Of a DNA stretch of 64,000 nt, positions 1 to 64,000 are shown one piece after another; position 1 is the stretch's first letter; each line of letters starts with the position of its first letter. The stretch is from Toxoplasma gondii ME49 (Eukaryota; Apicomplexa; Conoidasida; Eucoccidiorida; Sarcocystidae), in NCBI RefSeq assembly GCF_000006565.2, contig NC_031467.1, forward strand, positions 1,412,448 to 1,476,447. The letters run 5' to 3'. The position numbers and the translations under genes are program-made. The notes below the pieces were generated by a model. That model was not told where the DNA came from. It ran no database searches and saw nothing but the letters and a program-made list of their open reading frames with translations.

Positions 1-300
1 CGGAGCTGCTCTCGCGAGTCGAGTTCTCCATTTTCCGGAGATACCGAGACACCTGCGGGTTCAACAGACGCACAGCTGCCTCAAAGAGGACAACAGGGGT
101 CTCACTTAGGTTTTGCCTTGCTGACACTTCCGTCGCTGGCCAAGAGATGGCAATTGTCTTAGGCTTCCCCAGAAGCAACTGTCAGTGTAAAGGTGTGACT
201 CGCCGGAAAACCATGGATGTTTCATACTCTACAACCTCCACATGCATGGTAGCTACCAAAACTGCAAACTATAGACACAAACAAACGAAAAATACCTGGG
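1..300. repeat. Flank of the ROPK repeat unit
   Basis: This stretch has no gene. By eye it resembles 3650-3960 and 10370-10530: all three share an inexact block with 'ctctcgcgag' or 'gctgtcgcga', then 'gaaacaccgag' or 'gataccgaga', then 'gcacagctgc'. In each case the block lies just downstream (3' side) of a minus-strand ROPK copy, so it is part of the duplicated unit. Its presence at the left edge suggests the array may extend beyond the window. Confidence 0.5.
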
Positions 301-527
301 GGTGATGCACTATGGGGACGTAGGGGACAGAGAAATCGTCCTTCAGCTTCATCTTTGCCCGCCGCGTCGACGACGCGATACAGCGGGCGCAGCGGCTCAT
401 CACACCACTACACGACTTCTGCAAAGAAGCACCTCTCTTCTCTCTTCACGTCTCTCTACCACTTCTACCACCTGCACCCCCGCTTCGTCCACAAAACACA
501 TTTGAACGATGTGACCAAAATGATCCA

Positions 528-715
528 CAAAAACACGATTGTTTCGTCACATGAAACCTCAGCAAATTCAGGCGCCAGGACGGCCTCCCTTCAAACGTCC
601 TAATCCAGAGTCCTCTCCGCTCAAAAACACGATTGTTTCGTCACATGGAACCTCAGCAAATTCAGGCGCCAGGACGGCCTCCCTTCAAACGTCCTAATCC
701 AGAGTCCTCTCCGCT
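528..715. repeat. 94-bp tandem duplication, two copies
   Basis: Positions 528-621 are repeated immediately at 622-715 with a single visible difference (atgaaacc against atggaacc). The repeat starts 'caaaaacacgattg' and ends 'ctctccgct'. It lies directly downstream of the stop codon of the minus-strand ROPK gene, so it probably falls in its 3' UTR. Such near-perfect identity marks a very recent tandem duplication. Confidence 0.95.
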
Positions 716-736
716 CCATCCCCACCTTCTGCCCCT

Positions 737-2044
737 TCACGTTTCCAGTGGTGGCATGTCATCGTCTCCCCCTGTCAACGTCCCATCACCTGAGTACAGG
801 CGCGAAGCAGCGGACAGCTGTTCTTCCATCTCCCTGTATTCCGGAGTCTCTATCGCTTGCAAGGCGAGCAGGCGGGCCTCGACAGAAGGGTTAATCAACT
901 TGTAAACCAGAAGTTTCACGTTCTCTGGCACCCGCCGGCACCTCGAAAAAAAGAATTCGACACTGTATTCGTACCCCGATTTTGTATCGGGAGCTCGAGA
1001 GCACCAAATTAAAAATATAACCGAACCCAGTGTCCAGGCGTCGAATGCGTACGTCATCGTGGTCGCCCCAGAGCCGAAACGACTTCGGGCGGCCGCACGA
1101 CCTTCTGGCGGCGTATACTCATCATATTCCGCGGGCACCACCACTTTTGCGCCCGCTCTCACCAGAGAGCCAAAGTCACGCAAGTACAGGCCCCCCTCAC
1201 GCTTCAAACAAAACGAATCAGGCATTATCTTCCCGTGCACCACTCCTTCGTCTTGGAGGTGCGCTACCAACCTCACCGCCTGAACAGTAAGATACAATCG
1301 AGCGGCATCAGCTAGGGGGCGGTCCTCTTGTGGAAATCGACCAATCTCGTCGACAAACGTTTCCATATCGACATGAGTTGGAGGAAGCAGAAACAACAGA
1401 TTTTTGACCCAGCCAACCTCATTACGTGACTTAGCTTTCTGAACTAATGGCTTCCCCGGGATCGTCACCAAATCGAACGGGGCCAGAAATCTTAGATACC
1501 TGTTANNNNNNNNNNNNNNNNNNNNNNNNNNNNNNNNNNNNNNNNNNNNNNNNNNNNNNNNNNNNNNNNNNNNNNNNNNNNNNNNNNNNNNNNNNNNNNN
1601 NNNNNNNNNNNNNNNNNNNNNNNNNNNNNNNNNNNNNNNNNNNNNNNNNNNNNNNNNNNNNNNNNCGCGTGTACTCCCCCGACGCCAAAAACGCAAACGC
1701 TTGAGTAACCTTCTGAAGCCTGTGGGGGACGCGGTCGAGGTTCCTGTCTGGCTGTCCTGTGAAGGCGACCTTAATTCAACCCCCTCCTGCTCCAGCCATG
1801 AACCCCCCCGACTGCCCTCAGCTTCCCCCTCTGAGACAGTGTTTTCTCCCTCAGTGGAATCACGAGAATACTTGTCCACGATGTCTCCTGCCGGACTGAC
1901 ACTCAAAGCGGCTTCCGAGCTCTTCCACTGGTGAGGCCGCTGTCTGCCAGCGCCTTGCTGGACGAGGCAAAGCCCCAGAACAAGGAATGCCGCAGCTAGC
2001 CAGACAAGACACGACGGCTGTCCGAAAGAGGTAGGGTGCCCCAT
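737..2044 (-). CDS. Rhoptry kinase family (ROPK) protein, copy A, with assembly gap
   Basis: Members of the ROPK family are secreted from rhoptries into the host cell during invasion. I start at the ATG at 2044; codons further upstream lack an ATG. A hydrophobic signal peptide (LAAAFLVLGLCLV, about residues 18-30) is followed by an acidic/Ser-rich region and an Arg-rich segment (FRRLLKRLRFWRR) like the amphipathic helices that bind ROP2-family proteins to the vacuole membrane. The kinase C-lobe is well preserved: VHGKIMPDSF replaces the HRD catalytic loop, then RDFG, then DAWTLG, ending MPPLET. The catalytic Asp is replaced by Lys, so I predict a pseudokinase. A run of Ns removes the N-lobe. 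The reading spans 1.3 kb, whereas related copies occupy about 1.6 kb, so the gap is probably too short by roughly 0.3 kb. The C-lobe looks closest to the ROP2/ROP8 type, but I do not assign an ortholog. Confidence 0.85.
   Translation of the reverse strand: MGHPTSFGQPSCLVWLAAAFLVLGLCLVQQGAGRQRPHQWKSSEAALSVSPAGDIVDKYSRDSTEGENTVSEGEAEGSRGGSWLEQEGVELRSPSQDSQTGTSTASPTGFRRLLKRLRFWRRGSTRXXXXXXXXXXXXXXXXXXXXXXXXXXXXXXXXXXXXXXXXXXXXXXXXXXXXXXNRYLRFLAPFDLVTIPGKPLVQKAKSRNEVGWVKNLLFLLPPTHVDMETFVDEIGRFPQEDRPLADAARLYLTVQAVRLVAHLQDEGVVHGKIMPDSFCLKREGGLYLRDFGSLVRAGAKVVVPAEYDEYTPPEGRAAARSRFGSGATTMTYAFDAWTLGSVIFLIWCSRAPDTKSGYEYSVEFFFSRCRRVPENVKLLVYKLINPSVEARLLALQAIETPEYREMEEQLSAASRLYSGDGTLTGGDDDMPPLET
1506..1665. 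other. Assembly gap (160 N)
   Basis: This is a run of undetermined bases inside the ROPK copy A coding sequence. It removes the glycine-rich loop and most of the kinase N-lobe. Its length is likely a placeholder, because the region between the Arg-rich helix and the C-lobe is longer in relics B and C. Confidence 0.98.
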
Positions 2045-4230
2045 GTTGGGAGGACTCACAACCAAATCAACCGTTCAGAGGTGGCAGCTGCATCCGCAAT
2101 TATCGTAACAACATTCTGAAGTACACATCTGAAGTGCCTTCAAAAGAAATAAGACTGACACAATCACCATACTCCCGGGATGCTGTGCGCAGTCATGGAC
2201 GGTGCCGCAGGATGGCGGCTCAGCCAGAAGCAAGGACACTCAGCGCTTGGCTCGGATTCCCGTCTCTGCAGGTCGCGCCGTCCCTTGACCAAGGCCGTGC
2301 GACATTGGGGCCCGCGGTTAGCTAGACGCATTTTTTCCATGCCGGACACTCTGGGGCAGCAGGACTTAAAACTTTTTCCAGTCTCTTCAGAGGTACCTCT
2401 TGGCGAATGCGGTGGATTCAATGCCAAAGATGGCAAAATATTTGAACCTAGAGAGGAGCCAACAGGGCTGTTGAGGACTACTCAATTCTGCTCAGCTACC
2501 TCCCGCTAGAAGACACGACACTCTGTGGAGACAGACACCACGATGGAGAGGAAAAACGACAACAACATCCAGAGCAACTCAGTCGTACCCTGCGTTGACG
2601 TCCAGTGTGTAGTGAACAGGAGCGCCGATCCAGGCTCGAACAGAAAACCAGGCACATCCCTGATGCTACGCTGATAACGGTTACCGCGTTCCGAGTATGG
2701 GCATCGTTCCAGAGACCCCCGACCTACTTCAACTGGTCGCCTCTCCATCACTTTGATCTAGTGTAAGTATTAATGGTTCATAGTCAACAAAGAAAGTACG
2801 TAGACAACCCGTCACCAATACCGGCACTAACGCCAATGTCTTGTCGAGGCGAAAATAGCGCCCTTGTGACAGCTAGACATGGGTCTTCTATGCCAATGGT
2901 GTTCCTGGAAAGCGCTGCGCCGTCGTATTCTCCTCCGTCGCGACATCCCTTGCGGCACAAATAGGAGCCAGAGGCAGTCGCACACATTTAATGCCAATAT
3001 TGTTGTGCCGTCGAACGAAACAGGCCTCTGAATTTGTGTTTTGAAAGGGAAGAGAGAGGCCAGGCTCGCGCACCCCCGTGCCTCGGAAGCCGTGGTGCAG
3101 CAAAGCAGACGCGACGACTTCACTGGTTCCCTTCTTTACGGCAGTACGAGTCTGTGTTACACTGTTTCGTATTTGCAGGTATGAATTGAGTGAGCTACTC
3201 CCTTCTACCTTACTACCGTATTCGCTCTATACTTATACTGAACCAACATTGGTACAGACTGCAGGCGTGAACGCCAAGGAACGTCGAAAACAGAGTCAAC
3301 GGATTCACGGCCTCAGATGCACTCCTCTGATCTCCTTTTCCACATTCCTCCGCACCATTTACTTCTAAACTACTACTCTGTAAGACTCTCTGCTGTGCAT
3401 AATTCCCCCTTGTTGAGGATGATGACGCCCAACTTTGCCGGCGTCGTTGTGTCCTGTGCCAACCCTTGTGATTTCTCCTCAACGTGGGTCCCCATCACCG
3501 ACTGACCGCCACATCACACTGCATTCACTTTACACTGCGTCGTCACAAGTACGAAAGAGCTCCATCTGACGTCCAACTCATGTGAATGGAAAGAACCGGT
3601 ATAACCCGGCGATCTTCCCAATCCTCGACGGCGAGAAACGGCAGCCTTCAACGAAAGCTACTCTCGCGAGTTCTTCACTTGCATGGAAACACCGAGTCAC
3701 ACTTTCATTATTCAACAGAGGCAAAGCTGCCTAAATATAAACAACCGGGGTCCTCAGTTCGGTGCCGCCATATATCTGGGCAGCCAAAGAGGCACTGATG
3801 TTTCCTGCTCTGCATATGTATATGGGCAAACGCTATTGGAGCTGAAAACTAACGACGCACGCACGAATGAGTACCTAGCTGATGCTGTGTGTGTGTGTGT
3901 GTTTGTGTGGGTCTCCGGTTTGATTTTCTACCGACCGCGTCGCCAGTGCCTGACAGTGGGCATGGTGTCTAACCAGACGGACTCTATGTGTTCTTGCAAA
4001 GAAGCTCCTCTTTTCTCGACACGTCTCCGAGCTGTTTTCTACGCCCGCAGCACTGCCTCATGCACAAAATTCCTTCGACGGAAGTCTACAAGGAATATCG
4101 GACCAGAATGTATTTGTTTGTCGGCTGAATTTGCCGCAATTTCAGGGGCTGAGTTGGACTTTCACCGATGGTTCTACTCGGCTGTGCTCTCCGCTCAAGC
4201 CGCACCTTCTTCTCTTTCAGGAGTTACGGA
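2045..4230. repeat. 5' flank of ROPK copy A and spacer, duplicated downstream of 8963
   Basis: I see no gene here. The stretch is a diverged duplicate of 8963-10530. Matching landmarks include 'ttcagaggtg' followed by 'cctgaagta' or 'tctgaagta' (2080-2125 and 8980-9025), 'tgatctagtg' followed by a related AAGTATTAA (2755-2775 and 9550-9570), and 'tgtgaatggaaag' against 'tgtgaatgggaag' (3580 and 10280). A (TG)n microsatellite is at 3886-3902. The end of the stretch (about 3990-4230) matches 420-520, the 3' flank of copy A. The 5'-proximal part should hold the ROPK promoter, but I see no motif I would name. Confidence 0.6.
3886..3902. repeat. (TG)n microsatellite
   Basis: An uninterrupted TG dinucleotide run of 17 bases in the spacer between ROPK copies A and B. 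Confidence 0.9.
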
Positions 4231-4249
4231 AGATGGCCAATCATCGTCT

Positions 4250-5910
4250 CGTTCTGTCGATGCTCCATCGTCTTGGTACTAAGTCAAACCATTAGCGAGC
4301 TCTTCTGCCATCTGTAGATACTCAGGAGTTTCCACCGGTTGTAGTGCGGTCAAAAATCAATGGCGGAACGGTTCCGGAACTGGGAAAGCATGATTTCAGC
4401 CTGTTCCGGCGTACGCTTTCATATGCGGGAAAAAGTCAATGATGTAGATAAACCCTTCTCCTGATTCCTGGTACATGTTGCACCATACATGAACAGAGCA
4501 GCGCCTAGGCATCCTGAGTGGAATGACAACGGAGAAATCTGCTTCAGGTTGCACGAACCTCGGTCGGTGAACCGTTGTCAGTATCACGCGGTACCGCTTG
4601 GGCCCCCACCCTTACCAAATAGCCGAATTCACCCAAGTACAAACCCCCATTCCTTTTCAGCAGAAATGTCGTGAGCAAGACATTACCATGCACAACCACC
4701 TTGGTGTTGCATTATAGCAACCAACCTTATCGCCTGGAGCGTAGCATGCAATCGAGCATCACGCACTGTTGCACGGTCTCGTGAGGCCAAACTCCGTTCC
4801 ACGTTGACAGAATGTTCAAGGTTCACCTGTATTAGAGGATGCAGCAGAAGGACATTTAGGACCTAGCCTTTCGTGATACGTGATTGAGCCTCCTGAGTTA
4901 CTGGCTTCTCCGGGATATTCACAAAAGCGAATCGGACTGGCAACCGCAGAAAGCGGCTAGATATAATTGAGTTCTTTACCTAATCTAACATCTCAGCACA
5001 AACCGCGTCGTTCTGTACCGAATCCGGCTACTTTCTATGGAGTCTGTAAAAAGTGGTGTCAATTGACACAGCAACTCTCCCGCCGATTCGTCCGTCGCTT
5101 CAAAAGCCATTACTTCTTCACCTCTGATGCTACGTGACTCCCTCACGAGCCTCCTCCTAGGTTGGCCGAAATCCGAAATCACTGTCACAGGCTTACCCTC
5201 AGCCCACAACTTCTCTGATATCTCATCGTCGATCGCAGCGCAGTCCTAGTAATTCTTCTCTCGGAGTCCGGATGTCCGTGTGAATACTTGCCGGACTATG
5301 GCGTCCGTCACCAGGCCCCCTGTCACGGAAATACAACAGATTTCTCTGGACGTACGCGGACCCCCTTCTGAACAAACGGGTCGTGGCCGTTCTGTCTCAG
5401 CTCGTCTGAGCCGTTGGGTAGCGGCCGTTGAACTTTGTCGGAAAAGTGTTGCCGCTTGCCGCAAGTCCTGAGTCAGCCAGAAGCGTCGAAAAACTCGACG
5501 CTTCCTAAGTGCTGCTGCTACACAGTCGAATCCTCCACTCCCCCCTCCCGACACCGAAAGCGAAGACGGCTGAGGAAGCCTCTAAAACTTCTGGTCGATG
5601 GGGTCCCGGTCCCTCTGTGACCATCCTCTTGGGGTGGCACTTGCTCCAGGGCTTCATGCTCCAGCCACGACCCTCCACGTTTGTCTTCCTCGTGCCCCTC
5701 TGTGACGAACTTGACTTGTTCAGCAGGACCATGTGCACGTTTCTCCCGGGGACCCCTCACCTGGCTGGCGCTCAAGACTGCTTCCGAGTTTTGCATGGAA
5801 GGAGTGTGCACAATGCCAGCCCGTCGCTGTGCGTGGCACGGACCCCAGCGCCAAGACAACCGATGCCATCGCTAGCCGGACAAGACAACGCGGCTGGAAG
5901 GTGCGAGCCG
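4250..5910 (-). pseudogene. ROPK relic B
   Basis: This is a decayed ROPK gene in the same orientation as copy A. On the minus strand, 4560-4710 reads a recognisable catalytic region (VVHGN, then GGLYLGEFGYLVR) that aligns with copy A's VVHGK and GGLYLRDFG; DFG has become EFG. The frame is closed by a stop at 4544-4546. The N-lobe is recognisable around 5000-5200 (GEEVMAFEATDESAGE). The Arg-rich and Ser/Glu-rich N-terminal region is recognisable around 5550-5850, but frameshifts break it into pieces. No single frame spans the unit. I infer it is not translated as a kinase. Confidence 0.8.
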
Positions 5911-6145
5911 ACCGTTCCATGTTGACGGTCTGAGAGAATAAGATACGTGCTGCAACAGGACGCTGAACCAGAGATTGACAAAAAATGAATCTCGAAGCAG
6001 GGGAGCGAGTTTCGAATAGCATGTCTGTGTTTCCTGGCACGCTGGTAGTTAATGGCATTTCCCAGTTTGAAACGTCGCAGGTGTGCATTGGCGCCTTACG
6101 ACCCCATGGTGGTGTGACATGGTGCTTCGGCTTTGCTTCAGCTTA
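5911..6145. repeat. 5' flank of relic B, shared with the 5' flank of relic D
   Basis: No gene. By eye it aligns with about 11910-12135 and ends in the shared string 'gtgcttcggctt' / 'gcgcttcggctt' (6122 and 12120). Directly after this the homology jumps, without spacer, from the region upstream of the PI4K gene to the end of PI4K exon 7. This marks a deletion of about 8.4 kb in the left-hand copy. Confidence 0.6.
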
Positions 6146-6720
6146 CATCCGATGTAGGTGTAGAAGAACGCAGTCATTCTGGTCACCCGACCACACTGCC
6201 GTCCCGCCTGCTGTCTCTGTGCGAGTCATTTGAATTGGACGCATGCAGCGCCATCTGCACTCGCTTCGTTCCGTCTCTATCCCAGTGTGCTTTCCCTGTT
6301 CATCTTTGAAGTCGCGGCGGAAGGTCGTGTCGTCTGCAGGCGCTACCTAGGACTAGGTGTATCAATCTCGCTGCCCTTCTTTCAACCTGTTGAAGTGAAT
6401 GTGTGCACGTGGACACAAGAAGCGTAGTGCCCGGATAGCTGCGCTTGCGGGTGTTTCCTTCTCTCCATTTTCTCCCTCTCATGTTCAACTGGTTGTCTTT
6501 CAGGCGTCTTGGTGAAGGGCGGAGACGACTTGCGACAGGAGCTGCTGGCGTCTCAACTCGTACGACAGTTCAAGGCAATCTTCGACGAGGCGCGTCTTCC
6601 TCTGTGGCTCCGGCCCTACGAAATCCTCGTTACTGGGTCGAACTCAGGTATGCAAGTCGTCGGCATTCGCTGCATGTGCGAGGCAGGTGTTGGCACGTTG
6701 TCTCAGGCTCTCTTTAAGGT
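6146..6720 (+). pseudogene. Duplicated fragment of the PI 4-kinase gene (end of exon 7, intron, exon 8, start of next intron)
   Basis: This segment is nearly identical to 20561-21132. It has the last bases of exon 7, the whole following intron, exon 8 with its splice sites (6504-6647), and about 70 bases of the next intron. Exon 8 encodes the kinase segment [14 protein letters not shown] through [11 protein letters not shown] without a stop. From about 6251 to 6720 I find only two substitutions; the first 100 bases are more diverged and include a 3-base indel. No other PI4K exons accompany it, so it cannot make a kinase. It has the same strand as the real gene and sits between ROPK relics B and C. 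Confidence 0.93.
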
Positions 6721-7385
6721 CAGGCGCGTGTTCCATGTAGGCTGAGACGGTCCTTGTAACATAACGTACGTGAATATATTTGCGCGTGTACTTGTAGACT
6801 TGTCGCGCAATTCAGCGTGTATCCCTTCTAGAACGGTCGCTAAAAAATAGACGAAACTCTCGTCGTTTACGTGTTTGCAGCAGAGCATAATTATCACTGT
6901 GCTGTTGACTTCCCATGTACATCGTGCTTCCTTGAAAGGGGGAAATCCACGTACGTCTGCTATGCATGAAGTGCATCGACGCTCTATGCTTTCAACACTT
7001 ACCTGCGCAAATGTTACTCAAATTCGAAACCACGGGCATGCAGGCGAAAGAGGACCGAGGTAGTGCATTATGAGAATGTGCTATGCAGACATTTCGGTCT
7101 TCAGCATAATCACCAACACCAGACCACACACAATTGCAAAACAGTCGCAAACAGCATGTGAGTATACAAACCGCAGGCTCTGCATCCGGCCGCGTGCACA
7201 GCCTCTCTATACGCCTGTAAACTGATCTAACCTTCAGTATCGCCTCATGCAGCAAATACATTTCAACAGTGGATCCAAACAGAAACGAGACACGAACTTC
7301 GTTTGCTTCAGCAAAGAAACGCCAATAAATTCAGGTGCTGTGGTGGCCTCTCTTTGGGTGCCCGACATTGCGCACCTTCAGTGCC
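6721..7385. repeat. Diverged continuation and 3' flank of relic C, shared with relic E
   Basis: No gene. From 6721 to about 6850 the sequence still resembles intron 8 of PI4K (both contain 'atatttgcgcgtg'), but identity drops sharply. About 6960-7120 resembles 25950-26100, the 3' flank of ROPK relic E: both have 'atgctttcaacac' followed by 'ctcaaattcga'. So the left unit jumps from PI4K intron to the flank of the next ROPK copy. Confidence 0.55.
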
Positions 7386-7389
7386 GTTT

Positions 7390-8962
7390 ATGCCTTCGTC
7401 ACCTTGAGAAGTCCCCGACTATGGTAGATCATCGTCACCTGCTGTCGACGTTGTCATTTTGGTGGTGGGCCAGAACAGCACATATCTCTTCCACCACTGG
7501 GAATGAGAAGTCTCTACCCCTTGCAAGGCGCTCAGGAAGGCCCTGGGGCAACGCCTAAGGCACCCCCGGACACGCTCCAAAAAGGTACTCGATCCTGTAG
7601 AACGAGTCTGCTGCGGTGCATCGGTATCTATCGTACAGCATCCACTGTACAGTCGCGGCCAGTCCCCAAACATGAACTGCTTAAGTGAGCCTGATCTTGA
7701 AAGTGCCAAATATGTCTCCTCCCCTGAACGCTTGAAGCTCTGGTGCCGCAAAGAGCGCAAATCCCCTATCCCCTGTTTTTGTGCCATCTTTCAACAGAGA
7801 GTCACATTTATCCGAGTTCATGCTGACATCCCCTTTCAACAGAAAAGCTTCAGGCAGGAATTCCTGGAAAACTCCTTAGCCGTGGAGGCCAACTGCCGAT
7901 TTTGTGGCCTTAACAGTGGTTTGCATCCGAGCCTCATTGGCTACAGGCAGTCTTGTGAGCGAAAACCTCGTACCGCGTCAACAAAATTTTCGAGCTCACC
8001 TGCATTAGAGCAAGCAGAAGCAGGTGGTTTAAGACCCAGCCGCGGTCCAAGTGCGGCCGGGTCTCCTGAAACGCTGGCTTCTCCCGGATCTTAACCAAGA
8101 TGAATGGGGCCAGAACCCATATGACCTTGTTCGCTTCGCATGAGTTTTTCACTCTTCCACATAGCCCAGCACATAGCATTTGGCGCTGAAGCTTGTCCAT
8201 CTCCCTCATGCAGTTCCTTTTCAGAGCAGCGCCAAACACCACAGCAATGTTCTCTCCCCTCGCTGTGCAGGTCGCTTCAAAACTCATTCCTCCAGGTACC
8301 GCATTGATTTGTGGTCCCCTCACCTCTGCCAGGTTTGGCAAAATACGAAACCATTGTTACAACATCACCCTCCGCCGTAACGCGTGGGATATCATTCCCT
8401 CAGCCTCTAATTGACATCGTTTTCAGTACCCGGTTTCCGAGTCAATACTTGCCAGCTCATGGCCTTTCCAGGATCCCCGTCGCTGTAATACAAAGGACTC
8501 ATTCGAAGGTCCATGGGTTCTTCGTGACGGTCGTGGCCGTTCTGTTCGAAAGCACCCGAGCAATCGGGCACCGTCCGCTGGGATGTCGTGTCAGAAAAAT
8601 CTTGCCACTCGCCGTAAGTGCATAGCAAGTCTGATATGTAGAGGAACTTAAGGCCTCCTGGGTGCTTCTGTTGGACCATCTGAACTTGCCCTCCATCGCA
8701 ACCTCCGGCCTGTCTCTCCGCTGGGGGTGGCACTTGCTCGACTGCTTCACGCTCACGACCCCCACGCTTCGCATCTATCACGAGTTCAGCGACGCAGTTG
8801 ACTCGCTCAACAGAAATCTGGGAATGGTCCTCCACGATGCCTCTAGGCGGACTGACACTCGAGAGTGCCTCCAAGTCCATCGAAGAGTGAGGCCGCAGAA
8901 CGTCAGCTTCTCCGTCCCCGTGACAAAGTGCGAGAACAATGAATGCAGCTGCGACTCGTCAT
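7390..8962 (-). pseudogene. ROPK relic C
   Basis: A decayed ROPK copy on the minus strand. The N-lobe is open from about 8341 to 7934: it reads GGMSFEATCTARGENIAVVF and continues to GWVLNHLLLLAL, which aligns with copy A's region before its catalytic loop. The catalytic-loop equivalent (about 7800-7880) reads PEAFLLKGDVSMN, with neither HRD nor DFG preserved. The N-terminal Ser/Glu-rich part is readable at 8407-8880 in another frame. Frameshifts and stops separate these pieces. Its 5' leader ('ttcagaggtgaca' near 8978) is shared with copies A and E. Confidence 0.8.
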
Positions 8963-10540
8963 AAACAAAACATTTATTCAGAGGTGACAATCGCATTGAG
9001 GATTCTCGGAGCAACCTCCTGAAGTAGCGATAAAGAAACAAAACTGACGGTGAAATCACAATCATTCAGTGAGGCCTACAGTACTGCATCGTGCCTCAGA
9101 ATTTCAACGCAGCAAGAACGAACAACACTAAGTGCGTTGCTCGGATGTCTGTCTCGGTAGGTAGCGCTGTCCCTCCGGCTGCAGTATGTGGCGTCGGGGT
9201 CGCTCTATCCAAGATAATTCTCTCCTACATAAACGTGCTTAAGCAGAAAGGTGACCGTGTCCTGCTTGTGCAGAGGTAACTCGCAGAGAAGGCGGCGGAT
9301 CAACTGCAGAAGATCGCAAGAATACTCGACACTGTAAAGGAATCAACCGAGCTGTGCTTCTGCTTAGCTGCCGCAGTAAGACACGAGAGTCTGTGGAGAC
9401 AGGTAACACATAGTGAATACTAGTGCGCTCCTGACTCCAACAGAAAACCCGGGACTTCCTCTATACTATACTGATCATGCTTGTCGAGGTGCAAGGATGG
9501 CCATCCTTCCAGAGACCTGAGCCAAGTGGTCGCCTCTGCTACTCATGTGATCTAGTGCAAGTATTAAGGGTTCAGAGTCGACAAAGAGATTGCCTGAAAA
9601 ATCCGACATGAAAACCCGGACTAAAGTTAATATCGTCCCCAGGGAAAAATATCGCTCTAGTGCCAGCCAGACAATGGTCTTGTTTGCAACATGGCGTCCC
9701 TCGAAATCGCCGCCGTAATCTCCTCTGTCGTGACATCCCTTGTGCTACGGTCAGGTGCTACAGGCTGTCGCGCATATTAGACGCCAGTATTCTCGTGCCG
9801 CAGAACAAAATAGGCCTCCGAATTCGTGTTTTGGAAGGGGATAGAAAGAAAATGTTGGCACGTCAATTTGTGCTTCAGAAGCCGTATCGTAGCAAAGCGA
9901 AGGCGATGATGTCACTAGTTCTCTTCATTATCGCAGGTCGAGTCTGTGCTACAGTACTTCGTATTTACAGACGCCACTCTAGGGTCATGAACGCCAAGGA
10001 ACCTCACAACACCGTCACCGATTTCAGGGTGCCACATAAACTTCTTTACTCTCCTTTTGCAGACTCATTCTAAACTACTACTCATAGATAATCTGACTCG
10101 CGTGCCGATGTGTCCCCAAACGTGTGCGAAGGCGCCTCGACGTTGTCGTGGCCTCTACTATTTCCCCCAGTCTCATATCGACTCGTGCAATCCCACCATC
10201 GACCGATTGCCGCAGCACACTACACTCAAGCTACAGTGGCTGGCTCCTCCACTACAAATGAATTCCCCTTGTCGCCCTTTATGTGAATGGGAAGTACAGC
10301 CATACATGGCCACGCCACCGACCTCTCTTCTCGAAGAAGAGGAAGGGCTACCTCCACTGCCTCCCCGAAGCTGCTGTCGCGACATTTCCATTTGCATGGA
10401 GACACCGAGACATACCTGCAGCATTGAAAAAACGCACAGCTGTGGGTTCTCAGTTTTGTTTTGACACAACGACAGTTTCTAGCGTTGTCTCCGATATTCT
10501 AAGTGTACTGCGTGTCCTCATCCGGAACTATCGACGGTGA
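8963..10540. repeat. 5' flank of relic C and spacer to relic D
   Basis: No gene seen. It is the diverged counterpart of 2045-3800 upstream of copy A, with the same landmarks in the same order, including 'ctgtggagacag' (9393 against 2524). The A-to-B and C-to-D intervals are therefore duplicates of each other. Confidence 0.6.
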
Positions 10541-10599
10541 GGTCTGGTACACGGGAAGGCCATCGACGTTACACGCTTTCGAAGCACATTATTGAATGT

Positions 10600-11910
10600 C
10601 CCTCAAACTGAAAAACTCCGGTGCTCACACGCGAAGGATCACCTAAGAGACGTACTATGAAGGCGCGCTCAGTAGTCATTGCGTTCTTCATTGTCATTAC
10701 CCACTTGACTGTCGACAAACATAAAATAGCCGCAAACGTCTCAGAGTACAACCCGGGAGCTCTGCAGCCGAGCACATACACATCGGCTCAACACCTCTCC
10801 CATGCGCTTCCATATCTGTCGCATCTCCTCAGTACGGAATGCCGTTGAATCCAGAATGTAGTTGCGCCCATTCCTTAAGCATCAACTGCGTACGGCATCC
10901 TATTTTTGGGAGAACCAAAGGAACGTCCCCCACGGGACGCACGAACCTCGGGGGCCACAAACATCCCAGCGTGTGTCGCTGTTGTTTTGGTGCTTGCTTC
11001 CACGAGAGAGACAAATTCACCGAGGTACATGCTTTCATCCCTTGTTAACAGCGTAGCATGGGGCGTGATCTTCGCATGCTCATCATTCGCCTTGGAGGTG
11101 AGCTACCATCCATATCGCCTGGAGAGTAAGAGTAGCACACAGTAGAGCATCATAGACTCGGTGGCGTTCTTTTGAGGAAATACTCGTGTCTCGCTGGAAA
11201 ACTTTAAATTGTCAACCTGAGTCAAGGCAGCAGCGGCAGGGCATTAAGGACCCAGCCTTTCTTGCTCCTTGACGCGCCTCCTGAGTTATTGGTCTCTCCG
11301 GGATCCTCGCAAAATAGAATGGAACCAGAAACCTCTGAAGGTTGCAAGCTGTAATTGAGTTCTTCACCTTTCCAAACAAGACAGCACATGGCACATAGTG
11401 CCACTGCTTATCCATGTCCTTTCGAGAGCCCTTGGTTGAAGTATGGTCAACTAGCACGGCAATCTTCTCTCCCGTCACTTTGTCTGTCGCTTCAGAAACC
11501 ATGCATACATCAAACAAGCAAATTCGTGGCTCCCTCAGGAGCCGTCTCCCAGGTCAATCTTCGTCTCTAGCCGACTCACTTGACTAAAGTTCCAAAATGC
11601 GTGAGGATCTGGGTGTGGGCCTCTGTCGGTCACTCTTGACTTGGTCGACCGCCTGCCTCTCCCGCCATGACCCTCTCACACTCGTCCTGCATCTGTGCCC
11701 CCGTCACGCATTTTGCCCGCTCAACACATGCCTCTGCTCGTTTCGCCACGAGACCTCCCACTGGCCTGATACTCAATACGGCCTTCGAGTTCTGCATCGA
11801 ATGATGATGCAGAATGGCAGCAGCTCGTTATGCGCGGCAGAGCGCTAAGACAAGGGATGCCGCAGCAAGCTACCCCGACAAGACAAAACGGCCGGACAAC
11901 TAGAACTGAA
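10600..11910 (-). pseudogene. ROPK relic D
   Basis: A decayed ROPK copy on the minus strand. The N-lobe from 11517 to about 11215 is open and reads VSEATDKVTGEKIAVLVD, like the glycine-loop end and beta-3 region of a ROPK; the expected glycine-rich loop itself is degenerate. The C-lobe reads ESMYLGEFVSLVEA (DFG changed to EFV) and then PYAVDA followed by a TAA stop (10875-10877) exactly where copy A has DAWTLG. The signal-peptide end lies near 11900. Its 5' flank matches that of relic B. A translated kinase is not expected. Confidence 0.8.
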
Positions 11911-13776
11911 CGTTTTACCTCGACGAGCTCGGAGAGTTAAAAAAAAGCACCACGGCGGAAGAGTGTTTTGACTCATATATGGTGAAAAGGGAGACCTAAG
12001 CAAATGAGTGGGTTCGAGTAACAGGTCTTGTCTCCTGGCTGGCTGATTGTTTGTGGCTTTAAACCGTTCCATACCTCGCGGCGTGCAGTGACGCCCGGAG
12101 CTCTGCTGGGGTGTGACCTGGCGCTTCGGCTTATTTTCAAAGGAAATGTCAGCTGGCGCTTGGTGGTGTAGCGAGGAGATACTGCTGGCTGTGTGGCGAG
12201 AACCCTTGGCAAAAGCTGTTACGCGGACTGCAGAGACCAAGAGAAAGGCGTTTCCTGAGTGCCTTCGTAGAAACGGCGGGAACATCCTTGTGTCTTCAGC
12301 GGTACACAGAAAGTATCCAAAATGCGGAGGGAAAATACTCCTTGCTGTGGAGGCAGTGTGCCATGCCTTTCTAAATCCCTTTTCTGTCTAAAGAGTGAGT
12401 ACATTGCTTTTCTTCGCAGTGTTCCCCGTACCTTCTTTTTCGTCGCTCCTGCTTTGTTGGCCCCCTAATCACCACAGTTGGCCGTTGTGATTCTCACATC
12501 ACTAGCCGAAAACAAATTTCCTCGTGGCTGCCGCCTATCTTTCTTGGTATCGCGCGCGACACTAGGGGGCAGATGGGGAGTTTGAGTCTGTAAAAACGCG
12601 ACTGAGCCGAAGGGGGAGAAAGCGAACAAGAGAGACAGCGGACGATGCTCTGAACGGGAAAGTTGATGTGAATGCTATATATTTCATCTTTTGCTTCACT
12701 AACAATTTGATATTCAGGTAGTGCGATTTTCTTCCCTTCTTGTTTCCATCCTCAGGGGAACCTGTCTTTCCTCTTCCTCAAGACTTTTTCGTTTTTTGTC
12801 TGCTGTGCATTGAGAAACTCATGCATCGCCCCTTGGCTTGCCTCTCAAACGGAGAACTGAAACAGAAACCCGGTCTTTTTCTTATTCATGTGAAACACAG
12901 TGCCTCTCGCTGTCGCTGTTCCGCGCCGTTTCACGAGCCAGTTCTTCGTCTGGCTAAAAAAAGCTTTTAGTCTCTCCGGTTTCTGTTTTCGTTGTGTACC
13001 TCACGTGGTCCCACGTTTTCTGCCAGTTGAGTGCGTTTTTTCCTTTCGCCTTCTCATCGTCCGCCAGACCGCACCAGTGGGACGCCAGCAATCCTGTTCA
13101 GTTCCCTCTCCATTGGGTAGAATCGAAGTCGTTATACTTTGTCTTTCGGCTCCTCATTCACTACTTATTGTAGACTGAACGACCATCCCCGCTCCTTAGA
13201 AGCAAAGCGTTTTTTTTTGAATAGAAGGGCGGCGCCTGGCGCTCTTCTATTTCGGCTATTTATGAGTTTATTACGCGTCGGTCTTCTCGCTGTGTGTCTC
13301 AGTTCGGTTCTTTTGTGGCTCCGTCTCTCGTCTTTGGTCTCTGTTCCTGGATCTCTTTACAACGCTTTGATCACGAACTGCAAAGATAAACTCCAATCTG
13401 TCTTCTGCTTGGATTCGCCGTGTCGCCGATTTATCTGCCCGTTCTGCGTCCTGTTTCTTTTGGTGCTAGAAGCTGCCTGTCTCTCCCGTTTGTTCCCGAA
13501 GCTTCTCACGCACATTCCGTTCCTCCTTCAGTCGGTGTTCGATATGTCCTCTTCCTTCGCATGTGTCTCTTTGAGATTGTCAAGCCCTGAAATCAGTTCC
13601 GTCAAAGGCGTCCCGGACGCTTTCCGGAACGGCCGCCTGTCCATTTTGCTGGTGGCCGGAGAGTCGTCTCCGCCTTCCGCGTCTCGTCTTCGCTCAATGG
13701 GACCGAAGGTCCGTCTGTGATTCGGGGAGATTTGCCCTCCACCAAATTGGCTTCGGGCGCCGCGGGAGGACCCACG
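11911..13776. other. Intergenic region and probable 5' leader of the PI4K gene
   Basis: The first 230 bases are shared with the flank of relic B. From about 12400 the strand becomes pyrimidine-rich on the plus side, as is common for long coccidian 5' leaders. Open frames here are short, lack family features and are not called. The PI4K start codon at 13777 ends this stretch. An upstream coding exon cannot be excluded. Confidence 0.5.
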
Positions 13777-23802
<10,026 letters not shown>

Positions 23803-26227
23803 GAAGGTGCATGAGAAGCCGGAGCATGGTTTGCTTGGGATAAGGCAAAGACGTTCGCCGGATCACATGTGGAAGAAAATGTCTTTCAGGAGAAGATATT
23901 GGGATTCGGTGCTGGTGCATCCTTCACGGTCGAAGCACGCGTGCTTAGAAAGAGGAAAATCACTATCAGAGGAGAATATGCTGTCGGTGGAGGTTTGGTG
24001 GAAAGAACAAAAACGATCTGTCACTGGGGAAGGAATTACGTCAAGAGACGAGAGGGGGCCTCTGTTGGGGGGAAGCATGGCGCCGTTTCAACAAGATTCT
24101 CCCCATACATGTTAAATGAGACAGGTGTAGCAGAAAATCGCCCCCCTCGCTCGGGGAGTAAGGTGTACTTCCTTGAGGGAGGTCCTCTTGGACGTTCAAA
24201 GAAAGGAGTGTTCAATAATGAGTTTTCTCGTTACTTCATGTAGGTGTCAGCGGTGTGTCTGCAGCATGGTTCTGGGTGGTCACGCCCCTCCGTGGGCTCC
24301 CCTTCCTTTCTTCTTGCTGTCTCGCCTCTTGTTCGTTTCTGCATGTGTCGCCGTGTCTCGTTTTCCTACTCTTCCTCCGTTGCTCCCCGTTTTCGGTATT
24401 TTTTGTTGTTCCATACTTGCGGCATGAAGGCGAAGAACCTGGCAGCAATCTACGCAGGAGAGATGTAAGTTCTCTTCACTGAAGAGAAGTCAACCCTTCT
24501 GCAAATAAACGGGATGATATAGAAGCGAAATCAATAAAAGGGTCGTTCGGCTTCTTTTGTTTGGTTTCTTGGAGGAGTTATCAAGAACGTTTACTGTCGC
24601 ACGCGCGTGAGTGCGTTGGGAATTCACGTGTACGCCTGTAGAGGGATACCGACACAACTGAAACACACAACCTTTGAAATAGTCAAGGAAACTAAAAGAA
24701 AACGTTTATTTGGAGGTACAATAGTGTGTCTTACGTAGCTTCGTTGTATTGAGGGTGGATAGTGATTTTCCCTTGTGCATGTGACGAAGTTACCGGCTCG
24801 GCAAAGGAGAAATGGTAGAAAACAAGTTTCTCTTTTGGGTTAATAACTGTCGAGTGTCAATTATCACCTCATACTATGAAGTCACACGCGGGTCATCTGT
24901 CTTCCTTCATTTCTGCAATGCTTGCTCCCTTCGGGTCCAGGTACGAGGCGGATAGAGAACGTTAGTTCATGGTTCATACATAGTTATTCTCTGCAGTGAA
25001 ACCAGGATTGCAAAGAGTAGGCACCATTCTCGACTGAATCCCTTGTTGACCTTCAGACAAACGCATAGTCTTGCTTACACCCCTAGTCGTTTTTTGCTTT
25101 TCGTAGTCAGTGACCCACTAAGGCGTCAGTTGCGTGCAGAGAAGAGTGGCATTGACAGTGCGAACGATATCTTATCCTCCTGTACTAAATGTAGAGATTG
25201 GCCGGCTGCGTGTTCCCGTCCCTCACAGTTGGTCTTGGGTAGACGCACAAATGTCGGTGGATTTTGAACAGCGCTGGTATTCTCCCCAACGCTTTTTGAC
25301 AGGAGGCAACACGTTTTATCGTACGCGCAAGACAAGCAGTCAGATTCTTGTGTATAACCTACGGATATTATCGCTCTGCTGAACAGACTGTTTCACGGGC
25401 CAGTGATGTCCACATACATGCACTCAGTATGGGCGGCACAGTTCGCTGAGCACGAAGATTTTGGTCCCCGATAATCGCAACGGATTTTTCCCCACCATTC
25501 TCCACATACCAGTAAACGCCACAGCCCACTGTCCCTCCCGTCTTGGCACCCCTGAAGACATCTTTTTCGCAAACAACAGTCTGATCTCAAGTCGGGGATC
25601 CTCACCATCGATACAACTTGACTGCTCAATGTATGTCGTCGCTGCCCCCCCTACACGCCAGTCCATGCGTCGACTTCTATAAAGATGACTGATGCACGGC
25701 ATATACGAATATACCACTGATCTGGTCCAGCCAAGAGGAACGGCTACGGCTCACTAAACGGGTAACAATCGCAAGATCTCCAATGATATGTACGGCGACA
25801 TCAAGACGACCGCGAGTCTTTCATTGGAGGCGCAGCTTTCTTCAGGGAAGCGCAACATGGATTGCGTTTTGGCCGTAATGTAACTGTCACTGTTGCCCCC
25901 GACATTTGATGTGTTTCGTGTTTCCCGTCAGCGCGTAACAGGGGTAAGTCGGTGACAACGGAAGCATATCGACGTTTCATGCTTTCAACACATACTGTGC
26001 GTGAATGGTGCTCAAATTCGAGCCTACAGACATCCACGAATGGCGCTCAAATTCCAGACTTCGGACATCCAGGTGACAGAGCACCGAGGTGATACGTTGC
26101 GAGGTTGCGCCACGCAGACACTACGTTCTTCAACGCCACCACCACCCCGACCGCCGGCAACTGCAGAGCACCGCGAACAGCGTCCGCGTATACTAACTGC
26201 ATCGCTACCGAGCATGCGCATCTCCTC
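23803..26227. other. PI4K 3' region and spacer
   Basis: No second gene recognised. The first few hundred bases should be the PI4K 3' UTR. About 24250-24480 is pyrimidine-rich and contains a short frame ending AIYAGEM, which I cannot tie to any family. From about 25950 the sequence is the 3' flank of ROPK relic E, shared with the flank of relic C. Confidence 0.5.
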
Positions 26228-27700
26228 TCAATTCATCTCCCAAGACGCGTTTGCTTCGGCATCGAAGACATCATAGAATTCAAGTGGCATGCCGGTGGCT
26301 CCTCTGGATACTAAACCGTCACACCCTTTGCCGCCTATGCCTTCGACACCTTGAGAAGTTCCCCGTGGTGGCAACACCGTCTCTTCTTGTTGACGTTCCA
26401 CCATCACGGTAGAGCGGCAAAGCAGTGGACAGCTCTTCTGCCATCGCTTGTTACTAAGTAGTCCTAAGGCTTGCAGTGCGAGCGGGCGGTCCCTGGCGAA
26501 ACGTTTAAGAAACTGGTGAACGAGGAACTGAACCGGTTGTGGCCCATCCTCGCTTGTTTTAAAAAGGGGAAGTATACTATGTCCGACAGTGTCGCCGGTC
26601 TCCGGCGCCTTGTTCCACCATGTCCAAAAAGCAGTCGCTCCCAGACCCCAAGCATCAGGTGCACACGTTAACATGACCTCTGAAAGGACTACAAAAACAT
26701 CTGGTGGTGCAAATTCCTCGTGGGTAGCCAACACCCCCCTGAATCCGTCCTTCTTCACGGCCCCAAATGCACCCAAGGATACACTCCCGTCAGTCGACAT
26801 AAAAAAGTTCATGAGCTAGATACTGCTGTGCGCAGCGCCTAGGTCTTTGAGCCTGGCCACCAGTCTTAATGCATAAATACTGAGTTGCAACCGAGCATGG
26901 TGGGCATGGTCGCTGAATTCCAACCGGTGACGAAAAACAACTGAGACGGATTTCCGGGCATTCACTGACGTTAGAGGAAGCAGCAGGAAGCGGTTCACTA
27001 TCCAAGCGCTCTGGTATCCGAAATAGCTCTCCCGAGATGTCGGCCATCGAGGTGCCCTCACCAAATCGGTAGGGACAGCAAACATTCAATACCGTTTAGT
27101 TAGTTTGGAGCTCCTCTCTTTTGAAAACAACCGAACGCAGAACGCTTCGTCGCGTGTCGCATCCAGGTACTCTCTAGAGGGCTAGTCTATACTGTCGCTA
27201 ACCCTCACACCAATCCTACCTTGCGTCGCTTGATTTTCTCATCGAAAAGCATTTATTCATCGACCCTGTAGACACGCCGCGCCCTCTTAAGCCGCCGGTC
27301 AGGTTGGCCTAGTTCCGAAACCACTGTCACAGCATCACCCTCAGCCTACAACGCATCCGATACCATGCCATCAGATAAACATCTGTTTGGAACTCCACCG
27401 GGTTCCCGATGTCCGGGCATTGCAAGTACTTGGTGGATAATGCCGTCTCCAGGATCTCTGTCACGATGAGAGAAGGGATTCGTCTCGAGGTCTACAGGAT
27501 GTTCGTCTAAAAAATGTCTCCGCCAAAATATCCAGTACAATAAGACAGTGCCGCTGGAGAGTCGTGTCGGGCAAATCTTGCAGCTCGCCGCGAGTGCTGA
27601 AGCAGTCGGGTATGTGGAGCACCCTCCACAGACCATGAAAACTGTTCAGAGGTCACACGCATACTGAACAAGCCTCCTAAGGATAGGTAGACGGGGAACT
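26228..27700 (-). pseudogene. ROPK relic E
   Basis: On the minus strand, 27085 to 26228 reads as one ROPK C-lobe interrupted by a single in-frame TAG (26816-26818). Upstream of the stop is NRFLLLPLTSVNARKS then ALRLVARLKDLGAAHSS; downstream is MNFFMSTDGSVSLGAFG, then APDAWGLGATAFWTWW. Relative to copy A, the catalytic loop HGK has become HSS, DFG has become AFG, and DAWxLG is kept. The N-lobe (27100-27650) is only recoverable in broken frames. The leader near 27640 ('ttcagaggtcac') matches copies A and C. This copy lies on the far side of PI4K from the others. Confidence 0.78.
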
Positions 27701-30636
27701 GACATGGATATCATAAAACACTCTTGCGGTCTGCTGACCTGCATCTTGCGAGAACACCTGCTCACCCCCCTTCCCGAAAAAAGAACGACTGCCAACGCAG
27801 GGTTCGAAGACCCGTTTCACATAGACCGCCCGGTCACTTCAGGTGGTCCATTAAACATTGGCGCGACCTCAAAATAGGAATATTTCCCCAAAATGTATTT
27901 CCAGCTGAACAAAGTGCGTACAACAATTTCGGCGTTACCTAAAAACATGCTGCCACTATTCTCTTGGGAATAATAGGATGATGCATCCACGGAGACAAAA
28001 CGGCACGTCTCGGGATGTAGACAAATAGTTCAACCCGGAACGAAGCCCTCGGAATCTACAGAGCATCTGTATACAATTGGCCTATTCCTTTTCTCCTGAA
28101 AGAAAGTTGAGCCTCGTTAGAGAAAAACAATTGGGAGAGGATTACCATTGCGGCGGGAAAAAAGCACCGTTTCCTGCCCACATTGGACTCGCCTGCACAG
28201 AAGACGGAGACACGCTGAACTTTGGCGGAAAGGATAAAAACACACCGAAGACTGTAGATTTCGCCGACTCCTTCTTCATGAAAACATTTGGTGACGTCTA
28301 GTTTTAATTTTTCAACCAGCTTCCTTCAAAGAGTCTGCCGTTGCCATGAGGCGTCTGACACTTATAGGGCGTTCTCGATGGATAGGGGTGAGGGGCGTTC
28401 CAGGACTGAATAATTAAACTTACTTGGCTGGCGCTCGGGGCGGCTCCGGTATCGCCCTGTCGTAGCTCGGAGCAGCACATTGCATTCCGTGGACTGTAAT
28501 GGGCTAGGCCCGTCCCTAGTGGGTGGCTCCACAGCTCAATTTCTGATCAGCGGCTTGTGCTTGCGCGGCCGCTATCTTTCTATGACGCATTTTTACAAGG
28601 TTTCTTGTCAGGAGCTAGTTTGCCATTTTCTAGCCTGTAGATATTTCAGTATTGTGATATGTCATGGTTTTGTATTGTTTAAAACGGTGATCCGTCATTG
28701 TAGCATTCAGAGCTGTATGAATTCTTGTAGGAGGCGTGTCTTATGTCCACCAATAGATAGATCCAGTGCTGCCACTGCTACAGACGACTGGTGATCTTCC
28801 ATAAGTATCTAAGTACTGCCTAGTAGCTTGCAGCATTCACGACAAGACAGACTCCAGTGTCGTTAGATGGCTGGTATGTTAAAAGCCAGTGATACATCAG
28901 AAATCGGTTATTGCGGAGGAGGAGCGCCACTGAATACGCATCGCTTTTTCAACGAACTAACAACAGGATTGATTAGTACCGTCGTTGCTTTTGATTTTTC
29001 TTGTTTCTAGCCTTCTAGGTGCTCATTCATAGATGTCATTCATACATTAGCAGCCCACCTGAACGTATGGAGAAAACGTTTCAGCAACCTCCAACAGGTA
29101 AAAGGGTTGTATTGCAGCATTTGACATCAAGACTATTTCACATTTGCTGTTATAGACATTATATATGTATTGCTCTAGTGTGTACCCAAAGCGAGAGAAA
29201 TCTGAAAGCTATCGCATTCAAAAGTCTTCTGTCGGCTGTTGGCGTTATTAGTGAGCCGCTTCGGAGGAAGGAGCGGAGATTGACGGAAGGGAAAGGATAG
29301 GGCAATGAAATGTCCATCCCAGTTTGTCTCTGTTGACGTCTGTCGTCTCGCGACTGATTTGCAGTTTTCGGTCATTGACAGCATGAGAGAAAGAGAAGTA
29401 CTTTCTCCTATGTAACTGGTGTCTTTTCAAGACGCAGTGTCTGAGTAGCATGATGGGCTAAACTGCTGGCGATCCCGGTTGGTGTTGCACCCGCCTGACC
29501 CAGCCAACTGTCCTGACCCGGTAGTGTCAACTCACATCCGAGAGCAGTTTTTAGTTCTGTCTTCGTCAGGTGAATGTTTTTGAAGACCGCTGCCTTACTG
29601 CTGGTATAAAACGCCTTAGTCAACCGCCTTCAACAAGCATGGATTTTCATGAGGATGCGCATCCCGGAATGACACGACATTTTGCAGCAACTGTTCACAT
29701 GTGTTTCTCTGGCAAAGGTGCACGACAATCCTCCCCGAATTCTCGTTAGGCGGCATCAGAACTTCAAAATGGAAAGCTGTATCCGAGAGCGGAACGACTG
29801 TGTTCCTGCCGTGCGCGTCGGTGACAGTAGTGCCCTAAACGTAGGATGTGCAGTACCTGTAGATCGACTTGAAAAAAACATTTTTTAAGTGTGCACTCCG
29901 TTCCACATGATGGCGCTGATGCCGCTCTGTTGACCCGTGATCGAGATACAGCAGAAAAGGCACGTTCCTGCCCGTTACGAGAGGCACAGAGAAAGCCTAC
30001 CCAGCGAAGAATTCTGCTTCATCTGTCATCGAGAGAATTGAATCATTTTTCAGAGAGTTCTTTTGTCCATGGCGACACTGAATTGGTTCTTCACATGCGG
30101 AAACAGAGAATGACTGGAGAAAAGAGGGAGGCTGGATGAATCTATTTCTGCTCCCTCTACATTTCTTGGCAGGATTTGGCTACCCTTTCCCTATATTTTT
30201 GTTTACTTTCCATCTTTTGTTGTGCCCCTTCAATGAACTAACGAAAGAACAACGAAGAAGGGGCGCCTTCCACTCCTCCCTCCCTTCCCCCTCCACTCGG
30301 AGTTCGCTTTTTCCCTCGCAATTTCGTGATTCCTTCCTTTATTCTTTTCACAACCTTTGGAAGGAAAAACCCCTTTGTGATTTCACAGGGAACCTGCTAG
30401 CAACGCATGTGATTTAAAATTGGGAATTTGTTTGCTTTCGCATGCATATATATATATATACACAAATATGTGTACATCAAGCATATTTATACGTCCACAT
30501 ATTTATACACCAGCGGACAAATACGATTTTTGCTTTGATATGTGTTATATATATATATATATATCCCCTCCATGTAAAGGACTAGCAGGTTATACGTTGT
30601 CCCTGTTCATACGTAACCAAACAAAAAGTCAAAATA
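27701..30636. other. Gene-poor region with AT microsatellites
   Basis: No gene can be supported. Open frames are short, start and end without splice-consistent neighbours, and show no recognised domain (for example 28077-28301, ending FFMKTFGDV). AT repeats occur at 30445-30460 and 30545-30564. Confidence 0.5.
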
Positions 30637-32131
30637 GCTTTAATAATAAATTCTTCCGTTCAGGAAAAAATTTCTGAGCGTGATGGGCACGCGATGTTTT
30701 CGCAGTATAAGAATTCGACTGATCATGAGAACGCATACAACAACCGTGGGACAAACTACAGCAATAATGAGTTCCACCGGATCTTTCGGAAATACTAGCA
30801 TAAACCTGTCTCTTAAACTGTTGGTTAATCCAGAGAGAGCAGAGACGCCGAATGGGATGAGGAAGAAACGGACGATCATGCTGCATGCAGAAACAGTACA
30901 GACACAGGACACCAATAAGTGGAAGAAGCCAACATGGTAACTTGTGTCTACCTACTACTATTTTGTAAGTGAGTGATTCGTGTTCACATCGATAATATGT
31001 CCATGACACAGTGGGTGACTGACTCTACACAGGGAGACTCAGTGATGGCCAACCAGAATTCTGTGCCGGTTACAGACACATATGATCTGCTCCTGTTGCT
31101 AGGTGAAGAAAACGAGCTTCCTGAAGAAACGATGGCCCGTGTTTTTGAAAATATACTTGGTTTCTGTCGCTTTGGCTTTCGGATAACATTTCCCCCTATC
31201 GCCCAAGTGGCGTTGGAACCCGTTCCGTTGTTTGGAGACATGTATACTAAAATCCTTTCCTCTTCAGAAATATCCAATATTAACTAGTTTTTCCATTGTG
31301 AGATGATTCATTTTCATTCAGAAACAACTCAATAGCGTTTGAACGTGGTTGCTCTACGCGTGCTAATATTACAGTCCGTTTTTTGTGCTGCTACATCCCA
31401 GTGGCTCGTATCCATTTAGGACAAAGTGATACCAAACATATTCTTTTTCTTTTTTCTCCCAGTTCCTTTCCTTCTCATCCTTACCCTACGTCGGGATATC
31501 CTCTGTACATGATTGCTCGGTACGCGTTTGCGTTCAGTCCCACCCCGACCAGGGCCCCAGCCACCACCGCGCTGACCCACACGAGCTTTCTGACCTTGGG
31601 TGCCGTTAAAGCAACAATGACGACGAAGTAGGTTAGGTACACCCACAAAATCATGAAGGGAAGTTCCGTAAACTCAAGGAGTTGCCTTGTTGTCAGGGAG
31701 AGGTTGAACGGATTATATGGCACATAGCCGGACTTCAGGCGCTTGGCTATGTGTGTCGGTAATTGCCCTGCCACGGACTTCACCGCAGTCGCTTGACATA
31801 GGTCCGTTGTGGACAAGTTTGATCCATTTGGAAGCGCTTGAGCTTCTACGTCGCCAGGATGATTCTCAAAAAGGTGTAGCTGGTTTTCTGTAGCTTCTGA
31901 ATGAGATGAGGGATTGTTCACGCCCTTCTGTCCCAAACATGGTGTACACATAGCTTTGGAATGTGGCGAAGAGAAAGTAACGACGTCTGCAGACGACTCA
32001 ACCTGCGGTGGGATCGTATCTGATGTGGCTTCCGTGTCACAGGAATAAACCTGGACTGTCTCATTTTCTCTTCCCTCTTCCATTCTTTTTTCTTTTCTAC
32101 ACGTCGTCACTTCCAGAAGAACAGGATGCAC
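30637..32131 (-). CDS. Possible multi-pass membrane protein (unidentified), exon structure uncertain
   Basis: The 5' exon on the minus strand (32131 to about 31485) is open for over 200 codons. The preferred start is the second Met (32083, context aaagaATGGAAG). It encodes a polar N-terminus, then a cytosol-like stretch LKSGYVPYNPFNLSL and two hydrophobic segments (ILWVYLTYFVVIVALTA and VSAVVAGALVGVGLNA). It ends at a good donor (gtaagg at 31484-31483) or a weaker one 8 bases earlier. A second open stretch, 30980-30637, also encodes hydrophobic segments (FFLIPFGVSAL; IIAVVCPTVVVCVLMI) and ends in TAA, but two frames are membrane-like and I cannot fix the join. I do not recognise the family. 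A roughly four-helix membrane protein is the best description. Confidence 0.45.
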
Positions 32132-32726
32132 AGTGTGTCTCGGAGCACCTCGGAAAAGTGCAATTGCCAGATTTCCGTATTCACGCAGAAGCTAGACTAG
32201 CTCTTCACGCTTCACAAACGCCTCAATCATACCGGGTTGTGTCGTGTGCATAGTCAACTGCACGCATGAATGCTCGGACCTGTACAGGTGTGCCGATTTA
32301 ATGTATTTACCAGTCAGCTTTTCTAGTTAAAGATCTCTATATACATCTATAGCCCTTGCATAGATGGCAGTGGGGGCCGCTAGTTGGTACTCTGTGAAAG
32401 TCGTAGAGTTTTTTAACTTCCCGCGACAAAACACTTTATCTGAGGCTTTATATTGGCAGCCCTCGGTCCTCTTTTTACCGCAACACCTGGCGCTTTGACC
32501 TTCTGTCTCCAGCGTCCTCAGAAGACAACGAGGTTGGAAGTAGAAAATTAGTCTAGTGTTTAGATTTGAAGATGAGGAGGATTGAAAGAGAGTTTTCTCG
32601 AAACAAAGATATCAACGAGTCTGCAGGCACACAAACGCACCAATCAACGGCGATCGCAGGTTGTCTGTTTGTGCGGATGTGTGCGTGTATTGTATATGAA
32701 CAAACATGCGTATATACATATTTGTG

Positions 32727-32761
<35 letters not shown>

Positions 32762-35700
32762 GAAACGTACACATGCCTAACGGTGCTCGCCGAAATTGGT
32801 ATATCCTGTCACCGGCTAGGTAGATCACTCAAACAAAGAAACAATTGTCTGTGAAGTGAAAGATGCACATTTCCACCAGTTCACGGCTCTGTATGCACCT
32901 ATTCGCAAACAGTCATTTTCCATATACCATACAGATCTATCTATCCATCTATCTATCTGTCTCTATATGTCCATGCGTATCCACATATAGCAGCGTATTC
33001 ATAAAGAATGGTGCACAAATCTGATACACCTGTCACACACACAAAGACAGCTACGACTAGCACGAATAGTTCGGTTCACGCCTTGCTGACAGACAAAAAA
33101 CGTGATATCCATCCCCCATTGCGCCGCTATAAATAGGATCTCGGTACCTTTAGAAAAACGGAGAAGAAGCTTCAGAGAAGACCCTGAACAACGCTCCACT
33201 TTTCAAGACTCAGATGACTTCATCTACGAATCTCTTTCCGTACTTGCGACTGGTTGGGCGAAGAAGACAATGGTGCACTCAGCATCCGCGATGTTTGTCT
33301 ACTTTTGTATGCGACAATTAACATCCTCCGACGATCCCAATCGTCAGCTCTCCAAAGCGTGAAGAGTACCGCCGATATCTTCGTTCACTTTACAGAGAAG
33401 GTGGCGACACACAAACAGGGAAGGGAGGGCCACCTCTTGGTCAAAACGTGCTTATTGGGTAGATAGTGCTCCGACTGTCGACTGGATTATGTCGAAGATG
33501 GAGTCTCACCCAGCACCTGTTGTCAGGGACATTTTACAAGGCAACCTGGCCACAGTTGCCGTGCTTTTTGCAGAGAAACATTTCATGGCGATACTTCTCT
33601 TTCTGTTCCAAATGAAGTGTACGGAATGCGTCCTTATCATCACCAACAAACACCACTCTGAAAGGACAAGCGAATTGTGCTACTGTGGACACATGCCTGG
33701 ACAGTATGGGTTTTTAAGCGGAACGTGTGGGACTGGAAAGACAGAGGTGGAAGAAGCCTGTAAGCTAGTGATTCAAAAGGGAAGTTTAGGAAAACAACCG
33801 GATTGAATCACAGCCAAGACTGCCCTGTATGAACCTTTCTAATTACACTGAAGACAGGACTTAAGACTGTATCTCGCGGAGTCTACTACCTTTTCTTTAA
33901 ACACAGGGGCCGAGATTTGCTGCCGTGTTTCTGCAGCGAGAACACGTGCGACAAACAGCCGAGCAGGTAAGCTACGAGAAGACGAAAATACTGAAAATCA
34001 TTGCGGGATAAATTTAGGGTAAAAAATGTGCGACACAAGTATACGGTACAAACGGAAAAATATCCTCAGGTTTTCGAACGCAACACGGGAGGACCACCTA
34101 ACTCTACCATAGCTTTTTGGGCTCCTCCAGTGTGGTTTTTGTTTCTGAACAAAGAGAAAAAAAAATCTATGACGCACGTGCATAGTATTGCTCGACACTG
34201 GTTGGAGTTTCGTCATGTGCAACAAGTAAGGACGTGTGTTTAAAGATATTGTTACGGTCTTAACAGTGAGAAGAGGGTGAGGAGAGGTTTTCCCAAGTTA
34301 CCGGATGTTCCTTCCGGGAAACATGGCGGGACAGGCGAGTAAGACAAAAGGAACAGATTTCGAGCTGAACTCTTGAACAAACGGCACACAACACAGACAT
34401 CGTGAAACAACTTTTGCGTTAGAATAGGGCTATTTGACGCTTCTCGCGATGGAACATTTTTGAGGACTGCAGTAACGAGCCACTCACCCACAATCCTCCT
34501 TTGTTCAGCAGACCGGCCCAAGGAAAGAGGAAATGGAATTCAACATCGCCATGATGTGAAAGGGAGAGTTCGAATGCTTTTCAGAATCTAACTTTTGTTG
34601 ACTTATTTGATTCGAAAGCGCGGTGCCTCCACGTAATGCCCCGTAAGACGGACCCACGGTGCAAGTTGGAGAGAGAAGTTATTTGGGTGAACCGTCCGTC
34701 CCTTTGGCAAGGTTTTGACTATCGTACGCAGACTTCTGACTGGACTTCGTATGGTGCGTCTGGAATGTTGAACTCTTGGTGGTGCAGCAGCGAGGTCTTG
34801 TATTTGGCATGTGAAAGGGACATTTGAAAGACAGATTCGAGGAACCAAGACAAGCAAGTCGTCACGTTCTGCAGTGCCGGTAGCTCACGATAGTGAGGAC
34901 AACGAGCGGGCCACAGTGTTATCCTAGAGTGACAGGAAGTCAGAGGAACAGATTGAAGAAAAAACGTCATCTTCCAAGGGTGTCTCTCTTGTGCGGTCGT
35001 GAGACCAAAATGGGAGGCAGCATCACAAAACTGCGCATGGTGCACAAATATCCTGTAGGTTGTTTGGGTAAGATGACCTATGCGAACTACACAGTCTCTC
35101 ACCGAATACAGCATTGAGGGGGAATACGAGGCGGCGGCAGTCGTCTCTGTTACCTAACGGTGACACTTTCGTCAGTCCGGCATACGAAGTGAAACTCCCC
35201 AAGAAACTATCGAACACCTTGTAGATATCCAATATGTCGACCTGAGGCCGGCATGCGAAGACAGGGAATGTTTAATCACAAGTTGGCGCTCCAGAAGGGT
35301 ACTAAGGCGCTCTTGCGAGCGGGCCGTATGGTGGTCTGATTTGATGGAGAGCAGAAACAAGTTATCTATAACTCTATGCGGCGGCGGCGCAAACAATGCA
35401 GTAAAAAAAAATACCGATAGAAGACCCCTGTAAGCACAAAACATTGGTGCTCATATTGACGCAGCACGGATCTGAGTTCCTTCTTAGCGATCGGATTTGC
35501 TCACAACCGTAGCGTGATAAAAACCATCACACCCCCATACGTCGCTCTGCGGTGAGAAAACTTATCGGTGAAAGAGGAAGCGCCTTTCCACAATTGTCGT
35601 TGTTTTTCTCTTCCCGCTGCCGTTATCAGTTGCCGTCAAGGCAAGGAAGGAGTAAGACCTCGCCGTCCCCCGCGAGGAATTCGAGAGACAGCCTGGCACA

Positions 35701-36877
35701 AGACATCGGCGTGGGCAGGGACTGACACACCAACGGTTCCAAACTTTCACCACTGAAACCGAGTTCTTCGTTTCAGACTTGTTCCCTCCGTTGCCTTGGA
35801 GGTGCCTGATTTATTTCAACCATTTTCTCTGTTCATCAGGGAGACAGTGAAACGATTCTCTCGACTTCACTTCTACCCGGTTCGTCTGATTACCGCCTGG
35901 CTTCAGCTCGCTAGTCTCTGCGTTTTTGCACTGAAAAAAACCGTACCGAATTTTGTCTTTCATCTGCGTCGTTTGTTCGCATCTTGTTCGAGTTGTATAT
36001 TCTTTGCGCGGGTGGGCTTCCGCTTTTTCTGCAACCGCTTTTATATCTCCTCTTCGCGGTGTCGGGGGGGTTGCGAAGCTGTGGTGTCTCCGTTCCAGTC
36101 ACGTCTCTATGCATCTTGCCTCCTTTCCGCTTTCGTTGGAATTTCCGGCTTTTCTGTTCTCCCGATTTGCGTGTGCGCCATTTTTCGTTTTTTTGCGCTT
36201 TACAACTCATCTGGGACTCCGGGTCTTCACGCTTGTCAAAAACAAATACATGCGCTTTTCCCCCCTATACTGAGGTCAGCGATTTCCATCACCCCTTCTC
36301 CGTTTGGATATATTTCTTACCTTACTATCGCGTTTTTCGTTGGCCCCATTTGCTATTTTTTTCATTTTTGACTCCGTTTACCCCTCTCCTTACGGAACGA
36401 GGCGCTTGTCCCACTTTTCTCCCCGCATTGGCGGCCTCCGACGCTTACTTAGCTTACCCGAAGGCGAGGAGACGGAGGGCTTGCGTCTTTTTTGCCTGGC
36501 CTGTTTCTCTTTTGTCAACGTGTCTCTTGCCACTTGCCGTACATTCCTTCCCACGTAGTGATAGCTTCACATTCCTCGGCCTCAACAAGAACGAGATCCC
36601 TCTTCTCTCCGTCGGGCTTTGAGATTTTTTTGCAGGCTGTCTCTCTCCGCTTGTTCTTTCCTTGGTGCCTAGACAGGAGGATACTCGAGACGTTGCGGAA
36701 ACACGATGGAACACAAAGTTTCAAAGTTTCAGTTTTGACGCCTACGCGTGAATGAAAGGTCTCCTGTTGAAAGAGGCATAACAAATACGCCGGGCACATA
36801 GAGGGATAGACACGACAGGACAAGACGAGACAGATATCCACGCTTGTCGAGGACTCCACCAAGTCTTCATCCGACCC
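32132..36877. other. Gene-poor region and leader of the UBE2W-like gene
   Basis: No gene supported. An AT run is at 32730-32759 and CTAT-type repeats lie near 32930-32965. From about 35800 to 36650 the plus strand is strongly T/C-rich, which fits promoter and 5' leader sequence of the gene starting at 36878. Apparent open frames here are low-complexity Phe/Ser/Leu translations of pyrimidine tracts. Confidence 0.5.
32730..32759. repeat. (AT)n microsatellite
   Basis: An uninterrupted AT run of about 30 bases in the gene-poor stretch. Confidence 0.9.
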
Positions 36878-39800
36878 ATGCTATGGCAACGAACAAGGAA
36901 GACAATGGGGCCACGGTGGGCGGTGAGGTGTACGTACACCAGAGGCAGTCACTTTGGCAGCCTGTTCATTCTGGTGGCTCTTGTGTCTCTTTTCCTATCT
37001 GTTTTACAAGGTGTTGTCAAGGGGTCACCCTTCTTTTTCTTTGATTCGATGGGTGGTGGAGCGCTTTTCGCTCGTCGGATAGTGACTTTGACAGCCGGGA
37101 ACCCCATTTCCTCTCAATACGCGTGCTGGTCTTCATCCGGATTTCCCTCCATTCGTTGCCCCTTCTCTGAGACTTTTCTTCGTCCTCGTTTTCGGTCTTC
37201 TCCGTCTTGCACGTCTTCATGGGGTTCACATGTCACTTCTTATGTTCCGTTCCCCGTTCCAGTCGTTTGCCTCCTGTCTACGTTCTTGCGCCGTTCATCT
37301 TCCGCATCGTCGTGGCAGATGACACCAGGACATGCGGCTCCTCCTCCTCCTGCGTATCGCTTTCTAGCCGTTATTTCCCCACGCTCCGTGGAACAGAACT
37401 GCTATCGTGCTCAATGTGCCGTTCCGCCTTCCTCATCATCATCGACCGCAAGTTCGTCCGGCTCCTACTGTTCCCCCCGGGTGTCTTCGTCCGCTCTGTC
37501 GCCTTGCCCTTTCTCTTTTTGGGGTCCTACGTCTTCCTCTCTGCAGTCAGGTCCCGCATCTCCCGAGTTTCTTTCGGATAGCCGCTCGCCACCCTCGCAT
37601 GTCCCCTGTGAAGGCCTAGCCTCGCGAAACGCAGAAGAAAACGAGAAGGTCCGCCCCGCTCGCGTAGCTGAGATTTCGTACTCTTCATCGTCTCCTCCCT
37701 TCCCGTCTCTGCGTCCAGTATGCCCTGCGATCACGCGAACATCAGCGCTTGCCACAGCAGTTCCTCGGTGGTGGAGCAGTCCTTCCGAGACACAGCAGAG
37801 AGAAAGTGGGGACTCCAGCAGCCAGAGCCGTGCACCGACGACTGCGTCAGTGGACGAGCACACGCATACGTCGAACGACGCGAATGACGAGCCCGCCACC
37901 GGAAGGATTGCGGACTCTCTCGAGACTCCTGAACAAAACGGTGAGAGGAAGCCTCGAGAGAGAGGAGAGGCAGGAGGAACGAGGGAAGAAGCGAGCACAG
38001 GAGAGACCATGCACGACAGAGAGGAGCGGAAGTCTTTTGACTATGCTGGGACGGGGAAGAACGATGCAGCGCGAGCAACTGGACGTTCACACATGTGGGC
38101 GGGAACCGAATCAAATGAGATACCCAACGCCGAGTCGAGAGCAGCATATCCGGTCCATTCACCGGAGAATACTCGGAGAGACGAACTAGAAGGCAAAGAA
38201 CAAGGCGATTCGGAAGAGCAAAGAAAACCGGAAACACACAGAGAACATACGAAGGACCAGATAGGCTACCCACATCGGACAGTGCGGTCGGGAAAAGAGA
38301 AGCAAAATGAAGGACTACGGGACGCGATCGCCATGCGTCACCTTCAGCGGCGCTTTAGCCCGGGACATGCGAATTACCGCATTCAGAAGGTACGGTAGGG
38401 CAGCACGGCCAAAAACAGGCGGCAGCAGCGATTTTGGGGATGCAGACAGCGACCACTCTTGCATGCGTTTAGATTGAGATTGTGCTCCCCTCGAATATCT
38501 CATTTCCCGGCGACTTCAGAGGCATCCATGTTACCGTTGTGTATGTCTATCTGCAAGCATAATGCGACGCCACTGTTCATACATTACTCCAGTGGGAGCA
38601 TGACTCTTTATGGGAACCGAGGAGTCTTTGCTTCGCCCGCTTAGCTCTGTGCTGTGTTCCGTTTTTTATGATTCTTCGGCTTCCGAAAATCCAGATGGCA
38701 TCGTTCGCAGTACACACCCAAATTTTTCTGTGGAAATCGATCCGCCGCTACACCTACTTACATTGTTTTTTTTGTGTGTACGGGCCGGCGTCGCTAAGTG
38801 GCAGTATACTCAATCCCTGCTCCACAACAGGAGTCGCTCGCCTTCTTTAACCCAATATAACTGAACCTGGATCCATGTATGGGCGTGCCCAGCTGTCTTT
38901 TTCTGCTCCTCCATTCTGGGCGCATCGTCTTCTTGTCCTCGTCTCCACAGGAATTGCAAGCCTTCTTGTCCAACCCCCCTCCGAACTGTCGGGTGTACGT
39001 GCACCCGTCAAATATACGTGTCTGGCTGATTGAGATGACAGGAATGGAAGGAAGTCCCTACGCGAACGAAATGTATCGATTAAAAGTCGTCATTCCCCCC
39101 GATTATCCCTTCAGCCCTCCAACCTGCTTCTTCCTCCAACCGGGTAAGGAAGAAAACGTGGCCTTGGTTGTAACGTAAAACAGCTTCGAGAGCAAAACGA
39201 TCGTTAGGAATACCGAAGGACGACCTCGATGGCTGTTTGGGCTCTCCTTGCTCGAAAGCCAGCAAAGAGTTGCCTCTCACTTGCTTCCTGTGCATGCCCA
39301 CTGTTTTTCTCTCCCCTGCGCGTTTCGGCTTTGATCTCTGATAAACTTTCTCGGTGGGCAGCTCCTCACCTGCCCGATGTCCGTTTTCAAATGGGAATGC
39401 GTCTGTAAAGTTTTTTTTTTCTCAGTGGGTTTGTCTCTGTTCCGCTTCCAACCGGGCAAGCCGTGCTCTTCCAGCCTTCCATTCGTTGGCCTGTAGTTTG
39501 GATCCCTGCGATTTGCTTCACGTCTGCTGTGGTCGCTTTTTTAGCTGCTTCTCGTCCGCCCAGCCCTCTAACACCGATGTCGGTTTTGCTTTCATCGGTG
39601 TGCAAATGGGGAATTCACGCCTCTGGTCCACGTTGCTTGCCAATCAATTTTTTTCGGTGCCCTGTGCTGTGCTGCAGCTCCTGTGCACGTCCATGTCTAC
39701 TCTAACGGAGATGTCTGTCTAAATCTTCTCGGCTCGGACTGGAGGCCTTCTCTCTCGATTAGCGCGATCGCGGTCGCGATTCTGTCCATGCTAACGAGCG

Positions 39801-40399
39801 CAAAACAAAAGCAACTGCCTACGGATAATGCCGCTCGTGAGTCGTGCAGCAAAAGAAGGAAATAAGAGCAGGCAGGATACTTGACCGAATCTGCGATATG
39901 CTTATGAATTGTTTCATCGTAGCGGGCACCTACTAATGAAACATGTGCATTTCAAGCTTTCCAGTGAAAGTTTTTGGGAAAAGCTCGGTAGTGGTACGCA
40001 AAGTACCTGGTCTACCGTCCCAGTTGCGGCTAAATGACATACGACTCGACTTTGTACCCATTTAATTTGAACCACGCTCGTCATAAAAATGCGCCTGGGG
40101 AGAAAAATCCAGTCCATTCTGTGCAGTCCACTGACACCTGGAAGGAGACAACAAAAGTGCATGCCGTGAAACTCGTGCAGCCTATAGACAAGCGGTGGAT
40201 TTTCAAATCAATACTGAACACCACTATTGCGTGCCCCTCTGTTTTTTGTCTGTTTCCTTCCCTTTCGTTTATACAACAGAGTAGCCTTTGAAGCAACCTC
40301 AAGTTTTCTCCTTTTTTGTTCTCCTTCGCACACGCAGATATGGATGTTCCGGCTGGCCATCATGGCACTCAGTTCCTGTACCACGACGACAAGGTGTAG
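36878..40399 (+). CDS. UBE2W-like ubiquitin-conjugating enzyme (E2) with long N-terminal extension
   Basis: An E2 carries ubiquitin as a thioester on its catalytic Cys; UBE2W is known for attaching it to protein N-termini. Exons: 36878-38389, 38951-39143, 39678-39836, 40338-40399; phases 0, 1 and 1 agree (641 aa). The UBC fold reads NYRIQKELQAFLSNPPPN, then PPDYPFSPPTCFF, then VYSNGDVCLNLLGSDWRP with Cys about 582, and ends FLYHDDKV, matching the UBE2W ending YHDD. Like UBE2W it lacks the classic HPN. The roughly 480-residue extension is Ser-rich and then charged, with an N-terminal hydrophobic segment (LFILVALVSLFLSV, about residues 30-45). An internal ATG at 38333 would give a 156-residue protein of normal UBE2W length, so two isoforms, or only the short one, are possible. 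The last exon (20 codons) is small but strongly supported by the YHDD ending. Confidence 0.87.
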
Positions 40400-42518
40400 T
40401 GGCACTAGGAGAAGGAAGACACGCCGGTTTCGTTTTGGATAACCCCCTTCCGAGAGAGACGCTGGTATCTCAAGGCGTTTCACAGTCTCGTTTTTGTGTG
40501 AACGATTCCGTGCTCCACTCTCCGTCGTTGAGTGAGGAGCAGTGCAGGGTGGGGGGACCATATGGAGAAAGTGTGGGACTGACACAAACGGAAAGGGGAA
40601 GCTTGATTAGTTTCTCACGTAGCAAACCTTTCTGCCCGGGCTTGGAGCCGCTGTTGTGATTATTGCAGGCCGTGTCAATGCACGAGATGCCGCTGTAGTT
40701 GCGCGCTGTGGAGGGCATTCAAGAAAGTGCGGTATGGCTTGACTTGCCGGGTCTCCGCATTTCTTCGAACTTAGATCAGTTCACCAGTCTCGTCAACAGT
40801 GGACTGCTGCCCATTTCAACATGCCAGCCTCACGCTGCCACCACCTCGCCAGAATCGGGGAGTGCTTCATAGAAACGAGCGGAACGTCAAGACCACTCCT
40901 AGTTGACTATCTACATTACCGAACGACGAGGGTCCTACTGCCTCACCACTCACCACGAGTTAAAGCGTACCACTATGGCAGTGTTCACGTAGAACTGTCC
41001 GGGACTGCTTTTTCGGCTGGCGGCGGGAGCGCTTGCGGCAGGCTGCGCTGACCTTGCACAGCGTGGCCGTAGGTTAATTTAGGGTGATGCTGGGAGTCAC
41101 CGGTGAAGCTTCAGCTACCCTTCGCGAACCAGCTTCGAGACACACCCACCGCGGAAACAGGGCACAGGAGCGCAACCTAAGAGTTGCCCGTAAAAGCGCG
41201 TCCTGACCGCGGAATGGTACAGGCGGGGCCACTTTCACAGTTTCAACATCTTCCACTGAGACCCAAATGCTTGAGCAACCCTGCAGGATGGAGTCTGCGG
41301 TTGAGGTTGCCTTCCATCTCGTATGCTTATACGGCAGTCCAAGCCTTTGTGAAATTTCCTCAGTTGGTTAGAGTCGGGTATGATATTCGTCACCCACCGA
41401 TCTGACATCGTTTTGCCTCTGCCATGCTACGGGCGGGTGTGTAAACCTCATTTGCGTGCGCCCTAATTAATGGATAGTACATTCGGAAACTGGAAGATCC
41501 ACTATTGACGACGTGCGCCAAGCATCTTTCCTGCAGAGAACGTGAAGGGCTACGTCGCTTCAACAACGCCACTATGTAGCTGTATGAAAACAGTTCGCGT
41601 TGCAAGGAGGTTCGCTATATGTGTGACTCCTTTCAGGGCCGATAGCGCGTTGGAGGGTTTTGAGCCGTGGAGCTGGTGTATTCAAACTTTGAGTAACATG
41701 AGTGCTGATCAGTGACAGCCGTAACACGGCTCGCGTCTCCGTGAAGCACGCTATTCCGAAGCACAGAACGCGAGCCACGAAATGCAAGATGACGTCCTTG
41801 TGGATTAGTAAAACACCGGCGCTTTTCATCGTCACATGCACTCCCCGCCTGGACTGTCCACGAGGCTGACCGCCCCATTTCGTCTCGTGGCGTGAACCAA
41901 GACACAGACAAGTGCCTTTGTTGTAGCCGCGCTTCCGGTTCATCCGCTGCTACTTTTCCCAGCTTCTTGTCGCCGAGAGAAGAACTGAGTCGCGCAGTTG
42001 GACAAGACCCGACCTTCCTCTGATAGACTTGCAGACCACTTCGTCCTTTTGTCTTCGAAGAAGACTGCTCGTGGGGCCCCATGAAGGAGCCGGCCACTGA
42101 TGTGCAGAACTGACGCACTGCAATGTGACGGGTGCGCGCTGGGTTGCCGCAGCACCGTTCCGCGATTCGTTCTTTCGCTCCGGCTTTCTCTCTGCCTGAA
42201 CTCTTTCTGCCTTTCCCAGTTCTCTGCTTTTCGGTACGGTCTGCGCGGAAACGTGTGACGCCGAAAACTGAACCGTTGTTTCCCAATCCTGTTAGCAGAA
42301 TGGCAACGGTGGCCCGGATGCCGCTGCCAAGCAGTCGAAACAAAGCACGAACGCGCACACCGTCCAGACATCCGGGAAGGTCCGCTATTGGCCGTTCCAG
42401 CGATTCGTCCCCACTGAGGCATTTTGTCTCATCTTTGCTTCTGTGAACATTGCATTCTGTGTTCTCCATCCTGTCTCCGCCTGAAGAGCTTGCAGCTACG
42501 CCGTAACTCTCGGGAGGC
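40400..42518. other. Intergenic; no supported gene
   Basis: The first part should be the 3' UTR of the E2 gene. A minus-strand open frame of 295 codons (41633-42520) begins at an ATG overlapping the plus-strand ATG at 42519. It shows no recognisable domain and does not look clearly coding. A divergent promoter is possible. Confidence 0.4.
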
Positions 42519-45500
42519 ATGGAAGAACTAACGCAGTTGTGTCGCAGTCTCTGTCTCGTTGACCAGAGCGACGTAATCTCTTCAGTTTCCGCTCAAGTTG
42601 CCCCGCTGTCGCTCCATGGAGTACGTACACTCTACTTCGCGCCATCCTCCGGGTGGCAGTTCTCACGCGACAAACATTCACAGCAGAAGTGGATCGTTCG
42701 TTCTCCCCTCTGGACCTTGTTCTCCCGTATCGCATCCAAGTTCACCTGTCCCGCAGTGTCCTGCCTGTCGGGAATGCCACGGCGTCTTCGCCTATACCAC
42801 GCTGCCGCAACGTAGTGACGCACACTCTCCACTCGAGCGTTCTCGACACGCACTGCTGCGACAACCGTTCCTGTTTTCGAAAGAACAGAGAGAACCAGAA
42901 AGTTCCCAGGGGCCTTCCACCGATCCGTATCGGGGGACTTCCCCCCGCGGACCGGAGCATCAAGAAACGTCTCGTGCGCCGCACACGGAATTCGTCGGAT
43001 TCATTCGAAAGCAGAGAGAGAGGAGCGAAAGCTTGTCCAACTCTTCTTCGGTGCATGCGCGGCCACCGTCGGTCTTGTTCTCTTCTCTATCGTCTTCTAC
43101 AATGACGCCCTGTAAGACGGGGGACACAGGAACAATCGAGCGAAAAAGTGGATGACAGAACGTTGGACAAACGGAAGAGGACAAGCTTGGACGGAAAGGC
43201 AGGGGCGAAGGAGAAAGGGCTGACCATCTTTCGTCACTGAGCTCACAGTGTGCCACCCTTAGCATATACACCTTGCCACAGTGTATCGTCGCTCTCCTGT
43301 GCTACACGAACGGCAGTTTATTCATGTGTGTCCACCTGCGGTTGAACGCACTTCCCGGCAGAACCGTCTGTGTCGTGTCCGCTCTTCTTCTCGTCCCGCT
43401 GCGTTTTCCACGGTTTTGGAAAAGGATGCCCGTGTTTGCCGTGTGCTCCAAATTCTCGAGAGGCAACAGAAGAAAGTTGTCGAGAAGAACGTCAGCAGAC
43501 ACCACTGTACGAGACAAAGGACGCACGCCAAACGTTTAAGTGTTTGCGCAGCTGCTGGTGATGTGAAACGTTCCATACGCGCTTATACCTCTGTAGAGAG
43601 ATTGAGTTGCGCTTCAATAGTCACGAAGTTCGTAGAAGTGACGGAGAGAAGATGCAGACAGGGAAAGGAAGTGTGGAGACGCAAGAAAAATCGTCGTAAC
43701 ATGCCACGCTGACTTTGTAGGCCTCTTCGAGCGAGACGCGACACAACTCCACAGTGTGTGCTCCCTTTTGTAGCGACGACGCACACCCGGTTTCTCAGTC
43801 CAAAACCTCCTGGTTCTATTCGAGGGGACCGTAAACTCTGCAGGGGAATAGCAAGTAGGAGACTGCTGCGCCTTCTTCGTTCCAGGGGTATTCACCCTCG
43901 ATCGAGAGGACCGGCAGAGCGCAAAGGAAACTCCAAGGAGACTTGGCCTGCGTCGTGTTGGGGAAACACAATGCGCGGATGGCCTCTGTGTGTTTCGTGA
44001 CCGGATCTTCGTTCTTCCGTTTGTTGCCACTGCGCCGTGTACTCTTCTCTCGCTTCTGCGCCTTGACGTTCCCTTGCCTTTTGCCTCTGCCTCTTTCCCG
44101 TCGCGACTTCTCCCCGGTCTGCTTCTCTCCGATCCTTTGCAGATTCGTGATCGACGGCCGAGACGTGTTCACACAGGAGCACCACGTCGTGACTTTTTTC
44201 TACACCAGGTTGTGGCGAAGAGAAACAGCTGTCGACCGACAAGACGGAGCGCACATGCAGTTGCCATCCTTTTCTCTGTCTGCTCTGCTGGCGGCCGCTG
44301 CTGTCACAACACAACACGAAGCGCGCGTTCCGCTCGCGTCTGAAGGCGCGCCTCCCGAAGGATCTCAACGTACCTTTTCGCTTTCAGCCGTTGCCGCTTC
44401 ACGCTTTCCGTCGCTGGCCTTCTCGAACTTGCCGAGGGCATCTTCGTCAGCCGCTTCTCTGCGTCCCGGGTCGCCCTCGACCTCCCCTCTCTTCTTGCAG
44501 TCCGCCGGTCAGACGGCGCCTGTTCCTTCGTTCCCTGCGTCTGCTACAGCTTCCACGTTGTCTGCCGACTGTTCTTCGGCGGCTGGTGCGCTCAAGCCTG
44601 GCGACTTGGAGAGCGGCAGGGGAACACGCGCAGACGCGGGCAAGGGCGCAAAGAGGCCGACGGAGGGCGGGGCTGGCGGGCGCTGGGAAGAAGGAACCGG
44701 ACACAGGGGGGAACAGCGGCGCAGCGAGCAGTCAGCAGCGCGAAAAGGAGCAGACGAACCAACCGAGGAAGCAAAAGAAGCAGCGGAAAATCCGTGGACG
44801 CGACCCGACACTTTGCACAGAGGGGAGTCGCCTGTGCGAGAGAGAAACAACGCGCAAGAAGCAGCGGAGCCCCCCGGCAGAAGAGAGCCAGGGGGAGGAG
44901 ACCAAGAACCAAGGCGAGAGACGCAAAAAGGAGAAGAGGGCGAGGAAGAAACTCGACCAGGCCAAGAGGGAAAGGCTTTGCCCGTTTGGGAGGACCGAAA
45001 CCACAGAGTGGAGCCGATGAGGCAGGGAGGCGGAGATAGAACGTCTGCGAGCGTCAAAGATTGGGAGACGCCGAGCCACCATGAGCAGAGAAATAGAAAG
45101 CAACACGAGGGCGGAAAGAAATACGCCGTGCTGCCTGGAGCAGCAGACGAGACGCAGGAGAACCTCGCAACGGGTGGACAAGGAACAAAAGACGAAGACA
45201 CGGGGGCTGAGGCCGCAGACGGACGAGGAGAGACAAGAGACACGAGCCACGGAGAGAGGCTGGAGACCCGCGAGACGCGAAAAGACAAGACGTTCGAGGA
45301 CGGAGATAGACAGTCCCGCACAACTGGAGACGAAGTTGCTGGTGGTTCTACCCTGCCACACACCGCAGGAGATACAGGCAAACAGCCCGAGCTGAAGTCA
45401 CACCGTTTTTCTCGCATTTCATCTCCACCTTCGCATACATCGCCATCGCGTTCGGATTCGTCTTCGTCCGCTCTTGCGTCATCTACTACTCTTCTTCCGC

Positions 45501-47573
45501 CCCACTCGTATCTGTTATCTTCGTCTCCCACAGTTTCCTGGCCTGGTGTGCCTTCTGTGGAGGAGGCAGACACACAAAGGCCGCCAGGAGGAAAACTCAG
45601 GGAAAGCGCACATAACGCGGAACTGACTGCTGTCGAAGGCTCGAAGGAAGAAAGGATGAGACTTGCTTCCTCTTTGTCTTCTCTGCCAAAGGCAGGCTCG
45701 CGAAAAAACGAGGCATCTACTGCAGCAACGAGCGTTCTTGAAGGACGCGCTCGGTTCGATGAGAAAGCCTCCGGAATCCACAACGCAACTGCAGACACTA
45801 CCTCAGAAAGCCAGTCGCTGTCTTTTAGCGCGCCGTCTCTTCCGCCTTCCTTCGCTTCATCCTCTTCGACACCAGAAACCCGAGCAAGAGATGAGGAACT
45901 CGCCCCTCCGTTGAATGCTTCTTCTTCGTCTTCCCACTCGCAGCCGGTTTCGAAGCATAGGCACGAAGTCCAGGAACAGAACGTGAATATTCTCCTCGCG
46001 TCGTACAACGCATGCAAGACATTCACATGCGGCGACGGCAGGTGAGAGGAACGAGGGAGACCCGCTTGTCTCTTCTGAGCGTGTACGCCGTTACCCTTTT
46101 CGGTTTTCTCTTTCTTCGACTTTTGGGTGCGCGCTCATTCGCGTTTTGCCCGCCTTTTTTTCTTTGTACTTTCGTCCGCCCATTCCGGCATCTTTTTTCT
46201 CTTTTTCTACCTTTTTTTCAGATTCACGTCATTCTTCTCCTTGTCCTGCTTCTCCGGCTTCCTCGTTTCGCCCTGCTTCGTAGTCGGGGGGACAGCGTAC
46301 GTGACTGTCAGCGCGTATCTTTGTTATCTCTTCTGCGGGGGCTGCGCTGTCTTCGGTTTGATTTTCCTCTTCGGGATGTATCGCTCTCCGGTGGAAGAAG
46401 AGGTGGAGGTGGACAAGAATGGCAGCACTCTTGCCTTGGCTTTGGCGTCGTTCACGCCCGCGTTGACAAGACCCGGTTCGTCGCTTCGGCATTGCTGCGG
46501 CGGCGAAAAGCTAGTAAGGAAAATGTCTTCTGCATCGTCCCCTGCAGCGCCAAGAAACGAGCGAAATCTCGAGGAGAAGAAGCAGGAAAGGACACGCGCC
46601 ACAAACGAGAGTGACCAAATGCGCAAGCACTCTTCAGGGGCATCCCGCCACCCACCGTCGTCGGCATTGCCCTCTTTTCCCCGTCAGGGAGATGAGGCGT
46701 TGACGATCGGACCAGAGCTTCACGCCGTGTTGAGGTCGCAGACATCAAATGACTGGAGACGACCCGACAGCCTCTCTGTCGAACGCCAACACTTGCCGCC
46801 CTTCCTCCGTTCATCGTGGAGTAGGTTATTTTCGTTTTTTTCCTTCTCACGAGAACGTACACCGCTACGCGGTTGTCTTCCGAGTTTCAGCAGCAGCAGG
46901 AGTCAAAACGCCGTGCACTCGCAATACGTCCATTTGCCTGCACACAGGTCTGCTGTTTTGTATCTATCGCCTGCCTGCGGGGGGCAACGTGGAGGACGCG
47001 ATCTAACCGGAGGGGCAAACCGCGGTTACGAGCGAGAGGATCGCCTCCTCGTTCTTCGAGTGCACAACGTGGTGGAGGCGGAGCGCAGAGAGGCGGGGAA
47101 GCAAGAGGCGCGCAAGAAGGGGGAGACAGACGAACACAGCGACCGCAGGGGGTTCGCTGGCTCGCGTGGACACTCAGGTTGGCCACCGTGGGCCTTTTGA
47201 ATGCGTGCAATCTGGCCAGCATGATTGTCTTCGAATACCTCATGCTCCGAACTGTTATACAGAACAGTGGGACAAACGAGGCGTATACGAATGGACTGAA
47301 CGACCTCCTTCCCGCTGAGACGTGGAGACAGAATTTTCTCGACTTCAGGTAACACTTAGGGCAGCGTCGGAGGACAAAAGGGAAGCACACCGAAAACAGT
47401 AAGAAGCGGACTCAACGGACGAAGCTAAGGCGTGCTCAGTATTCTCGTCGATGACACGCGACTGAGTAACGTTCTCTCTGTTGAACAGTGTGCAGCGTTT
47501 CGAATTACAGCTCGCGGGGGGTTCCGGCAACGAGCTTCAAGTGAAGCGGAGTACAAATCGGCTCCAGAAATAA
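42519..47573 (+). CDS. Unidentified multi-exon membrane protein with long charged insertion; 5' exons unresolved
   Basis: Four 3' exons join with agreeing phases: 44143-46041, 46222-46824, 47178-47348 and 47489-47573 (stop TAA 47571-47573). The first begins FVIDGRDVFTQEHHVV, runs through some 580 residues of Glu/Arg/Ser/Gly-rich low complexity, and ends ILLASYNACKTFTCGDG. The second opens with two hydrophobic segments (LSCFSGFLVSPCFVVGG; AYLCYLFCGGCAVFGLIFLF), then a basic and Ser-rich tail. The third encodes another (LATVGLLNACNLASMIVF), and the protein ends NRLQK. Upstream, 42519-43712 has coding-like open frames (ATGs at 42519 and 42616; a possible exon from 43281 after a cacag acceptor) that I cannot join with confidence; the gene start is therefore provisional. 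The pyrimidine tract before 44143 is a strong acceptor. I do not recognise the family. Confidence 0.6.
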
Positions 47574-50500
47574 GGGGCATTTTACCGAAGAGTGGAATGA
47601 GTGAGTCAGACGACGTGTCCCTACTTTGTTGTATCGCTGCAAAACGATCAGGTGCGCCGTCGTCTGCGTCAATACACAAGCGTGATCTATGGTCCCGCTG
47701 AATGTAGTTGATTAGAAAATAAAAGAACACAGAGGTGGTACGTAGCGGGTCTCCTTCAATGCCTTGTCTCTTTTTTATGTGTGTCCCCCTGCATAACCTT
47801 TTTTCCTCCTGGTTTTTCTGTCTCTCCCCGCCTCTTGGCCCCCTCACTCCCGATCTGTGTCCCTCTGTCTCTGTCCTTCTTACGCTCAGCGTTTCTTTGG
47901 GCCCGGCGTCGTACTGTCTGCTTGCCCTCGTTCCTCTTCTCTTTCTCCAGCGTCTCTGCCTGTCTGGTCTTCGAGAAATCAGAGAGAAGCAAGAGTTCAC
48001 GTACCTCCACCATAGATACCTAGACCAGAATTTCTTTTCCACGCAGCAAAAAATACAAGCTTTCATTTGAAAAATTACCAGGTAAACAACGGGGTTTCAC
48101 CCTAGCGGTAACGCGCGTCCGCTGCTCGCCTTTGTCAATCAGATCAGATCTTTTATATTAGGCGAAAAGGTTTCTTACAGGGAAGAAAACATAGTGGAAA
48201 GGTGGAAGATCCAAGTGGGTTGAAGGTACGACAAAACGTTTCTCGAAATCGAGCATGTTGGATTGTCGCCACATTTGAAAAACCACACCGCTGTATGGGT
48301 GAATGCTGCGTCGACAGCGAGAGAGAAAACAAGGGAAGACAACTGCAAGAGAATCTGCAAATTTCCTCGTGCAGACGTTACGCATTTTTGCTTTCCAAAC
48401 TACCGCCTGTGGAATTCGAAAACGTTTACTTACGAAATCCATGCAACACACAGGGAAGACCACCAAAGAAATGGCTATGCAACTCGATACTCACACCAAC
48501 GCCTTTTTTCAGAGCTAAAAAGAAGCAGAAGGTACCTGATCTTTTTTACAGCTTTAGGTTTACGTTCAATTCTCCCACGGTCGTATCTCGTGAAACATAC
48601 GAATAAGGAAGCAGGACTTCTTCGCCCTTTCGATACTTTCTGTAGGGGGAGATGCGATTGCCAGTGAATAACCTTTCGCACTCGAAAAGCACCATCTTCA
48701 TTTCTTGAGTCTCCTTACAAAGCTCTTTCCCGCCTCTTAAGTACATGTTTCGTGGCCCGTAACTACAGAAAGGGAAAAGCGGCCATGCCACGAAGAAGCC
48801 GTTCGTTCCCAGCTTAGCTGTGTTACCGCGCACTCGTTGATTCCTGCTGCTCGCTACGAGAAAGGGATAAAACTAAACAGGCAATTTAGCATGCGCCTAC
48901 ATATGCATGCATGCAGCTTTGACGTATGTGTAGACAGGATGTCGATACACATACATATAACGGATTATGTGATGTTCCATGATATAAAGCTAGGCAAACG
49001 TGATGCTTTCGTGAACAGACGAGTGACACTGCAGGTAGCCGTTCGACTTGCAGCTATATTCGTCATGATCCCTCTTCTCGCTGTTGCAATCGCTCGTCTG
49101 CTATCTTCTTCCGACGTTGTGTATGCCTTTTGTGATCTTCACTTCCGTCATCCAGCGTTTTCCGTTCTCTCTTCGTAACCATTCGTGTTCTTCGAATGTT
49201 GCGGGAACTTCAGTCACCCTTTGAGCAGGAAGGCTCAGGTTGGTAGCCGTGTCATTGCCACCCTGTAAACTCCTCAGTATCAGCTTCTTTGCTTAACCAT
49301 GAACGGATTTTCCGTGACAGCCTTGTAAGCGACCTCATTCTACCGAAGGAATGTAGACAGCGATACGCTAGATCAGGGAGTGGTGCTCGTAATTCAGTGC
49401 ACGACACGCGGAGGTCTTCAACAAAGACACGAAGACTCGGGTGTATCACCATGAATCCGATTACACACTGTTTCTCCAGAAGACAGCCTCTGATCGCTCC
49501 ACAGCGTCAGACTGCGACGTGAGAATTGGCAACAAAACCTTTAGACTCGCGCTAACAAAAGTTGAGCTCCGCCCATTCTACAGTAACGGGCTTTGCTTAC
49601 TCGGCTTGCTCTCCCACATCTGAACGGCGTCTCAGTCAGCGCCTCGTTCACGGATTGCTCTCCTCCATACTCTGCTACAACTACAAATAACCTGCCCATA
49701 CTGAGGGTCTCGCATTTAGACACATTCTTGTCAGAATCGAAGCCGACCCTTCACTGCACCATCCTTCATTCTGGCACCGCCCCCCTCATGACGTAACAAA
49801 CAAGACCAGTAAGTAAAGTCTCGATGAAAGCGATTAAGCGTCAATGTCACATGGAGGTCGTACCACAAAGAGTATTCGACACGCGTGTGTTAGTGTCGTT
49901 GCCATCGAACGAACAAAAGATAATTCTGACTTCAACGCAAGGACTTCAAGAACGGTGAAATCCGTGCCAAATCTAAAACCGGGTACTATTCCCAACGTAG
50001 TCTCAGGTCAGTAAACAATATCGGTTGCCACGATCAACGCTGCAGAGATTAGACAAGAGCAACATCATACCCGCACGTTTGAACATTGTTAAATCCTCTC
50101 ATTGGATATGTAAACCTGAAGGATAACCATAATTCCGTCGACCTTCATCATGAGCTCCACTGAGAACTGCACGACACAACTGTTCTCTTTTAGCTCTTGG
50201 CCACTGAACACCCACACTTCTCCACGCGATTTTGCCGCTTGAGACGAGTATCACGTGATGAGAATTCACAAAAGTCAGGTCGGTCGGATAGCAAATGGCA
50301 ATATCCGTGCGTTCCCCCCCTACGGGTACTGTTGCACATGTTTACCTTAAGTCTAGGGTGCCGGTGTAAAGCACTGCGACATTAGGAAAACTACACCCGT
50401 CCCGTCCTCACCGATGCTGCGAGCGGTTGCCCGTCGATGGCATGTGTGCAGATCAATGTGCTGGCCACTCCATGTCCCACACATACGAGTAGGGAGCGAC

Positions 50501-51319
50501 GATTTGATGGAATCGTATTCCCTCGCAGTGTGAAATACCCCGACACGAAGCCCTCCGCGTGAAGATCAATGATTTCCGGCCACAGCTCTATTCACCGGTT
50601 TTCTTCATTTTCAGCTCTGGAGACGTGTGCACCTGTCACGCAAATAGACGCCCACTATGCCCCGATCCGACTAGCACTCTCTGGCGCAGAGGAGAAAAAG
50701 TGACTCGCCTCGTGAACCAGGCGCCAGTCCCACCTCGTCCCTCTTTGCCACTCTTGGAGCTCTGCATCCACGCGAATTAAGTACATGCGTGTGGTGCCTT
50801 TGAATATGGCACCACGTAGTGCTTCAAGAATCTGAAAAACCCCTGACAAGGGGCCGTACATCAAGTACTAGTCCCTTCAACGAACATACCGGGTTCGGCA
50901 GGGAACATCAGGGTTTTTCCTCCGGAACAGTAGACGAAGAGAAAACGCGTATGCCGGACGTACAAATGAGCTGAGGGTTGGTGTGCATTGATGGCTGCTG
51001 CCCAGTTCCTGCGAGGTGGAACGCCGGACAAAAATTCTGCGTGCAACTCCGGCCGAAAAATTTTCTCTGGTATCTCGCTTGTCATGCGATATTGCGTTCG
51101 GTGGAGTCCGCTCCTCCGTTCCGCTTCGGGTACCGCTTTCCAAATAAGCTGGGACCGAGTGGAAAAAAATCGCACGTTGCGCGCCACACCGAGTCAGGTT
51201 GCACACATGTCTCTCGTGTATAGCGGTAAAGCAGCCAGGAACAAACCATATCCCCGCTAGCAGGTCACTGACCAGGCCGTGAGCGATAGTCTCGTTGTGA
51301 CGCATGAAACATGACTTCA
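47574..51319. other. Gene-poor spacer
   Basis: No gene supported. About 47740-48070 is pyrimidine-rich. The remainder has only short open frames without domain features. The last few hundred bases (about 51200-51319) are the 3' flank of the modular gene and resemble about 58480-58584, the same position of the downstream paralogue. Confidence 0.5.
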
Positions 51320-54300
51320 CTAGGGATCTGAAGGGCGAGGGTGTATCCGGAGATGTTCACTAGGGGCAGTGGCTGACGCCGACGCCGGGTCCGACGGCGC
51401 CGTGGTCGGTGGTAATCGATGGTGGATTGAAGGCTCAGTGCCAGATGCCACAGGAGGTCCGATAGTGACGATACCTTCCTCGCTCCCTGGAGGGTTGGTG
51501 GGCGACGTGTGCAGCGCAGATGGAGCTTCACGGATGGGCCGCTTCTTGAGCGGCAGCGACAGATATCGAGTCAGCTCACGCATAGCAGCAGACGTTGCGG
51601 GGTGTGCCAGGGGAGGAGGGGCGGTCAATCGAGAAACCTCCTGAGGGGAGGCCGAGCCCTGAGACAGCGTCGGGTCTTGAGGCGGCCCTCGGCCCTCCGT
51701 TGACGTCGACGACTGGGGCCCAAGCGGAGAGACAAGAGTCGGGGGCGATGGCAGGGATGCAGCGGATTGAGCTGATAAATACGGAAGGAGCCGTGCTTTT
51801 TTGGAGGGGGGTGCCTCGATCCCGCCAGAGGTACCTTTCGTTTCGGAGGGGGCTGGGCTGCGGTGGAGAGTGCTGGAGCGAACTGGTTCTCGACGTGCTG
51901 GTACCTGTTCGCCTGAAGCCTGTGGCGCGCGTTTGACTGTTGTTGAAGAAGACGCAGTCACTTGTTCTGATCGGCGGTCTCTCTGTCGCTGAGCCAGTTG
52001 TCTGGTGAGAGTCTCAGGACCTCGGGCGGGCGCAAGGCCAGCAGCCTTGACCAGCGGGAACTCCCCCACATGTGTTAGCCAAAGAGACCTAGGCCACGTC
52101 CTAGGTGCGCCTCTTGAGCCGCTTTCGCCTGGGTACGCGCCAGTGTCCTGGAACAGATGTTTCTGTTTTGCTTTCCTTTTACCCATCGTAGGTGGGTGAG
52201 ATTGCACCGCTGACAGAGCAAACTCCAAGATGAACCGGTATGACACGAGGTCGACGGAACTAAGCTAGCATATCCTTCGTAAGTATCGTGCCCCATGCGA
52301 CTGCCAAAGATGCTGCTTCTCCCTGCTCAATGGACACACAAGTAACGTTTCACGTCTACACGCTGACACAACGCAGTGGCCATGGCACGGCTACAGCTGA
52401 AACCCTTCGTCGCATAAAAAACCACGTTACAGGGTTGAGCTCAACTCCGCCGAGGTTCTTACCAGATAATGCAGCGGCCTGGTGCCAGCGAGAAGTTGTG
52501 TGTTGCCGAAAGCCATAGAAATCCCAAGATCCAACCCTGTCCACGGCGGTAGCACAGTCTTACTCGCTGATTCGAAATCAGGCGGCGGTTCTGTCTCAGG
52601 GCCTGACGAAGAGGAGAGCAGGCTGTGGAGTTCCTGTTCCAGGATAAGCGCTTGAGATTCGAGTTCTTGTACCTGTGCTTGACGCCGTGAGAAGAAGCGA
52701 TGATAGTTGCCTCTGTCCTGTTGTTTCCAATGCAGCTGCGTGGAAGCGGCTGGTGATCTATCATTTTCACGAATCATGCGATGGGCAAGGTGCTGGGCAA
52801 TGTATACGTCCTCTCCAGTGCACCATACGTCCCGTATCAGCTGGGCTTCTCTCCGTAAGCTGTCGATGGCGAGATGCGCGAACGTTACATGAGCGTCCCC
52901 AAGAGCCTCTGTAGGTGGCCCTCACACCGTCAACAACGCACAAAAACAGACCTGAAGCAGCAATTCACGGTTTCACAAAGATGCAACTGTTATTGGTACT
53001 CTCTACAGGGATATCCTGTTGCCTCCCCCCTCTCAAAAACGCTTGAAGCTTTGCATGGAGTTCAGGTAAGCAGGTACGTCTGTGGCGTGCTCGCATGCAC
53101 GTCGACGCTGATAAACTCTACGAAACCTAGACTCGGATATATTTGAACCTCTTTACAGACGGTGTTACAAAGGAGGCACGCCGACGTCGCTCAACTGTGA
53201 GGGGCTTCGACGTCCAGTGTCACGGCCAGATTGACCGGTCTTCGTCAGCACAAAGCTGAAACATGCCGTTGAGAGCGCCGAACTCACCGCGTGGGGTTCC
53301 TGCTGCCTGTGCAACTGGTGCTTGACCAGGAGATCCCGATTCCAGTGTAGCTGTTTCCTGCGCGGTTCGTAGCGAAATTCCTGCTGCTTCAGCATTCCGC
53401 TCTAGCTCGTTGGCCATGATGTTCAAGTTTTCAGCATCCTGACAACGCATACGCCCTCGATGCCTGTACTTGCTTCGCGCCAGTTGTAACCACTGACGGA
53501 CTGTCTCTACACTTGGAGATCTGTTATTCAGGCGATACATGCGTAGCGCAATGTTTCTGTGTAAGAAACTCTCCATGTTTCCCCATCTGTACAGAAGCGC
53601 TCGAGCTTCTTGCCTCATCCTCTCAATGGCAAGTTGCACGTATGTCACAGCGCCCCTTTGTGGCAGCAGAATAGTGCTACCAAGCACTGTTCCGCTCAGA
53701 GAGCCTATCTGTGCAGCGCTTTCAGGAGCACCGCTCTCTGATGGTCCAGCTGAGGAAGTAATCGTCATGCTTTCGTCTGCTGTTCCCTGTTTGTAGTATT
53801 TTAGGCCACGAATGACTGAAAATACACAACATCATGCAGTGCCCAAAACCTGCACGGACACGCAACTGCGCCAGATCCCCACAATTATCGGAATTAGTGG
53901 CTTGACGAACGCTGATCCCTATGCGAATAAGTTATTTCTTCTGGTGCCTGGGTATTGGATCGACTGTTCAGCATCCCCGACCCCTAGAACGGAGTGAACA
54001 CACCCATGCACCGGATTGTCAAAGAATTAGCGCAACGAGCTACACGAGACTCATATTCAAGAATTAGTGCCAACTGCGAAGTCGTACTGCCGGTGGGACT
54101 CATGAGTATAGTCGCACTGGCGTCTTCTTTCTCCGTGGGAGCGGAAGCAAGCGCACCTGGACGACCTGCCGGCCTCATTAATGCGGCAACTTGTTGAGCT
54201 TCTCCCGCCCCGACGGGAGTGCCTTCCTCAACGTCCTCCCAAATTTCGGCGTCTGAGGCAATTCGTCTATCCCATGCATTTGCCGTGGCCTCAAGTTCTG

Positions 54301-56054
54301 CTGCCTTCTCCAGCCGTTGCGTCACTCTCTCGTTATACCTCGTTCTGGCCGCTTGTCGCCATTCACCCACGAAGCGATCAGGCACATTTCGATTGGGAGT
54401 CCGCACCATGCGATCCGCAACGTGTTGTTCAATGTACTCCTCCCTACTGGTCCAGATTTCTCTGAGCTCCTTCGACTGCCTTCTTAGCTCCGCAATTCCG
54501 ATCATGACACAAGACTTTTTGGTCAATACTGGTGCACTGACGCTTGCCGTATCTGGACCACAGGCAGCAGTGCGCACAACCAACAACCGCTAACGCTTGC
54601 TTATCCTGATTTTGACAGACACATTTACTAATGGAAACTTGATGACATCTACGTCGCTTGGAGCTCCCCATTGGCACTACCTTTCTCTTTTGGATATGGC
54701 TCGCTTGCTCCTGCCTTCAAACGAGCCTCTCCATGAACATGCCAAAATCTTTCAAACTCACACGCAGATAGCGTCGCATGGATATTCAATCCCAAATTGT
54801 CACTACTACACAAATGGGCGCGACTGGGGAAGACGGCTCATTCTTGTGTAGGAGGCGGTTTCGAGCTCACCCGGTGAGCCTGCGTCGGCGCCTGTTCTGG
54901 AGGGCTGATCACGCGTTCCGGCTTGCGGCGAGCTGTCTCCGCTGGAGCTTGGGAGGTGCACCCCAGCTGCCGCCAACCTCTGCTTTACTTCTTCCGCCAT
55001 ATCTTCCAGTTTTGCGGCCTCTCTCAGCCGCACAGATGACCGCTCTTGAAACCTCTTTTGCGCACGCTCCACCCATCCCTGCAGTCGTGACCACTGAACA
55101 GGACCCGACTGACTGACGATGAGACGCCCGACGCTTCGCGCCACGTAATTGTCCTCACTCCCCCATTCCTCTCGAAGCGTCTTCGCATCGCTCCTCAGCT
55201 TGCCAAGCGCAAGCTGTCCATATGTCACCTCTCCACGTCCCTCCAATAAAACGGTACGAGCAAGGCCTTCTCCCCCCGGTGCAGAGCTTCTGGAGCCAGA
55301 GTCCTTCCTCCGCCTGCATGCGCCTGCAGATCGTCTTCGTCGAGTGCCTGAAAACACAGGAACAAAGCCTGTCAACGAAGCCATCGTGCCGTCCCTTTGT
55401 GCTATCAGACCAACGCCTGTTCAATGACATACGGTTTCGTCTGTCAGCGAAGAGGTCTGCTATCTTTGGGCTGGTGTACTTCACTTGCGATGCGGTGCCT
55501 TTATGCTCGAATGGGGGATCCGCATCGCGGACTTAGCTGCCGCTTGAGCCGTGATAACGCCATCAAGTGGTGTGAAAAACGCCTACGCCAAGTCCGACAA
55601 TACTCAGTGCCATGACTCATTCAACTGCCTGTTTGGAATAAGACATTCACAGCTCACTGGGATCAGCCGCTCCAGGTGTGGCTCCGCGCCCGCCTGGAGG
55701 AGCTGCTGCTGCCGACGCCGCAGGCTCTTCTTGAGTTCCAGAGGTGTCAATTGCCGAACGTGCGCTGAGCGCAAGCAATGCTTGTGCCGCCTCTAGTTCT
55801 GCCTCACTAACGGGGAGCGGTTGACCGGTGAGGTCCTTCTTGTCCAAACCCTTATCTCCCGGAACACTAGCAGCACAAGCGCCAGGATATGAGACAGTAT
55901 TTTGTAGCAAAATCAACGTTTGAGCCCACAGGTTTCGGGAGAGAATCCAAGCTATGCAGATCCAGCCGGGGCAGGGGCGACCGCAAATTACTTGCTCCAC
56001 TGAGCAGCTGATTGCTGCGAGGGCTGTCCTTAAGAGAGCAAGCCGTGTCACCAT
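51320..56054 (-). CDS. Modular secreted protein, paralogue 1 (unrecognised family)
   Basis: Six exons on the minus strand: 56054-55658, 55347-54871, 54552-54157, 53779-53288, 52908-52564 and 52209-51320. Every intron is phase 1 and the sum is 2,997 nt (998 aa). Start: ATG in context ccaaATGG, shared with the paralogue. Residues 1-18 (MVTRLALLRTALAAISCS) look like a signal peptide. Exons 2 to 5 each hold one diverged helical module: VTYGQLALGKLRSDA (exon 2), MIGIAELRRQSKEL (exon 3), VTYVQLAIERMRQEA (exon 4), VTFAHLAIDSLRREA (exon 5). Each is followed by a Trp or Leu, a conserved Arg-Met/Leu/Val position, a second Trp region, A-R-x-R/K-Y/F, and a helical LE-x-x-A stretch. Exon 6 is Pro/Ser-rich with MGKRKAKQKHL, PPSKKARL and PLKKRP, which resemble nuclear localisation signals. 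I do not recognise the family. Exon 4's acceptor (53780) is the least certain junction. Confidence 0.82.
51498..51966. repeat. Near-identical tract shared with 58772-59240
   Basis: 469 bases of exon 6 match the paralogue at offset 7,274 with about four substitutions. Three of them cluster near 51709-51720. Sequence on both sides is much more diverged, so the tract is out of line with the age of the duplication and suggests gene conversion. Confidence 0.9.
55451..55842. repeat. Near-identical tract shared with 62805-63196
   Basis: 392 bases match at offset 7,354 with three substitutions. The tract covers about 185 bases of exon 1 and about 207 bases of the following intron. Its edges do not follow the exon edges, so selection on protein sequence cannot explain it. 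Flanks are strongly diverged. Confidence 0.92.
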
Positions 56055-58584
56055 TTGGCTGTATCGAAGTACCTGTCAAACTCCATAACATCTGATCTGA
56101 ATGACACGCAAGCCGGCAACGCAAAGCGTGATACTGGTGGTTGGGAGCTGTGAGGGAAAGCAGACCAAACGAAAGCACCGGGAAGAACACTGCGTTCTCC
56201 GGAGAAGCGAGGCAAGTGAGAAGGGTTATCTGCCTGCGAAACAGAACATGTTGTTCTTCTCCTCTCGTGATGATACGGCACATAATAGACAGTTACGTCA
56301 GGGGATCACTCGCAATCGTCCTCGGGTGTATGGACAGTCTTGTCTGAGCGGGAGGGAAAGTGTGAAAGTATATATGACAAGCGCTGGTGGGCCAGCATTG
56401 TCGTATGAAGCCGGTCACTATGGTCACCAATCCTAGAAATACCTGCACGGTCAACTCGATAGCGATGCGGTGATGGGAGGGACGGGCGGCCACGCTGTCT
56501 CCGACCGGAGACATGTAGATCACTCAGTTCGTAGAAGCAACGGAGGAAGGGCCTTGAAGAGGAAGAGGTCGGATTTATTCTCCATTTTGTCCTAGCGTCC
56601 TGCCACGGAAAACTAGTCAAGCAGATTCGTTCGTAACAGCATTCGCATAAGCTATTGTTTACCTTGGTACTCTACCCCCCGCCCCTCAGAGACGCACCCA
56701 CAAGAAGGAGGAATTTATGTCAGAAATCGACCAGTACGAGAACAGCTTCAGGAGATCGTCGCATAGCGGCTGCATGGAATCTGCTTTCGGCGCAAGCGCT
56801 GTAGGTGGGTAGTGTGCTTTTACCGTGCTTTGTGTTAGCATGGTTTCGAGAACTCCCATTATATCTACGAGAATATTTCAGGCACTCCTTGTCTTTTATC
56901 GGTGTGCACTGAATCTAAATTCATGTTATAATTTCGGTTATCGAGTTCTGCCCATAGGCATTTTGCTGCACCTGCACACTTACGGCGTACAGAAGTGGAT
57001 GAAGCAGATGGGAAGGCAGCTTACGATACAAGGATGTCTCATACCTCTGTGCTGGCTATGTTGACTGCGCCGCTCTATGAAAATCGCTACACTTCACAAC
57101 CCCCCCGGCATGAACGATTTGCTGCCAGCAACTCGGCGCGTGATGCATTGACGTCCGTGCGGTTGTGTCGACTTGCCGTAAATGTCCGCAGCGTGAGTGC
57201 TGGAGACGCTGCTCAGGCAAGGCCTTACATCAGATTTGTGGGTGTGAAGAACTCCGAGTTACTGAATCCATCCCAACCACTCCACTGCTTCACCAAACCC
57301 AGGGTGAGCGCTGAAGGGACGGCAGAAATGCGTCAACCAGCATGACACGGGACACTAAGAGTTACACTAACCGACACCGTATTTGATGGGCGTGAAGCTG
57401 GTTTGTCTCAACCACTTATCCCAGGAAGTTGCTCATTCTAGGTGAGCAGCCACGCTTACAGGTATCGATTAATGCCAGGTCGGCCAGGTGGCGGTAGTAG
57501 AGATCGATGCACAGCCGTACACAAGATGTTGCGCAGGTTTCTGAAGCGTGTCTGTGTATTTCAGGTCACATCAATGGAGGACTGTATGAATGGAATTTTC
57601 TTTATTGAGGACGTGCTGTTCTTGGTGTCAGTAGTATCATTAGTTCTATAAACTTTCTTCGTACATGTGTCTCTATGGAACCGTATGCAGGAGATACGGC
57701 GTTGGTGCGATAAGCGAGACAACCGGAATTCCACACGTGTGATGCTACCGATTGGAATCTTTCGTAGACGTTTGTGTTGGTCTAAAGTGTTGGCCGGTGC
57801 ACGTTCCATGCATCTGACTGAGGAGCAAGACGCGTAGGAACAGCTCCTTCCTTCAGTGTGCCAAACCCAAATGGTAAAAGCTCTCGTCGTGGGGACCACT
57901 GAGGTGCAGTCTCTGGTCCAGTAACGGGTATACCTCAGCTCCAGAAACCAGTTCGAATCTCACAAATATTTCCACTGACGGAGCCTCCCTCTCATTCCGA
58001 CTCCGTGACACACTACTAAACGCGGCACGCGTCGAAGACCAGATTCCAATAACACCTGGTTCCCCGTCGCCAGCTTTTAGGGCTGGCCACGCCCGGGTGA
58101 TAAGTAGATGAGCGTGTTGGCTTGCAACACAGAGGCACCTGACACTGCACAAAGGGATCAAACTCAGAAGGATGCTCATATATCACACATGCTCGCATAT
58201 AACGGCCAGACAGACATACATAAATATCGGAACTTCACCCTCTAAACGTCACACCACGAGGACATGCGTGTGTGTAAAATGTGTATTTCGCCACCCACTG
58301 TCACGTGGCACGGCGGCCGCTACCTTCTGTTTGTTAGTTGTGTGGGGGTGTCGAACCTAGCCGTCTGTCGAGGTTGTGCTTCCAGGCAGTCTCATGCACC
58401 GATGCCGGATAAAACTGGATAGAGACAAGACTAACCGCGTAAGGATTTCTGCAGGCGCAGCATTGTAGGCACACACATCTCCTGTGTCGAACTGGAAACC
58501 AGAAAATACAACCATAAAATCGCCACAACCCGGCACCCTCCCCCCCAATAAGGATGGCCCTGTTGTGATGCACGACACGAGACA
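56055..58584. other. Intergenic between the two modular genes
   Basis: No gene supported. 56055-56520 is the upstream region of paralogue 1 and resembles 63409-63900 upstream of paralogue 2 (shared 'acgctgtctccga' near 56490 and 63881). It probably holds the promoter. The last part, about 58480-58584, is the 3' flank of paralogue 2. Confidence 0.55.
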
Positions 58585-61500
58585 TCACCGGCGTTCTGGA
58601 GGGCGAGGTTGTAAAAGACGACCACCACCAGAAGCAGTCGCTGATGTCGAGCCTGGCTCTGACGGCGTCGTGTAGGGTAGCGACTCATGCCGCAGTGGAG
58701 CCTCAGTGCCCGACGTCGCAAGAGGTCGGATGGAGACGAGACCGAGCCCCTGCTCGCTCCGAGGCGGGCTAGTGGGCGACGTGTGCAGCGCAGATGGAGC
58801 TTCACGGATGGGCCGCTTCTTGAGCGGCAGCGACAGATATCGAGTCAGCTCACGCATAGCAGCAGACGTTGCGGGGTGTGCCAGGGGAGGAGGGGCGGTC
58901 AATCGAGAAACCTCCTGAGGGGAGGCCGAGCCCTGAGACAGCGTCGGGTCTTGAGGCGGCCCTCGGCCCTCCGCTGCCGTCGGCGACTGGGGCCCAAGCG
59001 GAGAGACAAGAGTCGGGGGCGATGGCAGGGATGCAGCGGATTGAGCTGATAAATAAGGAAGGAGCCGTGCTTTTTTGGAGGGGGGTGCCTCGATCCCGCC
59101 AGAGGTACCTTTCGTTTCGGAGGGGGCTGGGCTGCGGTGGAGAGTGCTGGAGCGAACTGGTTCTCGACGTGCTGGTACCTGTTCGCCTGAAGCCTGTGGC
59201 GCGCGTTTGACTGTTGTTGAAGAAGACGCAGTCACTTGTTGTGATCGGCAGTCACGCTTTTTCTGGGCCTTTTGAGTCGTGGAAGGCTCAAGACGTCGAC
59301 TGGATGCGACCTCACCGCCGTCGCCGCTGCTAGGCGCGTCCAGGCGGAATGCGGCGACAGGTGTTAGCCAAAGTGACCTAGGCACCCGGAGTCCTCCGCC
59401 GCTCGAGGAACCTTCACCAGGTTGCTCGGAGCTGCTCGGGGCCAGGTGTTTCCGTTTCTCTTTTCTTTTGCCCGACACACCCGGGCTGGACTGTTCCGCT
59501 AACAGAACCACAGCCAAAAGGAATCAAGACGTCACACGGTCCACTATTGTCAGCCGGTACAACTAACTTGTGCGATCTTGACATAGGCAGTTAATTTACA
59601 GCCTCAGCGAACTGGCACGTTTATGCGAGCATGAATGGCCAGAAATCAACGACACGGTGCTGCTGTCCTGTCCTGGCAATGCGGGAAGCGGTTCGTCGCC
59701 CCGTTGCCGTCACAGATCTGACCCGAAGTCGTCGAGGCCCGCCACCACAGCGATAGTCCCACACCATGTGGACGTGCGATGGCAGACCCGAAAGCTACAT
59801 GGTCCGTGGCACACTCATACACGGCTAATTTGAAACGTGCCGAGAGCGGCGGCGTAGACTCACCAGTCTCTTCGGAAACCGGCGGTGGGCTTGCCTCATG
59901 GGCGCGTGCTGACGAGAGGAGGCTGTGAAGTTCCTGTTCCAGAGCCAACGCCTGAGCTTCTAGTTGCTCGGCCAGCTTCCGCTTTTCGGAACTCCGTCGC
60001 TCATACCGGTTTCCTGCTTCAGTTTTCCACACCCTCAGCGTGCTTTCGGACGGCGAAGGTTGTCCGGTACGCACTACACGATGTGCCACCTGGATCGCTA
60101 CGTACATCTTTTTTCCACAGCCCCATAGCGCTCGTATCTTCTCTGCCCTTCTCCGTAAGCTGGCAATGGCGATGTGTGCGAACGTGGCGTCGCCTTCCCC
60201 AGGTATCCGTATGCGTGGTCCTGACAACGTCACGAACACACAGACATCGACTTCAGCAGCCGCTGGCCCTGGGTCCCACAGAAATATGCCTGTTAGTTGC
60301 AAGGCCTGGCGCCCACACGAGTGGGCTTTTGGATAGACCTGAGGTGTGCTGTTACTGCTGTGGCGAACCAACACAATACAGCTGATATACTGTGTGATAA
60401 CAAGGCTAAATTGTGTTCGACGACGCCACTAAGGACTATGTAAAACTGGGCATAAACAAGCTCTTGGTCTCTGAATGATCGCGACGTCGTGAGACCATGC
60501 CAGACAGAATGGAGCTGTGATGCCGTAAAGTCGGCAACTCTGAAGGAGGGCACCTGCCATCCCAGGTCATACACTCTATCCCGTGAAATGATGCGATGGC
60601 TAGAAAAATTCGGGGAACTCACCGCCTGCCATTCCTTCTGCTTGTGCGGCTTGCGAAGGACCAGCAGATTCCGAAGGCGGAGCAGTTGGCTCCTGGGATG
60701 TCCGTATCAACACTCCTGCCGCTGCCGCCTCCTTCTCTAGATTGTCGGCAGCGCGTCTCAAATCCGCGGCCTCCTGGAGGCTGACACATCCGCGATACGA
60801 GAACCTGCGTGCCGCTAACGTCATCCATCGCCTTGTTGTATCTGGAGGCGGATTTCTATTATTCTCTTGGAGCATGCGGCACGCAAGGTTGTCCTGTACG
60901 AACGCAGCGGCGCTGCGATACTTCTTCTCCCAAGCGTCAGCCTCTTGCCTCATCTTGTCGATGGCAAGTTGCACATAGGTGGTTGCCTCATGCCCTGGCA
61001 CATCAATATTGCTGCCGAAGAATGTACCACGGAGTGAGCTCATCTGCGCTTCGACTTGAGGCACACTGCTCTCCAATAGCTCAGGTGGCACGGCACTGGC
61101 CGCCCCTTCGTCTCTTGGTTCCCGTTTCCGGCGGCCACGACCACGCGCCACTGAAGTCACAAACCACCATGCCGTGCCCGATAACTATTTAAGAAGTGCT
61201 GATGTAATGAATGCATACCTCTTTCAGCGAATAAGCTCCGCTGACACAAGAACCTGCGCTACCGATTTTCTTCATCTCTCATGCGGCCCATTCGATACCG
61301 CGTTCAGCATACCCGATACACATAACGTAGCGAACCACTGGTTCCCCGGATTATCGAATCATCCGTGTTAGTGGGGGTCCTGTGACACTTTCGCAAAGAT
61401 AGATAGCCATTTTCAAGGCGCTGGCATCGGGCGGCCTCGTTCCCTCCCCCCCCCCCCCACAGACGGAAACCTTCTCAAGAGAAAACCAGACGCACCTGGA

Positions 61501-63408
61501 CGCCCCGCCGTAGGGTCTGGCCCTGCGGCTTGTTTAATTGCTTTCTTGCGGGAGGGGGTGCCTTCGACGGGACGAAGGGGTGTCACGGCGCCTGTAGCAA
61601 TCTGTCTCTCCCATTCAGCTGCCAGAGCCTCAAGTTTCTCCGCTTTTTGTTGCCAAAGCGGACTACTGTTATAATAGCGTGCTCTTGCTTGGGTTAACCA
61701 TTGGTCTATTCGACGATCTGTGGGGTCGACGTTTGTGGACTGCGCCAGACGAACAGCCGCTTGTTGCACAATGAAGGACGTTTTGTCACTCAGTTTTTCC
61801 CTTAACTCAGCAGCTTCCTTTTTTAGCTTGCTGAGGCCCACCTGCAGATAGGTGCCGTTGCTACTCCCATGAGTCGAGGTATCGGACGCAGCAGCTGCGG
61901 ACGGCACGACACACCAGAGTCGATACTCTTGTCACGCAAATGAATTCTTCAAGCGCCTACACAGATACGCTTCCATTGCTACTAAACGATGGCTGATCAT
62001 CTGTGGGACTCAGCTGCTCAACGAACACCCTAGGGAGCAGGAACAGATGTCGCTGCTTCGGTCATGGGATGGGCCTCTACGTGGAAAAATCTGTAAAACC
62101 ACTCGATTTCTTTCTTTGACAGCGGTGACAAGAAACTCCACCGTTATGGTGTCACTGCTATACAACTGTGCCAGGACCGGCACGCTGTGGTCGTCTGATC
62201 AAGGATGTGATTGGGAGATTACCTGGTGTCAGTCCATCTCCATCTTTTCTGGAAGCTCGCTCACTCGCTTCGGATCGCGACGCGCTGCTTCCCCCAGAGC
62301 CTGAGACGTCCACCCCAGCTGCCTCCAGCATCGCTGCTACTCTGTTCGCCAGCGCCTCCAGTTCTGCGGCCTGTCTAAGTTGCGCAGGCGAGCGTATCTC
62401 ATACTTGTGTCTAGCTTCAATAGCCATGCGCGTTATCTGTGACCGTGTAACGGCAGCACATCTCTTCAAGACGCGACGCCCAACAGCCATTTTGACGTAC
62501 ACATCCTTACAACCCCATTCCTCTTGAAGCGTCTTCGCATCCCTCCTCAGCTTCTCAATCGCAAGCTGCCCAAACGTCACCTCTCCACGGCCCTCCAATG
62601 AAACCGTACGGGCAAGGCCTAGTCCTCCTGGCGCAGAGCTTTTGACTCCGGAGTCCTTCACCGGTTTGCGTCTGGCTACAGGTTGACTTGATTGCGTGCC
62701 TGGTAAAAACCAGAGAAAAACGTGTCAACGAAGTCAATGCGGGGTTCACGTGTGCGATGCAACCAACAAGTGTCCAGTGCTATGCGGTTATCAGCTGTCC
62801 GCGGAGAGGTCTGCTATCTTTGGGCTGGTGTACTTCACTTGCGATGCGGTGCCTTTATGCTCGAATGGGGGATCCGCATCGCGGACTCAGCTGCCGCTTG
62901 AGCCGTGATAACGCCATCAAGTGGTGTGAAAAACGCCTACGCCAAGTCCGACAATACTCAGTGCCATGACTCATTCAACTGCCTGTTTGGAATAAGACAT
63001 TCACAGCTCACTGGGATCAGCCGCTCCAGGTGTGGCTCCGCGTCCGCCTGGAGGAGCTGCTGCTGCCGACGCCGCAGGCTCTTCTTGAGTTCCAGAGGTG
63101 TCAATTGCCGAACGCGCGCTGAGCGCAAGCAATGCTTGTGCCGCCTCTAGTTCTGCCTCACTAACGGGGAGCGGTTGACCGGTGAGGTCCTTCTTGGCCG
63201 AATCATCATGTCCTGGAGCACGAGCAGCAAATGCCCTGATACACAGTTCGCCATGAAAGAGGAGTGTTGAGGAAGGTGCCCACAGGTTGCGGAAGATATC
63301 CAGAGCTACGCGGATCCGGCAGAGGTTGGAGTGGTTCCAAATGTTTTCCTCCACCGAGCAGCTGATTGCTGCGACGGCTATGCTTACAAGCGCATGCCAT
63401 GTCACCAT
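58585..63408 (-). CDS. Modular secreted protein, paralogue 2 (unrecognised family)
   Basis: Six exons: 63408-63012, 62699-62223, 61894-61496, 61150-60623, 60220-59864 and 59498-58585; all introns phase 1, 3,072 nt (1,023 aa). It starts MVTWHALVSIAVAAISCS (signal-peptide-like) and exon 1 continues LTGQPLPVSEAELEAAQALL. Modules: VTFGQLAIEKLRRDAKTL (exon 2, residues 133-291), GTYLQVGLSKLKKEAAEL (exon 3, 292-424), TTYVQLAIDKMRQEADA (exon 4, 425-600), ATFAHIAIASLRRRAEKI (exon 5, 601-719). Exon 6 (720-1023) has GKRKEKRKHL, SLWLTPVAAF, PPSKKARL and PLKKRP. Exon 4 and 6 starts and all donors (gtgagt, gtgcgt, gtaatc) are clear. Exons 1 and 2 have exactly the same lengths as in paralogue 1 despite sequence divergence, which argues for purifying selection on both genes. 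A dibasic RRLEP in exon 6 is absent from paralogue 1. Confidence 0.85.
58772..59240. repeat. Near-identical tract shared with 51498-51966
   Basis: Partner of the exon 6 tract in paralogue 1. It covers the segment encoding PPSKKARL through the MRELTRYLSLPLKKRP block. Confidence 0.9.
61447..61458. repeat. Poly-C tract
   Basis: A run of 12 C within intron 3 of paralogue 2, directly downstream of the exon 3 donor on the minus strand. It is prone to sequencing length error but lies outside coding sequence. Confidence 0.9.
62805..63196. repeat. Near-identical tract shared with 55451-55842
   Basis: Partner of the exon 1/intron 1 tract in paralogue 1, with three substitutions in 392 bases. Confidence 0.92.
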
Positions 63409-64000
63409 TTGGTGATTTCAAAGCACCTGCCGAACCCTGTGAGACCTGAACTGAATGTCCGGCAAGGCGGCGACGCAGGCGCATGATACCGGTGTTTAGG
63501 CGGTGTGGGGGAGACGGACTAACAAAAGCACGGCTATCTGGCGAAATGACAGAGAAATGGGGAAGACTTTCTGCATTCGAACGTGTATTTGCCGCCCCGC
63601 GAGCCTCGTAATGACATGCCACCTGGTGGGCAGCTACCCGATATGGGTCATGTGAGCCGCTGGTGCCGCCAACGTTGGCGATGTCTGGATGGCAACGATG
63701 CTGAGGACATAAGGTATGGCAAGGCTTCTTGAAGCGCCTTTGTCGCATGCAGATGAGAGCAACCGGGTGGCGACTCCGAAAAATATTCGAGCGCGAGATG
63801 CTGTTGAACAGCCAGCCGGTGGTGCGGCTGACCAGTGGGTAGGACGGGTGACCAGCCGGTGGCAGGAAGCTGACACCGAGGTGACGCTGTCTCCGATAGG
63901 GCGGCTTATTTCTACAGGCGACAGTGGAAATACAGTGAACGGGAGATGTTTGGGTTCGACTTACCCGTTTATAAGTGCTCCGACAAGGAAAGGAAAGCAA
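63409..64000 (-). promoter_or_regulatory. Probable upstream region of modular paralogue 2
   Basis: No coding sequence supported on either strand. The region is a diverged duplicate of that upstream of paralogue 1, so upstream sequence was duplicated with the gene. No specific motif can be named. It runs off the window. Confidence 0.4.

Follow-up and report, generated by a model that had tools for sequence, protein, structure and literature searches.

A tandem pair of KRUF genes

The window, a stretch of 64,000 nucleotides of the Toxoplasma gondii ME49 genome (contig NC_031467.1, positions 1,412,448 to 1,476,447), carries a tandem pair of six-exon genes on the minus strand (Table 1). The original prediction had given them six exons each and 998 and 1,023 codons; the exon number and the length of gene 2 were retained, but gene 1 is slightly longer by the splicing chosen here. 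The exon-2 donor of gene 2 was set after comparison with the deposited protein P0005, the alternative donor giving 1,009 codons. In the two models all 10 introns have GT..AG ends and lie in phase 1, so that internal exons are symmetric (1-1) and bounded by phase-1 introns, as had been predicted; since one of the two genes is a copy, the independent units are the five introns of one gene. Exact matches to six of the 10 junctions were found in deposited proteins that are themselves gene predictions: junctions 1-3 of gene 1 letter for letter in P0001 and junctions 3-5 of gene 2 in P0005. Junction 2 of gene 2 has no exact match, P0005 carrying it with one substitution (by eye). Junction 1 of gene 2 and junctions 4-5 of gene 1 were placed solely by homology, and P0001 continues into intron 4 of gene 1.

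Table 1. Features of the gene pair, in coordinates of the window
Feature	Position	Strand	Basis or remark
Gene 1, six-exon KRUF gene	51320..56054	-	1,010 codons by chosen splicing
Gene 1 exons 1-6	55658-56054, 54871-55347, 54157-54552, 53288-53815, 52564-52908, 51320-52209	-	
Gene 1 exon 1, with an Ala/Pro-rich stretch and a hydrophobic leader resembling a signal peptide	55658..56054	-	hydropathy; similar leaders in paralogues
Gene 1 module 1 core (exon 2)	54962..55231	-	module HMM
Gene 1 module 2 core (exon 3)	54248..54517	-	module HMM
Gene 1 module 3 core (exon 4)	53379..53651	-	module HMM; AlphaFold model
Gene 1 module 4 core (exon 5)	52619..52891	-	module HMM
Gene 1 exon 6, tail rich in Pro and Ser, with basic motifs resembling nuclear signals	51320..52209	-	motifs recur in paralogues
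Gene 2, six-exon KRUF gene	58585..63408	-	1,023 codons
Gene 2 exons 1-6	63012-63408, 62223-62699, 61496-61894, 60623-61150, 59864-60220, 58585-59498	-	
Gene 2 exon 1, with a hydrophobic leader resembling a signal peptide	63012..63408	-	hydropathy; similar leaders in paralogues
Gene 2 module 1 core (exon 2)	62314..62583	-	module HMM
Gene 2 module 2 core (exon 3)	61590..61856	-	module HMM
Gene 2 module 3 core (exon 4)	60714..60983	-	module HMM
Gene 2 module 4 core (exon 5)	59919..60188	-	module HMM
Gene 2 exon 6, tail rich in Pro and Ser, with basic motifs resembling nuclear signals	58585..59498	-	motifs recur in paralogues
Homogenised block, exon 6	51498..51975 (gene 1), 58772-59249 (gene 2)	-	478 bp, 99.0% identity
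Homogenised block, intron 1 and exon 1 end	55451..55842 (gene 1), 62805-63196 (gene 2)	-	392 bp, 99.2% identity

Both genes are already known as such and are deposited as KRUF. Six of the seven database relatives found bear this name; the seventh and only Neospora protein among them, NCLIV_002020 (P0007), appears as NcKRUF8, a Neospora KRUF, in the 2012 description of the family (PMC3310773). It matches residues 148-740 of gene 2 with an E value of 6.2e-100 (40% identity over 90%). Gene 1 is 97% identical to a KRUF protein of T. gondii VAND (P0001; 61% query coverage), and gene 2 is 95% identical over 87% of residues 148-740, counted on the alternative 1,009-codon model, to a partial KRUF protein of T. 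gondii ARI (P0005). Judged from homology, membership of the KRUF family is close to certain. The pair shares with it the deposited names, an apparently multi-copy state, the K/R-rich motifs and the lack of an assigned domain, and nothing distinguishes the two genes from other members. KRUF stands for ‘Lysine-Arginine rich Unidentified Function’; in the portions of the 2012 paper cited here the name refers to K/R-rich motifs hinting at nuclear localisation, no domain was detected, and the family is multi-gene, expanded in T. gondii with few members in N. caninum (PMC3310773). Tachyzoites express 12 of 14 KRUF genes strongly, and in merozoites their expression is reduced 8-fold or more (PMC4340605). 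This assembly holds 14 four-module units and two single-module relics, the copies on small contigs being partly redundant.

The idea that the domain was unrecognised thus has to be given up as far as a family name is concerned. A profile search placing the modules in a well-described family had been named as a refutation, and the refutation is only half complete: a named family exists, but its 2012 description, in the portions cited, offers no domain, fold or function (PMC3310773). No Pfam model reached its cut-off in 10 open reading frames and six proteins, and NCBIfam gave no match in four proteins. Among the best 25 of 37 families in a Pfam scan of 38 modules the lowest E value was 0.0016. 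The helicase-associated domain HA (PF03457) was rejected as a candidate: its best score was 18.5 bits (P0005) against a curated cut-off of 28.4, it hit one of the 38 modules at E 0.015 (among the same best 25 families), and it had no match at E 0.1 in the parasite's own genome. WXG100 (PF06013) hit one of 38 modules (E 0.011, again among the best 25 of 37) and was absent from the listings of the reading-frame and protein scans.

Leaders were judged from hydropathy alone. The 12-residue Kyte-Doolittle maximum is 1.74 from residue 5 in gene 1 and 2.44 from residue 6 in gene 2, and maxima of 1.74 to 2.74 occur in eight of the nine first exons found, the ninth repeating the start of another. The Neospora model P0007 has no leader, and a search for first exons in the units on contigs C14, C45, C194 and C1102 found none. 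Windows of eight residues with at least five K/R begin at residues 724-725 in gene 1 and at 426-431, 623, 675 and 728-731 in gene 2. These features suggest that KRUF proteins may be secreted and imported into a nucleus. GRA16 and GRA24 are exported dense granule effectors of T. gondii, and KRUF proteins resemble them, in layout only, by a hydrophobic leader, long disordered stretches and basic nuclear-signal-like motifs. They differ in having four folded modules and, in genes 1 and 2, no RRL (TEXEL) motif near the N-terminus: none was found in gene 1, and the only one in gene 2 lies at residue 787, in the tail. This motif is not present in all exported dense granule effectors.

The repeated module and its origin

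Exons 2-5 of each gene encode one diverged copy each of a helical module of about 90 residues. The likeness among the copies is beyond chance: module exons at different positions within the same gene matched in BLASTP with E values of 6e-17 to 2e-6 in all 12 pairs of a 12-exon set, in which gene 2 was represented by the shorter form of its exon 2. AlphaFold placed helices at residues 6-25, 28-42 and 50-91 of 96 in module 3 of gene 1 (pLDDT 95.9, pTM 0.80). The module is predicted to have three helices, two shorter ones, perhaps one kinked arm, lying against one long helix. This model supports the proposed arrangement of one helical module per exon. In the model of a relative four three-helix modules are joined by linkers with pLDDT below 50, which are predicted to be disordered; the mean pLDDT over the whole model is only 55.9. 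A structural search of the PDB gave no significant match; WXG100/Esx hairpins (EsxA, EsxB) occupied the first rows by rank, with a similar but generic helical outline.

Across 38 aligned modules no residue is invariant, and the only three nearly invariant positions are all Ala or Leu. This pattern suggests that the modules serve for binding and not as an enzyme. Modules group by position rather than by gene, and still do so when Neospora and Hammondia sequences are included; the Neospora protein carries all four, which argues that internal exon duplication is older than gene duplication. The clustering upholds the proposed order, in which exons were first duplicated within a gene and the complete gene was copied afterwards.

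Divergence confined to module cores in close copies

Neither of the two blocks of about 99% identity between genes 1 and 2 touches a module core, and the identity of the cores is 52-63%. Linker plus intron between modules has diverged to the same degree as the cores (52-55% identity), and module 1 is reached by a third, weaker block of 108 bp with 88.9% identity (gene 1 55161-55268); the frame of this pair is thus homogenised mainly at both ends. In some close paralogues linkers, introns and tails are about 98% identical and module cores 58-93%, silent sites included. Units K15 and K16 share 98.4% identity outside the cores (4,638 columns), with core identities of 92.8, 81.0, 58.1 and 83.0% and core dS of 0.11, 0.33, 1.00 and 0.37 for modules 1-4. 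In K02 and K03, on contig C11, module 3 is 74% identical and linker plus intron 97-99%. When 22 non-independent module-pair comparisons were pooled, silent changes at amino-acid-identical codons numbered 158/1,119 at core positions 7-76, 0/262 upstream (-28 to -14) and 6/474 downstream (97-121), with 22/401 (-13 to 6) and 17/364 (77-96) in the transition zones. Divergence is therefore confined to the module cores in close copies of two arrays; the array on the chromosome III-sized C4 diverges everywhere.

Ancestry switches inside a core were clear in only two of seven triplets tested, namely module 2 of K06/K07/K16 (36:0, then 16:37 sites) and of K02/K03/K04 (15:0, then 0:6 sites), with none of 2,000 permutations as extreme in either. 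The switch in module 3 of K02/K03/K04 was weak (19 of 2,000), and the others were at chance or had too few sites. By hand tally of 50 core comparisons, dN was below dS in 38 of the 41 non-zero ones and above it in three, nine being zero; with dN mostly below dS this does not demonstrate classical positive selection. Gene conversion in tandem arrays has been described for SRS genes of Toxoplasma and Neospora (SRS19; PMC3310773). KRUF arrays differ in that close copies diverge in the module cores only, the rest of the gene being homogenised.

Possible functions and alternative explanations

We propose tentatively, with a probability of about 0.4 for the whole chain, that the four-module array of a KRUF protein acts as a multivalent binding scaffold. 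Tandem genes would convert one another and so keep the frame (start, linkers, introns and tail) alike while selection keeps the module cores different, so that the array might offer many module surfaces to a variable partner. We infer the scaffold function and the partner, which would most plausibly be a host molecule, possibly in the nucleus.

Somewhat less probable is a role inside the parasite, in which the basic tail would import KRUF to the parasite nucleus, the basic modules would bind chromatin or RNA, and diversity would track a changing internal target. The motifs behind the family name (PMC3310773, in the portions cited) and the recurrence of basic motifs in the tails of paralogues fit such a role, as does a mean net charge of +4.2 over 57 cores and the few residues flanking each of them. 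However, the charge ranges from -2 to +14, the eight first exons measured encode hydrophobic leaders, and no nucleic-acid-binding family reached its cut-off, HA coming closest.

It is unlikely, though conceivable, that selection for diversity is unnecessary, the cores having diverged first and now being too unlike for conversion. Gene conversion requires sequence similarity, and all 27 pairs of non-identical cores that share an exact stretch of at least 30 nt belong to one array and to the same module position. Yet introns and linkers, freer to diverge, should have escaped first and are about 98% identical, and the pattern repeats in several modules of two arrays.

We give still less weight to KRUF arrays being a protein-diversification system, in which a core of about 90 codons would be diversified by a core-focused process (either exchange of segments between modules at the same position, or local hypermutation with subsequent exchange) and the rest homogenised, yielding strain-specific repertoires of binding surfaces. 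To our knowledge T. gondii is not known for antigenic variation. That mosaic cores are artefacts of mis-joined tandem repeats is very improbable: C45, C194 and C1102 are small contigs, K07, K08 and K15 have identical cores (module 4 of K07 matched over 83 codons only) and the C4 stretch read contains 5,371 N, but the contrast is also present in module 3 of K02 and K03, which lie on the large contig C11, and the cores are open and fit the module profile, which is unexpected from random mis-joins.

The four-module layout, the module fold and the core-confined divergence do not figure in the cited portions of the 2012 KRUF description (PMC3310773). What our analysis adds is a defined module with a confident fold prediction, the duplication of modules before that of genes, and a sharp pattern of divergence in close copies that marks the probable location of the functional surface. 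The KRUF family, named for its ‘unidentified function’, thereby becomes a set of testable units.

Gene models and family identity

In our spliced models we recovered two minus-strand genes (gene 1 and gene 2) of six exons apiece with ten phase-1 introns, as had been read by eye. The model of gene 2 has the 1,023 codons expected, and that of gene 1 has 1,010 instead of 998. Six of the ten splice junctions in both genes are present letter for letter in deposited proteins, one further junction matches with a single substitution (by eye) and the remaining three rest on homology. The nearest database proteins are from T. gondii, with 97% (strain VAND) and 95% (strain ARI) identity. The C-termini of the VAND model (P0001) and of a Hammondia hammondi model (P0003) seem to run into an intron; therefore some public annotations of this gene family are probably truncated.

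The original prediction called the genes unrecognised, and here it has to be corrected. Protein searches found seven distinct relatives from T. gondii, H. hammondi and Neospora caninum, six of which bear the family name KRUF. The seventh, NCLIV_002020, is "hypothetical" in one source and KRUF in another, being NcKRUF8 in the list of PMC3310773. By naming alone, the finding in the window is an ordinary KRUF gene pair. PMC3310773 lists three members in N. caninum, seven in T. gondii ME49 and up to twenty in GT1, with K/R-rich motifs and no InterProScan domain. PMC4340605 counts 14, of which 12 are strongly expressed in tachyzoites, their level in merozoites being lower by a factor of 8 or more. 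In the parts of PMC5376300, PMC4177681, PMC11801735 and PMC11354806 that concern KRUF there are remarks on expression or stability only, and PMC4729833 treats tandem secretory families generally, the word KRUF being absent from its main text. In the open-access passages on KRUF and its gene numbers we found no description of the module, its fold or the core-confined divergence.

KRUF units and the order of duplication

A profile built from the window's eight modules (one helical unit of about 90 residues in each of exons 2 to 5) was run on fetched stretches of the same genome and found 57 module cores, 49 of them distinct. These make up 13 full four-module units, a fourteenth, of which module 4 falls just past the end of its fetched stretch, and two single-module relics. 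Three units on contigs C45 and C194 (K07, K08 and K15) have between-module stretches that are 99-100% alike. The partly identical C45/C194 units may have been copied recently or may be a redundancy of the assembly. Above the Rfam cut-off, the window has a single match, to a U1 gene.

Features in the window and in the ME49 assembly (G000)
Feature	Location	Strand	Remark
U1 spliceosomal RNA gene	window 28416-28575	+	Rfam RF00003, 74 bits
Direct repeat, 589 aligned bases	window 6145-6733 and 20560-21145		97.6% identical; away from KRUF genes
Tandem duplication, 95 bases	window 528-622 and 622-716		98.9%
Single KRUF module, apparent relic of larger gene	G000 C14:5346218-5346481		groups with position 2 (tree)
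Single KRUF module, apparent relic of larger gene	G000 C4:356147-356404		groups with position 1 (tree)
KRUF-like first exon	C4:356853-357218
Tail	C4:352485-353321		contains stops

The tree of the 49 modules puts all copies from position 3 into one group (supports 99/92) and all from position 4 into another (100/99); positions 1 and 2 likewise form one group apiece, save that a relic lies within each. The grouping by position holds when the modules of two Hammondia proteins and of one from Neospora are added, bearing out the expectation that internal exon duplication came first and gene copying second. As each of the four Neospora modules sits in its own positional group, the four-module gene predates the split of T. 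gondii and N. caninum, and the entire gene was copied afterwards.

Divergence confined to module cores in close copies

Thirteen gene pairs were compared, five of them along the entire unit, and close copies in two arrays show divergence confined to the cores. K15 and K16 (both C45) are 98.4% identical outside the cores over 4,638 aligned columns, while their four cores are 92.8, 81.0, 58.1 and 83.0% identical (Fisher p 6e-109, from rounded counts and sites that are not independent). Silent sites diverge as well, with core dS of 0.11, 0.33, 1.00 and 0.37. On the large contig C11, K02 and K03 share 97-99% between modules and 93% in modules 1 and 2, and only 74% in module 3. Exceptions are the module 4 cores of K06 and K16, which are identical, the cores of K07, K08 and K15, again identical, and the C4 genes, which have diverged throughout, introns too (57-63%). 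The pairs K02/K03, K02/K04 and K06/K16 are dissimilar upstream of module 1 as well; therefore homogenisation of the frame around the cores is not uniform.

In a profile pooled from 22 module-pair comparisons of six genes (pairs not independent), nucleotide difference amounts to 0-2% from position -28 to position -9, climbs to 19-28% in the stretches 17-31 and 47-71, and drops back to 1-3% past position 97. In the same non-independent comparisons, silent changes at amino-acid-identical codons number 158/1,119 at positions 7-76, 22/401 and 17/364 in two intermediate zones, and 0/262 (-28 to -14) and 6/474 (97-121) in the flanks. The two variable stretches would be adjacent if the two short helices pack on the long one as a single kinked arm.

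In the window's own pair, blocks outside the cores are nearly identical in exon 6 (478 bp, 99.0%) and in exon 1 plus intron 1 (392 bp, 99.2%), and the module cores share 52-63%. The between-module stretches are equally dissimilar (52-55%) and another block, 108 bp long and 88.9% identical, extends into module 1, so conversion is seen at the two ends of this pair, without the complete pattern found in close copies.

Possible exchange, selection and function

Ancestry switches were sought in all seven three-gene module sets, with enough sites in 16 of 21 label pairs. Module 2 switches clearly in K06/K07/K16 (36:0 then 16:37 sites) and, near the core end, in K02/K03/K04 (15:0 then 0:6), each with 0/2,000 permutations as extreme. 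Module 3 gave a weak switch in K02/K03/K04 (31:12 then 7:17; 19/2,000) and a weaker one still in K06/K07/K16 (35/2,000 and 107/2,000 in two label pairs); the other sets were at chance level or had too few sites. Exact common stretches of at least 30 nt are confined to modules that share both array and position (27/27 pairs). This is consistent with related genes exchanging sequence between modules of like position. Substitutions span a broad spectrum that gives no hint of a biased mutator. Of 41 core comparisons with values other than zero (nine others are zero), 38 have a dN smaller than dS, and dN exceeds dS in K02 versus K03 module 1, K02 versus K04 module 4 and K03 versus K04 module 3; simple positive selection is therefore unsupported by these comparisons. 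Instead, the cores retain old differences while much of their surroundings was made alike.

The analysis establishes the family and the layout of its modules, their fold as predicted, the ancestry of modules by position and, in close copies of two arrays, divergence restricted to the cores. As to mechanism, the leader might direct secretion, judging from hydropathy (maxima of 1.74-2.74 in eight first exons), and basic tail motifs might direct nuclear import. The Neospora model without a leader counts against this mechanism, as does the report in PMC5725899 that KRUF proteins are poorly translated. The KRUF gene TGME49_251170 appears in a table in PMC12054087 of variants in genes whose proteins co-precipitated with immune mouse sera; this is weak support, because a quarter of the 727 entries of that list are classed as intracellular. 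Since no residue is invariant among 38 aligned modules, the modules are probably not an enzyme. KRUF proteins may serve as binding scaffolds, and selection may favour diversity among their modules.
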